Made by a program: the position numbers and the translations under genes. Below the pieces are notes generated by a model. That model had not been told where the DNA came from. It saw nothing but the letters and a program-made list of their open reading frames with translations, and did no database searches. 64,000 bases of DNA. It comes from Lacipirellula parvula (lineage in GTDB: Bacteria > Planctomycetota > Planctomycetia > Pirellulales > Lacipirellulaceae). The DNA lies in assembly GCF_009177095.1 (NCBI RefSeq), contig NZ_AP021861.1, positions 2,834,501 to 2,898,500 of the forward strand, given 5' to 3'. Every line of letters begins with the position of its first letter. The first letter of the stretch is position 1. This document shows positions 1-64,000 of the stretch, in pieces.

Positions 1-2
1 CG

Positions 3-905
3 GTGATGCTCACCGGCGACTACAACCGCCTACCGGTGCTGCTCAAGGCGACGCCCGAAGCGCCCCTCGCGGGCCAGCTGACGACCGTCACCGCCGAACT
101 CACCGACAAGTCGCAGCCGGTGCTCAACCGCTTCCGTCAGCAGACGTGGCTGATTCGCGGCTCGAACAATGTGAACGTTTGGAGCCACTACGCTACGCAA
201 GGCGCCGTCGCGGTGGCGCAGCCGCTGCCGTTCTCGATCAAGATCGTCGAGCCGAAGGCGCCGCTCGTGCAAAGCGGCTCGAAAGACTTGAAGGTCATTG
301 CGGAAAAGAAGGACGGCTTTGACGGCCGCATCGCCGTTCGGATGCTCTACGATCCGCCGGGACTATCGTCGCATCAGGGGATCGGCATCGAGCCAGGCCA
401 AACTGAAGCGGTGATTCCGCTCACCACCAACCCGCAAGCTTGGCCGCGCGACTGGAAGATCATCGTCGTCGCCGAGGCCGACGTGAATGGCACGGTCCGC
501 ACGGCGTCGGAATTTGCCACGCTGAAGATCGCGCCGCAGTATCTCGCGATGGCTTATCCGACCGTAGCGACGGAACAGGGCAAGTCGCTTGATTATGCCA
601 TCGGCATCACGCAGGCGACGCCATTCAACGGCGCCGCGAAGGTGGAACTCGTCGGCCTCCCGCCGGGCGTGACGACGCAGCCGCAGGAAATCACGAAGGA
701 TTCGACCGAAGTGAAGTTCCCGCTGCAAGTCGCCGCCGATGCGCGGGTCGGCCATCACAAGCAACTTTACTGCGTCGTCACCGTCATGGAGAACGACGAA
801 CCAGTGGTCCACACGGTCGGCACCGGCGAACTGCGGATCGACGCCCCGCTGCCGCCGCCGCAAACCGCTCAAGAAGGAACTCCTGCGACAGGAGAAGCGT
901 CATGA
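3..905 (+). CDS. Exported Ig-like protein, C-terminal part (5' end outside window)
   Basis: The reading frame is open to the window edge, so the true start lies upstream and only the last 300 or so residues are seen. They look like beta-rich Ig-like or pre-peptidase-type repeats: alternating hydrophobic strands, an LPPGV turn near residue 225 and no catalytic motif. The stop overlaps the start of the next gene by four bases (ATGA), so the two are translationally coupled. In planctomycetes, proteins of this kind commonly sit next to DUF1549/DUF1553 genes, which suggests a shared cell-surface role. I cannot name a function. Confidence 0.7.
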   Translation: MMLTGDYNRLPVLLKATPEAPLAGQLTTVTAELTDKSQPVLNRFRQQTWLIRGSNNVNVWSHYATQGAVAVAQPLPFSIKIVEPKAPLVQSGSKDLKVIAEKKDGFDGRIAVRMLYDPPGLSSHQGIGIEPGQTEAVIPLTTNPQAWPRDWKIIVVAEADVNGTVRTASEFATLKIAPQYLAMAYPTVATEQGKSLDYAIGITQATPFNGAAKVELVGLPPGVTTQPQEITKDSTEVKFPLQVAADARVGHHKQLYCVVTVMENDEPVVHTVGTGELRIDAPLPPPQTAQEGTPATGEAS

Positions 906-3379
906 AGATTCCAGCGACGTTCTTAATTTGTGGGCTCATCACGGCGATGGCGAGCTTTGCCGTCGGCGCGAAGACCTCGTCCCCGCCGAGCGATTTGGCG
1001 CCTGCCGGCAAGCCTGCGCTCGTGAACGACGTCGTCAGCCTCGCTGTCTATCCTCCCGAAATCGTGCTCGACGACGGCGACGATTACCAAGGCGTGATCG
1101 CCGTCGCCACGCGCGCCAACGGCGTGACGCTCGATGTGAGCGATCAAGTCGACTGGGCGGTCGATGGCGCCGCTCGGTTGGAAGGCAAGCGGCTGCTGCC
1201 GGTCGCCGACGGAGCGACTGTGCTCCGCGCCGCCTACGGCACGCACCAAGCCGAGGCGCCGGTGAAGGTGGCCGGCGTCGCCGAGCATCCCGCGGTCAGC
1301 TTCCGTCATGATGTGATGCCGATCTTCCTGCGCGGCGGTTGCAACGCCGGCGGTTGCCATGGTTCGTCCCGCGGTAAGGACGGCTTTCGGCTCAGCTTGT
1401 TCGGCTTCGATCCGGCCGGCGATCATTTCCGTATCACGCGCGAGCAGGCCGTGCGCCGCGTCAGCGTGAGCATCCCGGAGGAGAGCTTGCTGATCACCAA
1501 GGTTGTCGGGCAAGTGCCTCACACCGGCGGCAAGCTATTTGAGCCCGATAGCGTCTATGCCAAGACGCTCCGCGATTGGGTCGCCGCCGGCGCCCAGAGC
1601 GACGTTGCCGCCGCGCCGACGGTGACGCGCGTCGACATCTTCCCGCCCCGAGTCGTCATGGAAGGGGAGGGCGTCAAGCAGCAATACATCGCCGTGGCCC
1701 ACTACTCCGACGGCAAATCGCGAGATGTCGGCGACCTCGCGTTGTTCATGTCGAACAACGAATCGTCCGCGGCGATCGACGCCAATGGCCTCGCGACTGC
1801 CGGCGCTCGCGGCGAGGCGTTCGTCATGGCACGCTTCGATACGCACACCGTCGGCAGCCAAACGCTGGTGCTCCCGCAAGGGGTGGAGTTTGTCCCGAAG
1901 GAGGAGGCGCCGGCCAACTACATCGACGAACTCGTCGGGGCCAAACTCCGTACGATGCGGATCAACCCAAGTGATCTCTGCAGCGACGAAGAATTTCTCC
2001 GCCGCGTCTCGCTCGACGTCGCTGGCCAGCTGCCGACCCGCGCCGAGTACGAGCACTTCATGAACGACTCCAGCCCCCAAAAACGGGCGGCAAAAATCGA
2101 CGAACTGCTCGAACGCAAAGAGTTCGCCGAGATTTGGGCGCTCAAGTGGTCGGAACTGTTGATGGTCAAAACAGTGCCGAACCGCATCGAGTACAAGCCG
2201 ATGTTCCTCTACTCGCAGTGGATCACGCGGCAGATTGCCAACGGCGTGCCGCTCGACGAGATGGTGCGCAACCTGCTCGGCGCCAGCGGCGGCTCGTTTT
2301 CTAGCCCCGCGGTCAATTTCTACCAAATTGAAGAAACGACGCAGAAGACTGCCGAAAACGTCGCGCAGATTTTCCTTGGCACGCGGTTGCAATGCGCCCA
2401 ATGCCATAACCATCCGTTCGATCGTTGGACGATGGACGATTACTACTCGTTCACGGCGTTCTTCGCGCAGATCGGTCGTAAGACGGCGGAAGATTACCGC
2501 GAGACGATCATTTTCGACCAGCGCGGCGGCGAGGCGACGCACCTTGTCGACGGTCGGCCGATGAAGCCGAAGTTTCTCGGCGCCGCCGAGCCCGACGTTT
2601 CGACGCGCGACCGCCGTGTTGTGCTCGCCGAGTGGATCACTTCGCCCGAGAACCCCTACTTCGCGGTGAACGTCGCGAACCGCGTCTGGGCCCACTTCAT
2701 GGGCGTCGGCGTCGTCGAACCGGTCGACGACGTGCGCGTGAGCAACCCGGCGAGCAACCCGGAGCTGCACGCGAAGCTTGGCGCCAAGCTGGTGGAGTAC
2801 AAGTACGACCTTCGCCAGTTGATTCGCGACATTTGCAACAGCCACGCGTACCAGCGTTCGTCGCAACCGAACGAGACGAACGACACGGATAGCCGGAACT
2901 TTGCCCGCTCGCAGGTGCGCCGCATTCCGGCGGAGGTGCTGCTCGATTGCCTTTGCGCCGTGACTGAAGCCCCCGAAAAGTATCCCGGCCTGCCGATGGG
3001 CGCCCGTGCGGTGCAAATCGCCGACGGCGGTCTGAGCACCTACTTCCTCACGACGTTTGGTCGAGCGCCGCGGGTGACTGTGTGCGCGTGCGAGGCCAAA
3101 AGCGAGCCGACCCTCTCGCAAGCCCTCCATCTGTTAAACGGCTCGGCCGTGCAAGACAAAATCGTGCAAGGCAAGCTGGTGGAGACGATGCTCGACGGCG
3201 GCAAGCAGCCAAACGAAGTAGTCGACGAGATTTACCTCCGCTGTCTCGGCCGCAAGCCGACGGCGGCGGAGGCGACGCGGCTGGCAGAACTTTACGGCGC
3301 CGGCGAGAAGCCCGTGGGCGAGTTGCAGGACGTGTTTTGGGCGGTGCTTAATTCACGCGAGTTTTTGTTTAACAAGTAA
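902..3379 (+). CDS. DUF1549/DUF1553 exported protein with Big2-like domain
   Basis: This 825-residue secreted planctomycete protein has a signal peptide at residues 1-22. A Big2/Ig-like stretch follows at about 45-115, then a cytochrome-like CNAGGCHG motif near 147-154, a second Ig-like stretch near 215-290, DUF1549 at about 335-545 and DUF1553 at about 570-810. DUF1549 is marked by CAQCHNHPFDRW near residue 499. The first motif has C-x4-C-H spacing, whereas CAQCH is a standard c-heme signature. Biochemical function in this family is unsettled; surface electron transfer or polymer degradation has been proposed. The start ATG overlaps the upstream stop by four bases. Length is normal for the family. 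Confidence 0.93.
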   Translation: MKIPATFLICGLITAMASFAVGAKTSSPPSDLAPAGKPALVNDVVSLAVYPPEIVLDDGDDYQGVIAVATRANGVTLDVSDQVDWAVDGAARLEGKRLLPVADGATVLRAAYGTHQAEAPVKVAGVAEHPAVSFRHDVMPIFLRGGCNAGGCHGSSRGKDGFRLSLFGFDPAGDHFRITREQAVRRVSVSIPEESLLITKVVGQVPHTGGKLFEPDSVYAKTLRDWVAAGAQSDVAAAPTVTRVDIFPPRVVMEGEGVKQQYIAVAHYSDGKSRDVGDLALFMSNNESSAAIDANGLATAGARGEAFVMARFDTHTVGSQTLVLPQGVEFVPKEEAPANYIDELVGAKLRTMRINPSDLCSDEEFLRRVSLDVAGQLPTRAEYEHFMNDSSPQKRAAKIDELLERKEFAEIWALKWSELLMVKTVPNRIEYKPMFLYSQWITRQIANGVPLDEMVRNLLGASGGSFSSPAVNFYQIEETTQKTAENVAQIFLGTRLQCAQCHNHPFDRWTMDDYYSFTAFFAQIGRKTAEDYRETIIFDQRGGEATHLVDGRPMKPKFLGAAEPDVSTRDRRVVLAEWITSPENPYFAVNVANRVWAHFMGVGVVEPVDDVRVSNPASNPELHAKLGAKLVEYKYDLRQLIRDICNSHAYQRSSQPNETNDTDSRNFARSQVRRIPAEVLLDCLCAVTEAPEKYPGLPMGARAVQIADGGLSTYFLTTFGRAPRVTVCACEAKSEPTLSQALHLLNGSAVQDKIVQGKLVETMLDGGKQPNEVVDEIYLRCLGRKPTAAEATRLAELYGAGEKPVGELQDVFWAVLNSREFLFNK

Positions 3380-3392
3380 TTAGTAGAAGACC

Positions 3393-3608
3393 AACCGCCA
3401 AGGACGCCAAGAGCGCCAAGGGGATGCCGTTGAATTCAATCACGACGGCACGACGGACACGGCGGATAGACTTAGTGAATATAGGAACCACGAATCACGC
3501 GAATTGACGCGAATCGAGAAAGAGCGGAAGAAACAGGCTGACGTTATTCGCGGAGATTCGCGCGATTCGCGGTCAACTCCCCGTACTTCCTTGGCGTCCT
3601 TGGCGGTT
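3393..3608. repeat. Nested inverted repeat in the 275-base gap
   Basis: A 19-base arm at 3393-3411 (core ACCGCCAAGGACGCCAAG) is repeated in exact inverse at 3590-3608. Inside lies a second, imperfect pair built of CGAATCACGCGAATT-like and ATTCGCGCGATTCGC-like units at about 3488-3516 and 3545-3573. The whole gap could fold into one long cruciform. It looks like a REP-type intergenic repeat. No gene is visible in the gap. Confidence 0.8.
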
Positions 3609-3654
3609 CAAAAGCACCTCCGCAACTGATCGACCGCTACGAGCAACTAAAGTC

Positions 3655-5673
3655 ATGAGTTTACGAATGAATCTGTTTTTGAACCGCGGACGAAAAGCTG
3701 TCGTTAGCGCGATCGCCCTCGGCTGTTGCACTGCTTTTGCTAGCCTTTCGCAGGCCGACGATGCCGCGGAGAAGATCACCTATGCCGATCACATTCAGCC
3801 GATTTTCCGCCAGCACTGCTTCGCCTGCCACGGGCCCGATACGAAGAAGAACGACCTCGGGCTCGATTCGTACGCCAACGCGATGACCGGCGGGGCCAGC
3901 GGCGAGGTGCTCTTCGCTGAAGATCTCAGCAGCTCGCAACTCTGGCTGATGGTAACTCACGAGATTTCCCCCTCGATGCCGCCCGGCGGCGCGAAGCTCC
4001 CCGACGCCGAGTTGGACATGATTCGTAAGTGGATCGAAGGGGGCCTCCTGGAAAAGGGCGATTCGCAAAAGCGGGCGCCGAAGAAAAACGCCGTCGCTGC
4101 GTTCACGCCTTCGGCCGACAATCGTCCCACCGGTGAGCCAGCGATGCCGCAAGGCCTGCTGCGCGAGCCGGTGCTTCATGCCGACCATCGCGGCGCGGCA
4201 ACTTCGCTCGCCGTCAGTCCGTGGGCGCCCGTCGCGGCCGTTGGCGCTCCGTTCCAAATTTCGCTCTACAACACCGACTCAGGCGAGCACCTCGGCGTGC
4301 TGCCGTTCGTCGAGGGGATGCCGTTCGTCCTGCAGTTCAGTCGCGACGGAAGCATGTTGCTTGCCGCCGGCGGCGAATCGGCCGCTCGTGGCTTGGCCGT
4401 CCTCTATGACGTGAAAACTGGCAAGCGGCTGACCGCCGTCGGCGACGAACTCGACGCCGTGATTGCCGCCGACCTTCGCGCCGACCACGGTCTCATTGCG
4501 ATCGGCGGACCGCGCAAGGTAGTTCGCGTCTACCGCGTTGCCGACGGTTCGCTCGCTTACGAGATCACGAAGCATACCGACTGGATCACGGCCCTCGAAT
4601 TCAGCCCCGACGGCAAATTCCTTGTCACCGGCGACCGTAGCGGCGGCCTGCTGCTGTGGGACGCCGAGACCGGCCGCGAGCGCGGCGACCTCCGCGGTCA
4701 CGCCGAGCAAATCACCAGTGTTTCCTGGCGCGGCGATAGCGCTGTCGTTGCGTCGTCCAGCGAGGACGACACCGTGCGGCTCTGGCAACTCGACGCTCAG
4801 CAGATCAAAAGCTGGGCGGCTAACGGCGGCGGCGTTGCTTCAGTCCGTTTCTCGGCAGCAGGCGATCTGACGACGACTGGCCGCGATCAGGTCGTAAAAC
4901 TCTGGAAGGCCGATGGCGCCCATATTCGCGACCTGACGACGCTCGAGGATCTCGGCCTCGCCGCGCGGTTTACGCACGACGGCGCCCGCGTCGTCGCTTC
5001 CGACTGGCGCGGCAATGTGCGGGTGCTCAATGCTGCTGACGGAGCCCAAGTGGCGGCGTTCGATCCCAATCCGCCGACCGTCGCAACTCGCTTGGCAGCC
5101 GTCGAAACCGAGGTCGGCCAGCTGCGCACTGAAGCGCAAGCCGCGAGCGAAGGGCTCGTATCCGTCCAATCGCAAGTTGCCGCTGCCGAAGCGGCGCTCG
5201 CCAACGCCCGCGCAGCAGCTGAAAGCCAAACCAAATTGCAAGCCGAGAAGGCCGCCCAGCTAGTCGATGCCGAACAGCGTTTGGCCGCCGTAGCCGCGGA
5301 GAAAGCTGCAGTCGACAAAGCAGCGACGGCGATGATCGAACAGCTTAGCGCCGCCCAGCAGGAACTCGTCGTCGCTGAAACGGGCGCCGGCGCCGTTCGC
5401 GAGACGGTGAAGGCAACCCAGGCCGACGTTGCCAAGCAAGAAGGCGTCGCCGCCGCCGCTGCCGAGCAACTCGCCGCCATCCAGAAGCAAGTCGCCGAGG
5501 CTCAGGCGGCGCTCAAGACCCTCAGCGACTCGCTTGCCGCCCAAAGCCAAGGCGCCGCCGAGGCCGACGCGAAGGTTGCCGAAGTCCAGGGAAAAATCGA
5601 CGACCTCGAACGTCAGAATGCCGAACTCGAAGCGATCCGCAAGCTGCGGGAAGAGCACGCCACGGCCAAGTGA
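3655..5673 (+). CDS. PSCyt1 / WD40 / coiled-coil exported protein
   Basis: This 672-residue protein has an N-terminal signal peptide (about 1-35, ending SLSQA). A PSCyt1-type cytochrome-like domain carries HCFACHGPD near residue 54. A linker leads to WD40-like repeats at about 170-470 (for example EFSPDGKFLVTGD and VRLWQLDA), and a long Ala/Gln/Glu-rich coiled coil fills 475-670. Family members combine a c-heme binding motif with a beta-propeller and occur beside DUF1549/DUF1553 genes. The role may be extracytoplasmic electron transfer or scaffolding, but this is inferred. An alternative start lies at 3667. A palindromic repeat separates it from the upstream gene. Confidence 0.9.
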   Translation: MSLRMNLFLNRGRKAVVSAIALGCCTAFASLSQADDAAEKITYADHIQPIFRQHCFACHGPDTKKNDLGLDSYANAMTGGASGEVLFAEDLSSSQLWLMVTHEISPSMPPGGAKLPDAELDMIRKWIEGGLLEKGDSQKRAPKKNAVAAFTPSADNRPTGEPAMPQGLLREPVLHADHRGAATSLAVSPWAPVAAVGAPFQISLYNTDSGEHLGVLPFVEGMPFVLQFSRDGSMLLAAGGESAARGLAVLYDVKTGKRLTAVGDELDAVIAADLRADHGLIAIGGPRKVVRVYRVADGSLAYEITKHTDWITALEFSPDGKFLVTGDRSGGLLLWDAETGRERGDLRGHAEQITSVSWRGDSAVVASSSEDDTVRLWQLDAQQIKSWAANGGGVASVRFSAAGDLTTTGRDQVVKLWKADGAHIRDLTTLEDLGLAARFTHDGARVVASDWRGNVRVLNAADGAQVAAFDPNPPTVATRLAAVETEVGQLRTEAQAASEGLVSVQSQVAAAEAALANARAAAESQTKLQAEKAAQLVDAEQRLAAVAAEKAAVDKAATAMIEQLSAAQQELVVAETGAGAVRETVKATQADVAKQEGVAAAAAEQLAAIQKQVAEAQAALKTLSDSLAAQSQGAAEADAKVAEVQGKIDDLERQNAELEAIRKLREEHATAK

Positions 5674-5844
5674 CGCCGCTGGCGAGGCCGCTCGACGGCG
5701 AAGATTCCATGAAGCTCCTCTCTCGACGAGTTTCAGGCAAAAAGCGTCGCCCTGCTGTTGAAAACAGACGTTCCGCGTTAGATGATGGGAGGGCGGCGGT
5801 TTTCTTCTCCCATGGGCGACGCAGGATCGCGTCGTAGTTCGCCG

Positions 5845-7026
5845 ATGAGTAAGCGTGCCAAAGTTGCGCTGCTGATTGACACCGCCACGACGTGGGGCTC
5901 CGGCCTCATCGAGGGGATCGCGGAGTACGCCCACGCTCACGAGGATTGGCAGTGCTTCCTCGGCCCGCGCGGCAAATACGACCGCTCGATTCTCCCCGAC
6001 AATTGGGACGGCGACGGGGTGATCGCCCGCGTCACCAACCAGGAACTGGCCGACCAGCTGATTGCCAAACGGATTCCGGCGGTGAACGTTTCTTGGTACC
6101 GCTACGGCGAAGGGCAGATCGCCCGCTGCACCTGTGACGAGGAGAATATCGCCGAGTTGGCGGCCAACTACTTCATCGATCGCGGCTTTCGGCAATTTGC
6201 GTACTGCCCGTCGACCACTCGGCCGAATTACGTCGATCGCTTCGGTCAGGCGTTCATCGAATCCCTGCGGCGCCGCACCTTCCCGTGCCATGCCTTCGTG
6301 CCGGAGCCGGGGATTGATAATTTCTTCCCAACCGCCTCGGAACTGGCGCGGATGGTGGAGTGGCTGCAATTGCTGCCGAAGCCGGTCGGCCTGCTGGCGT
6401 TCGATAGCGTTCAAGCGCGGCAAGTCACCGAATCGTGCCACTTGGCGAAGATCGATGTGCCGCATGAAGTGGCGGTTCTCGGCGGCGAGCACGATTTGCT
6501 GAGCTGTACGATCTCCAGCCCGCAGCTGTCGAGCATCGACCACTCGCCGCGTCAGGTAGGCTGGGCCGCCGCCCAACTGCTCTCGCGATTGATTGCCGGC
6601 GAAGAAGCCCCGCGCGAGCCGATTTACGTCCCGGCGACGCGCGTCATTACCCGCCAATCGACCGACACTGTCGCGGTGAACGACGATCTTTTGGCGCTGG
6701 CCCTCGATTTCATTAAGCAGCACAGCCATCGCCACATTCAGGTGACCGACATTCTCCGCGAGGTGCCGATCAGCCGCCGGGCACTGGAGAAGGGCTTCCG
6801 AAAATGCCTGGGGCGTTCGCCCGCTCAGGAGATCCGCCGAGTTCGCGTCGACCACGCGGTTCAGCTCCTGTGCGACACCTCTTGGGCGATGCCGCGAATC
6901 GCCGTCGCGTGCGGATTCGAGCGGTCGGAGCTGCTCACGCGGGCCTTCCGTCGCGAATTGAAAACGACGCCGTCGGAGTTCCGCAAACAGCATCGCAAAG
7001 ACCGCCAGGAACAGGCGGCCCGCTAG
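5845..7026 (+). CDS. XylR-family transcriptional regulator (LacI-like sensor plus AraC HTH)
   Basis: Residues 1-270 resemble a periplasmic-binding-protein/LacI-type sugar sensor. They begin KVALLIDTATTWGSGLIEGI and contain VLGGEHDLLS near 210 and a conserved segment QVGWAAAQLLSRL near 240. Residues 285-390 are an AraC-type double helix-turn-helix (SRRALEKGFRKCLGRSP and IAVACGFERSELLTRAFRRE). This order matches the XylR family, which senses a sugar and activates catabolic genes. The start at MSKRAK is chosen because family members begin there; the frame extends upstream to 5782. The cognate target genes are not evident, and the next gene is an aminotransferase 192 bases downstream. Confidence 0.92.
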   Translation: MSKRAKVALLIDTATTWGSGLIEGIAEYAHAHEDWQCFLGPRGKYDRSILPDNWDGDGVIARVTNQELADQLIAKRIPAVNVSWYRYGEGQIARCTCDEENIAELAANYFIDRGFRQFAYCPSTTRPNYVDRFGQAFIESLRRRTFPCHAFVPEPGIDNFFPTASELARMVEWLQLLPKPVGLLAFDSVQARQVTESCHLAKIDVPHEVAVLGGEHDLLSCTISSPQLSSIDHSPRQVGWAAAQLLSRLIAGEEAPREPIYVPATRVITRQSTDTVAVNDDLLALALDFIKQHSHRHIQVTDILREVPISRRALEKGFRKCLGRSPAQEIRRVRVDHAVQLLCDTSWAMPRIAVACGFERSELLTRAFRRELKTTPSEFRKQHRKDRQEQAAR

Positions 7027-7218
7027 GCCGGTTTGCGGCGGCGCGCAGGGGCGTTTGCGGCGCGAACTGTCTCCCCGCGAGACGAACTTCATGCGGCGGT
7101 TGCTTGCAGCCGCAAAGCGTCGCAGGCGCTGCGCGTTGTCCTGTCAATTGCCGCGACGATTGCGGCTACTCTGGGGAGAAATTGACGCATTTCGCATGTC
7201 ACCCCCGGTGAGTTCGCC

Positions 7219-8529
7219 ATGTCGATCCCTTCCGCCGTCGAGCGTTCACTTTCCGTCTTTCCCGCCGGCTGCAACGGCGAGTTCAATCTCCCGCCTCGCC
7301 TGTCGAAAGTGATCGTCCGAGGCGCCGGGTGCGAGCTGTGGACCAGCGACGGCGAGCGAATGATCGACTTCTCAATGGGATGGGGATCCGTGCTGCCAGG
7401 CCACGCTCACCCGGAGGTCGTCGAGGCCGTTCGCGAGCAAGTCGGCCGCGGAACCAATTTTTCTTACGTAACGGACGCTTCGCTCCAACTCGCTGAAGAG
7501 ATTCTGGCGGTCAGTCCGGCCTGCGATCAGATTCGCTTCGCCGCCTCGGGGACCGAAGCGACGATGTACTGTTTGCGGCTTGCGCGAGCGTTCACAGGCC
7601 GGCCGAAGATTCTCAAATTCGAAGGCGCTTACCACGGGTCGCACGACGTCGGCGTCGTCAGCCTGTTTCCGAGCGATCCCCCTGAGTTTCCGCAGTCCGT
7701 CAGCTCATCGGCTGGCATCGAGCCGGGTGCGGGCGAAAACACGCTGGTGGCTCCGTTCAACGACCTAGAGAAGGTCGCAGAAATTCTAGAACGCCACGGC
7801 CATGAAATCGCCGGCGTCATCGCCGAGCCGTTTCAACGCTGCATTTCGCCGCTGCCAGGCTTTCTCGCAGGGCTGAAGCAATTGGTGCACCGTGCCGGAG
7901 CGTTGCTGATCTTCGACGAAGTAGTGACCGGGTTTCGACTCGCCTACGGCGGCGCCCAGGAGTACTACGGCGTCATTCCCGACCTGGTTGCTTACGGCAA
8001 AGCGCTTGGCGGCGGGCTGCCGATCGGGGCCTACGGCGGCCGACGCCAGATCATGGAGCAAGTTTGCGAGGACCAACTCGGCCAGTCGGGCTACGTGTGG
8101 ACTGCGTCAACGCTGGGCGGCAATCCGGTCTCGACGGCGGCGGCCAGCGCGGCGTTGTCGCTCTATCGCAGCGAAGGCGTCTACGCTCGCCTGCATCGCC
8201 TGGGAGCCTATCTGCGGCGAAATATGGCGTCGGTGCTGGCCGAGCAGGGCGTGAAGGCTCAGATTCTCGGCGACGGTCCGATCGCCCAGGTCGCGTTCAC
8301 CGACGTGACGCCCCGCGACTATCGCACGAGCCGCCATCTCGACGCCCGCATCGGTCGCAAGCTGATGCTTGAGCTCTTCGAGCGCGGCGTGTTCCTCAAT
8401 CCGATGGGAACGAAACTCTACTTGTCGATGGCGCACACCGAAGCGACCTGCGACGAGTTCTGCGAGCGGTTCGCCCAAGCGCTCAGCGTCGTCACGCGCG
8501 ACGGGGCGACTGCCACGGCTCTTGCGTAG
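7219..8529 (+). CDS. Class III aminotransferase, glutamate-1-semialdehyde aminomutase-like
   Basis: This 436-residue PLP enzyme belongs to aminotransferase class III and is closest in style to HemL. It shows the small-domain start and WGSVLPGHAHPEV. The PLP phosphate-binding region is at AASGTEATMYCLRLARA, the cofactor-binding acid at LIFDEVVTGFR, and the Schiff-base lysine in LVAYGKALGGGLPIGAYGG. Such HemL-like paralogues are often aminotransferases or aminomutases of unknown substrate. No tetrapyrrole genes flank it, so I do not call it hemL. A perfect intrinsic terminator follows at 8673-8703. Confidence 0.88.
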   Translation: MSIPSAVERSLSVFPAGCNGEFNLPPRLSKVIVRGAGCELWTSDGERMIDFSMGWGSVLPGHAHPEVVEAVREQVGRGTNFSYVTDASLQLAEEILAVSPACDQIRFAASGTEATMYCLRLARAFTGRPKILKFEGAYHGSHDVGVVSLFPSDPPEFPQSVSSSAGIEPGAGENTLVAPFNDLEKVAEILERHGHEIAGVIAEPFQRCISPLPGFLAGLKQLVHRAGALLIFDEVVTGFRLAYGGAQEYYGVIPDLVAYGKALGGGLPIGAYGGRRQIMEQVCEDQLGQSGYVWTASTLGGNPVSTAAASAALSLYRSEGVYARLHRLGAYLRRNMASVLAEQGVKAQILGDGPIAQVAFTDVTPRDYRTSRHLDARIGRKLMLELFERGVFLNPMGTKLYLSMAHTEATCDEFCERFAQALSVVTRDGATATALA

Positions 8530-8672
8530 CGGCCGTAGCGGTGCATTGAACGCCGCGCGGTTGACGCCGGCGGTTGCATGCAAGATGCAATCGGACGCAA
8601 CGTGGCGGAAGTTCGCACGCGCGTCGCTATGTATCTTGGCAACTGGCAGCCTAAGAGATTCGGTTCAACAAA

Positions 8673-8703
8673 AAAACGCCCCCGGAGATTCCGGGGGCGT
8701 TTT
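8673..8703. terminator. Bidirectional intrinsic terminator
   Basis: A perfect 13-bp stem (AAAACGCCCCCGG, loop AGATT, then the complement ending TTTT) lies between two convergent genes ending at 8529 and 8732. A-runs and T-runs on both sides allow it to work for both strands. Confidence 0.93.
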
Positions 8704-8731
8704 CGTTGAGAGTCGCCATGCTAACGTCTGA

Positions 8732-9865
8732 CTAGCGGCGGATGGCACCGGTATCCAGAACCTGACTGGCCCGCGAGCCGTAGTTGCTCCAGACCAGGGC
8801 GTCGACGCTATCCTGAATTTGCTCGACATGCCCGTCGACGAACACCATCTGCACGATGCCGGTATGTTCGCTGCCGAACGCTAGTTGCAGCGATTGGCAC
8901 TTCGTCGACTCTTCGTTGGTGCACCATTGCTGATGCTCTTCGGGAGTTCCGCGTTGGTAGTTGGGCGCGACTCCCGTTGAGCCGAGAAACTCTGACAGGT
9001 CCGATCCTGGGGTGGTGTCAATGTCATCGCTACCCCCCCACCAGTGATCTTTGCGATTCCCGGCCCTCTTCTCGGCGACTCCGCCATTAGCTTCCTGCGT
9101 GACGTAGTCGTGAACCGCTTCGCCCACCATCACCGTGTTGGACGTGCCGTCTTCGATCCACGAGTACTTGACGCCTTTGTCAGCGACGTCGTCCTTGTCG
9201 ATGCCGTAGAGCACGCCGTCGGCGCCGTCATAGAAATCGTTGCCGTCGCCACCCGAGCCCTGGTCGTCTCCTTTTTTAGGATGCCCTTTCAGGAAGTAGA
9301 CGGAGCCGCCGGCATACTGCTGGGTGACGAGTCCCGACGCGACGCCGATGTAAGAGACAGGCGAACGCTTCATGATCCAGTACTGGTCGGCAGTCACGTC
9401 CAGCTGGTGTTCCGGCAAGGCCACTGACGGACAGCGATAAGCCGGCACCACGCTTTCGATAACTGCAACATTGCGTTCGTCCTCAGGCAGCGTCGACGCA
9501 TCGGTATAGGGACCGCCCTGATGGCCCCACTGCATATTGAAGTTTTTATTGTCGCCGATTTTAAGATTCTTGAAGGCATTGCCGCCCTCGAGGAATGGCA
9601 AGGAGTATGCCGACCAGGCGCTGCCTTCGTTCATCAACGCACCAGGCGGTAAATGCTTTTGCGTCCCTTCATAGTTGTTCATCGCCAAGCCAACCTGCTT
9701 GAGGTTGTTCATGCATTGGCTCCGTCGCGCGGCCTCGCGAGCAGCTTGCACTGCCGGCAGTAGTAGGGCGACCAAGACGCCGATGATGGCGATCACCACC
9801 AATAACTCGACCAGGGTGAAACCTGTCGACCGCCGACGGCGAGGCGAGGGGGAGAAGGAAACCAT
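8732..9865 (-). CDS. DUF1559 domain protein with type IV pilin-like N-terminus
   Basis: This 377-residue planctomycete-type pseudopilin has a basic leader ending at [18 protein letters not shown]. The Gly before FTLVE fits a prepilin-peptidase cleavage and N-methylation site. One hydrophobic helix follows, then [20 protein letters not shown], typical of DUF1559. The C-terminus carries [21 protein letters not shown], the family's H-x-G ... DG signature. It is probably exported and assembled by a type II/IV-like system, but individual functions are unknown. The start at MVSFSPS is chosen because GGAG lies about 9 bases upstream; the frame extends to 9931. Confidence 0.92.
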
Positions 9866-9991
9866 GTCAGACGCTCCGTGTCGAAACGAGTGTGTTGAAG
9901 CTGTTGACGGTAAGTGGACGAATCCAAGCAACGTTTCCGGTAGCTAGTTGTAGTAACTTCGCTGCGCGGACCCCAGTATTTCGTGCGCAGA

Positions 9992-12900
9992 TCAGCAGAC
10001 GACTTGCGGCCGACGCCGACGGCAATCAGACGGATTGCGCCGCCGGACCGTCGCGACGAGTCCTGCTAGCGAAATCGCCCCCAGCAAGCAGGCGGCCGGC
10101 TCCGGTACGCTTTGAATGAGAGCCATCGCTGCGGCGCCCATCGCCGGGTTCGCCTGATTCAAGATCGCCCAATCGGAAAGGTTGACCCGACCGTCGTAAT
10201 TCAGGTCGCCGATCATCCGTGTGCTCAGATCGCCGACCACAAGCTCGCGGGGATTGCCCGCTTGGCTCCAGGTTAGCTTCTTTTCGTCAAGCCAGTGATT
10301 AGCAAAGATCGTCACGTCGGCCATCGTGATCGCGTTGTCGCCAGTCAGGTCGGCGACGTGGGTTGGCTTGAAGAACGCGGCGTACTTGTTGTCGCGCTCG
10401 AACTTGAACTCGCCGCGATCTGAAGTCGTGTTGAGGCCCATCACGAACATTTCCAAGTCGTCGACGATGCCGCGATAGTAGCTGTTGTTGGCCAAGCTGA
10501 GGGGGGATTCGCTCGTGTTGGCGCCAACGACCAGCGGGCTGTTGTCCTGCTTCGTCGCATCGACTTCGTCATTCGGGGCGTCTTCGCCGAAATAAAGGCC
10601 GGTGGCAGCCGCCTCGGCCACGCCGTTGACGTACAGGATCGAGCCGCCGCCCGGACCCGTCGGGCGGACCACCATCAGGTGGTACCAGGTGTTCGGCACG
10701 ACGGTGGTTTGGCCTACGTAGTCGAGGTTTGAATACCTCATTGAAAACTTGCCGGCCGCGTTGATCAGGACGCCGTGGTTGTTCGTGTCCATCACGATGT
10801 GCTGCACCGCGGCCGACACCGCCGGCTGCACCCATAGCTGGAAGCCGCGATCGTTGATGTAGGCGTAGTCGAGCGTGCCGTTGGGAAGCGTGCCGTCCAA
10901 CGACGACGGCGACTTTTCTGGGAAGTTGAGCGCTTCGTCCGGCGCCGTACGCAGGAAGTTGCGATCAGTCGCCAACGCATTGAGGCGGATGCCCAGGCCA
11001 GTGCCGCCGTCAGGGCGTCCGCTAATGGTGACGTAAGTCGGCTTCACGGCCGTCTTGCTCAACGCGGTCATATCGATGAGCTGGTTCTGGCCCGAGGCGC
11101 CAGCGCTGTCGTAGGTGACGTTCACCGTACCGCCGTTGGCGGCGCCTGGTTCCACGTCGCCCATCCGATAGTTGCGATCGACGAATGGCGCCGGCACGAC
11201 TTGGGCTTCGGCGGCCGATGGCGTCAGCGCGACCGTCGAGATCGTCGCCGCTGCGGCGACGGCGGCCGGAGCCAACCGCCGGTTCAAGCGGCGTCGAACG
11301 GAGACGACTAAGCCGAGGGCAGCGCCCAGCAACGTGATGCTGGCCGGCTCGGGAACGGCCGCCGTCGCCCCGGTCGCGAGACCGGTCATGCCATACTGCG
11401 TCTTCCAGATCGCGAGATCGTCCGCGTCCACGTCGCTGTCTCCATCTGCGTTGCCTTGGGCCAAAGTCGTCCCGGTGCCGAAGCCGCGCTGCCAGCGGAG
11501 GAAGTCGGCGCCGTCGACGTCGCCGTCCGCGTCGAAGTCGGCGTTCGCCGGCGTCGAGACGTATTGCACGATGCCGTTGATCACGTCGCCGAAAATCGTC
11601 GTGTAGGTAAACTGCAGATCTCGATTCGCCGGGGCCGTGGCGGTGTTAAAGATTTTTCCCAGCGATTCGGTGCGGCTCGACGTGAAGGCGGAGTTGCCGT
11701 CGAGGAAGAACTCGGCAAACTGGTTCGGGTTGGCGGCGCCGAGTTGCCACGTTTCATTAATGGAGTTGCCGACGGTCGAATCGGGGTCGGAACCGTCGAT
11801 CGAGTTCGGCTTCGTGAAGCTCAACCCAACGTTCCCGGTCGGGGCCAGATTGCCGTTGGCGCTGGAGACGTCGAAGCTCGTGATCGACGTACTGATGACG
11901 TCGCCACCGACGATCGACGCCGTCCCCGTCGCGGTGTTTACGCGGAGGATGGAAGGTTCGGCGGGAACGAAGACGCGAACGTTGTCGATCGCCCACCACC
12001 AGTTGTTCCACGACTTGCCGAGACCGAACTCAAGCTGCACGGAAGTCGCCGTGCCGTTGTAGTTCAGGTCGAGCAGGATCGCTTCGTTCATCGTGTTGGG
12101 GTTGCTATCCGGCGCTTCGGGGCCGTGGTAAACGCCCGACGCCGGCGTTGAATCCCACGTCAGCACGGGAGCAAACGCGCCGGCGCCGTACTTTACACGG
12201 ATGGTCGCGGTTTGATTGTGGAGCGTGCCGATCGGGGCGCCGTAGTCGAGCCCCGCGGGGTTTTCCGGCAGCCAACTCGAATCGAAGGCGAGCTTGATCT
12301 TGCCCGCCGGAGTTCCCGCTGGGATCGGAATGACGGGAGTCGTAACGAACGTGTCATAGAAATCCTTCGGCGCTACGTTCTTGTCTTGCCATTCGTCCGA
12401 ATCGGCAATCATCACGGTGCCGCTGCCGCGGGTGAAGTTGGCGCGGCCTTGGTCGCCCGATGCATTGACCCAAAAATCCTTATCAGCGAACGCCCAGCCC
12501 GCCCAATCGGTGACGCCGTCGTTTTCGGGATTGCCAACGCCGGGGACGCCGGTGCGGTCGACGGTCCAACCCGCGGGGCCGCTGCCGTTCCAAACGGCGA
12601 GCTTGCTGGGATCTTCGTCAGGGCTCGGACCGAGAACGACTCCTTCAAAATTTTCTACGAGCAGCGGCAAGTTGGCGGACGCCGGCGTCGCAGCGCTGGC
12701 GATCAGTACGCCGACGGCCACGGCCGCTGCAGAGGAAAGCCGACGACGGCGCCGACGACCGGCGAAGAGCCCCACCGCTCCGCAGATCATGCCAAGCGCC
12801 GCCGTCGACGGCTCAGGAACCGCCGCCAGCGCCGCGGCGAACGCCCCGGCGCCGAGCGCCGCATCGTATTGTCTCTTGAAAATCAAGAAGTCCTTTACCG

Positions 12901-14245
12901 TGTGCTTTTTATCGCCGTCCAAATCGCCGAGATTGTATTGCTGAGCCACGGTCTTTCCTGTGAGCGAGACGTTGTATCCGGCCAGGAACGCTGCATAGTC
13001 GCCGATTTCGATCGATCCGTTGAAATTCAAGTCGAGAGGATTAAACGTTTGGCTGCTATTGCCGACGAATTCGATGATGCCGGTTTGCGGCGTGTTGTTG
13101 CCGGCAATCAAGTATTGGAACGAAATGTCGCTAATGTCTTCGTGGAACTTGCGCCATGACGTCCCCAGGTTGATTTTGCCGAGGGTAGGATTCGACGCGA
13201 ACGTCGGCATGGCGTACTGGTCCGGGATGTAGCCTTCGCTCAGTTCCGAGTGTTCAGGGCTGTCGAAAATCGTCCAATTCGGATTGGCGTCGCCCAGGAA
13301 GGTCGCGGCGACTTCGTCGAGGGTTCCCTTGCTTGACTGGATCGAGTAACCCCGCAAGTTCACCACGCCGTTTGTATTGTTAGCGATGCTCACCTGCCCG
13401 GTTCCCCGGTCGATGGTGAGCCGCAGCGCGCCATCCTGAGCGGGCGAAGCTCCAGTGAACATATTGAGGTTGTCGATCGCCCACCACCAGTTGTTGTCCG
13501 CATCCCACAAACGGAACTCCAGCGACGCCGTCGTGGCGCCGGCTGGATTGAGCATGTTGATGCTCACCGCCTCGTTGACGGCGTCGGGCTTAAAGTTGGG
13601 GTCGGATTCGACCGACGCCCACTTGAACAGCTCAATGACGGTGGCGCCGGGATCGTTGTACTTCACCGTCAGCGACGCCTTTTGGTTGTCTTCAGGTCGC
13701 CACGACGAGTGAAAGAAGAGCTTGGCGGTGTTCGCCGCGACGCCTTGCAGCGGGATGGCGGAAATCTTGAGCGTGGAATCGTAATCCCGATCAGCGGCCG
13801 GCAGGCTATCCAACGTCCCCGTGCCGAAGTCGTCCCATTCGTCTGAGTCGGCGACCGCGATCTTACCGCTGGCGCTGACGAACTTGGCCCGGTCCTGGTC
13901 CCCGGCCGTATTAATCCACCAATCGCGATCGACGAACGTCCAGCCTTCGAATTCGGTGACGCCGACCAGCGGGTTGCCCAGCGAGCCCGCCGGCATGCCG
14001 GTGTCGTCGATCGACCAGGTTCCCTCGGTTCCTGGACCTGTGGGGACCGATTTCGTCCACGCGGCCCGGCTGCGAATTTCCGTGTCGAACGTGACGATCG
14101 GATTGAGCGTCAGGCCTTCGAAATTCTCCGTGAGCAAGTCGACGGCGAAGGAGATGTTGGGGAAGAGCGCCACGCAGGCGATCGGTGCAATGGCTAGATG
14201 GCGAATCGTTCGGCGAACCATGGCATTCATCGGAGATTGGCTCAT
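9992..14245 (-). CDS. Giant exported protein with three modules, each ending in PEP-CTERM
   Basis: This uninterrupted 1417-residue frame looks like three secreted proteins in tandem. Residues 1-34 are a signal peptide. Module 1 (about 35-475) has an FEG...WWWAIDN domain and a dockerin-like pair (DLNFNGSIEIGDYAAF, LGDLDGDKKHTVKDF), then VPEP at 476, a hydrophobic helix and six Arg (497-502). Residues 503-524 read like a signal peptide ending ASA. Module 2 (525-963) repeats the FEG domain and dockerin, with VPEP at 964 and another signal-like segment ending AEA at 1014. Module 3 has a LamG-like region and dockerin, with a final VPEP at 1380. Exosortase would be expected to cleave at PEP, but no exosortase gene is in the window. 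Confidence 0.88.
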   Translation of the reverse strand: MSQSPMNAMVRRTIRHLAIAPIACVALFPNISFAVDLLTENFEGLTLNPIVTFDTEIRSRAAWTKSVPTGPGTEGTWSIDDTGMPAGSLGNPLVGVTEFEGWTFVDRDWWINTAGDQDRAKFVSASGKIAVADSDEWDDFGTGTLDSLPAADRDYDSTLKISAIPLQGVAANTAKLFFHSSWRPEDNQKASLTVKYNDPGATVIELFKWASVESDPNFKPDAVNEAVSINMLNPAGATTASLEFRLWDADNNWWWAIDNLNMFTGASPAQDGALRLTIDRGTGQVSIANNTNGVVNLRGYSIQSSKGTLDEVAATFLGDANPNWTIFDSPEHSELSEGYIPDQYAMPTFASNPTLGKINLGTSWRKFHEDISDISFQYLIAGNNTPQTGIIEFVGNSSQTFNPLDLNFNGSIEIGDYAAFLAGYNVSLTGKTVAQQYNLGDLDGDKKHTVKDFLIFKRQYDAALGAGAFAAALAAVPEPSTAALGMICGAVGLFAGRRRRRRLSSAAAVAVGVLIASAATPASANLPLLVENFEGVVLGPSPDEDPSKLAVWNGSGPAGWTVDRTGVPGVGNPENDGVTDWAGWAFADKDFWVNASGDQGRANFTRGSGTVMIADSDEWQDKNVAPKDFYDTFVTTPVIPIPAGTPAGKIKLAFDSSWLPENPAGLDYGAPIGTLHNQTATIRVKYGAGAFAPVLTWDSTPASGVYHGPEAPDSNPNTMNEAILLDLNYNGTATSVQLEFGLGKSWNNWWWAIDNVRVFVPAEPSILRVNTATGTASIVGGDVISTSITSFDVSSANGNLAPTGNVGLSFTKPNSIDGSDPDSTVGNSINETWQLGAANPNQFAEFFLDGNSAFTSSRTESLGKIFNTATAPANRDLQFTYTTIFGDVINGIVQYVSTPANADFDADGDVDGADFLRWQRGFGTGTTLAQGNADGDSDVDADDLAIWKTQYGMTGLATGATAAVPEPASITLLGAALGLVVSVRRRLNRRLAPAAVAAAATISTVALTPSAAEAQVVPAPFVDRNYRMGDVEPGAANGGTVNVTYDSAGASGQNQLIDMTALSKTAVKPTYVTISGRPDGGTGLGIRLNALATDRNFLRTAPDEALNFPEKSPSSLDGTLPNGTLDYAYINDRGFQLWVQPAVSAAVQHIVMDTNNHGVLINAAGKFSMRYSNLDYVGQTTVVPNTWYHLMVVRPTGPGGGSILYVNGVAEAAATGLYFGEDAPNDEVDATKQDNSPLVVGANTSESPLSLANNSYYRGIVDDLEMFVMGLNTTSDRGEFKFERDNKYAAFFKPTHVADLTGDNAITMADVTIFANHWLDEKKLTWSQAGNPRELVVGDLSTRMIGDLNYDGRVNLSDWAILNQANPAMGAAAMALIQSVPEPAACLLGAISLAGLVATVRRRNPSDCRRRRPQVVC
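11204..11356 (-). other. Internal PEP-CTERM / signal-like junction, modules 2-3
   Basis: It encodes residues 964-1014: VPEP, a hydrophobic helix, RRRLNRR, a second Ala-rich hydrophobic run and an AEA site. There is no stop codon and no ATG with a ribosome binding site inside. Confidence 0.8.
12674..12820 (-). other. Internal PEP-CTERM / signal-like junction, modules 1-2
   Basis: It encodes residues 476-524: VPEP, a hydrophobic helix, six consecutive Arg, a second hydrophobic run and ATPASA. The Arg block serves both as the PEP-CTERM basic tail and as a signal-peptide n-region. It lacks an ATG that could reinitiate translation. Confidence 0.82.
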
Positions 14246-14490
14246 TGAATTAGGGGAGGCCTACGAACAAGCGCGGCTTGTCGATAGGCGGGTGGTGGTG
14301 ACGCGGCCTCGACGAGCGTGACGCGCGAAATCGAACCGACGACGATCGACGCAGAAGCGTGCGACGACCCCAGAATCCTCCTTGTGACTGAACCGCGTAA
14401 CCACAATGCACGGGACACAAGTCGCATCCCCGCCGGCGTATTCCAGCCGGGATGCCGATGAACTGCTCAACATGCAGACAAGCGATACCG

Positions 14491-14531
14491 CATGCGCTGC
14501 ATCACGCCAAGCAGCGTGATGCAGCGGCATG
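14491..14531 (-). terminator. Strong stem-loop just after the PEP-CTERM gene
   Basis: A 17-bp stem with one bulged base (CATGC-GCTGCATCACGC and its complement) lies 11 bases past the stop at 14542. It has no T-run, so it may be a stability hairpin or a factor-dependent terminator. The rest of the 14246-14541 gap shows nothing I recognise. Confidence 0.6.
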
Positions 14532-14541
14532 TCGGCGAACT

Positions 14542-16284
14542 TTAGCGGCGGCGCCGAGCGGTCGCGCCAGCGACGGCCAACCCGAGTGCTACCAAGCCTA
14601 ATGAAGCAGGCTCAGGCACGGCGGCCCCGATCTGCACGTTATCGAGGGCCCAGAACCAGTTGTTGCCGCCGGTATACTTGAACCGGACCTTGGCCGTGGT
14701 CGCTCCCGCGGGATTGTCGAGATCGACGAGGACCGTTTCATCCAGGTTCGTCCCATGGAACAACGGATCTCCGGAGATCGAGTTCCAATTCAGAACGATC
14801 ACTTCACCGGCGCCGTAATCGACGGTGATGGCGGCGAGTTGCCCTTCTTCATCCTGCCAGCTCGAATCGAATTGCAGTGCCAACGTTCCCGCAGCCAGGC
14901 TGGAGATGTCGATGATCGGCGATTCGAGCACGGTCGTGATCGGCTTGGTGACGCCGTCGGCGCCGGCCAAGTCGTCAAACTCATCCGAGTCGGCGATAAC
15001 GATGTTGCCGCTGCCCTTGGTGAAGTTGTTGAGGCTTGTCTGCGACGCGAACGCCGAGAAGGCGCGAGTCGTGACGCTCCAACCTTCCCATTCAAACACG
15101 CCGATGTTGTTGTCGCCGATCGCAGCGGCAGGAATGCCGGAGTTGTCGATGTTCCAGCCTGCCGGCACGGTGTGCGAGAAGGCGTTCGGATAGGGCGTCG
15201 ATCCGGCGTCGGTATTAAGGCCAGTGACTTTGGCGAAGGCCGCCACCGTCGAGACCCGCTCGTTGGTGCTCGGGCCGAGCGTCACCGATTCAAAACCTTC
15301 CGTCCAGAAAGCCGGATTGGCGCCTTGCGCCAGCGAGAGATTGTCGACCGCCCACCACCAGTCGTTCGCCGCGTTGATGAAGCCGAAGGCGAATTGAACA
15401 TTCGTCGTGCCGACTGGGATGGCTAGGTTGTACGACAGATTCTCATTGAGCGCATCCGGCTTGTAGTAGTCGGAGGCGGGGCGATCGGGAATTGTGTCGC
15501 CCGCGTTCGAATTGCCGGCGTCCGAATCCCAGAAATCAATCGGTTCCGGCGAGCCGCCGTCGTAAATGGCGTAGACGATCGCCGTTTGATTGTTGTCGGG
15601 ACGGCCCAAGGTGACGTGGTCGTCGTCAAAGCTTTCGGCGCGCCAGCTCGAATCGAACTTGAACGTCAGGTTTTGACCAGCGTAGGCGGAGACGTTCACC
15701 GCAGCCGAGGTCATGCCGGTGTTGTAGTAGTTCCCGCCCAAGCCGTCGCCCAAGTCATCGTATTCGTCGGCGTCAGCAACGGCGACGTTGCCAATGGCGC
15801 TGGTGAACGCCGATCGGCTTTGATCGTCGACGCTGGCCCAAAATGTTTTGTCGGCGAAGCTCCAGCCTTCCCATTCGTCGACGCCGTGCGCGGCCGAACC
15901 TTTGTTGCCGACGCCCTTGTTGCCGACGACGTAGCCGAGATTCGGAACGCGGTAGAGCAGCGCGGGCACGGGATCGGTGCTGATCACGCTCGTGCCGAGA
16001 GCGTTCGTCGGGTCAAACAGGCCGTAGTTGTCGAAATCGTTGTCGACGCTCCAGCCGACGGGACCGGTGTGCGTATAGGCGTTGGGACGCGGAGCGGAAT
16101 TCGGGTCGGTGGCAAGCGCCGTGAGATTGGCGAAGCTCAACGGACCGCGACGCTCGTTGACGCTGTCGCCGAGCGCGATGCTGTCGAAGTTTTCTTGATA
16201 GAGAATCGTTCCAATTTGGGCATAGGTAGGACACGCTGCGCCCATTGAACCAGCAACTGCCAAGACTGCCAGATGTCGTCTCAT
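14542..16284 (-). CDS. PEP-CTERM protein with two FEG/WWWA-DN domains
   Basis: This 580-residue exported protein has a signal peptide at residues 1-22 (MRRHLAVLAV...CPTYAQ). Two copies of one domain follow, at about 25-325 and 328-550. Each opens with a NFDS/GFESV-type strand and runs through GWxxD..., EWEGWSFADKTFW-like, VADxDEYDD-like and FDSSW motifs to NDWWWAVDNLSLA or NNWFWALDNVQIG. It ends in a PEP-CTERM tail, VPEPASLGLVALG plus ARRRR. Planctomycete PEP-CTERM proteins are exported and processed by exosortase; their ligands are unknown. The start at MRRHL is chosen because GGGAG sits about 7 bases upstream; the frame extends to 16584. Confidence 0.88.
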   Translation of the reverse strand: MRRHLAVLAVAGSMGAACPTYAQIGTILYQENFDSIALGDSVNERRGPLSFANLTALATDPNSAPRPNAYTHTGPVGWSVDNDFDNYGLFDPTNALGTSVISTDPVPALLYRVPNLGYVVGNKGVGNKGSAAHGVDEWEGWSFADKTFWASVDDQSRSAFTSAIGNVAVADADEYDDLGDGLGGNYYNTGMTSAAVNVSAYAGQNLTFKFDSSWRAESFDDDHVTLGRPDNNQTAIVYAIYDGGSPEPIDFWDSDAGNSNAGDTIPDRPASDYYKPDALNENLSYNLAIPVGTTNVQFAFGFINAANDWWWAVDNLSLAQGANPAFWTEGFESVTLGPSTNERVSTVAAFAKVTGLNTDAGSTPYPNAFSHTVPAGWNIDNSGIPAAAIGDNNIGVFEWEGWSVTTRAFSAFASQTSLNNFTKGSGNIVIADSDEFDDLAGADGVTKPITTVLESPIIDISSLAAGTLALQFDSSWQDEEGQLAAITVDYGAGEVIVLNWNSISGDPLFHGTNLDETVLVDLDNPAGATTAKVRFKYTGGNNWFWALDNVQIGAAVPEPASLGLVALGLAVAGATARRRR

Positions 16285-16787
16285 TGTCGACTCCCAGGAG
16301 CATCTCAAAGGATTGCTGGGGCCATCGGCTTCGCGGCGCGTTGGATCCGCTCCAACCCAATCAGGCGCCGGCCTCTTCTCATGCAGTTCCTTGCCTGCGG
16401 TTGTTCCGTCCGCAAGCAATTCCGATGGGGGTTCGCACCATGCGAACCAATTCCAGGCTGCTGAACGGATTGTAATGACGATATTTGAAGAAACGAAACA
16501 AACTTTCCCCGCGACCCGCGCAAAGATTAAGCCGAATTGCGTCGATCGCAAAAGCCTCTCGCACATTGCGCACGCCGGCCCCACGAGAAGCGGGCAAAAG
16601 CAGCGCGCATGACCGGAATCGCTATCCGAAATGTGTTGAGATTAACTCTCAACGCAATTCGACGTCCACTCATGAGAGCCACCGGCTCCGCCGGTGAACG
16701 AAGTGCGAGTTCGTGTTGTTTTTGTCGCGTCAACGCAGACCGTTGGCGGCTTCCATTGTTGCGAATCGCGATCGTCTTTCGCTTCGC
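16285..16787. other. 503-base intergenic region with hairpins
   Basis: I see no gene here. Inverted repeats are present at 16391-16419 (TTGCCTGCGG with near-perfect complement), 16430-16448 (GGTTCGCA, 3-base loop, TGCGAACC), 16635-16653 (GTTGAGA/TCTCAAC) and 16680-16696 (CACCGG/CCGGTG). The first two lie 107-165 bases upstream of the PEP-CTERM gene start and may be control sites. The last two lie downstream of phnX and may end its transcript. Confidence 0.55.
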
Positions 16788-17621
16788 CTATGGGGTTTCG
16801 CCGGCTGCAAGCAACTTCTCGATCTGGTCGAGAACCTGCGGCAATTCAGCCACCGAATCAATCACGAAGTGGGCGCCGCTCGCTTCCATTCGTTCCACGG
16901 CGGCGCGCCGTTTAGCCGCCAATTCCGCGGCTGGCAGGGCCGCCGTTTCCGCTTCGTTGAGCCCGATCATATTGCCTGATACGGAAAGTCCCACCGACCA
17001 CATCCCCGCGTTGAGACCCTCCTCGACGCCGACGATCGTGTCGTCGACTTTGACGATCGCCGCCATGGGGTAGACCCCCAGCGTGCGGGCGTTCTCAAAA
17101 CTCATCCACGGCGCCGGCCGCCCCTCGGCGAAGTCGCTCGCGCAGTACATCGCATCGACTTCCAAGCCCTGTGCACGCGCGGCGGGAACGATCACTTCCA
17201 TCAGTTCGCGGATGTAGCCGGTCGTCGAACCGATCCGCATGCCGCGCCGGCGACAATCGGCGACGGCCTCCAACGCGCCCGGAATGAGCTGGGCATGATC
17301 TGCGAGAAACGTTTTCTGGGTCTCGAGGAAGCGAGCGTAGAGTTTGTCGATCGCGGCTTCGTCGGCTGGCGCGCGATGGATTTCTTGCCAGGCCGCGGCG
17401 ATCCGCGGCATCTCGAGCATCGTCCGCAGGTGGTCTCGCTTGGCCATTCCCATCGGGCCGCGCGCTTCCTCAATCGAAACGGGGACGTCGAACGAGCGAA
17501 AGACGCTCACCACCGCCAGTACCGGCGCCTGGCTGCCGTAGTCGAGCAGCGTCCCCGCCCAATCGAAAACGACCGCTTTTAAGGGACCGACGTGCCGGCG
17601 GACTGTGTTGAGGGTGCTCAT
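16788..17621 (-). CDS. phnX: Phosphonoacetaldehyde hydrolase
   Basis: PhnX is a HAD-superfamily enzyme that cleaves the C-P bond of phosphonoacetaldehyde to acetaldehyde and phosphate in the cytoplasm. The HAD nucleophile motif is FDWAGT with Asp20, and the cap-domain Schiff-base lysine is Lys61 in MGMAKRDHL. Their spacing matches Asp12 and Lys53 of the Bacillus cereus enzyme. Further HAD motifs are GSTTGY near 130 and VKVDDTIVGVEEG near 180. Start MSTLNT is used; the frame extends to 17642. It is the last gene of a minus-strand operon behind an HpnW-type oxidoreductase and a PhnZ-like oxygenase. No aminoethylphosphonate transaminase (phnW) is present. Confidence 0.94.
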   Translation of the reverse strand: MSTLNTVRRHVGPLKAVVFDWAGTLLDYGSQAPVLAVVSVFRSFDVPVSIEEARGPMGMAKRDHLRTMLEMPRIAAAWQEIHRAPADEAAIDKLYARFLETQKTFLADHAQLIPGALEAVADCRRRGMRIGSTTGYIRELMEVIVPAARAQGLEVDAMYCASDFAEGRPAPWMSFENARTLGVYPMAAIVKVDDTIVGVEEGLNAGMWSVGLSVSGNMIGLNEAETAALPAAELAAKRRAAVERMEASGAHFVIDSVAELPQVLDQIEKLLAAGETP

Positions 17622-17726
17622 TCCGCGGAAGATCCTATGCAAAGGGGCAAATCGCTCGCGCCCGCCAGTTGAATTGGCAGCGGCGATTGTTGTCGGGAGA
17701 GTGGGCGAACCGAACGTCCGCCGCGA

Positions 17727-18956
17727 TTAGGCCGGTGATTCTACCGTGCCGTTCGCCGTCGTGCGCAGCCGCGCATCGAGCGGATCCCAGCGATCCCACA
17801 GTCGATGGGCGAAGCCGAACGACATCGTCATCCCGCATCCGCCGGAGGCGATCACCACCTCGACGTTCGGCTCCGGTTGATTCTCATACTGAATCAGCCC
17901 CGGCGACTTCGGATAGATGCCGTGCCACCGCTGTTCGATGGTCCAGTCGGGCAGATCGATCATCCGCCGTAATTCGCGGAGCATCAGCTCGTCGATGTCG
18001 CGTTTGTCGAACGGCGTGATCTCGGCGTCGTATTCGTGCGAATCGCCCAGCACGACCTCTCCGAGCCCGTTCTGCGACGCCATCACATGGATGCCGTACT
18101 TGTCGAGCTCGGGCGTCTCCGCGGCCACGCGCGCCTTCAGGGCCGGCAGCGAGGGACATTCGGCGAACGCCTCGTAGTGCCGCAGCGTCAGCCCGCCGGC
18201 GAGCATCGGCCCCAGCGTCCAGCCGCGCGGCTGGACTGGCGTCCGCATCATTTGCAATTTGCATTGCCGGAAATTAGCTTCGGCGAACAAGTCGGGATAG
18301 AGCAACCGGAAATCGGTTCCCGCCGCCACGACAACGCGATCGGCAGCCACCCGACCGCCGTCGGCCAGTGCCACGCCATGCCGATCGACCTTCTCGACCG
18401 GCGAATCGAAGCGGAGCTCGACGTTCCAGCGCTGCTCGAGCCAACTCGGCATCTCGCGGATAATTTCGCGCGGATCGACGCAGACTTCGGTCGGGCTCCA
18501 GAGCGCGGCGAGCAAGCCTTCCGCCTTGGCTGCCGCCGACATTTTGAGCGCTTCTTGCGGCGGAATGAGCCGACAGTCGTAGTCGAACGCCGGCGCCATC
18601 TGGGCGAACTCGTCGAGTACGGCGAGTTCGTCGTCGCGGTAAGCAAGGTGCAAGGCGCCGCACGGGCGCGCCCACAGGCCAGTCTCTCGCGCCAATTCAA
18701 GCCAGTATCCACGGCTTTCCACGGCCGTTCGGTAGAGCTGGCCATGCTCTTGGCCAATCGGCCAAACCATCCCGAAATTGCGAATCGAGGCGCCCTGGGC
18801 CTGTCGATTTCGCTCGATGAGGATGACTTCCCACCCCCGCTTCGCCGCCGCCCAGGCGTGAGCAAGGCCCACAATCCCGGCGCCCACCACGGCGACGCGC
18901 GGACGCTGGCCATTGAAACGCGGAACCGAGTTCAGCGAATGGTTGAGCGCAGTCAC
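17727..18956 (-). CDS. FAD-dependent oxidoreductase, TIGR03364/HpnW type
   Basis: This 409-residue DAO-family flavoenzyme has an N-terminal Rossmann motif (VAVVGAGIVGLAHAW), the FAD ribose-binding ERN segment and ASIRNFGMVWPIGQ, typical of the TIGR03364 clade. The C-terminal FAD-binding stretch is VVIASGGCGMTMSFGFA. This clade is associated with phosphonatase genes and is proposed to oxidatively deaminate aminoethylphosphonate derivatives to phosphonoacetaldehyde. That would feed PhnX encoded 105 bases downstream. The start is a GTG at 18956 that overlaps the preceding stop by four bases (GTGA). The 36 residues the frame offers upstream overlap the preceding gene and are discarded. Confidence 0.86.
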   Translation of the reverse strand: MTALNHSLNSVPRFNGQRPRVAVVGAGIVGLAHAWAAAKRGWEVILIERNRQAQGASIRNFGMVWPIGQEHGQLYRTAVESRGYWLELARETGLWARPCGALHLAYRDDELAVLDEFAQMAPAFDYDCRLIPPQEALKMSAAAKAEGLLAALWSPTEVCVDPREIIREMPSWLEQRWNVELRFDSPVEKVDRHGVALADGGRVAADRVVVAAGTDFRLLYPDLFAEANFRQCKLQMMRTPVQPRGWTLGPMLAGGLTLRHYEAFAECPSLPALKARVAAETPELDKYGIHVMASQNGLGEVVLGDSHEYDAEITPFDKRDIDELMLRELRRMIDLPDWTIEQRWHGIYPKSPGLIQYENQPEPNVEVVIASGGCGMTMSFGFAHRLWDRWDPLDARLRTTANGTVESPA

Positions 18957-19531
18957 GGAATCGCCTCGGCCGCCATCGGCGTGGTTAAGACTTCGCGAAG
19001 AATGGGAAGGTAGTGGGCTAGCGGCGGGGTTTGCCGCTCGGGATCTTTCGCCAAATCGTCCCACTTCCGCACGACCAGGCTTTGTTTGTAAAACGGCTCC
19101 GTTTCGTATTCCGCCACCTCGCTCGGCGACATCGGTCCGCCCTGGAGCGCTAGACTTTGCACCGAGGGAGGACTCAGCGTTTCAAAGTAGCCGGGTTCCA
19201 TCGCGCACAGGTAACGCTTGGCCTCGACATGCATGCGGACCGGTTCGGAAACTTCCGGGCCGAACCAGCGGTGCAGGAAGTTGTAGCCAAGCCGCTCGTG
19301 AACGTCGTCGACTCCCTCATCGGGGGCGTCGTCCGGCAGACTGTGCAGCAGGTGGCCGACGTCGTGCAGCAGGGCCGCCGCGATCAGCGCGGACGAGGCG
19401 CCGCTCTCTTCGGCCAGATGCGCGGCTTGCAGGGCGTGCTGCTCTTGGGTGACCGCTTCGCCCCCGTAGAGCGAGCTTCCCTTGCGCTCGAAGACTTGCT
19501 GAATTTTGTCGATGACGTGGAGGCGGGGCAT
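18953..19531 (-). CDS. PhnZ-like HD-domain phosphonate oxygenase
   Basis: This 192-residue HD-fold protein matches the phosphonate-operon HD family. The ligand set known from PhnZ is visible: Tyr22 and Glu25 (LYGGEAVTQ), His32, His56-Asp57 (LLHDVGH), His78 (DVHERLGY), His101 (RMHVEAKRYL) and Asp158 (RKWDD). PhnZ uses a mixed-valent di-iron centre to split 1-hydroxyphosphonates into phosphate and an acid. The relative TmpB acts on a trimethylammonium substrate, so the exact substrate is open. It is first in an operon with the HpnW-type oxidoreductase and PhnX. No 2-oxoglutarate hydroxylase (PhnY/TmpA) is seen beside it. Confidence 0.85.
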   Translation of the reverse strand: MPRLHVIDKIQQVFERKGSSLYGGEAVTQEQHALQAAHLAEESGASSALIAAALLHDVGHLLHSLPDDAPDEGVDDVHERLGYNFLHRWFGPEVSEPVRMHVEAKRYLCAMEPGYFETLSPPSVQSLALQGGPMSPSEVAEYETEPFYKQSLVVRKWDDLAKDPERQTPPLAHYLPILREVLTTPMAAEAIP

Positions 19532-19770
19532 GGCGGGATCACTCCGTGAACCGAAGGCGTGTTCTCAGCATACGCGGGCCGACAAAATAGGGGCGTCGGG
19601 CGAAAGCGCAAACTATTGGACTGTTTGCGCAGCATCGAGCCGTCCACACACACTTTGCGTCGCGCCACTCGCCCGCGTGTCGAACCAACCGCTACCCGAC
19701 TCGCTCCCCACCGTCACCGGACTGGTCGCTTCAGCGACCAGTCGATCGGCTTCCCACTGCGCGAACGAGC

Positions 19771-20577
19771 TTAGTCACGATCCAAATATCGCTGCAGCGC
19801 CCCAAGATCATCGGTTCCAATGACATCGACGCCCGCCCCTTGCAGCACGCCCCAGAACTCCGGCGTATCAGGAGTTCCCCAGAATCGCAGCCGCCGCCCT
19901 TGGCCGTGGGCCTTCGTGACAAACGTCTTCAATCGTTCGCGTTCCACCGCAGGAAAGTCCCCTTCGCCGCGCCATTTGAAATGCGATGACCAATTGTCGC
20001 TCACCAGCGGCATGGCCTCGGAGCCGTTGGCATCGTCGAGATCGCTTACCCGGCCATCGAGTCCTGCCAATCGCTGCTTGTCGTTCGCTACAAGTTCGAT
20101 TGGCCGATTGCCGCTGATGATCACGTCAATTTGTCGCGGCGTCCACTTGCCGTCGTGCATGCCGGAAATGAGGTCTTCGTACTTTTTGAGAGTCGCCGCT
20201 AGGACGGGATAAGTTTTCTCGCCGTCCGATTTGAAGTCGATGAGCAGCGTCAGCCGTTGATCGCCGGGGAAGAGCTTCCCGCCGTTTTTCTCGACCTGTT
20301 CCTTGAGTGGTTCGAGGTAGAGGGCTTCGAGCGTGCGCTGCGGACGCAAATCGATCCAATCGTGGGCAACGAGCAACTTGCCGTCAACGAGGTAGACGTC
20401 AGCCTCGACGTTGCAAAACCCGCGGTCCAATGCATCGAGCAGCGGCCGGTCGTGCTCGTAGTCGTTGTGCGAATGAGCCTGCGGCAACGGGCGGGGCGGG
20501 GCAGGGGCCTCGCCGCGGCAGAGGCTTGTCGCCAAGGAGAGGACGAAGATGCAAGGCAATGCAATGGTGGAACGCAT
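19771..20577 (-). CDS. Secreted PLC-like/GDPD-type phosphodiesterase
   Basis: This 268-residue exported protein has a signal peptide at about 1-22. It has the PI-PLC/glycerophosphodiesterase TIM-barrel fold of the fungal AIM6-like group. AHSHNDYEHDRPLLDALDRG carries the first catalytic His and Asn. VEADVYLVDGKLLVAHDW gives the Glu/Asp metal ligands and second His, and TLLIDFKSDGE the next acidic strand. It probably hydrolyses a phosphodiester of the glycerophosphodiester type outside the cytoplasm; the substrate is unknown. Start MRSTIALP is chosen at the signal peptide. The large PEP-CTERM gene with a phosphodiesterase module lies 56 bases upstream on the same strand. Confidence 0.82.
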   Translation of the reverse strand: MRSTIALPCIFVLSLATSLCRGEAPAPPRPLPQAHSHNDYEHDRPLLDALDRGFCNVEADVYLVDGKLLVAHDWIDLRPQRTLEALYLEPLKEQVEKNGGKLFPGDQRLTLLIDFKSDGEKTYPVLAATLKKYEDLISGMHDGKWTPRQIDVIISGNRPIELVANDKQRLAGLDGRVSDLDDANGSEAMPLVSDNWSSHFKWRGEGDFPAVERERLKTFVTKAHGQGRRLRFWGTPDTPEFWGVLQGAGVDVIGTDDLGALQRYLDRD

Positions 20578-20633
20578 CGGCAGTGTCGAGCGAAGAGACG
20601 AGAAGGGAGTCAATTTTTAACGCGTCGCGCAGA

Positions 20634-23600
20634 TTACAGCGTCTTACGATGCCGGCGCCGAAGCAGACAAGCCACGCCGCCAACGGCCATGAGCGCCGCA
20701 CCGCACGGTTCCGGCACAGCCGTCACAGGAGACAGGTTCACATACTGAACGAAGCCCGTCGCCTTCTCACCGGCAAGCGTGGTATAGACGAACTGCAAGT
20801 CGCGGGCGCCTTGCACCGCATCATAACCGGAGCCGATCGCGCGATCACTCGCAAATGTGGAACTACCCAACAGGTATGATTCGATGAGCTTTGAGTCGTT
20901 GGCGAGCAGCGTGAGCCACGTCGAAGCGGGATCGCTCGTCTGACCGAATTGGCGCTGCCAGCGCAAGAAGTCGGCGCCGTCGGTTTTACCATCGCCGTTC
21001 GCATCGCCGCCCGCGGAGGCGCCGAACGCGGTTTTCCAAATCGCAAGGTCCGCGGCGTTGACGCCGCCGGCGCCGTTGAAGTCGGCGCTACTTGGCACGG
21101 GCGTGCCGACGTTCTGGGCGTCGAGATTGCCGTTCTTCCAACCCGTGGGGTTAAGCGAACCGCTCGGACTGGAAATCTCGTACGCGGTGAGCGCGACGCT
21201 GGAATCGCCGAGGATTTTCATCGCGCCCGACTGGGCGTCGACCTGCAGCGTCAGCGGCGTGAAGACTGCGAGATTGTCAACGGCCCACCACCAATTGTTT
21301 CCGGCGTTCGTCATGCCGAACGACAACTGCATGCTCGTTGCACCCGCCGGATTGTTGAGCGGAACGACGACGGTTTCATTCGTGTTGGCCTGCTTGTAAA
21401 ACGCTTGGTTGCCCCCTTCTGATTCCCAACGCAACACCTCCGACGGCGCCCCGCCGTTGTAGGCGACCGTGATCGTCGCGGTCTGCACTCCTTCCGGCAT
21501 CCAACTGCTGTCGAAGCGGAGCCGCGCCGCGCCGGCGCCCGCCCCGGCGAGCGAAATCGAGGGCGTCTTCAAGAACGAGTTATACGTCCCGGCGGCGTGC
21601 GCGATGTCGTCCCACTCGTCAGGGTCGGCGACGGCGATGGCGCCGGTCCCCTTCGTGAACTGCGAACGCCCCTGATCCTCAGCCGCGGCGGCCCACCAAC
21701 TCGGGCTCGCGAACGACCAACCGCGCCATTCCGTCACTCCGCCCGTCGCCGGCATGCCGGTGTCGTCGATCGACCAACCCACAGGAGGCGTCTTGCTCCA
21801 CACATTCGTCCCGGCGAGCGTTTCGTCAACCTTCGGCCCCAGCGCCACGCCATTGAAGTCTTGCTGCAGGTAGACGGTCGCCTGAGCAGGGTTCATCGCG
21901 AGCATGCACATCGCGACGCTGGCGGCCGCTGCGGCCCCGCGCACGCGGCTTCGCAGGGGCCGCTTGCGGCCAACTCCCAGGAAGATTGTCGCACCGATAG
22001 CCAGCAACCCGAGTCCAGTCGGTTCGGGAACTCCCGCCACCATCGCTGCAAAGGCGCCGACGCCATTGGCAGCGTCGAAGTCGAGCCGAAACTGCAGCAC
22101 GTCGTCAATCGTGAAGGCCCCGTCAGCGTTGAGATCGCCCGAGCGATACCGCTGCGCCGTCGACTTGCCGGCGAAGTTCGAGCCGGAGAGACTTGCAAGC
22201 GTCGACCAATCCATCGAATCGAGCCGCCCGTCGAAATTGACGTCGCCACGCACATACGCCGAGCCGCCGTTGCCGACGAATTCGACAATTCCCTCCAGCG
22301 GGTTGTCGCCGACGCCGTCAGCGTACAGGAATTTCACATCGCTGTTTTCTTGGTGGTACTTCGCCCACAACCCGTTGCCGAGCGAGATTGACGCGCCGTT
22401 GACGAGCGCCCCGACGCCAAGCGACGCCTCGCTAAAGTCCGACACCGAGTTCGCGGCGGTCAACACGACCCAATCATCGTCGACGTCGACGGTGCCGTTG
22501 CCCGAATCATCGAGTCGCCCGGCAATTGGCGTCCAGCCTGCTCGGTTAAAGGCGCCGGCGTCGGAGGTGATCTGGTAGCCGATAATCGGCTGCGTGGCTC
22601 CCATGTTGTTCTTAATCGTCATCTGGCCGCTGTTGCGATCGATCACCAACCGCAGCCTCGAATCGACCACCTGCGCGCCGAGGTCGATTCCCGCGCCGGT
22701 ATTCCAAAGTTGGCTCGCCTCGCCCGGCGAGAGTGCACGCCGCCAAATCGCCAACTCGTCGACGGCGCCGGTGAATTCGGGGCCGTAGTTGCCGGTCCCA
22801 TCCTGCCCGACGTTCCAAGGGAGGCCGCTTTGAAAGGTTCCTTGGGACGAAAGGTTGATTGTGCCCGTGTTGACGCCGTTGATGTAAAGCTTCGTCGGCC
22901 CGTCGCGATCGATGGTCATCAGTACGTGGCTCCAGACGCCGACGCCGAGCGGGGCGCTGTTTTGCGCTGTATCGAGGTCGAGCCGATTGCCGCCGCTTGC
23001 GCGGGTATTCAGGTCGAAGACCCCGTTCCCTTTGACGGCCCAGTTAATCCCAACGTTGTCGCCGGTCGCCCAGTTCTTGTTGCTGAAGACGGCCGGATCG
23101 CTCACGAAGTCGTCCTGTCGAACCCACATCGAAACGGAAAAGTCGGTCGTCGTGCCGAAATTGAGTTCCGTCAGCGTCGCCGGGTTGAGCGACATGTAGT
23201 CTTTCACTCCCGGCAGCCACATCGCTTGGCCGATTTTGCCGGCAGTGAACTGGGGGCCGTTGACCGGCGTCCCGTTGCTGAGAAACGGCGATCCGGAACT
23301 ATCGAGAAAGTTGCCGTCGAATTCGTACAGCGCGACCAGATTGTCGGTGAGCGCCGCCGACGCCGCGATCGGCGTAGCCGCCGTTGCTGCGAGCACCGCA
23401 GCGCCCGACAGTCGGCTGGCACGACGGAGTTTGCGGCGCCACGCGGCAAGCGCCGCCACGGCGAAAGCCGCCAGTCCGCAACTGGCGGGCTCCGGAACGC
23501 CGCGAATGCTCGCGAGCGCGGCCGACGCCATCGCCGGGTTGAGACGATTAAGAATGATCCAATCCTTCAGGTCGGTGACGCGGTCGAGGTTCAAGTCGCC

Positions 23601-24656
23601 GCTGCGGTAAGACTCGAGCACCGAGGGATGGTTGCGGGTCAGCCAACCTTGTACGAACGCGGTAACGTCGTCGCTCGCCGCGGGGCCTTTGCCGTTGCCG
23701 GCGATGATGCCGTCTTGGTTGACGTCGCCGACAATCCCGTTCGGCGCCCCGAACGTCAGCCCCACGACCTTTCCGTCGACGGGCGTGCTAAACGGATCGA
23801 CCCCCATGTGCCACAGCGCCGTCGGCACCACGTCCCGCAGCGTCCCTTGCGGCAGTACGGCGCCGTCGGGGATGGCCGGGCCGCTAATCACGAACGGAAC
23901 GTGCCAGTTAATCGTCCCCTGGCTCGCGTAGTGAGACAGTCCCTGCCCGCCGTGGTCCGCCGTCACCATCACCAGCCACGATTCCGTGCCGTTGACGACG
24001 CCGGGCCGGGCGTTGAGCGCGCCCATCACGTTCCCGATAAGACCATCGACAGTTTGCAGTGCTGTGTAGTACGTGCCGGTTCCCCAGCCGATGCTGTGCC
24101 CAGCGTGATCGACCTGGTCGAAGTGAAGAAAAATCGCGTCGGGATCGCCGTTGGTGAGCAGGTTGACCGCGGTGCTGGCGACCGTGGCGTCGTCGACCCC
24201 TTGCACGGAAAGGTCCGCGGTCGACTTGTCGAGAATCACGTCGTTGATCGGCGCCCAATCAACGATCGACGCCGTGTATAGCGACGGATCTTTCTGCTTG
24301 AGATACTCGAAGAAGAAGGGGTATTGATCGAAATGGCTGCCGCCAAAGCTGTTGTCAATGACGCCGTGATGGGCCGCGGAAGCTCCGGTAGTGATCGTCG
24401 ACCAATTAACCCCGCTGGCGCCGTACCCTTCGGGCGGATTCTCGTAGAGGGCGCCCTCGTTCAACCAGTCGTAACGAGCCCCGCCCGCCGCGGCGAGGGC
24501 GTCGAGATTCGGCATGTTCGCGGTTTGCGTGTAGCTGCCGCCCGCCCCGTCGACGCCGATGATGAGAACGCGTTTGCTGACAGCGGCGGAAGAGGCGTCG
24601 ATGCACAGAGCGAGGGAGAGCAGCGCGAGGCAGAGGCTCAATCGATGGCTACGCAT
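20634..24656 (-). CDS. Giant exported phosphodiesterase-LamG-FEG protein with three PEP-CTERM tails
   Basis: This uninterrupted 1340-residue frame has three secreted modules. Residues 1-24 are a signal peptide. Module 1 (25-386) is an alkaline-phosphatase-superfamily phosphodiesterase: VLIIGVDGAGG, STITTGASAAHHG, FLHFDQVDHAGHS and VTADHGG supply nucleophile and metal ligands. A dockerin-like pair and VPEP at 387 follow. A signal-like segment ends near Ala434. Module 2 (435-875) has a LamG fold (LYEFDGNFLDSSG, SVSMWVRQDDF) and a dockerin, with VPEP at 876 and a second signal-like segment ending AQA at 926. Module 3 is an FEG...NNWWWAVDN domain plus dockerin, with VPEP at 1314 and RRRHRKTL at the end. 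The organisation matches the ORF at 9992-14245. Confidence 0.88.
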   Translation of the reverse strand: MRSHRLSLCLALLSLALCIDASSAAVSKRVLIIGVDGAGGSYTQTANMPNLDALAAAGGARYDWLNEGALYENPPEGYGASGVNWSTITTGASAAHHGVIDNSFGGSHFDQYPFFFEYLKQKDPSLYTASIVDWAPINDVILDKSTADLSVQGVDDATVASTAVNLLTNGDPDAIFLHFDQVDHAGHSIGWGTGTYYTALQTVDGLIGNVMGALNARPGVVNGTESWLVMVTADHGGQGLSHYASQGTINWHVPFVISGPAIPDGAVLPQGTLRDVVPTALWHMGVDPFSTPVDGKVVGLTFGAPNGIVGDVNQDGIIAGNGKGPAASDDVTAFVQGWLTRNHPSVLESYRSGDLNLDRVTDLKDWIILNRLNPAMASAALASIRGVPEPASCGLAAFAVAALAAWRRKLRRASRLSGAAVLAATAATPIAASAALTDNLVALYEFDGNFLDSSGSPFLSNGTPVNGPQFTAGKIGQAMWLPGVKDYMSLNPATLTELNFGTTTDFSVSMWVRQDDFVSDPAVFSNKNWATGDNVGINWAVKGNGVFDLNTRASGGNRLDLDTAQNSAPLGVGVWSHVLMTIDRDGPTKLYINGVNTGTINLSSQGTFQSGLPWNVGQDGTGNYGPEFTGAVDELAIWRRALSPGEASQLWNTGAGIDLGAQVVDSRLRLVIDRNSGQMTIKNNMGATQPIIGYQITSDAGAFNRAGWTPIAGRLDDSGNGTVDVDDDWVVLTAANSVSDFSEASLGVGALVNGASISLGNGLWAKYHQENSDVKFLYADGVGDNPLEGIVEFVGNGGSAYVRGDVNFDGRLDSMDWSTLASLSGSNFAGKSTAQRYRSGDLNADGAFTIDDVLQFRLDFDAANGVGAFAAMVAGVPEPTGLGLLAIGATIFLGVGRKRPLRSRVRGAAAAASVAMCMLAMNPAQATVYLQQDFNGVALGPKVDETLAGTNVWSKTPPVGWSIDDTGMPATGGVTEWRGWSFASPSWWAAAAEDQGRSQFTKGTGAIAVADPDEWDDIAHAAGTYNSFLKTPSISLAGAGAGAARLRFDSSWMPEGVQTATITVAYNGGAPSEVLRWESEGGNQAFYKQANTNETVVVPLNNPAGATSMQLSFGMTNAGNNWWWAVDNLAVFTPLTLQVDAQSGAMKILGDSSVALTAYEISSPSGSLNPTGWKNGNLDAQNVGTPVPSSADFNGAGGVNAADLAIWKTAFGASAGGDANGDGKTDGADFLRWQRQFGQTSDPASTWLTLLANDSKLIESYLLGSSTFASDRAIGSGYDAVQGARDLQFVYTTLAGEKATGFVQYVNLSPVTAVPEPCGAALMAVGGVACLLRRRHRKTL
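21879..22031 (-). other. Internal PEP-CTERM / signal-like junction, modules 2-3
   Basis: It encodes residues 876-926: VPEP, a hydrophobic helix, GRKRPLRSRVR, a second hydrophobic run and NPAQA. ATG codons occur only inside the second hydrophobic run, too late to give a basic n-region. Confidence 0.8.
23355..23498 (-). other. Internal PEP-CTERM / signal-like junction, modules 1-2
   Basis: It encodes residues 387-434: VPEP, a hydrophobic helix, WRRKLRRASR, an Ala-rich hydrophobic run and IAASA. There is no stop and no ATG inside. Confidence 0.8.
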
Positions 24657-24724
24657 GCTGGTTTCCAGGGGGAGCTTGTCGTCGATGGGTCTGTTCGAGG
24701 AAGCCGTTGGATCCGCGTGAAGTT

Positions 24725-27700
24725 TTACTTGGCGTTCTTTAAGAATGCGACAAGATCGGCAAGTTCTTGGACGGTGAGCTGTTTGTCGAGGCCGGCAGGC
24801 ATCACGGAGATCGTGTTGGGCTGCACTTCTTCGACGATGTCGCGCGGTAAGCGGACTTCTTCATTCGGGCCGGTGGCGATGACGTACTCGTGCTCAGTTT
24901 CGTTGCGAATAACGCCGGAGACAGCGCGGCCGTCGCTCGTGACGAGCAGCATCGGTTCGTAGCTGCGGACGAAGCTGAGGCTGGGGAAAAGGATCGATTC
25001 GAGCAGGTCGCGCTCGGTGCGGATTTCGCCGATTTTGGAGAGTTCGGGGCCGGTGACGCCGCCTCCGTAGCCCATGCGATGGCAGGCGGAGCAAGAGGCT
25101 TTCGCGCTGTTGAAGACAGCGTGGCCGCGGCGCACGTCGCCCGAAGCCATCGCCGGGAGCAACTCTTCGATGCGGGCCCGCTGCGCGGCGGCGTCGACGT
25201 TCACCAGCGCTTCGATCGCAGCGATGCGGTCGGTGACCGCGGCGTCGTAGTCCTTGAGCGTGATTCGCAACAGATCGAGGCGAAGCGAGGAGAGGGCAGG
25301 GGAGTCTTCGAGCGCGTCGAGCAAGGCGCGGCCGATGGCGGCGTCGTTGGTTTTGGCGAAGGCGCCGACGAGTTTGTTCAGCTCCAGCGGCCCCGCCGCG
25401 GCGATGGCCGCGACGAGCTGGGCGAACTGATCGGGGTTGAGGGGCGCAGCGGCGAGGGCGTCGGCGGCTGCGGTGCGATCGGTGTTGGGCGAATCTTCGT
25501 TGAGGGCGCCGGTGAGGAACGCGAACTGCGGGGCGCTGAGCGACGGGAGCGTCGGCGCGACGAGGGCCGCGGCGGCGAGGCGTTCAGAGGCGGCGGCCCC
25601 TGGATTGTTAAAAAGTTCGACTAGAGCAACGTGCAGCGGCGAATCGTTCGGCGACTGCGGGGCCTGCCGACGCGCGGCGGCGAGGGCTGCGGCGTGGAAC
25701 GCGTGCTCGTCGCTGCTGAGGATGGCCGCAAGGGCGGCGGACCACGCGGCGGCATCGGCGGGCGGGGCTTGTTGCATCGCCATCAAAGAGATGAGGCGTG
25801 CAGGCTGAGGCGCGGTGGCGTCTTGAGCCGTGGCGGCGATGAGCGCTTGGATGTTTGCATCGCCGCTCAGAGCGGCGAGCATTTTTACCAGCAGCGAGAA
25901 ATTATCTCTGTCCGAGGTATTGTCGTTGGCCGCTCGCGGAGCAGAGTCGCTGGGAGTCGTGGCTAGCACGCGGCGGAACCAATCAGCGAGTTGGCTTCCC
26001 CATTCAGGATGGTGAGTGACGATCCAATTCGCGGCGACACTGAGCTGCGGGTTCTGGGCGTCAAGCTGGGCGAGGGCGTAGCCGGCGTCGAGGTTACCGC
26101 CAGGCATTTGGTCGAGCGCGAGTAGCGCAATGGCGATGGTGCTAGGAGCATCGCTGACGATGCCGATACTGGTGGCCTCTGCGTCGCCCAGCTCGATGAG
26201 AGCATAGGTAATTGAATGCTGCAAAACGCGATCATCAGCCTTCGCGGCGGCGTTCAACAAGTGGGGAATGGCCATGGGATCCGCGAGCCTGCCGCTCGCT
26301 TCGGCGGCCGTGCGGCGGACGGCGGGGTCTGAATCGGTGAGGAGTGCAAAGACTTGCGGCGCCGCGGCGCCGTCGCGATGGAGACTGACGCCGTGGAGAG
26401 CGGCCTGTCGAACGCGCGGATGGGGATGGTTCAGTAAAACGCGGACCAGTTGCTGAGCTGCGGGGCGTTCGACTTGGATGAGCGCCCAAGTGCGGGCGAG
26501 GTCGGCGATGAGTTGGTCGCAGTCGTCGGCGATGTTCCCGCCCAGCGGTTCGTCTTCGGGGCGGCTGGCGAGGAAGTTGGCGACGCCGGCCGAATCGCGT
26601 TGCCGGGCGAACGAGCGTGCCGCCCGATGGCGTACCGCTGGGCGGGCGTCGCCGAGAAGTTTCCAAAGCTCGGCAGGCGTTTGCTGGTTCCAGTCGATAG
26701 CGAGGCCGCGCGGGTCTTCAACCGACTGACCATCGTCACGGCGAACGCGGTAGATGCCGCCGAGCACGTCGGGCTTCCACAGCTGCGACGTCGGGCAACA
26801 AAGCTTGTACCAACCGCCGGTGTCGACGACCAGCAGCGTGCCGTCGGCGTCCATCAGCACGTCGGTCGGGTGGAAGTCGACGCTGTCGCCCCAGACGAAG
26901 TCGCTGCTGGCGGCGGCGAACGTGCTGCCCGCCGGGGTGAGCGCCTGTCGCGAGACTTTGCGGGTGTTGAATTCGGCGACGAAGAGGTTGTCGCGGTAGT
27001 CGTCGCCAAAATGGTTCGACTCGTAACTTTCCAAGCCCGCAGGGGCGGCGGAGTTCATCAGCAACAGCGCTGGCATCAGTTCGCCGGTGCGGGGATGGCC
27101 GTCGAGAACGCCGTGGTTCTTGCCGTAGACGCCGCCGTAAATGGCGTGGGCGAGCCCGTCGCGACGGCCGTCGCTTTCGAGAAACGTGGCGGAGAAGATC
27201 CGCTCGCCACTGGGGGTGAACACCACGTCGACGGGGTTGTCCATGCCGCCGGTCATCACCGGTTCGAGGCCGCTGCCATCGGGGCGGCTGCGCCAGATGT
27301 GGGCGGCGCGGCTGCGGAACTCGCGGCCGTTCACCTGGTGAACCTGCTCGGCGAAGGCGCCTTTGCACCAGTAGATCCAGCCGTCGCGGCCGGCGTAGGG
27401 GCCGTGGAGGTCGTTCGCGCAGCCGGTGAGGGTTCCCTTGAACCACTCCTCGCGCTGTTCGGCGACGCCATCGCCATCGGCGTCGGTCAGCTTCCAGATA
27501 CTCGGCGGGGCCGAAACGTAGAGCGAACCATCGAGAAACATCGTGCCTTCGGGAAACATCATCCGGTCGGCGAAAACGACGCGCTTGTCGTAGCGGCCGT
27601 CGCCGTCGGTATCGGTGAGGCGGACGATGCGGTGAGGCTTCTCGGCGAGTTGTTGCTCGACGGGATCGTTTGAGCCGGAGGACTCGGCGACGTAGAGGTG

Positions 27701-27913
27701 GCCGGCGTCGTCGAAGGCGGCGGTGATGGGGCGCTCGACCAGTGGCGGGCCGGCGACGAGCTCAATGGAGAAGCCGTCGGCGACGTGGATGGTCGGTGGA
27801 GCGTCGGCGGAAGGTGACGCTGCGGGGGGCGCCTGCGCGCGGGCGCGAATGGGCGAAACGGCGAGAGACGCAACAAGCGCGAGCAGCCAAAGCCAACGAG
27901 CGGTGAGTCGCAT
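24725..27913 (-). CDS. PVC-type heme-binding CxxCH protein (propeller, HEAT, cytochrome c)
   Basis: This 1062-residue exported protein has a signal peptide at about 1-26. A glucose/sorbosone dehydrogenase-like beta-propeller follows at about 45-430, with Asp-rich DTDGDGRYDKR and DADGDGVAEQR loops and the family segment HGPYAGRDGWIYWCKGAF. HEAT-like repeats fill about 450-890. A C-terminal cytochrome c domain carries CSACHRMG, a methionine-bearing LLVTSDGR...ISVMPAGL region and the ending ELADLVAFLKN. This is the Planctomycetes/Verrucomicrobia membrane-bound-dehydrogenase family; substrates are generally unknown. Start MRLTAR is chosen at the signal peptide; the frame extends to 27988. Confidence 0.92.
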   Translation of the reverse strand: MRLTARWLWLLALVASLAVSPIRARAQAPPAASPSADAPPTIHVADGFSIELVAGPPLVERPITAAFDDAGHLYVAESSGSNDPVEQQLAEKPHRIVRLTDTDGDGRYDKRVVFADRMMFPEGTMFLDGSLYVSAPPSIWKLTDADGDGVAEQREEWFKGTLTGCANDLHGPYAGRDGWIYWCKGAFAEQVHQVNGREFRSRAAHIWRSRPDGSGLEPVMTGGMDNPVDVVFTPSGERIFSATFLESDGRRDGLAHAIYGGVYGKNHGVLDGHPRTGELMPALLLMNSAAPAGLESYESNHFGDDYRDNLFVAEFNTRKVSRQALTPAGSTFAAASSDFVWGDSVDFHPTDVLMDADGTLLVVDTGGWYKLCCPTSQLWKPDVLGGIYRVRRDDGQSVEDPRGLAIDWNQQTPAELWKLLGDARPAVRHRAARSFARQRDSAGVANFLASRPEDEPLGGNIADDCDQLIADLARTWALIQVERPAAQQLVRVLLNHPHPRVRQAALHGVSLHRDGAAAPQVFALLTDSDPAVRRTAAEASGRLADPMAIPHLLNAAAKADDRVLQHSITYALIELGDAEATSIGIVSDAPSTIAIALLALDQMPGGNLDAGYALAQLDAQNPQLSVAANWIVTHHPEWGSQLADWFRRVLATTPSDSAPRAANDNTSDRDNFSLLVKMLAALSGDANIQALIAATAQDATAPQPARLISLMAMQQAPPADAAAWSAALAAILSSDEHAFHAAALAAARRQAPQSPNDSPLHVALVELFNNPGAAASERLAAAALVAPTLPSLSAPQFAFLTGALNEDSPNTDRTAAADALAAAPLNPDQFAQLVAAIAAAGPLELNKLVGAFAKTNDAAIGRALLDALEDSPALSSLRLDLLRITLKDYDAAVTDRIAAIEALVNVDAAAQRARIEELLPAMASGDVRRGHAVFNSAKASCSACHRMGYGGGVTGPELSKIGEIRTERDLLESILFPSLSFVRSYEPMLLVTSDGRAVSGVIRNETEHEYVIATGPNEEVRLPRDIVEEVQPNTISVMPAGLDKQLTVQELADLVAFLKNAK

Positions 27914-28188
27914 GCTGCCAACGCCGAGGAGTGGGGTGACCGCGGCGCGCCCCCGGCCGCGGATCTGGCGCGTAGTATAGCGACCCAACGCTCAAAACCA
28001 AAAAACCGCCACAACGCGGACGCAAAGACGCTGCGCGCGAACGCAAACGACCATTGTTGTCTGAAACCGGAGCATGGCGCGGGCTTCTCGCGGAGCCCAA
28101 GTAGCAGTGCGACGCTCGCACGTAGCGCTTCGTTTGACGCCGCTGCGGCGAAGTTGACATCGAGCAATGCCCCCCGTACCTTCCGGTG

Positions 28189-28887
28189 ATGCGCGCCACC
28201 GTTCAAATCTCGCTTGATGTACTCTCGATTGACGAAGCTCTCGCGACCGCCGAGATGGCGATCCGCGCGGGCGTCGATTGGCTGGAAGCAGGCACCCCGC
28301 TGATCATCGCCGAAGGCATGCACGGCGTGCGAGCGCTGCGATCTGCGTTCCCGGACGTGCCGATCGTCGCTGATCTCAAGACGATGGATGGGGGGTACCT
28401 CGAAGCCGAGGTGATGGCCAAGGCAGGGGCGACCCACGTTGTCGTCATGGCTCGCGCGCACGAAGAGACGATCCACATGGTGGTGAAGGCTGGCCGTGAC
28501 CTGGGCATCAAAGTGATGGGCGACAATCTCGGCTGCGAGGATATGGTCGCCGGAGCGCGCCGTCTGGAAGACCTCGGCTGCGACTACGTCATCCATCACA
28601 TCGGCTACGACGAACGCCGCGGCATTGCCGCGCGCGGCCTGCCGATGCCGAGCCCGCTCGACCAACTCCGCGAAGTCGTCGCCGCCTGCAGCGTGCCGGT
28701 GCAGGCAGTAGGAGGGCTGACGCTGGAGCAAGCGGTGCGGACTCCCGAGTATGGCGCGCCCCTGGTGGTGCTCGGCGCCCCGCTGACGATCGACGCCGAT
28801 GCGTTCAAAACGGCTAGCGGCGATCTCGAATCATCGCTGCGACTTATCTGCGAAAAAGTGCACGCCTACGGCGATGTTGCCAAGTAG
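28189..28887 (+). CDS. 3-hexulose-6-phosphate synthase / 3-keto-L-gulonate-6-P decarboxylase-like enzyme
   Basis: This 232-residue TIM-barrel enzyme belongs to the OMP-decarboxylase suprafamily. The conserved acids fall exactly where they do in UlaD-type enzymes: Asp10 (SLDV), Glu33 (WLEAGTP) and the Asp62-x-Lys64-x-x-Asp67 triad (ADLKTMDGG). A phosphate-binding loop is at QAVGGLTLEQA and LVVLGAPLT. It either decarboxylates 3-keto-L-gulonate-6-phosphate or condenses formaldehyde with ribulose-5-phosphate; sequence alone does not decide. The neighbours (dehydrogenase, SDR, epimerase-like barrel, sugar kinase) favour sugar-acid breakdown. The ATG at 28189 directly follows a GTG at 28186 in the same frame. 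Confidence 0.88.
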   Translation: MRATVQISLDVLSIDEALATAEMAIRAGVDWLEAGTPLIIAEGMHGVRALRSAFPDVPIVADLKTMDGGYLEAEVMAKAGATHVVVMARAHEETIHMVVKAGRDLGIKVMGDNLGCEDMVAGARRLEDLGCDYVIHHIGYDERRGIAARGLPMPSPLDQLREVVAACSVPVQAVGGLTLEQAVRTPEYGAPLVVLGAPLTIDADAFKTASGDLESSLRLICEKVHAYGDVAK

Positions 28888-28907
28888 GCAGTAACCCAGG
28901 CTAGATC

Positions 28908-29933
28908 ATGCAAGATCTCGGACTCGTCAACTTCTCGCCCGAGCCCCATAGCGTCGAACTTCGCGACATCCCCCGCGCGACGATCGCCGACGATCAGGTG
29001 CTGCTCGAAGTGCAAGCCGTCGGCGTCTGCGGCAGCGACCTCCATATGTGGACCGCTCAGCAGAGCTGGCAAGTCAACTACCCGGTGGTCTTGGGCCACG
29101 AGTTCTGCGGTGTCATCCGCGAAGTCGGTCGCAATGTGAGCGGTTGGCAAGAAGGCGATCGGGTCGTCAGCGAGACGGCGGCGGTGATCGACCCGACGAG
29201 CCCGCTGAGTCGCCAAGGACTCTACAATCTCGACCCGAACCGTCGCGGTTACGGGGCGATGATCGACGGCGCCATGCGGAGCTTCGTGCCGGTGCCGGCG
29301 CGGATTCTGCACCGCATGCCCGACGGCATGGCCTTCGAGCAGGCGGCGCTCACCGAACCTTGCTGCGTGGCGTTCAACGCCGTGGTGAACAACGTGCGGA
29401 TCCGCCCTGGCGATCGCGTCGTGGTGCTTGGCCCGGGGCCGATTGGCATTTTGGCCGCGGCGATGGCTCGCCTCTGCGGAGCGAGCGTGGCGATCGTCGG
29501 CTTGGAGAACGATCGCACGCGCTTGGAAGTCGCCCGTGCGTATGGCTGCGAGCCAATTGTCGGTAACCCTGCGGCTTGGGCGCGAGAAGTTGACGGCCTC
29601 GGCGCCGACGGCGTCGTCGACGCGACCGGCGTTTCGGTCGCGCTGGCGACGGCGCTCGACGTCGTGCGTCCCGGCGGCTGGATCAGCAAAGTCGGCTGGG
29701 GCCCGCAGCCGGTCGGTTTTTCGCTCGATCCGCTCGTGCAAAAGAACGTGACGCTACAGGGGAGCTTCAGCCACAACTGGCCGGTTTGGGAGCGCGTGAT
29801 CCACCTCATCGCCAGCGGCACGCTCGACGTGCGGCCCATCACCGGCGGCGTCTGGAAGCTCGCCGATTGGCACGAAGCGTTCGAAATGATGCACTCGGGG
29901 CGGATCGTCAAGGCGGTGCTGACGCCGCAGTAG
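28908..29933 (+). CDS. Medium-chain (MDR) zinc-type dehydrogenase without structural-zinc cysteines
   Basis: This 341-residue alcohol/polyol dehydrogenase of the threonine/sorbitol dehydrogenase type begins 20 bases after the upstream gene. Catalytic zinc ligands are present: Cys in VCGSDLHMW, His-Glu in LGHEFCG and Glu in LTEPCC. The NAD(P) fold is marked by VVVLGPGPIGILAAAMA. The loop that normally carries four structural-zinc cysteines (here SETAAVIDPTSPLSRQGL) has none, as in MDR enzymes that lost that site. It probably oxidises a secondary hydroxyl of a polyol or sugar acid in this pathway; the substrate is inferred only from neighbours. Confidence 0.9.
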   Translation: MQDLGLVNFSPEPHSVELRDIPRATIADDQVLLEVQAVGVCGSDLHMWTAQQSWQVNYPVVLGHEFCGVIREVGRNVSGWQEGDRVVSETAAVIDPTSPLSRQGLYNLDPNRRGYGAMIDGAMRSFVPVPARILHRMPDGMAFEQAALTEPCCVAFNAVVNNVRIRPGDRVVVLGPGPIGILAAAMARLCGASVAIVGLENDRTRLEVARAYGCEPIVGNPAAWAREVDGLGADGVVDATGVSVALATALDVVRPGGWISKVGWGPQPVGFSLDPLVQKNVTLQGSFSHNWPVWERVIHLIASGTLDVRPITGGVWKLADWHEAFEMMHSGRIVKAVLTPQ

Positions 29934-30027
29934 CGGTCAGCTGTCAGCGTTCGGCGAGCAGCTAAGTGCGGGAACCGAACACGCTAGCTCCCCACCTACT
30001 CACTTAAACACCTACTCACCTCCTCTC

Positions 30028-30804
30028 ATGCGACTCCAAAACAAATCCATCATCGTCACCGGCAGCACGACCGGCATCGGCGAAGCGATTGCACGGCGGG
30101 CGATTGCCGAGGGAGCTCGGGTACTCATTCATGGTCGTGATGAGGAACGAGGCCGAGCGCTCGTCACGAAACTCGGCGACCGCGCCACGCTCGCCATCGC
30201 CGATTTAGCTGATCCCGCCGCAGCGCCGCAGCTCATCGATGCCGCCATCGAGGCTTATGGGCAGTTAGACGCCATCGTCAACAACGCCGCGTGGGTTGTT
30301 CGCAGCGAACTAAAAAACACCGACGCCGCGATGTTCGACAAGGTGATGGCGATCAACGTCCGCGCCCCGATGCTGCTCGTGCAGGCGGCGTACCCGCACC
30401 TGAAAAAGTCGCGTGGCGCTGTGCTCAACATCGGGTCGATCAATGCCTACACGGGCGAAGGGAACTTGCTCGCGTACAGCGTCTCGAAGGGGGCGCTGAT
30501 GACCCTCTCCCGCAACCTGGCCGACTACCTCTGCTACGACCACATCCGCGTGAACCACTTCAACGTCGGCTGGGTGCTCACCCCCAACGAATACGAAACG
30601 AAGATCAAAGACGGTTTGCCCGAGAATTGGCCGAACGAGGTCGAGCCGCAGTTCGCGCCGTCGGGACGGATCTTGAAGCCCGAGGAAATCGCCGCCGCGT
30701 CGGTCTACTGGCTGAGCGACGAGAGTCGCCCCATTAGCGGCAGCGTCGTCGAGTTGGAGCAGTATCCGATCATCGGCCGCAACCCGACGAAGCGAGGCGA
30801 TTGA
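30028..30804 (+). CDS. Short-chain dehydrogenase/reductase
   Basis: This 258-residue classical SDR has the cofactor motif TGSTTGIGEA at about 11-20, a charged GRDEERGR stretch after strand beta-2 that hints at NADP, and NNAAW near 89. The catalytic Ser is in NIGSIN and Tyr-x-x-x-Lys in AYSVSKGAL. It probably oxidises or reduces a keto or hydroxy group of the sugar intermediate handled by this operon. Its stop codon overlaps the next gene start (TGATG), so the two are coupled. A 94-base gap with no recognisable element separates it from the MDR gene. Confidence 0.92.
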   Translation: MRLQNKSIIVTGSTTGIGEAIARRAIAEGARVLIHGRDEERGRALVTKLGDRATLAIADLADPAAAPQLIDAAIEAYGQLDAIVNNAAWVVRSELKNTDAAMFDKVMAINVRAPMLLVQAAYPHLKKSRGAVLNIGSINAYTGEGNLLAYSVSKGALMTLSRNLADYLCYDHIRVNHFNVGWVLTPNEYETKIKDGLPENWPNEVEPQFAPSGRILKPEEIAAASVYWLSDESRPISGSVVELEQYPIIGRNPTKRGD

Positions 30805-31694
30805 TGCCCCAACTCGCTGCATTTCCAAAAGCGTTCATGGACGAACTCTGTTTGTCTGGCGCCATGACGATCCGCCAATGGATTGAATTGGCGGCAACGC
30901 TCGAAGTCCCCGGCCTCGAGTTCTACAGCGGATTTCTCGAGTTGCGCGAGCGCGCGGCCTGGGTCGAGTCGCGCCGCATTGCCGCTGACTTGGGGATGAC
31001 GATTCCCATGCTCTGCTGCTCGCCCGATTTTACGCACCCCGACGCGGCTTTTCGCCAGCGGCAGATCGAACAGCAACGCGGCTGGATCGAGATGTGCGCG
31101 GAACTCGGCGGCGGGTACTGCCGCGTGCTGAGCGGCCAGCGCCGGCCCGAAGTCAGCCGTGCGGACGGCTTGCGTTACGCCGCCGACTGCATCAAGGCGT
31201 GCCTCCCCGCAGCGGCGGAGCGGGGCGTGACGCTGATCATCGAGAACCACTACAAGGACAACTACTGGGAGTTCCCGGAGTTTGCCCAGCGGATGGACGA
31301 CTTCTGCGACTTGGTGGCGATGATCGACTCGCCCCACTTCGGCGTGAACTACGACCCCAGCAACGCCCTGCTGGCGGGCGACGACCCGCTCGAACTGCTG
31401 CGCCGAGTGAAGCATCGCGTCGTCACGATGCACGCGAGCGATCGCTATCTGGCCGAGGGAACGCTCGCCGATCTGCAGCGCGAGGAGGGCTCGGTCGGCT
31501 ACGCCAAACGCCTGCGGCATGGCGTCATCGGCCGGGGCATGATCGACTACGACGGCGTCTTCAGTGAACTGAGCGGCGTCGGCTTCGATGGATGGATTAG
31601 CATCGAAGACGGCGTCGACGGCATGGAGCAGCTTCACGAGAGTGTGGCATTCCTTCGCAGAAAGATTGCACAACATTGGGGAGCGGACCGCTGA
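30804..31694 (+). CDS. Sugar phosphate isomerase/epimerase (xylose isomerase-like TIM barrel)
   Basis: This 296-residue AP-endonuclease-2/xylose-isomerase-like barrel carries expected metal-binding carboxylates and histidines: LEFYSG near 35, LIIENHYKDN near 145, HFGVNYDPSN near 180, VVTMHASDRY near 205 and ISIEDGVDGM near 265. UlaE-type L-xylulose-5-phosphate 3-epimerases share this fold and work directly after the KGPDC step, so that role is possible here. The ATG overlaps the upstream SDR stop by one base. The function remains inferred from fold and neighbours. Confidence 0.85.
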   Translation: MPQLAAFPKAFMDELCLSGAMTIRQWIELAATLEVPGLEFYSGFLELRERAAWVESRRIAADLGMTIPMLCCSPDFTHPDAAFRQRQIEQQRGWIEMCAELGGGYCRVLSGQRRPEVSRADGLRYAADCIKACLPAAAERGVTLIIENHYKDNYWEFPEFAQRMDDFCDLVAMIDSPHFGVNYDPSNALLAGDDPLELLRRVKHRVVTMHASDRYLAEGTLADLQREEGSVGYAKRLRHGVIGRGMIDYDGVFSELSGVGFDGWISIEDGVDGMEQLHESVAFLRRKIAQHWGADR

Positions 31695-31718
31695 GCCCCA
31701 CGCTCAAGTAGCCCCTAG

Positions 31719-31739
31719 CCGGAGGGCCACGCCTTCCGG
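31719..31739. repeat. Hairpin repeat, CCGGA-GGC-CAC type
   Basis: A 9-bp stem with one G.U pair and loop CAC (CCGGAGGGC / GCCTTCCGG) follows TAGCC. A close relative with a fully paired stem lies at 37775-37795, so this is a dispersed family. Here it sits between the epimerase and kinase genes of one operon. Confidence 0.7.
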
Positions 31740-31776
31740 GTGGCGTTGCGACTGAATTTCCACACAATGGGCGGGC

Positions 31777-32730
31777 ATGACGAACTCTTCTCCACGCACG
31801 CCTCCCCTGATTCTCGGTTTTGGCGAGGCCCTGTTCGACGTCGTCGACGGCGTCGCGATCCTCGGTGGCGCCCCGTGCAATTTTGCCGTCCATGCGCAGC
31901 AGTTGTTGGCAGCCGACGGCGGCGACAGTTCCGCAGGCCGTGCGATGCCGGTCAGCCGGGTCGGCAACGACGCACTGGGGCAACGGCTGCGCGGCGAAGT
32001 CGCGGAGCGAGGCGTTGCGGTCGATCAGCTTCAGGTTGATTCCGCGCTGCCGACGGGGACGGTCGAGGTCGAACTCAACTCCGAGGGGCACCCCGCCTAC
32101 GACATCCGCCAAGGCGTCGCTTGGGACAACATCGAGCTGACGCCCGCGCTCGCTGAACTCGGTTCCCGCGCTGCTGCCATCTGCTACGGAACGCTCGTGC
32201 AACGGACCGCCGCGAGTCGGACGGCACTCCGACAATTGCTCGAAGTCACGCCGCAGGCGCTCCGCGTCTGCGATCTCAATCTGCGGGCGCCCCACTACAC
32301 GCCGGAAACGATCGAAACGTCAGTTCGTCTGGCGACGGTGCTCAAACTGAACGGCGACGAGCTCGTGATCGTGGCTGAAGTGCTCGGGCTCAACGTCGCG
32401 AGCGGGGCCTCGAGCGACTTGCCGGCCCTCATCGAAGCCGTCGCCGCACGGTTCCCGCACCTGACGACGATCGCAGTGACCGAAGGAGCCGCCGGCGCGC
32501 GATTGTGGCAACAAGGCCGCCACGAAACTGCCGCTCCGCCGCGCTGCGCAGTCGTCGCGGGGGCCGATTCCATCGGCGCCGGCGATTCGTGGTGCGCGGC
32601 GCTGGTCATCGGGTTGCTGCGCGGTTTGCCGCCGCTCGCCATTCTCAACTGGGCGAACCGCGTCGCGTCGTTTGTCGCCTCGCAGCGGGGCGCCACTCCC
32701 GTGCTGCCGCGTGAATTGCGTACGCCCTAA
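31777..32730 (+). CDS. PfkB-family carbohydrate kinase
   Basis: This 317-residue ribokinase-fold sugar kinase has the N-terminal PfkB signature GGAPCNFAVHAQQL and substrate-contact loop SRVGNDALGQ. The C-terminal signature is ADSIGAGDSWCAALVIGLL, with the catalytic Asp in GAGDS. CDLNLRAPHYTPETI resembles fructokinases of this family. It closes the sugar operon and could phosphorylate the keto-sugar or keto-acid before the decarboxylase step. It is 82 bases after the epimerase gene, separated by a hairpin repeat. Confidence 0.9.
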   Translation: MTNSSPRTPPLILGFGEALFDVVDGVAILGGAPCNFAVHAQQLLAADGGDSSAGRAMPVSRVGNDALGQRLRGEVAERGVAVDQLQVDSALPTGTVEVELNSEGHPAYDIRQGVAWDNIELTPALAELGSRAAAICYGTLVQRTAASRTALRQLLEVTPQALRVCDLNLRAPHYTPETIETSVRLATVLKLNGDELVIVAEVLGLNVASGASSDLPALIEAVAARFPHLTTIAVTEGAAGARLWQQGRHETAAPPRCAVVAGADSIGAGDSWCAALVIGLLRGLPPLAILNWANRVASFVASQRGATPVLPRELRTP

Positions 32731-32906
32731 CTGCGTATTGGGGCCACGAGCCTATGCGTCGTAACGGTTGCGCCGATCGCAGCGCTTGCGCCCATCGCGT
32801 CATCTAGGCATTCTTGTGAAGAGGTTCCCGTGGGGCGCCTTGCGCGGGTTATATTTTTGCCGACCCGCGATGTTTACAAAACTCCCCATCGGTTAGCGCA
32901 CGAGCC

Positions 32907-34220
32907 ATGACTGCTCGCATTTTTACGTTCGTTTTGCTGACGCTGGTCTTGGCCGGATGTCGCGAAAAAGCAACGCCCCCGTCGGCGGCGCCCCCGGTCG
33001 TCCGGACCGAAACGCCGTTCAGTCGCGAGGTGGGCGACTATGTCTACTTCACCGGCCGTTTGGAAGCGGTCGAGTCGGTGGAAGTCCGTTCGCGCGTCAC
33101 CGGTTACTTGGTGAACATCGACTTCCAGTCGGGAAAGCCGGTGAAAGCGGGCGACCGGTTGTTCAAGATCGATCCGCGACCCTATCAGGCGCAGCTTGAC
33201 GAAGCGAACGGCCAGGTGGCGCTAGCCAAGGCGAAGCTGCAACTCGCAGTGGCTGACAACGCTCGCGCGAAAGAAGTCGCCAAGACGCCTGGCGCCATCA
33301 GCCAACAAGACGTCGACAAATACCAGGCGGCGGAAGAAGCCGCGGCCGCCCAAGTGACTGCCGCTGAAGCCGCATCCGAAGTGGCTGCCCTCAATCTCAG
33401 CTTCACCGACGTCGTGTCGGCCGTCGACGGCATCGTCAGCCGCAACCTGCTAACGATCGGCAACCTCGTCACGCAAGACCAGACGCTGCTGACCACCGTC
33501 GTTTCGCAAGACCCGATCTACGCCTACTTCGATGTCGACGAACTTACCCTATTGCGGGCCGAGCGGCTGATCCAGCAGAAGAAGATCCAATCGACTTCCC
33601 AAGGCGCTGTGCTGCCGGTGGAATTCGGCCTCGCGAACGAAGGGAACGACTTCCCCCACGCGGGTACGGTCGACTTCATTAACAACCAGATCGATCCCTC
33701 GACGGGAACCCTGGAACTACGCGGCATTTTTGCGAACCCGCTGCTCACGGCGGTCGGCCCGCGGATGTTCAAGCCGGGCGAGTTCGTGCGAATTCGCCTG
33801 CCGCTAGGACCGAAGTACGACGCGTTGATCGTCTCGCAAGCCGCGATCGGCAGCGATCAGGGCAAGAAGTACCTGCTCACGGTGAACAAAGAAAACGTCG
33901 TCGAGTACTCGCCAGTGACGCTCGGGCCGCAGCAGCCGAACGGTTTGGTGGTAGTTAACCCGGTGAACATCCAACGAACTCCGGCCGGCGTGCGGTTCGC
34001 GCTCGAAGGCGAACCAAGCGAACCCAGCATCACCGCCGACAGTGTGATCATCGCCGAGGGGCTGCAACGGGTCCGCCCCGGTGCGAAGGTAACGCCGAAG
34101 CCGATGGAGCGAGACACGCTCCTAACGCTCCCTGCCGAAAAGCCCGCGGAGACGTCCGCTGCGAAGCCTGAAGCGAAGGCCGCGGCGCCGCCAGCGACGA
34201 AGCCCGCCGCCGCGAAATAA
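32907..34220 (+). CDS. RND efflux periplasmic adaptor (AcrA/MexA family lipoprotein)
   Basis: This 437-residue membrane fusion protein links an inner-membrane RND pump to an outer-membrane channel. A lipoprotein signal ends LVLAGC at Cys18. The first lipoyl half is at about 55-95 (VEVRSRVTGYLVNI and KAGDRLFKIDPRPY). An alpha-hairpin of 95-175 is rich in Ala/Gln. The second lipoyl half (VVSAVDGIVSRNLLTIGNLV) and beta-barrel follow. The C-terminus is a 40-residue Lys/Ala/Pro tail. It is followed by the permease after 105 bases that contain a perfect palindrome. Confidence 0.95.
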   Translation: MTARIFTFVLLTLVLAGCREKATPPSAAPPVVRTETPFSREVGDYVYFTGRLEAVESVEVRSRVTGYLVNIDFQSGKPVKAGDRLFKIDPRPYQAQLDEANGQVALAKAKLQLAVADNARAKEVAKTPGAISQQDVDKYQAAEEAAAAQVTAAEAASEVAALNLSFTDVVSAVDGIVSRNLLTIGNLVTQDQTLLTTVVSQDPIYAYFDVDELTLLRAERLIQQKKIQSTSQGAVLPVEFGLANEGNDFPHAGTVDFINNQIDPSTGTLELRGIFANPLLTAVGPRMFKPGEFVRIRLPLGPKYDALIVSQAAIGSDQGKKYLLTVNKENVVEYSPVTLGPQQPNGLVVVNPVNIQRTPAGVRFALEGEPSEPSITADSVIIAEGLQRVRPGAKVTPKPMERDTLLTLPAEKPAETSAAKPEAKAAAPPATKPAAAK

Positions 34221-34221
34221 C

Positions 34222-34243
34222 CTGAGGCAAGCTTGCCTCAGGC
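34222..34243. repeat. Perfect 22-base palindrome between adaptor and permease genes
   Basis: CCTGAGGCAAG and its exact complement lie two bases after the adaptor stop and are followed by CTAG. It could slow exonucleases or attenuate read-through into the permease gene. It has no T-run. Confidence 0.8.
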
Positions 34244-34325
34244 TAGCAGTTCACAAGACTCGCAGATTGTTTTGACGCACCGCCAGTTCTAAGTCCGTTC
34301 TCCCCACCCTCGCGACCTGTTTGCC

Positions 34326-37300
34326 ATGTTAGCCCGATTCTTCATCGAGCGGCCGATCTTCGCCTGGGTGCTGTCGATCGTCATTTTATTGGCGGGCGGC
34401 GTTTCGGTGGTTACGCTGCCGGTGGCGCAGTACCCCGACATCACGCCGCCGACGGTGCAGGTGACGGCGTCGTACCCTGGCGCCAGCGCGCAAGTCGTGT
34501 GCGACGCGGTCGCCGCTCCGATCGAAGAGCAGGTCAACGGCGTCGAAGGCCTGCTCTACATGTCGTCGCAATGCACCAACGACGGCGCGTACAACTTGAC
34601 GCTCACGTTCGAGCTTGGCACCGACCTCGACATGGCGACGGTGCTCGTGCAGAACCGCGTGTCGTGGGCGATGGCGCAACTGCCGGTGCAGGTGCAGATG
34701 CAAGGCATCAACACGAAGAAGAAGTCGCCGAGCATTTTGCTCGCGATCAATCTGATTTCGCCCGGCGGCACCTACGACGACATCTACCTGAGCAACTACG
34801 CCACGATCCAGGTGAAAGACGAAATCTTCCGCCTCGACGGCGTCGGCGACATCACCTATCTCGGCGAGCGCGACTACAGCATGCGGGCGTGGCTTGATCC
34901 GCAGAAGCTCACCAGTCGCAACATCTCGGTGAACGAGGTCATTTCGGCAGTTCAAAACCAAAACATGCAGGTCGCAGCCGGCACGATCGGCCGGCAACCG
35001 GTGCCGGAAGGGCAGCAGTTTCAGCTGACGCTCACCACGCTCGGCCGGTTACAAGATCCCGATCAGTTTGGCGACATCATCATCAAGACGAGCCAAGGGA
35101 ACGACCAAACGGGTCGTCCCTCGACGCAGGTGGTACGGCTCCGCGACGTCGCGCGCGTGGAACTTGGCGCTCAGCAATACGATCAGATTTGCAAGCTCGA
35201 CGGCATGCCGTCGGTAGCGTTAGCCATTTTCCAGCAACCTGGCTCCAACGCGATGAAGGTCGCCAAGGAGATCAAGGAAAAGATGGAAGAGCTCAAAAAG
35301 AGCTTCCCCGCGGATCTTGACTACCGCATCGTCTACGACACGACGCCGTTCATTCAGGAGTCGGTCAACGAAGTGTTCAAAACGCTTCGCGACGCCGTGA
35401 TCCTCGTCGCCATCGTCGTGCTGTTCTTCCTGCAAGATTGGAAGGCGATGATTTTGCCGATGATCGACGTGCCGGTGTCGCTCGTCGGCGCCTTCGCCGT
35501 GCTCGCGGTGATGGGCTTTAGCTTGAATAACCTGACGCTGTTCGGGTTGGTGCTTGCGATCGGCATCGTCGTCGACGACGCGATCGTGGTGCTCGAGAAC
35601 GTCGAACGGCAAATGGCGACCGGTCTCGACGCCAAAACCGCCACGATCAAGGCGATGGACGAAATCACCGGTCCGATCGTGGCGATCACGCTCGTGCTGT
35701 CGTCGGTGTTCTTGCCGAGCGTGTTTATGCCGAGCATCACCGGTCAATTTTACCGCCAGTTCGCGCTCACGATCTCCGCGGCGATGGTGATCTCCGCGAT
35801 GAACGCGATGACGCTTACCCCGTCGCGGGCGGCGTCGGTCTTCAGCACCGAGCACGTCGACGAGCATGGCGAACCAATGCGCGAAGCGCTGCCGTGGTGG
35901 ATCTTCTGCCTGTTCGGCGGGCTGCTCACTTACTGGCTCGGCGCCAACTTCCTGGGCGGCGTGTTCGGCCACGACGCGCCCCCTGCCGATGGGCATGGCG
36001 AAGGCGGGCACGGCTGGGGGATGTCGATCGCATACTTCGCCGTTGGCTTCGTCCTCGGCGGCTACGTCGGCAAGATGATCATCCTGCCCGTGAACCGCGT
36101 CCTGGCGAAGTTCTTTGGCGCGTTCAATCGGTTGTTCGATCGCATCACCGACGGCTACAGCAGCATCGTCAAACGCTCGATCCGCGTGAGCCTGATGGTG
36201 CTGGCGATCTACGGCGGGTTGCTCTATCTGACGGCTCACGAACTTGTCGTGGCGCCGAAAGGTTTTATTCCTACGCAAGACCAAGGCTATCTACTGGTGA
36301 ACGTGCAACTGCCTGACTCGGCGTCTGTGCAGCGCACCGAAGCGGTGATGGATAAACTCGCGCAACTTGCGCTCGGCGATCCCGACGACCCAAACAAGCC
36401 CGGCATCCCCGGCGTGCAGCACATGATGTCGGTCGCCGGCCAGTCGGTGCTGCTCAGCGCCAACGCCAGCAACTTCGGCTCATGCTTCTGTATTTTGAAG
36501 CCGTTTGAAGAACGCCATTCGCACGACGAGTACGACGCGGTGGTCGCCGAGAAGTTGCGGGCGATCGTCGCTCAAGAAATCCCCGAAGCGCAAATCAACA
36601 TCTTCCGCGCTCCGCCGATTCAGGGCCTCGGCACGTCGGCCGGTTTCAAGATGCAGATCGAGCAGCGTGGCTACATCGACTTGCACCAACTGCAGAGCGA
36701 TGCCGACGAAATGGTGGCCGAAGCGGCCAAGAATCCTGATTTGCTCGGCGTCTCGACGATGTTCCGCGCCGAAACGCCGCAGATTTATCTCGACATCGAC
36801 CGCACCAAGTGCGAATCGCTCGGCGTGGCGATGAACGACGCATTCACCGCGCTGCAGGTTTACATGGGCGGTTACTACGTCAACTTGTTTAACGAGTTCG
36901 GCCGTACCTGGCAGGTGAACCTGCTCGCTGAGCCGAGCTTCCGCACGCAGGTCGACGATCTCAATCAGCTGTACGTCCGCAATCGCCTCGGCGACATGGT
37001 GCCGCTCGCGACGCTCATGCAAGAGCAAGACGTCGGCGGGCCCGTGATGGTGAACCGCTACAACATGTACGCCTCGGCGTCGATTCAGGGGCTTCCCGCT
37101 CAGGGGACCAGCTCCGGCACGGCGATGGAGATGATGGAAGAGCTCGCCGATAACCTCGGCCTCTCTTTCCAATGGACCGAAATTGCCTTCATGCAGCAGG
37201 AACCAGTTACCGTCGGTACGTTCGAAATCTCCGCCGGCCTCGTCGGCATCTTCGTCTTCGCGCTCGGAGCCATCCTGGTCTTCCTGGTGCTCGCGGCGAA

Positions 37301-37757
37301 GTACGAAAGCTGGAAGCTGCCGTTCTCCGTGATCCTCGTCGTGCCGATGTGCTTGCTCTGCTCAGTGACGGGCATGCTCATCGCCGCGATGCCGGTCGAC
37401 ATCTTTGTGCAGATCGGTTTCATCGTGCTCGTCGGTCTCGCGGCGAAGAACGCAATTCTCATTGTCGAGTTCGCTCACCAACTCCATTTGGAAGGCAAGC
37501 CGCTCGACGAAGCGACGGTCGAAGCGTGCCGCTTGCGGCTGCGGCCGATCATCATGACCAGCTTCGCGTTCATCCTCGGCGTCGTACCGCTGGTGCTCGG
37601 CACCGGGGCAGGGGCCGAGATGCGGAACTCGCTCGGCACGGCCGTGTTCAGCGGCATGATCGGCGTGACGTTCTTCGGCATCTTCCTGACGCCGGTGTTC
37701 TTCTACGTGATGGAACGCTTCGGCCGGAAGAAGAAGGCCGCGGAGCCACCCCACTAG
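34326..37757 (+). CDS. RND efflux permease (AcrB/HAE1 family) with extra membrane insertion
   Basis: This 1143-residue inner-membrane drug/proton antiporter is about 100 residues longer than AcrB. It starts with ARFFIERPIFAWVLSIVI and keeps family signatures. The TM4 proton-relay acids are at GIVVDDAIVVLENVER, and the C-terminal half is normal (VLVGLAAKNAILIVEFA, RLRPIIMTSFAFILGVVPL). Between TM6 and TM7, at about 515-600, lies an insertion with two added hydrophobic segments (WWIFCLFGGLLTYWLGANF and MSIAYFAVGFVLGGYVGKM). A His/Gly-rich loop (HDAPPADGHGEGGHGWG) separates them. It works with the adaptor upstream and the channel protein encoded convergently downstream. Confidence 0.95.
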   Translation: MLARFFIERPIFAWVLSIVILLAGGVSVVTLPVAQYPDITPPTVQVTASYPGASAQVVCDAVAAPIEEQVNGVEGLLYMSSQCTNDGAYNLTLTFELGTDLDMATVLVQNRVSWAMAQLPVQVQMQGINTKKKSPSILLAINLISPGGTYDDIYLSNYATIQVKDEIFRLDGVGDITYLGERDYSMRAWLDPQKLTSRNISVNEVISAVQNQNMQVAAGTIGRQPVPEGQQFQLTLTTLGRLQDPDQFGDIIIKTSQGNDQTGRPSTQVVRLRDVARVELGAQQYDQICKLDGMPSVALAIFQQPGSNAMKVAKEIKEKMEELKKSFPADLDYRIVYDTTPFIQESVNEVFKTLRDAVILVAIVVLFFLQDWKAMILPMIDVPVSLVGAFAVLAVMGFSLNNLTLFGLVLAIGIVVDDAIVVLENVERQMATGLDAKTATIKAMDEITGPIVAITLVLSSVFLPSVFMPSITGQFYRQFALTISAAMVISAMNAMTLTPSRAASVFSTEHVDEHGEPMREALPWWIFCLFGGLLTYWLGANFLGGVFGHDAPPADGHGEGGHGWGMSIAYFAVGFVLGGYVGKMIILPVNRVLAKFFGAFNRLFDRITDGYSSIVKRSIRVSLMVLAIYGGLLYLTAHELVVAPKGFIPTQDQGYLLVNVQLPDSASVQRTEAVMDKLAQLALGDPDDPNKPGIPGVQHMMSVAGQSVLLSANASNFGSCFCILKPFEERHSHDEYDAVVAEKLRAIVAQEIPEAQINIFRAPPIQGLGTSAGFKMQIEQRGYIDLHQLQSDADEMVAEAAKNPDLLGVSTMFRAETPQIYLDIDRTKCESLGVAMNDAFTALQVYMGGYYVNLFNEFGRTWQVNLLAEPSFRTQVDDLNQLYVRNRLGDMVPLATLMQEQDVGGPVMVNRYNMYASASIQGLPAQGTSSGTAMEMMEELADNLGLSFQWTEIAFMQQEPVTVGTFEISAGLVGIFVFALGAILVFLVLAAKYESWKLPFSVILVVPMCLLCSVTGMLIAAMPVDIFVQIGFIVLVGLAAKNAILIVEFAHQLHLEGKPLDEATVEACRLRLRPIIMTSFAFILGVVPLVLGTGAGAEMRNSLGTAVFSGMIGVTFFGIFLTPVFFYVMERFGRKKKAAEPPH

Positions 37758-37774
37758 TAGCAGTGCCCAAATAG

Positions 37775-37795
37775 CCGGACCGCCACGCGGTCCGG
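37775..37795. repeat. Hairpin repeat between convergent permease and channel genes
   Basis: A perfect 9-bp stem with loop CAC (CCGGACCGC / GCGGTCCGG) follows TAGCC, as in the repeat at 31719-31739. It lies between stops at 37757 and 37814 and could end both transcripts, but it has no T-run. Confidence 0.7.
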
Positions 37796-37813
37796 TAGTG
37801 GCTCCGTCACACG

Positions 37814-39463
37814 CTAAGAACCGAGTTCTAAAGCTACCGGTTGCACAAGCGAAGGCCCGCCGCGCGAATCAGCCGCCGGGGGCGTCGGCACGACCGGCCC
37901 AGGACCTGGCGCAGGCAGCGGCAAATTCTCTGGGTGATCCGACTCTGTTGGAGCCTGGTCCACGCCCGCTCCATCAGTTGGCGGCAGCGCCACGGGCCCC
38001 TGCGACGCTTCGAGCCGAATCTGCCAACCGCCGCCGAGCGCGCGGTAGACCTCGATCAGCCCGAGCGCAATATCGCCTTCCGCCTGAGCATACAGATCTT
38101 GCTGCTGCACCAGGTTCTGTTCAATGAGCACGACGCGATTGAAGTCAATCATGCCGAACTCGTACTGCTTGAGCGACACGTTGGTCGCCCGCACCGAGGC
38201 GTCGACGCTCTCGTTCAGGAATCGCGCCTGCTCCTGCGAACGCAAGAACTGCACAAGCCCCGATTCGACTTCGGCGTTCGCCTTCAAGACCGTGTTCTGG
38301 TAGAAGGCGATCAACTCAGCGAGGCGCGCATCTTGCGCCCGTACGGCGTTGAGCAACCGGCCATAGTTGAGGACGTTCCACTGGAAGCTTGGGCCGATCG
38401 TCCCCTGCAGCGCGTCGCTTGTGAACAGGTTGCTGAATTCTTTCGACGACACGCCGACGGCGCCGGTGATGCCAATATGCGGGTAGAGGTCAGACTCCGC
38501 GACGCCGACGCGAGCGCTCTGCGCGGCGACTTCGCGTTCAGCCCGCCGCACGTCGGGCCGCTGCGTCAGCAAACTCGCGGGGATGCCCACGGCCACCGCT
38601 GGCGCCGCCGTCGGAATCGCCCCTTTGCCGATCATCCGATCCAAATCGGTCGGCGGAATGCCCATCAAAATGCAGAGCCGCAACTCGGCCTGCCGCAGCG
38701 GAATTTCTAGCTGTGGTTCGAGCGCCTGCGTCTGAGCGAGGTTGCTCTTCGCCTGATCGACGTCGAGTTCGCTCACCATGCCGCCCGAGAATTTCGCGCT
38801 GACGATCTTCAGCGTCTCGGTTTGCAGCGTTGCATTCGCCCGCACGAGTTCAATTTGCTTCTGGAACGTGCGGACTTCGACGTATGCCGCGGCGACGTCG
38901 GCCAGCATTGTCACCAGCACGTCGTCGTAGTTTTCCACCGACGCGTCGAGATCGGCGTCAGCCGCTTCGATCGCCCGGCGATAGCGGCCCCAGAAATCGA
39001 GTTCCCAACCGAGGTTGAAGCCACCTTCGTATTGATCGAAGAACCGGTCCTGCAGGAAGCCGGTGTTCGCTGCCTGATTGCTCATCGCGTTGCGCGAGTA
39101 GCCGCCGGCGACGTCTTGCTGCTGCGGGAAGAACTCGCCGACGGTCACGGCCCGTACGGCGCGGGCTCGCATTACGCGGAAGCCCGCTTCACGCAGCGAA
39201 AGGTTTTGATTGACGGCGTTGTTGATCAGCGCATCAAGCGCCGGGTCGTTGAAGACGGTCCACCACCGTTCGAGGTGGGGCGATTCCTCGCGGATGCGAA
39301 CGTCGGCGGCGTCGATCCAGTCGGCCGCCACCGGGGCGACTGGCTTATTATAGTTAGGGCCGACCTTGAAGCCGTTCTGGACGTACTCGCGCATCGGCGT
39401 GCAGCCGCACGTCGCCACGAGCACACCCGTCAGTAACGGCGATCGCCGAAATCCCCCCCGCAT
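37814..39463 (-). CDS. Outer-membrane efflux channel (NodT/OprM family)
   Basis: This 549-residue TolC-like protein starts with a hydrophobic leader and Cys-rich ATCGCTPM. An imperfect lipobox suggests lipid attachment. The NodT family start follows (VGPNYNKPVAPV...W and LERWWTVFNDPALDALI). The two TolC repeats are seen as FNLGWELDFWGRYRRAIEAA and FQWNVLNYGRLLNAVRAQ, with RPDVRRAEREVAAQ between them. The last 60 residues are a Pro/Ala-rich extension. It probably forms the exit duct for the adjacent RND pump, although it is transcribed towards it rather than with it. Confidence 0.93.
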   Translation of the reverse strand: MRGGFRRSPLLTGVLVATCGCTPMREYVQNGFKVGPNYNKPVAPVAADWIDAADVRIREESPHLERWWTVFNDPALDALINNAVNQNLSLREAGFRVMRARAVRAVTVGEFFPQQQDVAGGYSRNAMSNQAANTGFLQDRFFDQYEGGFNLGWELDFWGRYRRAIEAADADLDASVENYDDVLVTMLADVAAAYVEVRTFQKQIELVRANATLQTETLKIVSAKFSGGMVSELDVDQAKSNLAQTQALEPQLEIPLRQAELRLCILMGIPPTDLDRMIGKGAIPTAAPAVAVGIPASLLTQRPDVRRAEREVAAQSARVGVAESDLYPHIGITGAVGVSSKEFSNLFTSDALQGTIGPSFQWNVLNYGRLLNAVRAQDARLAELIAFYQNTVLKANAEVESGLVQFLRSQEQARFLNESVDASVRATNVSLKQYEFGMIDFNRVVLIEQNLVQQQDLYAQAEGDIALGLIEVYRALGGGWQIRLEASQGPVALPPTDGAGVDQAPTESDHPENLPLPAPGPGPVVPTPPAADSRGGPSLVQPVALELGS

Positions 39464-39899
39464 CGGTCGAACGTCCCCCCCGAGACTTCGTCGATTGGCG
39501 TCAGCTGCACCGCGACCTGCTGGCCGCGCGAAGAGTGCGCACCTGTACCGCCGTTCGTCACTATCGGCACGACCGCCAGAGTCGATCTAGTTTTTCGCCA
39601 GTGGGGAGCCGGCTGCTGGCAGGACCGCGCCCGGGCGGACGGGGGGGCGCGGCGCCGGTAAGCCGCGCAGAACACGCCATCTATTCGCATTGCGGAATTG
39701 AGGCGGGCTCTTAGAATGCGGAAGTCAACGCTGGCAGCCAGCGGCGACCCGGCCAGCAAGCCCTCGTTTGGCCGGCATTCCCACGGCTCGGATTCTCTCC
39801 CTTGAATCATCTTCAGCGATCCGTTCGCCGCTCCGCTCGCGTGGCGGGAGTCAGTCTCGGCAGTCGGCCAGCGGTATTCGCCGGCGAGGCGGGCAGCCG
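39464..39899. other. 436-base divergent intergenic region
   Basis: This region lies between the divergent channel and MFS genes. It must hold their promoters, but I see no confident boxes, repeats or RNA motifs. The frame of the MFS gene is open through part of it, but without domain content. Confidence 0.5.
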
Positions 39900-41264
39900 A
39901 TGAGCACTGCTCCCGACGACGATCCCGAGTCGCTCCTTACGGTCGTTCCGCCGGAGCAGATCCCCGTTCCGGCTCCGGTGCCCGAGGAGGTCACGCACGT
40001 TGGCGTTACCTTACGGTCGAAGATCGGCGTGAAACTCGCCATTGTGATGTTCCTGCACCACTTCTCGGTAGGAGCATGGATCGTCACGCTTAGCAGCTAT
40101 GTCAACGCGAACGCCGGCGACGCCGGGCTGGCGATTTTTGCCGCTGGCTTCGTGGGCAAGGTCTACAGTGCGGGCCCCTTGGGCGGCATGATTTCCCCGT
40201 TTATCACGGGATTTTTAGCTGACCACTACTTCTCGACTGAGCGGCTAATGGTGCTGCTCAACATCGGCGCCGCGACAGCCCTCTACGGCGCGATCAACGC
40301 CGATTCGCAGTCGACGTTCTACTTGGCGGCGCTCGCCTACCACGTCTGTTTTATTCCGAGTTTCGCCTTGGCGACCTCGATGGCGCTTCACCACCTGAAA
40401 CAGCCGGAACGCGACTTTCCCGCGATCCGCGCTTGCAGCACTTCGGGGTGGGTCACCGCCGGATTTTTCGTCGGCTGGTTTTGGCCTTGGATGACGGGGA
40501 GCTCGATCGAAGCGACCGCGACCCCCATGAAAATCGCGATGGTCGGCCAACTAGTAACGGCAGCATTTTGTCTCGTACTCCCCCACACGCCTCCCACCAA
40601 TCGGCAACCGGCGGGGCAGGGGGGAGGATTCTCGCTGGCGGCCACCGTCGACCTCCTAAAAAACCCCCGCTTCCTGTTCCTACTCGCCTTGGCCGTGCTG
40701 GCGCACGCGCCGCCGCAGTTTTACTATTCCTATCTGAACGTCTACCTCAACACCTGGATCGATATGACCGACACCGCCGCCAAGATGGCGCTCGGGCAGG
40801 TCGTGGAAGTCTGCTGCATGATTTTCCTGCCCGCACTGCTACTGCGGATCAGCGTGAAAACCTCGATTTTGATCGGCTTGGCGATCTGGACGCTGCGGCT
40901 TTGCATCCTGTCAGCTAGCGCCTCGCCCGAGATGTGGGGCCGGACGGGCTGGATCTATTTCGTCATCCTGATTCACGGGTTCGCGTTCACGCTGGTGTCG
41001 ATTTCCCTGCAACTCGACGTCGACCGCTGCGCCGGCCGGAAGCGGCGGGCGACCGCTCAAGGATTGCTAGCAATGTCGATGTCGGGGTTCGGCTCGTTTA
41101 TCGGGGCAGAGATTTCGGGCGAAGCTGGCGCCCGCTGGCTGCCTGCGGAATTGGAGCAAGCTACCGCGGGCGGTTGGCATTCTTTCTGGCTCCTGCCAGC
41201 GGTTCTGATGGGCGGGGTCTTCTTCATCACGGCCCTGTTTCTGCCGCAAGACAAGAAGCAGTAA
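39900..41264 (+). CDS. MFS permease, nucleoside:H+ symporter type
   Basis: This 454-residue membrane protein is predicted to have about 12 helices and resembles the NupG/XapB nucleoside permease group. Family-like segments are KIGVKLAIVMFLHHFSVGAW, PLGGMISPFITGFLADHYF, FPAIRACSTSGWVTAGFFVG and LQLDVDRCAGRKRRATAQGL. It likely imports a nucleoside or related sugar compound; the substrate is not certain. Start MSTAPDDD is chosen because the 44 residues upstream in frame look like translated intergenic DNA. It stands alone, with a PEP-CTERM gene downstream under its own promoter. Confidence 0.87.
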   Translation: MSTAPDDDPESLLTVVPPEQIPVPAPVPEEVTHVGVTLRSKIGVKLAIVMFLHHFSVGAWIVTLSSYVNANAGDAGLAIFAAGFVGKVYSAGPLGGMISPFITGFLADHYFSTERLMVLLNIGAATALYGAINADSQSTFYLAALAYHVCFIPSFALATSMALHHLKQPERDFPAIRACSTSGWVTAGFFVGWFWPWMTGSSIEATATPMKIAMVGQLVTAAFCLVLPHTPPTNRQPAGQGGGFSLAATVDLLKNPRFLFLLALAVLAHAPPQFYYSYLNVYLNTWIDMTDTAAKMALGQVVEVCCMIFLPALLLRISVKTSILIGLAIWTLRLCILSASASPEMWGRTGWIYFVILIHGFAFTLVSISLQLDVDRCAGRKRRATAQGLLAMSMSGFGSFIGAEISGEAGARWLPAELEQATAGGWHSFWLLPAVLMGGVFFITALFLPQDKKQ

Positions 41265-41346
41265 TGGCTTAGCGATTTCGGAACCAACCGTTGCACACCG
41301 CCACATCGGCTTACGAGATTTTCACCTAATTTGGTAAGCGTTAGGT

Positions 41347-41374
41347 TTGCACTTTCCCGAATTGCTGATACAAT
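41347..41374 (+). promoter_or_regulatory. Candidate sigma-70 promoter for the small PEP-CTERM gene
   Basis: TTGCAC and TACAAT are separated by 16 bases and lie 92 bases before the ATG at 41466. GGAG sits 9 bases before that ATG. Confidence 0.5.
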
Positions 41375-41465
41375 CGACACCAAGGGTCGGACTACATCTT
41401 GCTTATCATCCGGATCACGCGCTCGGGCAACAGCGCGTCATTACATCGTTGAGGAGAGCGTTCTA

Positions 41466-42260
41466 ATGATGTTGAGAACTCGAAAAGCTTTCTCGGCAAG
41501 CGCCGCTGCGCTTGTTCTGGCCCTCTTGGCCTTCGCCCCAGTAGCTCGGGCGGCTTCTATCAACTACGGGAACTTCGGCCCAATCGCGCCGGGGCTTACC
41601 TTCACGGCTGTGACCGAGTCCTCTGGCACTGATGTCGTGCCGCTGTACGGTCCTCCGGTTCCATTCGTCACTGGGCTCGACTTCGACCCCAAGAGTTTTG
41701 TCGCTTCGGGCGCCGGCGGTTCTGCCGACATTACCGACGGGCAGATGAACTTTGGGGTTTCCGGCCAGGTGAGCGGAAACAACATCGTCGCGATCGGCGG
41801 CATCAGCCTCAACGAAGGCGGTGATTACACGGTCGTCGGTACCGGAACGGCTGCGACTCAAGTGGTCGGCGGCGCCATCCTCGCCGTGAAGGTCACTGAG
41901 ATTGACGGCGTCGCGGTCGCCCCGATTAGCCTGTCGCCAACCAATGCGTCGGTGACTTACAATCTCGTGGCGAATGCCGGCGTCGTCAAACCATGGTCGC
42001 TGGGAGTCTTCGTCGACGTCGAAGCTCAACTGACCACGCTTGGCGTGCCATTCGTCGTTGGCGCCACCAAGGCTGAGGTCGTGATCAACAATCAGTTGGT
42101 CGCCATCAGCGAGGCAGCCAGCGTCTCCTTCATTGCGAAGAAAGATTTTGTGATCGGCGTTGTGCCGGAGCTTGGCACCTTGCCTGAGCCGGGCACGCTC
42201 GGCATGGCCGGCCTCGCCCTCTGCGGCATCGGCGCCGTTTCCCGCCGGAAGCGCAGCTAA
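41466..42260 (+). CDS. Small PEP-CTERM exported protein
   Basis: This 264-residue protein has a signal peptide at 1-29 (LLAFAPVARA). A beta-rich middle is without a recognised catalytic motif (SINYGNFGPIAPGLTF, QMNFGVSGQVSG). It ends in a standard PEP-CTERM tail: LPEPGTLGMAGLALCGIG and SRRKRS. It should be exported, then processed at PEP by exosortase. Strong GGAG spacing supports the ATG at 41466; the frame extends to 41331. A perfect terminator follows at 42295. Confidence 0.9.
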   Translation: MMLRTRKAFSASAAALVLALLAFAPVARAASINYGNFGPIAPGLTFTAVTESSGTDVVPLYGPPVPFVTGLDFDPKSFVASGAGGSADITDGQMNFGVSGQVSGNNIVAIGGISLNEGGDYTVVGTGTAATQVVGGAILAVKVTEIDGVAVAPISLSPTNASVTYNLVANAGVVKPWSLGVFVDVEAQLTTLGVPFVVGATKAEVVINNQLVAISEAASVSFIAKKDFVIGVVPELGTLPEPGTLGMAGLALCGIGAVSRRKRS

Positions 42261-42294
42261 GTTGCCAAACGCTGCTTCCTGAACAGATCTCCTC

Positions 42295-42329
42295 AAAAGG
42301 CCTCCTTCGTTTGAAGGAGGCCTTTTTTT
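42295..42329. terminator. Bidirectional intrinsic terminator
   Basis: A 14-bp perfect stem (AAAAGGCCTCCTTC, loop GTTT, complement) is followed by seven T. It ends the PEP-CTERM gene on the plus strand. Its A-run can serve the Tad operon ending at 42418 on the minus strand. Confidence 0.95.
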
Positions 42330-42417
42330 ATTGTCCGAAACGCCGCCGCAATGCTGCCTCTGCCGGTCCCTGAGCTGAATCGCGGCAATGAGCTTCGACG
42401 AACCTTCGGCGTTGCGG

Positions 42418-43398
42418 TTACTGGGCGCCCATCGTCGGGAACAACTCGTTGACCATCGTGATGGCCGCCGGCCCGACGAGCACCACGAAGATCGCCGGGA
42501 AGATGAACAGCACGAGCGGGAAGATCAGCTTCACCGCCGTCTTCGCGGCCTTCTCTTCGGCCAGTTGGCGACGCCGCGTCCGCATCGAATCGCTTTGCAC
42601 GCGCAGCGCCTGAGCCACGCTGGAACCGAATTTATCGGCTTGAATCAGAATCGCCGCGAGCGCCTTCAAGTCGTCGACGCCCGTGCGCGACCCGAGATCG
42701 TGCAGCACTTCAGTCCGCGCGCGGCCCATCTGCAACTGCATGTTGCTCAGCGCGAATTCTTCCGAGATGACCTTGTAGGTCTTCTTCATTTCATCGGTGA
42801 CCTTCCGCATGGCTTGGTCGAGACCGAGGCCGGCTTCCACGCACACCACCATCAAGTCGAGTGCATCCGGCAGGCCGTAGAAGATGTTGTCTTGCCGACC
42901 CTTTCTGATAACCCACAGAATGACTTCCGGGAGGTAGAAGCAAACGCCGGCGATGATGCCGGTGTAAGTGAGCGCATCTTTGTTGACGCCCTTGGTGAGC
43001 AGCATGACGCCGCCGCCCAGGAAGAAACCGGCCCCCAGGGCGAGAATCTTCAGCGACCAGTACATCTGCGGCGCGTTGGCGCCGCGGAAGCCGGCCATAT
43101 TCAGCTTTTCGCGGACTTTGCTAACTTCGGCCTCGGTCTTCGGCTGCAGCGGAGCCGAGAGCGCGGGTGACGCCTTCTCCAGCACCTTCGAGATCGCGCC
43201 GACTTTGCTCGATTTGCCGCTCAGCAGATCGCTCTTACGCGAGTTCGGTTCGCGGTACTCCTCAAGGCGCTGCTCAGCGCGCGGCTTGCTGCGCGACATC
43301 GTGTCGAGCACCCACCACGCGACGGCGGCGACGGCGCCGAACACGGCCATCTGCGTGATCGTCGATTGGCTGACCAAAGCGGCGAGTAGTGGTTCCAT
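42418..43398 (-). CDS. tadC: Tad pilus inner-membrane platform protein TadC
   Basis: This 326-residue type II secretion system F-domain protein works with TadB as the platform for Flp pilus assembly. Hydrophobic segments lie at about 15-32, 118-140, 143-165 and 290-315. The cytoplasmic T2SSF signature is LPDALDLMVVCVEAGLGLDQAMRKV with LGSRTGVDDLKALAAILIQ. It lies 2 bases after tadB and is the last gene of the minus-strand tad operon. A terminator follows. Confidence 0.93.
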   Translation of the reverse strand: MEPLLAALVSQSTITQMAVFGAVAAVAWWVLDTMSRSKPRAEQRLEEYREPNSRKSDLLSGKSSKVGAISKVLEKASPALSAPLQPKTEAEVSKVREKLNMAGFRGANAPQMYWSLKILALGAGFFLGGGVMLLTKGVNKDALTYTGIIAGVCFYLPEVILWVIRKGRQDNIFYGLPDALDLMVVCVEAGLGLDQAMRKVTDEMKKTYKVISEEFALSNMQLQMGRARTEVLHDLGSRTGVDDLKALAAILIQADKFGSSVAQALRVQSDSMRTRRRQLAEEKAAKTAVKLIFPLVLFIFPAIFVVLVGPAAITMVNELFPTMGAQ

Positions 43399-43400
43399 TG

Positions 43401-44363
43401 TCAGACTCGAATGTTGATGATCTTGCGGATGACCAAAGCGCCGACGAACTGCAGGATGATGCCTCCGATGAGCATCTTCTTGCCGAGTTCATCGGTGAAC
43501 AGGACCATCAAATAGTCCGGATTCATCCGATATACGGCGAGGAACAACAGCGGCGGCAATGCGAGCAACACGATGCCCGACAAACGGCCTTCGCCAGTAA
43601 GGGCCTGCACTTGACCCCAGATTTTGAACCGCTCGCGGACGAGCGTGCCGATCTTGTCGAGAATTTCCGCTAAGTCGCCGCCCGTCTGGCGTTGCAGAAT
43701 CACGGCGGTGACGAAGAACTTCAAATCGAGATTCGGCACCCGTTCGGTAAGGGCGTCGAGGGCTTCTTCAAACGGCAGGCCCAGGTTTTGCTCTTCGAAC
43801 ACGCGGCCGAATTCTCGTCCGATTGGTTCGGCCATCTCCGTGGAGACAAGACGGAAGCCCGCTGCCAAGCTGTGACCGGCGCGCAACGCCCGTGAAACAA
43901 GTTCCAGGGCCTCGGGCAACTGAGCAGCGAACTTGCCCAACCGCCGTTTACGCATGAACATCAGCCACGCCATCGGCAACAGCGCGAAGCCGAAGCCAAC
44001 GACGGGGGCAAAGGCATAGTGGACGCCAACGTAGGCACACGCGAGAAACGCCACGAATCCAAGTGCGGCGGAAATCGCCACGAACTTCGTCACCGACATA
44101 TGGACGTCGGCCTGGCTAAACACACGCGGCAGATTGAACCAACGCGAGACGACCGATTCCAGGAAGCCTTTGCCGGCGCCCCGTTCTTTGGCCAATATCT
44201 GCGTTAGCTCGGCGAGCGTGCCTTCGCCGCCGCCCTTGCCGGTCAGCGTGTTAAGCCGCCCCTCCATTTGCGAGATCGACTTGTCGCGCATCAGCGCCGC
44301 GATCGCGACGACGAGTAGCGTCACGCCGACGAACACCGCGCCGATGATCAGGATTGTAAGCAT
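43401..44363 (-). CDS. tadB: Tad pilus inner-membrane platform protein TadB
   Basis: This 320-residue T2SSF-domain protein has hydrophobic segments at about 1-25, 93-135 and 260-315. The conserved core is LPEALELVSRALRAGHSLAAG with LGLPFEEALDALTERVP and FFVTAVILQRQTGGDLAEIL. It pairs with TadC as the base of the Flp pilus motor and is driven by the CpaF ATPase encoded just upstream (45-base gap). Length and topology are normal for the family. Confidence 0.93.
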   Translation of the reverse strand: MLTILIIGAVFVGVTLLVVAIAALMRDKSISQMEGRLNTLTGKGGGEGTLAELTQILAKERGAGKGFLESVVSRWFNLPRVFSQADVHMSVTKFVAISAALGFVAFLACAYVGVHYAFAPVVGFGFALLPMAWLMFMRKRRLGKFAAQLPEALELVSRALRAGHSLAAGFRLVSTEMAEPIGREFGRVFEEQNLGLPFEEALDALTERVPNLDLKFFVTAVILQRQTGGDLAEILDKIGTLVRERFKIWGQVQALTGEGRLSGIVLLALPPLLFLAVYRMNPDYLMVLFTDELGKKMLIGGIILQFVGALVIRKIINIRV

Positions 44364-44408
44364 GAACGTCTCGCTGACTTAGGAATGGCTCTTCTGCCGA
44401 CGGCTCGA

Positions 44409-45737
44409 TCAATCTCGGAGCATGATCCGTTCGCGGAACACGCTCGCGGGCAATCGGACGCCGTGCGACTCGAAGCGCGGAATGAACGACGGGCGGATGC
44501 CGGTTGCTTCGAACCGACCGACGCCGCGGCCGTTCTCGTTCACGCCTTCGAGAACGTACTTGAAAATGTCTTGCATGATGATGGTGTCTTGCTCCATCCC
44601 CATGATTTCGGTAATCGCAGTCACCTTACGCGGCCCGCCCGGCAGCCGGTTGACCTGCACGATCAAGTCGACGGCGCTCGAGATCTGCTGCCGCATCGCT
44701 TTGATGGGCATTTCGAAGCCCGCCATCATGATCATCGTTTCCAAGCGAGCGATCGCGTCGCGCGGCGTATTGGCGTGGCACGTCGTGAGCGAACCTTCGT
44801 GGCCCGTATTCATCGCTTGCAGCATGTCGAGCGTTTCCGGACCGCGACACTCGCCGATGATGATCCGGTCTGGCCGCATACGCAGACAGTTGCGCACGAG
44901 GTCGGTCGCCGTGATGCGTCCCTTACCTTCAATGTTCGGCGGGCGCGTTTCCAGCCGCACGATGTGTTGTTGCTGCAGCTGCAGTTCCGCCGCGTCCTCG
45001 ATCGTCACGATGCGGTCGTGATTCGAAATAAAGCTTGACAGCGTGTTGAGCAGCGTCGTCTTACCGGAGCCGGTGCCGCCGGAGATGATAATGTTCAGCC
45101 GCGCCTTCATGGCGCCTTCGAGCAGCATGACCATTTCGGGCGTCATGCTTTTGTAGTTCAACAGGTCTTCGAGCTTCAGCGGATTCGAGCCGAACCGCCG
45201 AATCGTCACGCTCGGGCCGTCGAGCGCGAGCGGCGGGATGATCGCGTTCACGCGGGAGCCGTCGGGCAAGCGGGCGTCGACCATCGGGCAGACTTCGTCG
45301 ACGCGCCGGCCCACCTTCGAGACGATGCGGTCGATGATCTGCATCAAATGCTTGTCATCGCGAAAAGTCACGGTAGATCGTTCGAGCTTGCCGCCGTTTT
45401 CAATGAAGATCGCCTTCGGGCCGTTGATCATGATTTCGCTGATCGCCGGATCCTTTAGCAACATTTCAAGAGGTCCGAGTCCGAAAGTTTCGTCGAGCAC
45501 CTCGTCGATCAGCCGGTCGCGCTCGTTGCGATTGAGGAAGGTGTCTTCCGTATCGCATAAGTGTTCGACGACGAGACGAATTTCGCGGCGCAGGACTTCG
45601 CCTTCGAGGTCGCCGATATGCGACAGATCCAATTTATCGACGAGCTTGGAATGGATCCGCTGCTTGAGCTTCTCGAACTCGGCTTCGCGATCTTTATTGG
45701 CGGGCTGCTGTTGAGCCTGAGTAGCGAGTCGTGTCAT
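44409..45737 (-). CDS. cpaF: Tad secretion ATPase CpaF/TadA
   Basis: This 442-residue hexameric ATPase powers Flp pilus assembly. The N-terminal domain (about 30-190) contains the [12 protein letters not shown] and EIMINGP segments. Walker A is GGTGSGKTT near 220, the Asp box [13 protein letters not shown], and Walker [17 protein letters not shown]. The His box is [17 protein letters not shown]. All catalytic elements are intact. It lies between cpaE, across a 309-base repeat-bearing gap, and tadB. Confidence 0.95.
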
Positions 45738-46046
45738 GGCGGTCGTCTTTTGCTACAAGCTGTTCCGGGAATGCGCACGATCCCCGCATGCGTTGGGGAA
45801 ATACCCCGCGCAACGCCGCTGGGGCGTCAGAAAAGGATAGTTCACGCTGGCGGCCCATGGCGCAAACCCGCAGCCGGCGGAGAATTCGCGGCAGATCGCA
45901 CAAGCGGAATGTTCCGCGTGGAGCGATTGAGTGGCCGTAGGTCAGGCGTTCAGCCTGACAGAAGCGCCGGCAAGGCTGGCGCGTAATCAAGCGACCCGCC
46001 GTCGGGCAGGAATGCCCAACCTACGCATCGGGCAACAATACCCAGC
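45738..46046. other. 309-base gap inside the tad locus, no gene
   Basis: This unusually long gap for a tad operon contains a cluster of hairpins and imperfect direct repeats in its left-hand part, listed separately. No reading frame has protein-like content. It may split the locus into two transcripts. Confidence 0.6.
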
Positions 46047-46051
46047 CTACG
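45937..46051. repeat. Cluster of hairpins and tandem repeat touching the cpaE stop
   Basis: GTCAGGC-GTTCA-GCCTGAC forms a hairpin at 45941-45959, and GCGCC...GGCGC another at 45964-45982. Two imperfect 24-base direct repeats of type TCGGGCA-N6-CCCA-CCTACG lie at 46001-46024 and 46028-46051. The second contains the cpaE stop codon (46047-46049). Such units resemble dispersed planctomycete intergenic repeats. Confidence 0.65.
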
Positions 46052-47252
46052 AGCGGCTCGACCAGAGATTGAGCCAACGCCGACTCTTGCCGTCTCCGGC
46101 TCCTTCGTCGTCGCTCTTCTTGCCGCACAGCGAGTCGGCCAACTGCCCGATCGATTGCGTGATCGCAGCCTTCGGAGCGTGCTGCAGCAGCGGCACGCCG
46201 TTGTTGCGCACCTCGACCATCACGCGGTAGTCGTTCGGGATTTGCCAATAAACGTCGCGGCCGATCGTATCGCGGGCCTTCTTCAGGCTGATCTGGCCCG
46301 AGTCCTGGCCGTAGCGGTTGACGATCACCTTCGTCTTCGAACGCAGGCCTTCGTCTTCGTCGAAAGTCATCAGCAAACGGACGACGTTTCGCAAGCAGGG
46401 CAGGTCGAGCTGCGTCAACATCAGCACGTCGTCGGCCGTGCGGAGCGCGAGCATATCGAGTTCGCTGAAACTCTTCGACGTGTCGATCACCATGTGGGTG
46501 AACGACGTTTTCAGCAGGCCGAGCACCCGCTGCAGTTTGTCGGGCGTGATCTGTTTGATCTCGTCGAGCTGCATCGGCCGCGGCAGCAAATGGACGCCCG
46601 TCGAATGGACGGTCAGCGATTTGCGGAGCAGCGTCAGGTCGAGGCGCTCGACGTTCTGAGCGATGTCGGCGAGCGTATATTCGGGGATCGTGTCGAGGAA
46701 GACGTCGTCGTCGCCCAGGGCCACGTCGAGATCCACCAAAACGACGGAGTTGGCGGGATCCGCAGCTAGGGCACACGCCAGATTGACGGCGACGCTCGAT
46801 GAACCCACGCCCCCCGTCGCGCCGGCGACGGCGAATACCTGGCAACCATCCTTCGCGGTGGGCGAGGCGTTGCCGCTCGATTGCCGCTTCACGCGCTGCA
46901 GCGCGGCCGAAAGATCTTCGGTCCGCAATGGTTCCGTGAGAAACTCTTTGGCGCCGGCCCGCATCGATTCGAGAATCAAGCGGCCGTCGGTCGAGCTGCT
47001 GGAAACGAGGATCGAGCAATTCGGCGATTTGGCGAGCGTTTCTTGGATCAGTTTCACCGCCCGCGGCGGGTCGCTGTCCATGGCGATGAAGCCGATGTCG
47101 GGCTTCGTTTGTTCAACGACGTCGACGAAAAAGGCGTACCGCGAGCACTCCGCCTCTAACCAGACGGTTTCCAACCCCAAGAGAACCGATTTAAGGTTCT
47201 CGCGTGAGGCGTCGTTCGGGTCGACGATCGCTATCCGCAGTACGTTTGCCAT
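46047..47252 (-). CDS. cpaE: CpaE/TadZ-like ATPase homologue of the Tad pilus
   Basis: This 401-residue protein has an N-terminal receiver-like domain (about 5-120, RIAIVDPNDASRENL) and a MinD/ParA-like domain from about 135. CpaE/TadZ positions the pilus machine at its cellular site. The P-loop reads AGATGGVGSSSVAVN: the usual Walker A lysines are replaced by Ser, as in atypical TadZ proteins, so ATP hydrolysis may be weak or absent. VVLVDLDVALGDD and HMVIDTSK mark the other MinD-like strands. It lies between cpaC and cpaF. Confidence 0.9.
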   Translation of the reverse strand: MANVLRIAIVDPNDASRENLKSVLLGLETVWLEAECSRYAFFVDVVEQTKPDIGFIAMDSDPPRAVKLIQETLAKSPNCSILVSSSSTDGRLILESMRAGAKEFLTEPLRTEDLSAALQRVKRQSSGNASPTAKDGCQVFAVAGATGGVGSSSVAVNLACALAADPANSVVLVDLDVALGDDDVFLDTIPEYTLADIAQNVERLDLTLLRKSLTVHSTGVHLLPRPMQLDEIKQITPDKLQRVLGLLKTSFTHMVIDTSKSFSELDMLALRTADDVLMLTQLDLPCLRNVVRLLMTFDEDEGLRSKTKVIVNRYGQDSGQISLKKARDTIGRDVYWQIPNDYRVMVEVRNNGVPLLQHAPKAAITQSIGQLADSLCGKKSDDEGAGDGKSRRWLNLWSSRS

Positions 47253-47372
47253 GCCCAGTTGCTGACTAGGGTCATTGCTCGACGGCTCCCACTCACACGG
47301 CAGTTGGCCGGAGCGGAATCGACTATCGAGTCGGTGACCTGCTTGGAGCCCTTCTCTCCGAGCAAAATTAGC

Positions 47373-49148
47373 TTATTTCTGCACGTCGTAGCCGATCGGC
47401 CCAATCAATCCCGGAGTACTTGTCGCTCGAGCCGACGTTTGCCGAACCTGGTTCGGTTGGCGCTGATTAACCGGGCTGTAGTGGGCCGCTGGCGCCGCCC
47501 GGAACTGCGGCCCTTGGATGCTCGCCGCCGGGTCGGGTAGCGTAGCAGGGGCAAGTTCCGGTTGTAAGGGCTGTATCGGCATGCCGCCGGAAGGCACGGC
47601 CTGAATTGGGCCCTGGTAGATCTCGCCTTCGTACTGCGGTCCAGCGTTTTGGTAGTTTTGGCCACGATAGACTTGGTTCGGAGCCATTCCGCCGCCGTCG
47701 GACGCCATCGCTGGGCCGCCCCCGGAGCCACCGCACGGACCGAAGCCATTCATGTTGCAATCGAGGCCCGGAGCGTTGCAGTAGCAGGGATCGCTCGCTC
47801 CGCATGGACCGCAGGCCGGAACTTCGAGCATGCCTTTGCAATAGAGTTCGCCGCCGGACGGAGACATCGTTTCCATGCCCGGTCCGCACAGCGGGACTTC
47901 GTGCGGATCCATCGCTTCCGCGAACTCAGGAGTGACAAGGATCAAGAGTTCGATTTCTTCGACCTCTTCTTTCACCTTACGGAACGCTGCACCGACGACC
48001 GGGACGTCCATCAAGTAGGGCAGGCCGCGGCGTTGGGCTTTGACGCGCGTCTGCTTCAGACCGGCCAAGGCCAGCGTTTGTCCTGCCTGCATTTCGACGC
48101 CGGTGTCGACGTAGCTGACCTTCGTCCGGAACAGTTCATTTCCGAGCGGCACCGTATTGTCGATCTCGCTGATCTTCGGGCGGACTTCGAGCCTGATTCG
48201 GCCGTTGCCCATGACGATTGGCAAAAAGTCGACTTGCGTACCGAAGTCTTCCGACTGGACGGTGCTGCCAGAGATGCCGTTGTTGATTTGGAAGAAGATT
48301 TCACCGCCCGCGTTGAAGGCGGCAGGACGACCGCTCACCGTCACCAGCGTTGGATTGGCGAGCGTCTTCACCAAGTTGTCTTGCTGCAACGCTTCCAGCG
48401 TTCCAAGGAACTGCGTGTTGCCGTTGACGATGTCAAACGTCACGGTGGAACTTGGCGCGACGAAGGTCTGTCCGCTGCGGTTGATCGAGGTCAGCACGCC
48501 CGACGCCGTTTGCGTCAGGAAGCCGCCCGTGCTACTCAGGTCGAAGTCGAAGCCCAAGCTGCGGAGCTTGGTGCGGTTGACTTCCATGATCTTCACCTTC
48601 AGCAAGATCTGCTGAGCTCCCCCGACGGTGATGTTGTTGACGACCTTCGGGGCGTAGTCTTCCGCAAGTTGCCGAATCGTGCTGACGATTTCCGGCCGAT
48701 CGACCTGACCTTCCAGCACCAGGCTGTTAGTCAGACGAATCACCCGCACCGACGACGATGGAAACATCCGCTGCAAGTTCACCTCAAGCTCGCGAACATC
48801 GCCGAAAATCAGCAAGTCGACGGTGTAAATCTCGCCGTTCTCGTCCCACAGGTTGATCTGCGTCACGCCAGGCTTGCGCGCCGCGATCTGCACTTGCGTA
48901 TCGCTCACGGGCGTGGCGGTCACCAGATCGGGATTGTTGACGACGATTCGCGGGATCCGCGTCCCCAGCGTCAGAATCTGGCTGGTGTTAACCGTCATCT
49001 CCAGCCGCTCGTTGGCCTGCGACAAGTTGCGCACTACCGAGGCGCCTTGCTGAGCAAACGCGGGCCCCGCGAGCGTCGTGTTCGTCAACAACGCCACTGC
49101 CATGACGAGTCGAATGCCAGAACGGCGTGAGAAACGAGTTAAGTACAT
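47373..49148 (-). CDS. cpaC: Tad secretin CpaC/RcpA with Cys-rich C-terminal extension
   Basis: This 591-residue outer-membrane secretin is the pilus exit pore. A signal peptide spans 1-32. An N0/BON-like part (about 45-185) contains RIPRIVVNNPDLVTATPVS. The secretin core at about 190-415 carries LANPTLVTVSGRPAAFNAGGE and VPVVGAAFRKVKEEVEEIELLILVTPE. After residue 420 comes a non-standard tail. It has eight Cys within about 50 residues (CGPCGASDPCYCNAPG near the middle), then Gly/Pro/Gln/Tyr-rich low complexity to the end. The extension is not part of the secretin fold and may be surface-exposed or disulfide-bonded. Confidence 0.92.
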   Translation of the reverse strand: MYLTRFSRRSGIRLVMAVALLTNTTLAGPAFAQQGASVVRNLSQANERLEMTVNTSQILTLGTRIPRIVVNNPDLVTATPVSDTQVQIAARKPGVTQINLWDENGEIYTVDLLIFGDVRELEVNLQRMFPSSSVRVIRLTNSLVLEGQVDRPEIVSTIRQLAEDYAPKVVNNITVGGAQQILLKVKIMEVNRTKLRSLGFDFDLSSTGGFLTQTASGVLTSINRSGQTFVAPSSTVTFDIVNGNTQFLGTLEALQQDNLVKTLANPTLVTVSGRPAAFNAGGEIFFQINNGISGSTVQSEDFGTQVDFLPIVMGNGRIRLEVRPKISEIDNTVPLGNELFRTKVSYVDTGVEMQAGQTLALAGLKQTRVKAQRRGLPYLMDVPVVGAAFRKVKEEVEEIELLILVTPEFAEAMDPHEVPLCGPGMETMSPSGGELYCKGMLEVPACGPCGASDPCYCNAPGLDCNMNGFGPCGGSGGGPAMASDGGGMAPNQVYRGQNYQNAGPQYEGEIYQGPIQAVPSGGMPIQPLQPELAPATLPDPAASIQGPQFRAAPAAHYSPVNQRQPNQVRQTSARATSTPGLIGPIGYDVQK

Positions 49149-49291
49149 CCGTGTACATCCTTCGCAGGTGGAGGGCAGGGGAGCGAGAATCCGCTCCTCC
49201 CGACCCCGGCTCCGGAACGTCCTTGTTCCGCAGGATTTGTCGATCTAGCTCTGGCCGGCCGGGCGTCGCAGCGACGACGCGCCATGCCGGG

Positions 49292-50389
49292 CTACTTACT
49301 CAATTTCAGATCAATCGGGAAACCAGCCGGCGTCGATGCATCGCCGGTATCGGTCGACACGGGAGCCGGAGCAGGCGCCGGTGCGGCTGGCGCGGTCGCG
49401 AACGGACCCGCTACCGGTAACGGCAACGTCGTCTCAGGCGTGTTCGTCTCGCTGATCGGATCGCCGTTCTCCGAGAACTGCACGGTCGAGATTTCGTTCG
49501 GGTAGATGATCTTCATCTGGAACTGCGGCTTCTTCGGTTGCGGGTTCGAAGCCGCGGCCGCCGCCGCGCTGCTCAGCGCCTGCTGCATCAGCGATTGGAA
49601 ACCAGACATCGCGCCGTCGGACGGTTCTTCCGTCGCGGCGGCGTTTTGTTCGTTCTCACGATTGTTCGTGGTGCTGCGGCCGAATAGCTCGTCGGCGCCT
49701 TGCTCGGAGTCCTCGACGACGGCGTCGTCGTCAGGATTGCGCGGGATGAGGCTGATTTCGCCCATGTTCTCCGCGAGGTTAATCCGGTTTGCCTGGGCCG
49801 GCGTCACGATCAGCGAGACTGTCTTCGCGACGTTGCGGGCTTCTTCGCCGTCGGTCGATTTGTCGATGGTTTGGTCGACCGCGTAGACGCGGATGTTCTG
49901 CAAGAAAATCTTCGTAAAGGGGCTGGCGATCCCGTGTTCGGGGTTCGCTCGCACGAAGATCTGCACGTCAACGCGATCGCCAGGGCTGAGCAAACCGGCG
50001 GCGCTCTTGCGCGCATCGACCTGAATTGTCTTCAGCCGCATGCCGGCCGGCACGCCTTGGATCGGATCGCTGCGCTGCCCCTTGGCCAGCAACTTGTTGT
50101 CCAGCAGGGGTTCGCCCTGGTAGATATTGCTGCGCGGACGACGATCTTCGAGCTCTTCCCACTTGGAAATCGCGCCGAGCGGAACCTTGTCCTTCGGCCA
50201 TTCCTCAAGGGCGACCATCTTCTCCGTCAGCGGGTCGCCGACGTTGACGTTCTTGAGAGCGACGTAGATCGGCGCCGTTTCCACAGCCGCCGGGCGATTG
50301 CTGCCGTCGAGAACCTGGCTAATGCCAATCGACGCAACCAGGCCGCAGCCTAGCGCAAGCGCAAGCAGAATTAATGATTTCGGACGCAT
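49292..50389 (-). CDS. cpaB: Flp pilus assembly protein CpaB/RcpC
   Basis: This 365-residue protein has an N-terminal membrane anchor (SLILLALALGCGLVASIGI). A SAF-type domain is near 40-105 (YVALKNVNVGDPLTEKMV). The RcpC/CpaB domain is at 110-215 (LKTIQVDARKSAAGLLSPGDRVDVQIF and SLIVTPAQANRINLAENMGEISLIPRNPDD). A long disordered Ala/Pro/Gln-rich C-terminus follows. It modulates the pilus secretin region. Two ATG codons are adjacent at 50392 and 50389; the AGGGGGG ribosome site is only one base from the first, so the second is preferred. Confidence 0.9.
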   Translation of the reverse strand: MRPKSLILLALALGCGLVASIGISQVLDGSNRPAAVETAPIYVALKNVNVGDPLTEKMVALEEWPKDKVPLGAISKWEELEDRRPRSNIYQGEPLLDNKLLAKGQRSDPIQGVPAGMRLKTIQVDARKSAAGLLSPGDRVDVQIFVRANPEHGIASPFTKIFLQNIRVYAVDQTIDKSTDGEEARNVAKTVSLIVTPAQANRINLAENMGEISLIPRNPDDDAVVEDSEQGADELFGRSTTNNRENEQNAAATEEPSDGAMSGFQSLMQQALSSAAAAAASNPQPKKPQFQMKIIYPNEISTVQFSENGDPISETNTPETTLPLPVAGPFATAPAAPAPAPAPVSTDTGDASTPAGFPIDLKLSK

Positions 50390-50571
50390 CATACCCCCCT
50401 GGCATGAAGCGATAGACGTTCACCGGCAATGCGCCGGCTTACAATCCGCGCCTCGTCGTTGTTTTCGGCGCCCTCGTCACAATCGGTTCAATCTAAACTT
50501 CCGACAAAGGCCGAATCGCCGAGTGCTAGCGGCGATCCAGGCCTTGTTCGGTCGTTTCGTTGAGTCGTTAC

Positions 50572-51147
50572 CTAGACCAGCATCCCGGCCCACGCGAAGT
50601 AGGCGATCGAGCCGATGGCCATCGGAATTCCATAAGGCAGCAGGAACATCCGCGGCTTTCGCTCGGCGGCGATGGTCGCCAGCTGCTCAGGGTCTTTGAT
50701 CGTGGTGAATTCGTTAAGGATCGAGAAGAACTGAGTGCGGTGCTTCTGCCAGGCGCCTTGCGACAGCACCATGCCGACGGCGATCACGCCGCCGACGATA
50801 GCGGACACAGCGAAGGCGTACAGGGCGACGGTGGCGCCCAACCAGGCGCCAACGCCAGCCATCAGTTTCACGTCCCCTGCGCCCATGCCGCCAACGGCGT
50901 AAGCAGGCAGCAACACGGCCAAGCCGACCGCCGTACCGCCGAGGCTGTAGAGCAACCCTTCCCAGCCGGCGTACGGCGAGAAGAACGTGCCGTAAATCCA
51001 GCCCGAGGCAATCATCGGGAAGGTGATCCAGTTCGGCACCTTGAGCTCTCTGCCGTCGATGATAGCGGCGACGACGAGCGTAATCGTGACGACCCAGCAG
51101 GCCCAGTTTTCAGCCAAGCGAGAGCCAAGTTCCTGATAATCGGACAT
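50572..51147 (-). CDS. cpaA: A24-family prepilin peptidase (TadV/CpaA type)
   Basis: This 191-residue integral membrane aspartic protease cleaves Flp prepilins at the Gly before the hydrophobic helix. The two catalytic Asp are visible in AAIIDGRELKVPNW and GGMGAGDVKLMAG. Most of the protein is hydrophobic, except a soluble segment near 128-165 rich in charged residues. It is short and lacks the N-methyltransferase domain, as usual for Tad peptidases. It follows the 36-residue membrane protein by 45 bases. Confidence 0.93.
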   Translation of the reverse strand: MSDYQELGSRLAENWACWVVTITLVVAAIIDGRELKVPNWITFPMIASGWIYGTFFSPYAGWEGLLYSLGGTAVGLAVLLPAYAVGGMGAGDVKLMAGVGAWLGATVALYAFAVSAIVGGVIAVGMVLSQGAWQKHRTQFFSILNEFTTIKDPEQLATIAAERKPRMFLLPYGIPMAIGSIAYFAWAGMLV

Positions 51148-51192
51148 GTCGGACTTCCCTATCAGTGCTGCGGAATGATTCGGATTGTTGTC

Positions 51193-51303
51193 TTACCAGC
51201 GCGGCGTGAACATCACCGCGGCGAACGCGGTGAACGCTGCGAAACCGTAGCATGCCAATTGAACCGCGCTGCGAACGACGTCTTCGGGCAACAAGCTGAA
51301 CAT
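51193..51303 (-). CDS. 36-residue membrane protein at head of the tad operon
   Basis: A short complete frame begins MFSLLPEDVVRSAVQLAC and ends AAVMFTPRW. It has one hydrophobic helix of about 20 residues (SAVQLACYGFAAFTAFAAVM), flanked by an acidic amphipathic N-terminus and a basic C-terminus. A good GGAG lies 8 bases before the ATG. It sits after the flp terminator and before the prepilin peptidase gene, so it is probably the first gene of the tad machine transcript. I do not recognise a family. It may be a small pilus subunit or an assembly factor. Confidence 0.65.
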   Translation of the reverse strand: MFSLLPEDVVRSAVQLACYGFAAFTAFAAVMFTPRW

Positions 51304-51465
51304 GGCAGAAACTCCGGAATCAGCGATTCAAACGTCCTCAGCCGACAAGGAGAGGGCGCGCCGCTATACAAACCTAGCTCATAAAAACGGCAGGCGTTCC
51401 GGCTGCGCGCCGCCGGGGAAAATCAAAATCACTCCAAAAAAACCAGCCAATTTGGCCGCGCGCAG

Positions 51466-51501
51466 AAAAAACCTCTCGGAACGCCGGAGCGTTCCGAGAG
51501 G
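51466..51501 (-). terminator. Intrinsic terminator of flp
   Basis: A perfect 13-bp stem (CCTCTCGGAACGC and complement, 4-base loop) is followed on the minus strand by six U. It lies 47 bases past the flp stop and should separate pilin mRNA from the tad operon. Confidence 0.95.
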
Positions 51502-51547
51502 GTCGTTGACGCAACTGTGATCTTGGCGTCGTCAGACGCAGATCAGA

Positions 51548-51727
51548 TTAGGTGCCGCCAAGCTGAGTGGCGACCTTGTTGAACGTGGTGTTCGCGTTGC
51601 TGCCGATGGCGCCAATCGCCGTCAGACAGACGATCACGATGAGGGCCAGCATCACGGCGTATTCGACCGCGGTGGGGCCATCTTCCGACTTGAGGAAACG
51701 TTGTACCTTCAGAGCGAGATTCTTCAT
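51548..51727 (-). CDS. flp: Flp/Fap type IVb pilin
   Basis: This 59-residue Flp pilin begins MKNLALKVQRFLKSEDG. The prepilin cleavage motif is G/PTAVEYAVML with the conserved Glu5 and Tyr6 of Flp pilins, then the hydrophobic helix LALIVIVCLTAIGAIG and a short polar tail NTTFNKVATQLGGT. It is the major subunit of the Tad pilus. GGAGG lies 5 bases before the ATG. Its long leader carries a cyclic di-GMP riboswitch and other hairpins, and a strong terminator follows, so it is probably a single-gene transcript. Confidence 0.95.
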   Translation of the reverse strand: MKNLALKVQRFLKSEDGPTAVEYAVMLALIVIVCLTAIGAIGSNANTTFNKVATQLGGT

Positions 51728-51749
51728 AGCATCCTCCGATTCTCGAGCC

Positions 51750-51805
51750 GTCGACCTTTGAAGTCGACCGCGCTCTACTGGTTGTCGAGAGCCGTAACGC
51801 TCTCG
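51750..51805 (-). promoter_or_regulatory. Two hairpins in the flp leader next to the start
   Basis: CGAGAGC/GCTCTCG forms a 7-bp stem at 51786-51805 and GTCGAC/GTCGAC a 6-bp stem at 51750-51768, just upstream of the ribosome site at 51733-51737. They may serve as expression platform or stability elements. Confidence 0.5.
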
Positions 51806-51811
51806 GTGGTT

Positions 51812-51878
51812 GGTTTGGACAGTTGCCTCTGTTCGTCGCCGAACCTAGGAGCCTGCTTACGTTGCCCCCGTCCAAACC
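51812..51878 (-). ncRNA. Unidentified structured RNA element in the flp leader
   Basis: GGTTTGGAC and GTCCAAACC close a 67-base element with a 9-bp perfect helix. Inside, GTTCG-GCGA-CGAAC forms a hairpin with a GNRA tetraloop, and conserved-looking purine-rich strands join the helices. It lies between the riboswitch and the flp start. There is no U-run, so it is not a simple terminator. Confidence 0.5.
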
Positions 51879-51959
51879 GAAAAAAGTGAAACGATAAGTT
51901 TTCCTGCGTCACATCTCGGTGAACTCATTTCGTTGCGCCGCTGCTACGACGCGGATCCC

Positions 51960-52062
51960 TTCGGCGGCCGAGCTAACGTCAACTTGCTTTCGCAAGCCGC
52001 CGTCCTCTAGCTTTGCGTCCCGGCCTTGCGACCGGTTTGCCTTTATCGAGGATGAAAACGCA
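51960..52062 (-). ncRNA. Cyclic di-GMP-I (GEMM-I) riboswitch upstream of flp
   Basis: On the minus strand the core reads GGCAAACC, a 6-bp P2 stem CCGGTC-GCAA-GGCCGG with GNRA tetraloop, then GGGACGCAAAGC. This is the conserved GEMM-I signature (positions 52043 down to 52010). A P3-like hairpin follows, containing CTTGC-GAAA-GCAAG and closed by GCTA/TAGC. The outer P1 helix is not clear to me. It lies about 230 bases before the flp ATG, consistent with control of pilin synthesis by cyclic di-GMP. Whether it switches on or off is not readable. Confidence 0.85.
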
Positions 52063-52216
52063 GCAGGCTCGGCGTCATACGCCTCTTCGCCCGGCTTCGT
52101 CCAATGAAGCGTCCGGTGAACCCGGAACCCAAGAGAAGAGAGGTCATTCGCCGGCGAACGCCTGCTTGCATTCGCCTTCGAGTCGCCGCCGCTTGCACGG
52201 CTTTGACTCTGCATGA

Positions 52217-52244
52217 AACCTATGTCGAGTTCTCAGGGTGTCAA
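52217..52244 (-). promoter_or_regulatory. Candidate promoter for the riboswitch-flp transcript
   Basis: On the minus strand TTGACA (52244-52239) and TAGGTT (52222-52217) are 16 bases apart. This lies about 150 bases upstream of the riboswitch. The rest of the 749-base gap between flp and the PAP2 gene shows no gene. Confidence 0.4.
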
Positions 52245-52442
52245 AAGAAAATGCCCAGGATGCTCCCGATTTCAAACTCTTCCCTGTCGTTACAACCGGC
52301 CCCGCCGAACCAACCCGATCCAGCTACCTCAGAACCGCTATATCCTGAGCACGCGCGCCCCTCCGCGACCTAAGATTGGGGCGTTAGCGGGCCGCATGGC
52401 GGAACGATTGGCTGCGCTATCTACGCTATTTGATTGACGGTC

Positions 52443-52466
52443 GAGAGTAAGAGAGTAAGAGAGTAA
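52443..52466 (+). repeat. Three tandem copies of GAGAGTAA before the PAP2 gene
   Basis: There are three exact 8-base copies, ending 10 bases before the ATG at 52477. They contain the only purine-rich ribosome-site-like sequence, so copy number could affect translation. Confidence 0.75.
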
Positions 52467-52476
52467 GGGCGAAGTA

Positions 52477-53307
52477 ATGCTTGCGACGGCGTTGGCTGCG
52501 GCTGCAATGATCTGGGCGCTAGGCGTCCCGTTGCCCAACGTCTGGCTTCCGCTCGCGGCCAGCGCCTTGCTGTGGGCCGTCAGCTTGAAGTGGCAGCCGA
52601 ATTTACTACGCGGCCTCGCCACGTTAGTCGCGTTCTCCGTCTCTTTCACGCTACTGATGGAGGCCGCGGCGTTCGCCAAACTTCCTCTCGCCGACGGCAC
52701 GCTAGCATCAATCGACGCCGCGCTCGGGCTCAGTGCCCCAGGCTTGGTGGCTTGGGTCGCGAAGCATCCTTGGATTGCGCTGCTGATGAAGTGCGCATAC
52801 TTCTCGGTGATGCCCCAGACCTGCCTGCTGATTTTGATGAACGCCGAGAAGCCTGAACTATGGGTCTTCCTGCGGCGATTCTTTCTGGCGGCGCAGATTT
52901 CCCTCTGTCTCTTCTTTTTCTTCCCGGCAGAAGGCGTGGAGACATGCCTCTCGCCGCCCGTGATGGCGCGCTTTCACGCGCTCCGCGGCGGGGCGCCCCT
53001 CGATTGGCAGCAAGCCCAAGGGATTGTCACCTTTCCCAGCTTCCATGTGGCTTGGGGGCTGATCCTTCTCGCCTCGTTCTGGAATTCGCCGCTCCGCTGG
53101 CCAGCGGCGGTGCTCAACGGACTGATGATCGCCTCAACCGTGACCACGGGCGGGCATTACTTCATCGACGTCCCCGGCGGCGCTCTCGTCGGCCTCGTCG
53201 CCATCCTGCAACCGAGCACGGCCACTGCTCCCGGCGCCTGGGTGAGCGGCGTTTGGAAGCAATTGACGAGGCGAGTTGCGAAACTCCCTTCAGCCGGCAC
53301 TGGTTGA
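52477..53307 (+). CDS. PAP2-superfamily membrane phosphatase
   Basis: This 276-residue protein has about six hydrophobic helices. The later part of the phosphatase signature is clear: TFPSFHVAWGLILLASF, with the catalytic His of the SxH motif, and GGHYFIDVPGGALVGLVAI, the His/Asp motif 3. The N-terminal KxxxxxxRP motif is not obvious. This fits the PAP2_3/inositolphosphotransferase-like subgroup that handles lipid phosphates at the membrane. The substrate is unknown. A tandem GAGAGTAA repeat precedes the start. Confidence 0.83.
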   Translation: MLATALAAAAMIWALGVPLPNVWLPLAASALLWAVSLKWQPNLLRGLATLVAFSVSFTLLMEAAAFAKLPLADGTLASIDAALGLSAPGLVAWVAKHPWIALLMKCAYFSVMPQTCLLILMNAEKPELWVFLRRFFLAAQISLCLFFFFPAEGVETCLSPPVMARFHALRGGAPLDWQQAQGIVTFPSFHVAWGLILLASFWNSPLRWPAAVLNGLMIASTVTTGGHYFIDVPGGALVGLVAILQPSTATAPGAWVSGVWKQLTRRVAKLPSAGTG

Positions 53308-53543
53308 CGCTCCCTGCGACGATCGCCAGTCGTTGCTGCCATTGCTAGCGGCGTGTGCCGACTTTGATGTCTGGGCAACTCCTAGCAGTCTCGCAAAAAG
53401 CTGGGCAGCGACCTTCCGGTTCGTGTCGATACTGACGACGGTAACGCTTCCACGGCGGCTTCGCGCCGACGCAGCGCTATCCCGACTGCCTTCGAACACC
53501 TCGGCCGTTGGCCTCGCCACGTCCCGCTCCGCAGGATCGATCG

Positions 53544-54119
53544 ATGAAACACTTCGCCGTTTGGACCGCATTGCCGGCCGCGATGCTGCTTGCCGCATCA
53601 GCTCAAGCTCAACAGTGCGCTCACCGGGGCGGCGGATGCGTCGTCGGGCCGAATCATCACTACACCTGCGAAGAGGCGTACTACCAAAATTCGATTTGGC
53701 CCCGGCAGTATATTAGCCCGGCTCGCCGCGGCATCTGCACGGCGTTCGACACGATGACGACCAACGGCTGGCGTCGGCAGAACTTGCTGGGCCCGTACCA
53801 CTTCGAAGCCGACGGCGTCCAACTCAATGAAGCCGGCCGCTTGAAGGCCGAGTGGGTGATGACGCAGGCGCCGCCACAGCAGCGAGTGCTCTACGTCCAG
53901 CGGGTCGCCAACCAAGAACGTACGGCAGGCCGAGTCGAAGCGGTGCAAGAATACCTCGCCAGCATCCAGGGCATGGGTGGTCCTGGCGACGTCCAAGAAA
54001 CATTGGTTCGCGACGACGGCTATCCGGCCGGCATGGTCGACGCCGTGTTCACGGGCTTCAAAGCCAACCAGCCGATTCCTGCGCTGCCGGCCGCCGGCGC
54101 GCTCGAATCATCAAACTAA
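53544..54119 (+). CDS. Secreted protein of unknown function
   Basis: This 191-residue protein has a signal peptide at 1-23 (LLAASAQAQ). Cysteines follow in QQCAHRGGGCVVGPNHHYTC, and an ISPARRGICTAFDTMTTNGW segment lies near residue 60. The rest is helical with QRVLYVQRVANQERTAGRVE. I do not recognise a catalytic motif. It lies 60 bases before the TPR lipoprotein gene and is probably co-transcribed, which suggests a shared envelope role. AGGA stands before the chosen ATG; the frame extends to 53508. Confidence 0.75.
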   Translation: MKHFAVWTALPAAMLLAASAQAQQCAHRGGGCVVGPNHHYTCEEAYYQNSIWPRQYISPARRGICTAFDTMTTNGWRRQNLLGPYHFEADGVQLNEAGRLKAEWVMTQAPPQQRVLYVQRVANQERTAGRVEAVQEYLASIQGMGGPGDVQETLVRDDGYPAGMVDAVFTGFKANQPIPALPAAGALESSN

Positions 54120-54179
54120 CGCCGACCGCTCTCCATCCCTTCGTCTGCCGATACGACCAACCGTTCAGGGAACGCCACC

Positions 54180-55184
54180 ATGCGAAAGTTTTGGTTCGCA
54201 AACTGCATGCTCGCGGTCGCCGCTCTCGGCTGCTCGAGCACGAACGGACCCGGCGTTTCCGGCGGTTACGTCTCGAAGGGGGGACCGCCCGGTGCGCCTG
54301 GCGCCGTCATCGCCGAGGCGGGTTGGACCGATAAGTTCGTCGCGTCGATGAAAGAGTACTCGCCAAGCATGTTTGGCGACGCAAAGCCGAACGCCGTCGC
54401 CCCCGCTGCTCCGTCGAGCGACGTGCCGTTCGACCCGAAGAAGGCGACGCCTGAACTTCACGTCTCGCTCGCTCACTTCGCGCATCGCGCCGGTCAGATT
54501 CCGCAAGCTCGTCAGCACTACCAGAAAGCGCTGGCGATGGACCCGAAGAACCTCGACGCCTTACTGGGCGCCGCACGGTTGGAAGATCGCGAAGGACGGC
54601 TCGACGTCGCGCAAATGCTCTACGAGCGCGCCGCCAAGGCTCATCCGCAGAGCGCCACCGCGCAGAACGACCTCGCGCTCTGCTACGCCCGCCGCGGCGA
54701 TCTGCCGACCGCGGCCCGCGTCCTCGACCAAGCCGTCCGGTTGGAACCGCGCAAGGCTCTTTACCGCAACAACTCGGCCAAGGTGTTGGTTGAGATGAAT
54801 CAGGTGAAGCCCGCCATGGATCACCTCATGGCCGTCCACACGCCGGCCGTCGCCAACTACAACATGGCCGTCCTGCTGAACGACCGCGGCCGCAGCGCCG
54901 AGGCCGTGCCGTTCCTGTCTCAGGCGACTTCACTCGATCCGACGATGCAGCCGGCTCATCAAATGCTCGCGCAACTGACGGCGCCGATGACGCCGCAATA
55001 CGAGCACTCGATCGTCGCTCAGCAACAACCTGCAATGCAGGCCCCCGCGGCTGACGGCGCTGAATCGATCTTGCCGACCCCCGAAGCGGTCGCCGCAGTG
55101 CCGAACACGCCGTGGATCGCCCCCGCCGCTGCCACGCAGCCTGCGGAATCCGCGCCGATGTTGCTCCCGCCAATCAACCAATAA
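54180..55184 (+). CDS. TPR lipoprotein, TadD-like
   Basis: This 334-residue protein has a lipoprotein signal ending VAALGC at Cys18. About four tetratricopeptide repeats lie at residues 90-265 (ARQHYQKALAMDPKNLDAL, AQMLYERAAKAHPQSATAQ, AARVLDQAVRLEPRKALY and AVPFLSQATSLDPTMQPAH). A Pro/Ala-rich tail follows. TadD of Tad systems is also a TPR lipoprotein, and this gene is only 2.5 kb from flp, so it may be the missing pilotin-like partner. That link is inferred from location and architecture alone. Confidence 0.83.
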   Translation: MRKFWFANCMLAVAALGCSSTNGPGVSGGYVSKGGPPGAPGAVIAEAGWTDKFVASMKEYSPSMFGDAKPNAVAPAAPSSDVPFDPKKATPELHVSLAHFAHRAGQIPQARQHYQKALAMDPKNLDALLGAARLEDREGRLDVAQMLYERAAKAHPQSATAQNDLALCYARRGDLPTAARVLDQAVRLEPRKALYRNNSAKVLVEMNQVKPAMDHLMAVHTPAVANYNMAVLLNDRGRSAEAVPFLSQATSLDPTMQPAHQMLAQLTAPMTPQYEHSIVAQQQPAMQAPAADGAESILPTPEAVAAVPNTPWIAPAAATQPAESAPMLLPPINQ

Positions 55185-55215
55185 TGCAAGAACGGGGCGA
55201 GATCGCCCTGGCCCT

Positions 55216-55287
55216 GGGCTCCGCCCGGGGGGCGGTAACCATTCCGATTGGCGTCGCGTCGCGTACTGCGACCCCCGGGCGGAGCCC
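55216..55287. repeat. 16-bp exact inverted repeat between convergent genes
   Basis: GGGCTCCGCCCGGGGG at 55216-55231 returns in exact complement at 55272-55287, separated by 40 bases. It lies between convergent genes ending at 55184 and 55329 and may end both transcripts. Such GGGCTCCGCCC units occur as dispersed planctomycete repeats. Confidence 0.7.
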
Positions 55288-55328
55288 GAGGCTAGAAATG
55301 CGATGCAGCGGGTTGCAATCGCACTACC

Positions 55329-55637
55329 TTATCGCGCAGACGGCGCGACAAACGTCGGCTGAGCAGCGCTGCTCGGCTCGGCGGTCGCACTCTCCGTTAA
55401 CGGCGCCTCAAACGCCACGGCGTCGACTTGCCCGTCGACAAGCACTGGCGTCGCCGCCAGCGGAGCGACTTCGATTGGCGCTTCAGCAATCAGCGGAGCC
55501 GAAGCACGCGGGCTAATGCCATGCTTCGCTTCCAGGATCCGGTAGACGATCGTTGCTGACAGCAGAGCGAGCAACACGCTTAGAAAGCTGACGCCAATCA
55601 CCGCGTCGCGGCGACTGATTCCATCTTGTTGATCCAT
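55329..55637 (-). CDS. Small bitopic membrane protein in ftsL position
   Basis: This 102-residue protein starts MDQQDGISRRDA. It has a short cytoplasmic N-terminus, one membrane helix (VIGVSFLSVLLALLSATIVY) and an extracytoplasmic Ala/Pro/Val-rich tail. It lies 31 bases after rsmH, where ftsL stands in most dcw clusters, and its topology matches FtsL. The coiled coil that defines FtsL is absent. It may be a highly diverged division protein or an unrelated replacement. No ftsI follows. The frame extends to 55748 inside rsmH, but the start at 55637 is clear of it. Confidence 0.65.
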   Translation of the reverse strand: MDQQDGISRRDAVIGVSFLSVLLALLSATIVYRILEAKHGISPRASAPLIAEAPIEVAPLAATPVLVDGQVDAVAFEAPLTESATAEPSSAAQPTFVAPSAR

Positions 55638-55668
55638 AAATGATCCGTGGGGTTTCCGTCCCGCTGCA

Positions 55669-56553
55669 CTACACCGACGTTCGCTCGGCGACTCGCAACT
55701 TGGCGCTGCGAGCACGCGGATTTCGACTCGACTCCTCCTCGCTGGCAATGATCGGCTTCCGGGTCACCGCGTTCAACCGGTCATCTGTTCGAAACGCTTC
55801 CTTGACGATTCGATCCTCCAGCGAGTGGAAGCTTATGATCGCAAGTCGCCCGCCCGGCTTCAAGTAGTTCGGCAGCCGCCGTAGTGCCGACTGCAGGGCG
55901 TCGAGTTCGCCATTGACGGCAATTCGGAGGGCTTGGAACGTTCGCGTGGCCGGATCGATGTTGTGGCCGCGGCTGCGCGGGACGCAACTTCGTACTAGCT
56001 CCGCTAGCTGTGCGGCGGTCTTGACCGGATCGGTTCGTCGCTGCTCGACGATCTTGCGCGCGATCCGCCGGCTGAAACGCTCCTCGCCATAATGGTAAAT
56101 CACGTCCGCCAAGTGTTCTTCACTCATGCGGGCGATCATCTTCCATGCCGGTTCGCCGTTGTCGGCGTCGAATCGCATATCAAGATCGCCGTCGGCCATG
56201 TAGCTGAAGCCGCGGTTCGGGTCGGCGAGCTGATCGCTCGACAGGCCAAGATCAAGCAGCACGCCGTCGACGGCGGCGACGCCGATCTCATCAAGAACTT
56301 CAGGGATGTCGGCGTAGCTGGCGTTTGCGACGGATACAGGTAGGCCGGCCAGCGTTTCGGAAGCGCGCTCCACAGCAACGGCATCGAGATCAACCGAGAT
56401 GACGCGACCGGCATCGCCGACTCGCTCAGCCAGCGCCCGCGTGTGTCCGCCGCCGCCTAGCGTACCGTCGACGAAAACGCCGCCAGCGGCAGGGCGAAGC
56501 TGTTCCAGCACTTCATCGAACAGAACTGGAATATGGACGGTCGCATCATTCAT
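55669..56553 (-). CDS. rsmH: 16S rRNA m4C1402 methyltransferase
   Basis: This 294-residue SAM-dependent enzyme methylates N4 of C1402 in 16S rRNA. Family motifs are intact: HIPVLFDEVLEQL at the start, GVFVDGTLGGGGHTRAL (SAM motif I), VISVDLDAVAV, LLDLGLSSDQL, RGFSYMADGDLDMR and RLAIISFHSLEDRIVKEAF. It follows mraZ after 253 bases and precedes the ftsL-position gene, the usual dcw order. Length is close to the family norm. Confidence 0.96.
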   Translation of the reverse strand: MNDATVHIPVLFDEVLEQLRPAAGGVFVDGTLGGGGHTRALAERVGDAGRVISVDLDAVAVERASETLAGLPVSVANASYADIPEVLDEIGVAAVDGVLLDLGLSSDQLADPNRGFSYMADGDLDMRFDADNGEPAWKMIARMSEEHLADVIYHYGEERFSRRIARKIVEQRRTDPVKTAAQLAELVRSCVPRSRGHNIDPATRTFQALRIAVNGELDALQSALRRLPNYLKPGGRLAIISFHSLEDRIVKEAFRTDDRLNAVTRKPIIASEEESSRNPRARSAKLRVAERTSV

Positions 56554-56806
56554 CGCTCCAGCTTAATGGCTGGCGCGGGCAATAAAAATGCCCCATTCCA
56601 AAGCACGTCCCTGCGCCTTGGATGAGGCCGCGGATTGGAGCGACGAATTTCGCCGATCCAACCCAATTTCCGCTCCGTGACATCCATGCCGCGAGCGGAT
56701 CATCGAATTCCCCAAAGGCGACGCCAGACTGTGGCCTCGCCAGCGTCGCCCCAGGGAAATCGAAATGAACGGTGGTCGTGGTTCCTCCACGCAGGTCTGC
56801 TGTTCG

Positions 56807-57325
56807 TTACCGCGGCGCCCGCGGCATCGCCTCGTGGGGGCTCTCTTCCCCATTGGGAGCGTTGTTCTGTTGCAAGAGCTGCGTGGCAGCCCCGCCCATT
56901 AGCGCTGCTTCCGCCAGTTGCTCGTACTGTCCGTCGCACTGGGCGACGTAGGCCTCCCAGCGGTCGGCGGCCCAAACTTCGATGTGATCGCGAACGCCCA
57001 CGATCATCGCCTCGCCGCTGAGCTTCGCCCAATGGATCAGTTCTGTCGGAACGCGCAGCCGCCACTGTGAATCTGGACTAACTGTCGCCGACTGAGAGAA
57101 AAACAGCCGGCTGTAATCGCGAACTTCCCGAGTCGCGGGAGAGGTCACTGCCAAACGATCGGCCAGCGCCGCAAACGCTGCGGGCGGGTAAATAGCCAAG
57201 CAGCCATCCAGCCCGGGAGTCAAATAGAGCGGCCCATCGGCCGCCAATTGGTCACGGAGAGGTTTGGGAATCGCCAGCCGCAGCTTGTCATCGAGGGCGC
57301 GACGATACGACCCCGTAAACAGCAT
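56807..57325 (-). CDS. mraZ: Division/cell-wall cluster repressor MraZ
   Basis: This 172-residue DNA-binding protein has two SpoVT/AbrB-like domains. The first is at residues 1-50 (MLFTGSYRRALDDKLRLAIP and DGPLYLTPGLDGCLAIYP); the second is at about 78-125 (SQWRLRVPTELIHWAKL and VGVRDHIEVWAADRW). The R-A-L-D-D-K-x-R-L-x-I-P core fits MraZ. MraZ binds phased TGGG repeats upstream of its own gene, and four such boxes are seen here. A 45-residue Gln/Ala-rich tail extends beyond the usual length. The start at MLFTG is the family start. Confidence 0.95.
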   Translation of the reverse strand: MLFTGSYRRALDDKLRLAIPKPLRDQLAADGPLYLTPGLDGCLAIYPPAAFAALADRLAVTSPATREVRDYSRLFFSQSATVSPDSQWRLRVPTELIHWAKLSGEAMIVGVRDHIEVWAADRWEAYVAQCDGQYEQLAEAALMGGAATQLLQQNNAPNGEESPHEAMPRAPR

Positions 57326-57332
57326 GACCTGG

Positions 57333-57368
57333 CCCCCATTTTTCCCCAATCATCACCAACGGTCCCCA
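57333..57368 (-). promoter_or_regulatory. MraZ operator: four TGGKGR boxes at 10-base period
   Basis: On the minus strand TGGGGA (57368-57363), TGGTGA (57358-57353), TGGGGA (57348-57343) and TGGGGG (57338-57333) repeat exactly every 10 bases. The last ends 7 bases before the mraZ ATG. This matches known MraZ operators of TGGGN repeats, placed on one DNA face. The rest of the 314-base mraZ-queA gap holds no clear element. Confidence 0.85.
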
Positions 57369-57639
57369 AGATACCCCCGCTAAGCCACTCGTCAACGCCG
57401 AACTTCCCCCTTCCGCGCGAACGACGAACGGCAGACGGAACCTTTCTGTTACTCGTGCAACGAGTTACGGCCGATCGCGAAATTTCAAAATTCGCCGCCG
57501 CGCTCGTTCGCGGCGCCGGCAGTGCTGATCGAGCGGCGCGACCGGCCGGCGATTGCGGTAGCCGGTAAACTATTGCCCGGCATATACTTGCACGTTTTCG
57601 ATCTGTTCGCGTTGCTTCGTCTGCAGGAACTTGCCCCGC

Positions 57640-58701
57640 ATGGAACCTTGGTTCGATTACGATCTGCCCCAAGAACTCATCGCCCAGGAGCCGCTCCACA
57701 ATCGGGTCGACGCCCGTTTGATGATTGTCGACCGCGCGCGGGGCACGATCGATCATGCCCATATTCGCGATATCCCTGACTTCATCCATCGCGGTGATCG
57801 AGTCGTTTTGAACGACACCAAAGTGATTCCAGCCCAGCTCCGCGGCAAACGCATCGAGACGGGCGGCCAATGGCAAGGGCTGTTCCTCGGGTCGACCACG
57901 GAAGGGGACTGGAAGCTCGTCTGCAAGACGCGTGGGCATTTGAAGGAACCTGAAGCGGTTCATCTGCTCGATCGCGAAGGCCGCGTCGCGGCGAAGCTCT
58001 GGATGGTCGAACGGCTCGACGACGGCCAGTGGCGGGCTCGTCTCGACGAACCCATCGAGACGCTGGCGTTGCTCGAACGCGTCGGCCGCGTGCCGCTGCC
58101 GCCGTATATCCGCGACGGCAAGATGGTCGACGCCGACGTCGAACGCTATCAAACCGTGTTCGCCCGCCGGCCCGGTGCGGTGGCGGCGCCGACGGCGGGG
58201 CTCCACTTCACGCCCGACCTGCTCCGCTCGGTCGCCCAGCGAGGCGCCGACGTTTCGGCGGTGACGCTGCATGTCGGCATGGGAACCTTCCGCCCGATCG
58301 CCGTGGAGAACCCAGCCGATCACCCGATGCACGCCGAGTGGGCGGAAGTGACCGCCTCAGCCGCTCGCGAAATCTGCGCCGCCCGTGCCGCTGAAGGTCG
58401 CATCGTCAACGTCGGCACCACTGTCGTCCGCACGCTAGAAACAGTAGCCGCGGCTCAACGAGCCGCCGGAGCCCCCGACCTGGTGGCGCCCTGGCAAGGC
58501 GAATCACGCCTCTACATCCGCCCGCCGTACGAATTCCTGGCTACCGACGCGATGGTCACCAACTTTCACTTCCCGCGGACGACGCTGCTGCTACTTGTGC
58601 AGGCGTTCGGCGGCGTCGAACTCATCCGGGAAGCCTATGCGAAGGCGATCGAGCAACAGTATCGCTTCTATAGCTACGGCGACGCGATGCTCATCCAATG
58701 A
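57640..58701 (+). CDS. queA: SAM:tRNA ribosyltransferase-isomerase
   Basis: This 353-residue enzyme moves the ribosyl part of SAM to 7-aminomethyl-deazaguanine in tRNA, forming epoxyqueuosine. Family signatures are DYDLPQELIAQEPL near the start, DRVVLNDTKVIPAQL near 50, LPPYI, GAVAAPTAGLHFTPDLL, VTLHVGMGTFRPI and TNFHFPRTTLLLLVQAF. Length is typical. AGGAA before the ATG supports this start. It is transcribed divergently from mraZ. No other queuosine gene is in the window. Confidence 0.97.
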   Translation: MEPWFDYDLPQELIAQEPLHNRVDARLMIVDRARGTIDHAHIRDIPDFIHRGDRVVLNDTKVIPAQLRGKRIETGGQWQGLFLGSTTEGDWKLVCKTRGHLKEPEAVHLLDREGRVAAKLWMVERLDDGQWRARLDEPIETLALLERVGRVPLPPYIRDGKMVDADVERYQTVFARRPGAVAAPTAGLHFTPDLLRSVAQRGADVSAVTLHVGMGTFRPIAVENPADHPMHAEWAEVTASAAREICAARAAEGRIVNVGTTVVRTLETVAAAQRAAGAPDLVAPWQGESRLYIRPPYEFLATDAMVTNFHFPRTTLLLLVQAFGGVELIREAYAKAIEQQYRFYSYGDAMLIQ

Positions 58702-58774
58702 CAAGCGTCGCATCGCCGTGGCGTCTCTAGAAGTTAAAGCTCGTTGGAGCTGGCTGTCGCCGATCGCAAACGCG

Positions 58775-58954
58775 TTACGAACCCCAAACGCTCGACAGAT
58801 TGGCAGCGGAAGTGTTGAAGCTTTCGCCTGTCCGTTGAGCCAGGGCCGTGACCGACGTGATGCAGACCCCGACAATCAGCGCTAACATGACGGCGTATTC
58901 AACGGCCGTGGGGCCATCTTCTTCCGTCAGGAAGCGTCGAATGAAGTCGCGCAT
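58775..58954 (-). CDS. Second Flp-type pilin (orphan)
   Basis: This 59-residue protein is built like the flp pilin at 51548: MRDFIRRFLTEEDG, then PTAVEYAVMLALIVGVCITS with Glu5 and Tyr6, and a short tail ending NLSSVWGS. The prepilin peptidase at 50572 would be expected to cleave it. It is alone, 7 kb from the tad locus, convergent with queA, and its leader lacks the GEMM riboswitch core. It may be a minor or alternative subunit. Confidence 0.88.
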   Translation of the reverse strand: MRDFIRRFLTEEDGPTAVEYAVMLALIVGVCITSVTALAQRTGESFNTSAANLSSVWGS

Positions 58955-59195
58955 GGGACACGTCACAAGAAAAGGGGGAAAAGAGGAGGGGATGTGCAGG
59001 ACCGCAGGCATTCGCCTTCAATCCCGACATCTAAACTCTATGTCGCACCCGGCCGTGTGCCGGCGATTGTTTGTGGGAATCGCAGACTTTTGGAATTATT
59101 TTTCGTCGCCGGTCCGTTTGTAACGCCCCGTGACGATCAAGGCATGATCGGCCGCTTGCCCCTTAGCGCGAACGCCCCAATGGCCGCTGCGCAAC

Positions 59196-59227
59196 AAAAA
59201 AGGGCCCGTCCCGCAGGACAGGCCCTT
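59196..59227 (-). terminator. Intrinsic terminator after the IscA-type gene
   Basis: On the minus strand AAGGGCCTGTCC, loop TGCG and GGACGGGCCCTT pair with one G.U, followed by six U in total. It lies 33 bases past the stop at 59260. Confidence 0.9.
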
Positions 59228-59259
59228 CGTGTCTGATTCGCTTCTCGCTGCCGATGCGT

Positions 59260-59589
59260 TTAGGCCTGGAACGAGCTGCCGCAACCGCAGCTCTTCACGG
59301 CGTTCGGATTGTCGAACGTGAAGCCACGGCGATCGATGCCTTCGTAGAAATCGACCGTCGTGCCGTCGAGGTAGAGGGCGCTCTTCTTGTCGACGACGAC
59401 CGGCACGCCGTGGAACTCGTACTTCGCATCGACCGTTTCGTCGAAGTCCTTGGCAAAGCCCAGGGCATAGCTGAAGCCGCTGCAGCCGCCGCCGGCGACG
59501 CCGACCCGCAGCACGTGGTCTTCGTACTTCTGGGCTTCCATGATCCGCTTGACTTCGTGGGCTGCTTTTTCGGTGAGAACGATGCTCAT
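59260..59589 (-). CDS. A-type iron-sulfur carrier (IscA/ErpA/HesB family)
   Basis: This 109-residue protein has the three conserved cysteines of the family: Cys in GGGCSGFSY near 36 and the C-terminal pair in [26 protein letters not shown] at the start is standard. It carries or transfers iron-sulfur clusters. It lies 142 bases after the cysteine desulfurase gene on the same strand, and the pair is probably functionally linked; no iscU scaffold is adjacent. The start at MSIVL is chosen by family length; the frame extends to 59769. Confidence 0.94.
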
Positions 59590-59731
59590 GGGAGACCCCT
59601 TTTTCCGTCTTTCGATGACTTTAACAAGCCGCCCACGCGACGGGGCGGAGATTTGCTTCATTCGCCGGCGACGCCTTACAGCGCCGCCAGCCGAGTACAT
59701 TATACCACTTTTACGTCCGGGAAAAGACGCG

Positions 59732-60934
59732 TTATCGTAGCTCCCGCAATCTGGCGACGGCAGCCGCAACGGTTTCCGCCGCCGCTTCGACCTCCGCGAT
59801 CGTATTAAACCGCCCCAGGCCGAAGCGGAGCGTGCTGCGGGCCAAATCCTCGGTCAAACCAAGGGCCAGCAGGACATGGCTGGGGCTCGGATCGGTCGAA
59901 CTGCAGGCCGCCCCGGAGCTGACGGCCAGGTTTCCCATCGCCAGGAGCAGGGCCTCGCCGTCGACGTTGCCGAAGGCCACATCGAGGTTGCCGGGAAGCC
60001 GCAACGGGCCGCCGGTCGCTGCCTGCCCTGTCAAATTCGGTCCGCAGAGTTCGGCGCCGTCGATCCGGCTCCGCAGCAATTGCCACAGGCGGTCGCGAAG
60101 TTTTGCCAATCGCTCGATCTCCGCCGGCAACTCCAGCGTGCAAAGTTGCAGTGCCGCCGCAAACCCGACGATTCCCGCGACGTTGAGCGTGCCGCTCCGC
60201 AGCCCATCTTGCTGCCCGCCGCCGGTGATCTGGGCTTCCAGTCGCACCGCCGGCCGGGTGCGCCGCACGTAAAGGGCGCCGATTCCTTTCGGGCCGTACA
60301 TTTTGTGCGCGGTGAAACTCATCAAATCAACGCCGAGCGTCCGGACGTCGACCGGCAGCTTGCCGACCGCTTGCGTCGCATCGCAGTGAAAGGTCACGCC
60401 GCGCTCGCGGCAGATGGCCGCAATTTCGGCGATCGGTTGGAGGACGCCGATCTCATTGTTGGCGAGCATCACGCTCACGAGCGCCGTGTCGTCGCGCAAA
60501 ACATCGGCGACGCGCTGCCGATCGAGCCACCCAGCTCGCGAGCTTCCATGCGGTTCCACTTCTAGCAGCGTCACGTCGTAACCGCGTCGCGCGAGTCGCG
60601 CGAGCGGATCGAGCACCGCTTTGTGCTCGGTCTGCACGCTGACGAGGTGGTCGCCGCGGCGCTTCGGCCGTTCGGCAACGCCGCGGATGGCGAGGTTGTT
60701 GCTCTCGGTGGCGCCACTCGTGAAAACAATTTCTTCCGGCTCGGCGCCAATCGCGCTGGCTATCACGGTGCGAGACTGCTCGACTGCTTCGCGCGCCGCT
60801 TCGCCGAAGGCATGACCGATGCTCCCGGCGTTGCCGTACTGCTCCGTGAAGTAGGGGAACATCGCCTCGACGACGCGCGGGTCGACCCGCGTCGTGGCGT
60901 GGTTGTCCATGTAGATCGGAACAGAAGCGGGCAT
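59732..60934 (-). CDS. Cysteine desulfurase (IscS/NifS family)
   Basis: This 400-residue PLP enzyme takes sulfur from cysteine for iron-sulfur clusters and thiolated molecules. Motifs are [20 protein letters not shown] at the start, [28 protein letters not shown], the PLP lysine in [17 protein letters not shown], and the persulfide cysteine in [17 protein letters not shown]. All catalytic residues are present. It belongs to the IscS-like group I. It is followed by the IscA-type carrier gene. Confidence 0.95.
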
Positions 60935-61004
60935 GGATGGTTCGCGGCAGCCTCGGATCGCAACGAGCTGAATCAGGCTTCCATCCTAGCTGGTGCGGCC
61001 CGCC

Positions 61005-61628
61005 CTACGCAAAGAGCGCCTTCAGCACGATTTGCGACCACGTTTCGCAGCGGTCGATTTCGGCCAGCAACTCGTGCACCGGGCGGAAACCGGCGTCGAG
61101 GATGTCTTCCTCGCGCGGCCGGACGCCGGGGTTGTCGACGTCACAGATGTGAACCACGCCGAGGTGAACCTGCCCGACCGGCGTTTCGTCGTCGTTGATC
61201 AGCCCGACGCACTTTTCGCGGTACTGCGTTTCGATGATCACCTCTTCGGTCAGCTCGCGAAGCATCCCTTCGCGGTAGACGTCGCTGGTGGTCGTCTTCT
61301 TCGCGGCGTCGTCGGAAGAGATGTGCCCGCCGATGCCGACGCTCCGCTTCGCGTGCAGCCGCTTCTCCCCCTGACCGCCGCCGCGGGTGTACTGGAACAA
61401 CTGCACTGCGCCGTGCGGATCCTTGAACCGAAACAGCACGTAGGGGATGAGCTGCTTGAAGCTGGGGTCTTGCTCCATCTCGCTCCGCGGGCGATAGCCG
61501 AGGTCGCCCCCCTCGAGCAGCGCCGGCAGGTACTTGTCCATCTCCGCCGAGAAGCCCTGAAAATGCCCGAGCGAATGAAAACGTTTCGTGGGAACGACCA
61601 ACACGCGTTCTTCAGCGACGGCAGGCAT
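61005..61628 (-). CDS. Nudix-like protein with modified Nudix box
   Basis: This 207-residue protein has the Nudix helix YREGMLRELTEEVII, preserving the REL-x-EE metal-binding core. The expected Glu eight residues before is Asp, the Gly after EE is Ile, and the loop from GIGGHISSDD is longer than the standard box. The N-terminal part (VLVVPTKRFHSLGHFQGF) is typical of a planctomycete group often labelled phosphoesterase. It likely hydrolyses a nucleoside-diphosphate-linked compound, but activity is uncertain. It lies 70 bases upstream of the iscS-like gene on the same strand. Confidence 0.78.
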   Translation of the reverse strand: MPAVAEERVLVVPTKRFHSLGHFQGFSAEMDKYLPALLEGGDLGYRPRSEMEQDPSFKQLIPYVLFRFKDPHGAVQLFQYTRGGGQGEKRLHAKRSVGIGGHISSDDAAKKTTTSDVYREGMLRELTEEVIIETQYREKCVGLINDDETPVGQVHLGVVHICDVDNPGVRPREEDILDAGFRPVHELLAEIDRCETWSQIVLKALFA

Positions 61629-61737
61629 CAGAGAATCCTATTGGCAGGGCAAGGCAGGCGGTAGCAGAGCCGCAAGTGTAAGCGCTCCGCCGCAAAACGT
61701 CGACCCGCTGGTTCAGCTCCGCTCAGTAGCCGAACTT

Positions 61738-61808
61738 CTTTGCGCCTTCGCGCCTTTGCGTGAGATCTAAATCGAGATGATCTCACGCAAAGGCGCGAAG
61801 GCGCAAAG
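61738..61808. repeat. 30-bp perfect inverted repeat
   Basis: Arms at 61738-61767 and 61779-61808 are exact complements (unit CTTTGCGCCTTCGCG...GTGAGATC) with an 11-base loop. It lies in the 307-base gap between divergent Nudix-like and blaI-like genes. The sequence is of the dispersed CGCAAAGGCGC intergenic repeat type. No gene is seen in the gap. Confidence 0.9.
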
Positions 61809-61866
61809 GAAAGTGCGGGAATTAAGAAAAGACATGAGGGCCGTCGCGAGTTCATTGGAGATTTGC

Positions 61867-61893
61867 TTGACTTGACAACTTGAAAACTATAAA
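61867..61893 (+). promoter_or_regulatory. AT-rich candidate promoter before the BlaI-type regulator
   Basis: TTGACT and TATAAA are 15 bases apart in an AT-rich island (61855-61925) that stands out from the GC-rich surroundings, 43 bases before the ATG. I do not see a clear TACA-TGTA BlaI operator. Confidence 0.35.
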
Positions 61894-61935
61894 ACCAAAT
61901 CTAATGAACCAAATAACTGACTGCGGGGGCCGCGC

Positions 61936-62322
61936 ATGGCACGACCAAAAGCTTCTGATCTCACCGAACGCGAACTCGAAGTGATGCACGTCTTCTGGGA
62001 GGCCAGCGAGGCGCCGCTCACCGCCGCCGATGCGCAGCAGCGGCTGGCGAAGGCAGGCCGCGAGCTGGCCTATACCACCGTTGCCACGCTCGTGCGGATT
62101 CTTGTCGAGAAAGAATTCCTCCTTCAAACCAACGAGCAGCGGCCGTTCGCCTACAAGCCGGCCCGTTCGTTTGAAGACGTCTCGCGGAGCATCGTCGGCA
62201 ATCTCGTCGACCGCGTGTTCCAGGGCTCGCGCGAGCAACTGCTGCTGCGTCTTGTCGAAACCAAACGCCTCTCTGCCAGAGAGCGGGCGCTCCTCGAAGA
62301 AGTGCTCAAGGAGAAGAAATAG
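61936..62322 (+). CDS. BlaI/MecI/CopY-family transcriptional repressor
   Basis: This 128-residue winged-helix repressor begins with SDLTERELEVMHVFW, followed by the recognition region AYTTVATLVRILVEKEFLLQ and FAYKPARSFEDV. The C-terminal dimerisation part is SIVGNLVDRVFQGSREQLLLRL. In this family, proteolysis triggered by a BlaR1/MecR1 sensor lifts repression. The M56 peptidase gene begins on the base after its stop codon, so the pair forms one regulatory unit. In planctomycetes such pairs are common and are not evidence for beta-lactam resistance. Confidence 0.93.
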   Translation: MARPKASDLTERELEVMHVFWEASEAPLTAADAQQRLAKAGRELAYTTVATLVRILVEKEFLLQTNEQRPFAYKPARSFEDVSRSIVGNLVDRVFQGSREQLLLRLVETKRLSARERALLEEVLKEKK

Positions 62323-64000
62323 ATGGCTGCGATTTTTTCCACGCTGTTTTGGTGTGCATTGCAGGTGTCGCTGTTTCTGCTGCTTGCGACGCCGGTCTAC
62401 TTGCTGGTGCGGCGGCGAAACCCATCGGCGGGAACCGCGGTCGCGGCGAGTGCGCTAACGGCGGTTGTTGTGTTGAGCGCCTTGGCGATCAGCCCGTGGC
62501 CGCGGTGGTCGCTGGAGTGGCCGACGGCAACTAACGCAGCTGCTGAGCAAGTCGCGGCAGTGAAAGGGGGTGGAGAAGCAAATGTGAACGCTGCCGCAAT
62601 CGACGATGAATCGCCGACGCCTGTTTTGAGCGGCGCTGCCTCCGCGAACGATGATTCGCTACTCGCCGTGTTCTGGCGAGTCGCGCAGTATAGCGGCGAT
62701 CCTGCTGCGACGTCGGCCGGGAGCGCAGCGCTCGCCGACGAACGCGTCGCTTGGCCGAATTGGATCGTCTGGGCCATCGCCGCCGGCGTCGTGCTCGGCG
62801 CAGCGCATTTGCTCATCAGCCTCGCGGCCGTGCGGCGATTGATCGATCGTAGCGCGCCGCTCGACGATCCCGCCACGCAGCAAGAACTCGACGACCTGCG
62901 GCGGCAACTCGACGTGACGCGACCGATTTCGCTTCACGTCTCCGCGGAGATCTCGACCCCCGCGACGGTCGGTATGCTCCGCCCGGCGATCATCCTGCCG
63001 ACGAGTTGGGGCACGTGGACTTCGGTCGAACGTCGCGCCGTCCTCGCCCACGAACTCGCCCACATCGCCGGCCGCGACTTCGCCGCGTGGCTCGTCGCCC
63101 GGGGAGCGGTCGTGCTCCACTTCTATCACCCGCTCGTGCGATGGTTCGTCGGCCGGCTGCAGCTCGATCAAGAACTCGCGGCCGACGACACGGCGGCGCG
63201 GCTGCTGGGCGATCGCAAGGCGTACCTGCAAGCCTTAGCCAGCCTCGCCCTTGCCACGCCGCACGAGCGGCTCGCCGGATCGTTGCGTACGTTTATTCCT
63301 ACTCGCTCCCTTCTTGTCAGGAGAGTTGAAATGCTTCGCACGAATGAAAGTCGATTGGCGTCGAATCGAACTCGACCGAAGTGGCGGTGGGCGACGTTGC
63401 CGCTGATCGGAGCGCTCGCGCTGTTGGCGGCGGGGCTGCGGCCTTCGGCGCCGGCGAGCGCGGTGGCGGCTGAGTCACCCGCTAGTGCTGGCTTGAGCGT
63501 GCCCGTCGTCGCGCCTGCTGCGACGGCCGGGCAGTACGACTTTGCGTACCTTCCGAAGGAGTTCCTGTTCTTTGTCGCGATGCGGCCCAGCGAAATCGCT
63601 GCGTCGCCTCGGCTTGCTCCGCTTGCGGAACTGTTCAATGACGTCGTCAGACCAAGCATTCCGGCGGAGTCGATGGGGCAGATGACTTTTGCGATGGCTG
63701 TCGAGAAAAATGTGGCGTTCGGCGACAGTGCTTTGCCGGCGGCAGGTGAGTACACCGTGTGGCGCACGCTTGAGCCGGTCGATTTTAAAGAATCAATCGC
63801 TGCAGGATACGGCGATGTCCGCGTCAGAATAGTCGATGGCCATCCGCTGTATTTCCAGCCGGGAGACGACGAGCTCGCATCCCCCGAGCGCGGCGGACTC
63901 ATGGCCTACTACGCACCTGATGAGACGACGCTCGTCGGTGCGCCCCGCTGGTTGCTCCGCGACTTGGTTAAGAATCCCAGCGACGGCGGGCTGCCTGCCG
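62323..64000 (+). CDS. M56 (BlaR1-type) membrane metallopeptidase, 3' end outside window
   Basis: The frame runs open to the window end (559 residues seen). The N-terminus has membrane helices at about 5-25, 40-58 and 145-170. The M56 zinc-protease site is VLAHELAHIAGRDFAAW (HExxH near 243), with the third ligand probably in LQLDQELAADDTAARLLGD. A further membrane helix is at about 350-370 (WATLPLIGALALLAAG). After it begins an extracytoplasmic region (YDFAYLPKEFLFFVAMRPSE) that does not look like a penicillin-binding sensor. It probably cleaves or signals to the BlaI-type repressor encoded immediately upstream in response to an unknown signal. Confidence 0.9.
   Translation, partial: MAAIFSTLFWCALQVSLFLLLATPVYLLVRRRNPSAGTAVAASALTAVVVLSALAISPWPRWSLEWPTATNAAAEQVAAVKGGGEANVNAAAIDDESPTPVLSGAASANDDSLLAVFWRVAQYSGDPAATSAGSAALADERVAWPNWIVWAIAAGVVLGAAHLLISLAAVRRLIDRSAPLDDPATQQELDDLRRQLDVTRPISLHVSAEISTPATVGMLRPAIILPTSWGTWTSVERRAVLAHELAHIAGRDFAAWLVARGAVVLHFYHPLVRWFVGRLQLDQELAADDTAARLLGDRKAYLQALASLALATPHERLAGSLRTFIPTRSLLVRRVEMLRTNESRLASNRTRPKWRWATLPLIGALALLAAGLRPSAPASAVAAESPASAGLSVPVVAPAATAGQYDFAYLPKEFLFFVAMRPSEIAASPRLAPLAELFNDVVRPSIPAESMGQMTFAMAVEKNVAFGDSALPAAGEYTVWRTLEPVDFKESIAAGYGDVRVRIVDGHPLYFQPGDDELASPERGGLMAYYAPDETTLVGAPRWLLRDLVKNPSDGGLPA

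Follow-up and report, generated by a model that had tools for sequence, protein, structure and literature searches.

Internal PEP-CTERM signals followed by signal peptides suggest membrane-processed surface polyproteins in Lacipirellula parvula and other Pirellulales

Introduction

Why should a sorting signal that belongs at the end of a protein occur twice in the middle of one? According to passages of Haft and others (2006; PMC1569441), the PEP-CTERM signal lies near the C-terminus 'virtually without exception', the very few long-tailed PEP-CTERM proteins are possibly non-functional, and proteolysis by exosortase is a proposal. A gene of the planctomycete Lacipirellula parvula departs from the single signal at the extreme C-terminus, as two of its three PEP-CTERM sites are internal, at residues 476 and 964 of 1417. 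It lies in a 64,000-nucleotide stretch of DNA (hereafter the window; positions 2,834,501 to 2,898,500 of NZ_AP021861.1, assembly GCF_009177095.1), all of it part of a single 6.92-Mb contig. Whether this gene is genuine, how far its architecture extends, and what may become of its product are the questions addressed here.

Architecture of the polyprotein gene

The initial annotation, made from the sequence of the window, had described 9992-14245 as a single 1417-residue frame with VPEP tails at residues 476, 964 and 1380, the first two each leading into a hydrophobic helix, an Arg block, and a second hydrophobic run with an AxA-type end. These coordinates hold, and the strand, which had not been given, is the minus strand; the 1417 codons contain no stop, the three VPEP motifs start at the residues named, and Pfam PF07589 finds three stretches (whole protein 33 bits, against a cut-off of 20.7). 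Reading of the frame confirmed the succession of elements at both internal tails. In junction 1 the helix leads into RRRRRR and a second hydrophobic run that ends in ASA before an Asn, with A524 at -1; junction 2 reads VPEPASITLLGAALGLVVSV-RRRLNRR-LAPAAVAAAATISTVALTPSAAEA before a Gln, with the site AEA and A1014 at -1. An n-region, an h-region and an AxA site, the architecture of an internal signal peptide, are thereby present in both junctions and in those of the orthologues (with one ADG). The N-terminus itself, read by eye, has the basic n-region, hydrophobic core and SFA (residues 32-34) of a signal peptide, and the true start of the protein may be M6, as in the two nearest orthologues. 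The features are collected in Table 1.

Table 1. Features of the polyprotein gene, of related genes in the window, and of tandem pairs elsewhere in the genome (the last as positions of their PEP sites).
Feature	Position	Strand	Basis
Polyprotein ORF, 1417 aa	9992..14245	-	ORF reading; orthologues
N-terminal signal peptide, residues 1-34	14144..14245	-	by eye
Module 1, residues 35-475: jelly-roll-like domain and dockerin-like repeats	12821..14143	-	resembles module 2
Junction 1, residues 476-524: PEP-CTERM helix, Arg block, signal-peptide-like helix, ASA site	12674..12820	-	
Module 2, residues 525-963: jelly-roll domain and dockerin-like repeats	11357..12673	-	model, fold match
Junction 2, residues 964-1014: PEP-CTERM helix, Arg block, signal-peptide-like helix, AEA site	11204..11356	-	
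Module 3, residues 1015-1379: lectin-like fold and dockerin	10109..11203	-	Pfam Dockerin_1, weak model, stand-alone homologue
Terminal PEP-CTERM, residues 1380-1417 and stop	9992..10108	-	ORF reading, Pfam
Upstream gene: two jelly-roll domain copies, no PEP-CTERM between them, one C-terminal PEP-CTERM	14542..16584	-	
Second three-module PEP-CTERM polyprotein: phosphodiesterase, LamG and jelly-roll modules	20634..24656	-	frame reading, Pfam
In-phase tandem PEP-CTERM pairs, own genome (PEP sites)	3838875/3840816; 3914108/3912509; 5065236/5064267		

An AlphaFold model of residues 396-775 (mean pLDDT 80.5) contains a well-predicted beta domain of jelly-roll type, whose nearest folds are CBM61 and the K2 cleaved adhesin domain of Kgp (E about 1e-6); module 1 is predicted, from the model of module 2, to have a fold of the same type. 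The hairpin in the model is of low confidence (pLDDT 42-52 per block). The model of module 3, a weak one (pLDDT 62), resembles lectin-like folds; its matches include neurotoxin binding domains, with which the shared feature is the lectin-like fold. On the strength of these models, the target modules likely serve in carbohydrate binding at the cell surface. The neighbouring gene at 8732-9931 (minus strand) has a prepilin-like N-terminus, of a kind common in planctomycetes.

Orthologues and sequence divergence

Among 59 genomes, that of L. parvula included, 17 matched the protein with E values of at most 1e-60. In seven other genomes (numbered here G001, G002, G003, G008, G015, G023 and G027) the orthologue is open through both junctions, with 45-76% identity to the target over the alignment; the copy in G002 runs off its contig and is without its 5' part. 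Since seven other genomes keep the frame open through both junctions, an assembly or frame artefact is ruled out, and the frame proposed by the initial annotation is genuine. A further three genomes (G006, G019 and G025) hold frames of 1493-1522 aa that match the target piecewise. Polyprotein genes of this kind are present in the named isolates Lacipirellula limnantheis I41 and Aeoliella straminimaris ICT_H6.2, the former being the closest of the named isolates among the matches listed (74% for the best segment); its locus lies in G615, whose junction coordinates equal those of G003. The gene upstream of the target, 14542-16584, has a PEP-CTERM relative in the upstream position at six of the seven orthologue loci, the exception being L163, where none was seen.

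Both signals are retained across this divergence. PEP is kept in all 16 junctions of the target and its seven orthologues, and an AxA site stands directly before the next module in 15, the exception being an ADG in junction 1 of G002; these sites were read by eye, as the automatic alignment of junction 2 does not bring every AxA into the same column. The middle letter of the AxA varies (S, R, N, D, E, T, G or Q). Identity to the target ranges from 42.8 to 82.5% for the modules and from 29.5 to 63.8% for the hairpins (seven orthologues each), from 21.7 to 58.6% for the N-terminal signal peptide (six orthologues), and from 31.8 to 57.7% for the C-terminal tail. On these alignments the hairpins behave like the gene's own terminal signals and diverge faster than the modules, retaining their pattern as individual residues change. 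Of 14 hairpin comparisons, 13 showed less non-synonymous than synonymous change and one (junction 2, L165) showed more, a result that lends weak support because synonymous sites are near saturation.

Internal PEP-CTERM signals in the genome

The initial annotation had suggested searching complete proteomes for internal PEP-CTERM hits with a predicted signal peptide within the next 40 residues. In the L. parvula genome, PEP-CTERM sites were examined with a sequence rule for such a stretch (two basic residues, a hydrophobic core and an AxA-like site). The census scored 150 PEP-CTERM sites out of 326 candidates, missing two of the 11 junctions known from frame reading. Scored sites were terminal in 141 cases (at most 19 residues before the stop) and internal in nine (at least 234 residues after the site), and the rule holds after 9 of the 9 internal sites. 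As a control, the three forward frames past the stop of the 141 terminal sites were examined, of which 5, 11 and 6 pass (22/423); set against 9/9, this makes chance read-through into a hydrophobic stretch unlikely.

Frame reading gives 11 junctions in eight genes, three with three modules and five with two. A profile built from these 11 junctions, which it refinds by construction, recovered no other full-length open junction in the genome among the matches listed. The architecture is accordingly wider than the single gene first described, and a second three-module polyprotein, 20634-24656, lies in the window itself, with junctions at about 23343-23501 and 21867-22034; its phosphodiesterase module is of type I, and its jelly-roll module is recognised by sequence likeness to the target. 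Another of the eight chains joins a trypsin-like protease to a GH16 glucanase. Together, the phosphodiesterase/LamG and protease/GH16 chains indicate that the modules of one chain can be different enzymes. Elsewhere in the window, the interval 24000-28000, where the minus-strand ORF 24725-27988 lies, has a GC skew of up to 0.14-0.16, above that of other 2-kb intervals.

Distribution and chain length

A 25-row profile of the junction found a match in 92 of 196 genomes of the order at E 1e-7, a figure that includes plain C-terminal tails. Junction sequences themselves were read from 20 genomes of the window's family, its own included (a hand count using kin labels), and from eight genomes in seven other families of the order (also counted by hand). 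A junction is also present in G270, from another class, where it is preceded by a module that we read as sulfatase-like. At E 2e-8, a search of 392 genomes of the phylum found full-length open junctions in G000 and G017, both of the window's own family, and in G270. None was found at E 1e-6 in 39 genomes reached through loci whose titles named Verrucomicrobia or Phycisphaerae, or otherwise made no mention of Pirellulales. The thresholds applied beyond the order were strict, and the negative results hold for these thresholds and for the genomes covered.

Some of these chains are far longer than the target. By Pfam, G065 holds a 2531-aa frame with 10 PEP-CTERM stretches, its 5' end cut by the contig, and a 2298-aa frame with eight; a 2427-aa frame of G082 carries seven, together with six FGE-sulfatase domains. 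At four loci of G065 (L248, L249, L252 and L253) the frames span 1355-2531 aa with 5 to 10 PEP-CTERM sites, which mostly alternate with signal-peptide-like stretches. A frame reported as 7330 aa was seen at G046:C1:294509-294643 (part of it in L258), where the PEP-CTERM match covers part of the junction model.

Over all loci, 113 distinct internal PEP-CTERM sites were collected, of which 106 pass a looser form of the signal rule (one basic residue instead of two, and a longer reach). By eye, six of the seven misses still have a second hydrophobic run, whereas the remaining one, L281, is without a signal-like stretch. As the loci were largely chosen for having junctions, these numbers describe the junctions and give no estimate of their frequency.

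Stand-alone modules and the origin of the fused genes

For three of the eight chains, modules are found elsewhere as proteins in their own right. The homologue of module 3 of the target in G016 (41% identity) stands alone, and has both a signal-peptide-like start and a C-terminal PEP-CTERM. The two halves of the protease-GH16 chain are likewise found apart, the protease without GH16 in G008, G010 and G011, and GH16 without the protease in G015, G010 and G025; among six such loci viewed, PEP lies at most 30 residues from the end in five, and about 46 from it in the other (L373). For a 627-aa gene, matches to module 2 without module 1 were found in 16 other genomes and once in its own, in frames of 274-692 aa. 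Twelve of these loci were viewed, 11 of them from other genomes: PEP lies in the last 50 residues in ten, and no PEP motif was found there in two (L380 and L383). Several of the stand-alone module 2 homologues, such as L390, carry an N-terminal signal peptide at the place of the chain's internal signal, and such a coincidence is seen for two of the three chains.

How the fused genes arose can be approached through their unfused neighbours. Where PEP-CTERM sites neighbour one another on the same strand within 6 kb of the L. parvula genome, 33 pairs are separate and five are fused in our census. In three tandem pairs (Table 1) the downstream frame opens in phase directly past the upstream stop, and in other genomes (G065 and G018) some junctions have longer linkers, in which a Met still precedes a typical signal peptide (L249, L253, L255, L250 and L187). 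This series, from separate pairs through in-phase pairs to long linkers, suggests the loss of a stop codon followed by shortening. Judged from these sequences, the polyprotein genes most likely arise by read-through between tandem neighbours after stop-codon loss, the linker then shrinking to a compact, Arg-rich turn.

Processing machinery

The L. parvula genome contains one match to the exosortase family at E 0.1, scoring 190.4 bits with PF09721 and 121.4 with TIGR02602 (cut-off 105.55). It carries Cys, Arg and His motifs, which we take to be those of exosortases, and its gene adjoins a chain-length-determinant-like gene, recognised by eye. It is not XrtH-like (23.7, against 86 for XrtH). Two signal peptidase loci are also present.

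Models of maturation

The reading that we regard as probable is that of a secretory polyprotein with membrane hairpins at which both signal peptidase and exosortase cut. The chain would enter the Sec channel at its N-terminal signal peptide, and each internal PEP-CTERM helix would then act as a stop-transfer sequence, leaving in the cytoplasm an Arg block that would both close one module, as its basic tail, and supply the n-region for the signal peptide that follows. The signal-peptide-like helix would restart transfer, such that every module would come to lie outside. Signal peptidase I would cut past A524 and A1014, as well as past the first signal peptide, and exosortase would cut at each PEP motif. 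Three surface proteins (two jelly-roll and one lectin-like, all with dockerin-like repeats) would thus be released or attached in equal amounts, and small two-helix peptides would remain in the membrane. We infer the first cut from the conserved signal-peptide architecture, and the second from the conserved PEP motifs.

Three secreted modules, joined by hairpins with a dual-role Arg block, had been proposed in the initial annotation, and the proposal fits the sequence tests made, processing itself being the conjectural part. It is supported by the retention of the signals while the letters of the hairpins diverge, by the occurrence of modules of three of the eight chains on their own, and by the encoding of both enzyme classes together with the recurrence of the architecture, in eight genes here and in other families too.

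Two alternatives differ from this in the number of cuts, and both appear unlikely, to a similar degree. In the first the chain would stay whole, the junctions serving as permanent two-helix anchors and the modules being tethered as loops of one surface protein. Both hydrophobic runs could cross the membrane, cleavage is our inference, and cut and uncut hairpins look alike from sequence alone. An anchor, though, would need neither PEP nor AxA on the outer edges of helices 1 and 2, whereas PEP is kept in 16/16 junctions and AxA in 15/16 while the rest diverges; the single-protein forms of modules from three chains, and frames with up to ten PEP-CTERM sites, also argue against a permanent tether.

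In the second alternative one cut alone would be made, with signal peptidase splitting the modules and the upstream ones staying anchored by their PEP-CTERM helices, or the reverse. Exosortase cleavage is less firmly established than cleavage by signal peptidase, which gives this reading some weight. According to passages of a 2025 study (PMC12188702), PEP-CTERM domain peptides were never detected in either strain, and exosortase cleavage was not seen directly, a point that also counts against the two-cut reading. Against a single cut, one exosortase was found in a genome with 141 or more terminal PEP-CTERM sites, and the internal PEP motifs are conserved just as the terminal one is.

That the modules are translated separately, the open frame between them being incidental, is highly improbable, as the stretch from the PEP helix to the second hydrophobic run contains no ATG in either target junction, and their sole Met, M486, sits within helix 1, with Leu in its place in the nearest orthologue. 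Over the wider collection, an in-frame ATG occurs in the n-region of 21 of 113 junctions, including junction 1 of the G001 orthologue, and is absent from 92 (ATG being the start codon scored systematically). In two junctions of G018 (L187 and L204) a Shine-Dalgarno-like stretch accompanies the ATG, so that in other genomes some modules may have translation starts of their own as well.

Relationship to known systems

The secretory polyprotein cut at hairpins would draw on familiar parts. With PEP-CTERM/exosortase (EpsH) sorting the target shares the PEP motif, the helix, the basic cluster, the N-terminal signal peptide and an encoded exosortase; it differs in that its internal signals are conserved, and that each is followed by a new signal-peptide-like stretch. 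The nearest named idea is NCBIfam NF033207 (midcut-by-XrtH protein), which, by its name, we take to describe a protein cut mid-chain by an exosortase, and it is in this cut that the likeness lies. The fit fails by score: the match over residues 471-522 is weak (E 0.011; 15.8 bits against a cut-off of 45), and membership was rejected on this and on the exosortase score given above.

Polyproteins cut by signal peptidase are known from other settings. The fbcH product of Bradyrhizobium, precursor of cytochromes b and c1, is a bacterial example, in which signal peptidase cuts the polyprotein at an internal signal peptide; unlike the target, it yields two subunits of one complex, and is not known to involve a sorting tail or an exosortase. 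In the structural polyproteins of alphaviruses and flaviviruses, stop-transfer and signal helices alternate and signal peptidase cuts, but these are viral and eukaryotic, and the second cut in the target would be made by exosortase. The gingipain/haemagglutinin polyproteins of Porphyromonas consist of jelly-roll adhesin modules, with a precursor that is cut by gingipains and is not known to have a membrane hairpin between modules; the module 2 model matches a domain of this group, that of Kgp K2, whereas the target has putative membrane hairpins.

Among the matches listed in a search of the open literature, covering titles and the starts of abstracts, nothing was found on PEP-CTERM signals that lie inside a protein and precede a signal peptide. 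It is this arrangement, with each internal PEP-CTERM signal leading into a signal-peptide-like stretch, that seems to be new here; the PEP-CTERM system itself is known.

Conclusions

The gene at 9992-14245 and its relatives suggest that in some bacteria surface proteins are produced as polyproteins and separated by cutting at the membrane. This goes against the possible non-functionality suggested, in passages of the original description (PMC1569441), for PEP-CTERM signals distant from the C-terminus. Where annotations and family models assume a single tail at the C-terminus, such genes will be described wrongly. The architecture also offers a simple assay of whether exosortases really cut at PEP, namely the size of the modules with and without exosortase. 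If the proposed processing is true, these chains would give bacteria an equivalent of the polyproteins that enveloped viruses weave through membranes, with exosortase and signal peptidase as its building blocks. In a broader reading, towards which the balance tips slightly, the Pirellulales would use this as a general strategy, producing sets of surface proteins (up to about ten) as one chain, with exosortase acting as an internal endopeptidase or transpeptidase on two-helix hairpins and not solely on tails at the C-terminus; and since processing would make the two states equivalent, tandem families would pass freely between separate genes and polyproteins.
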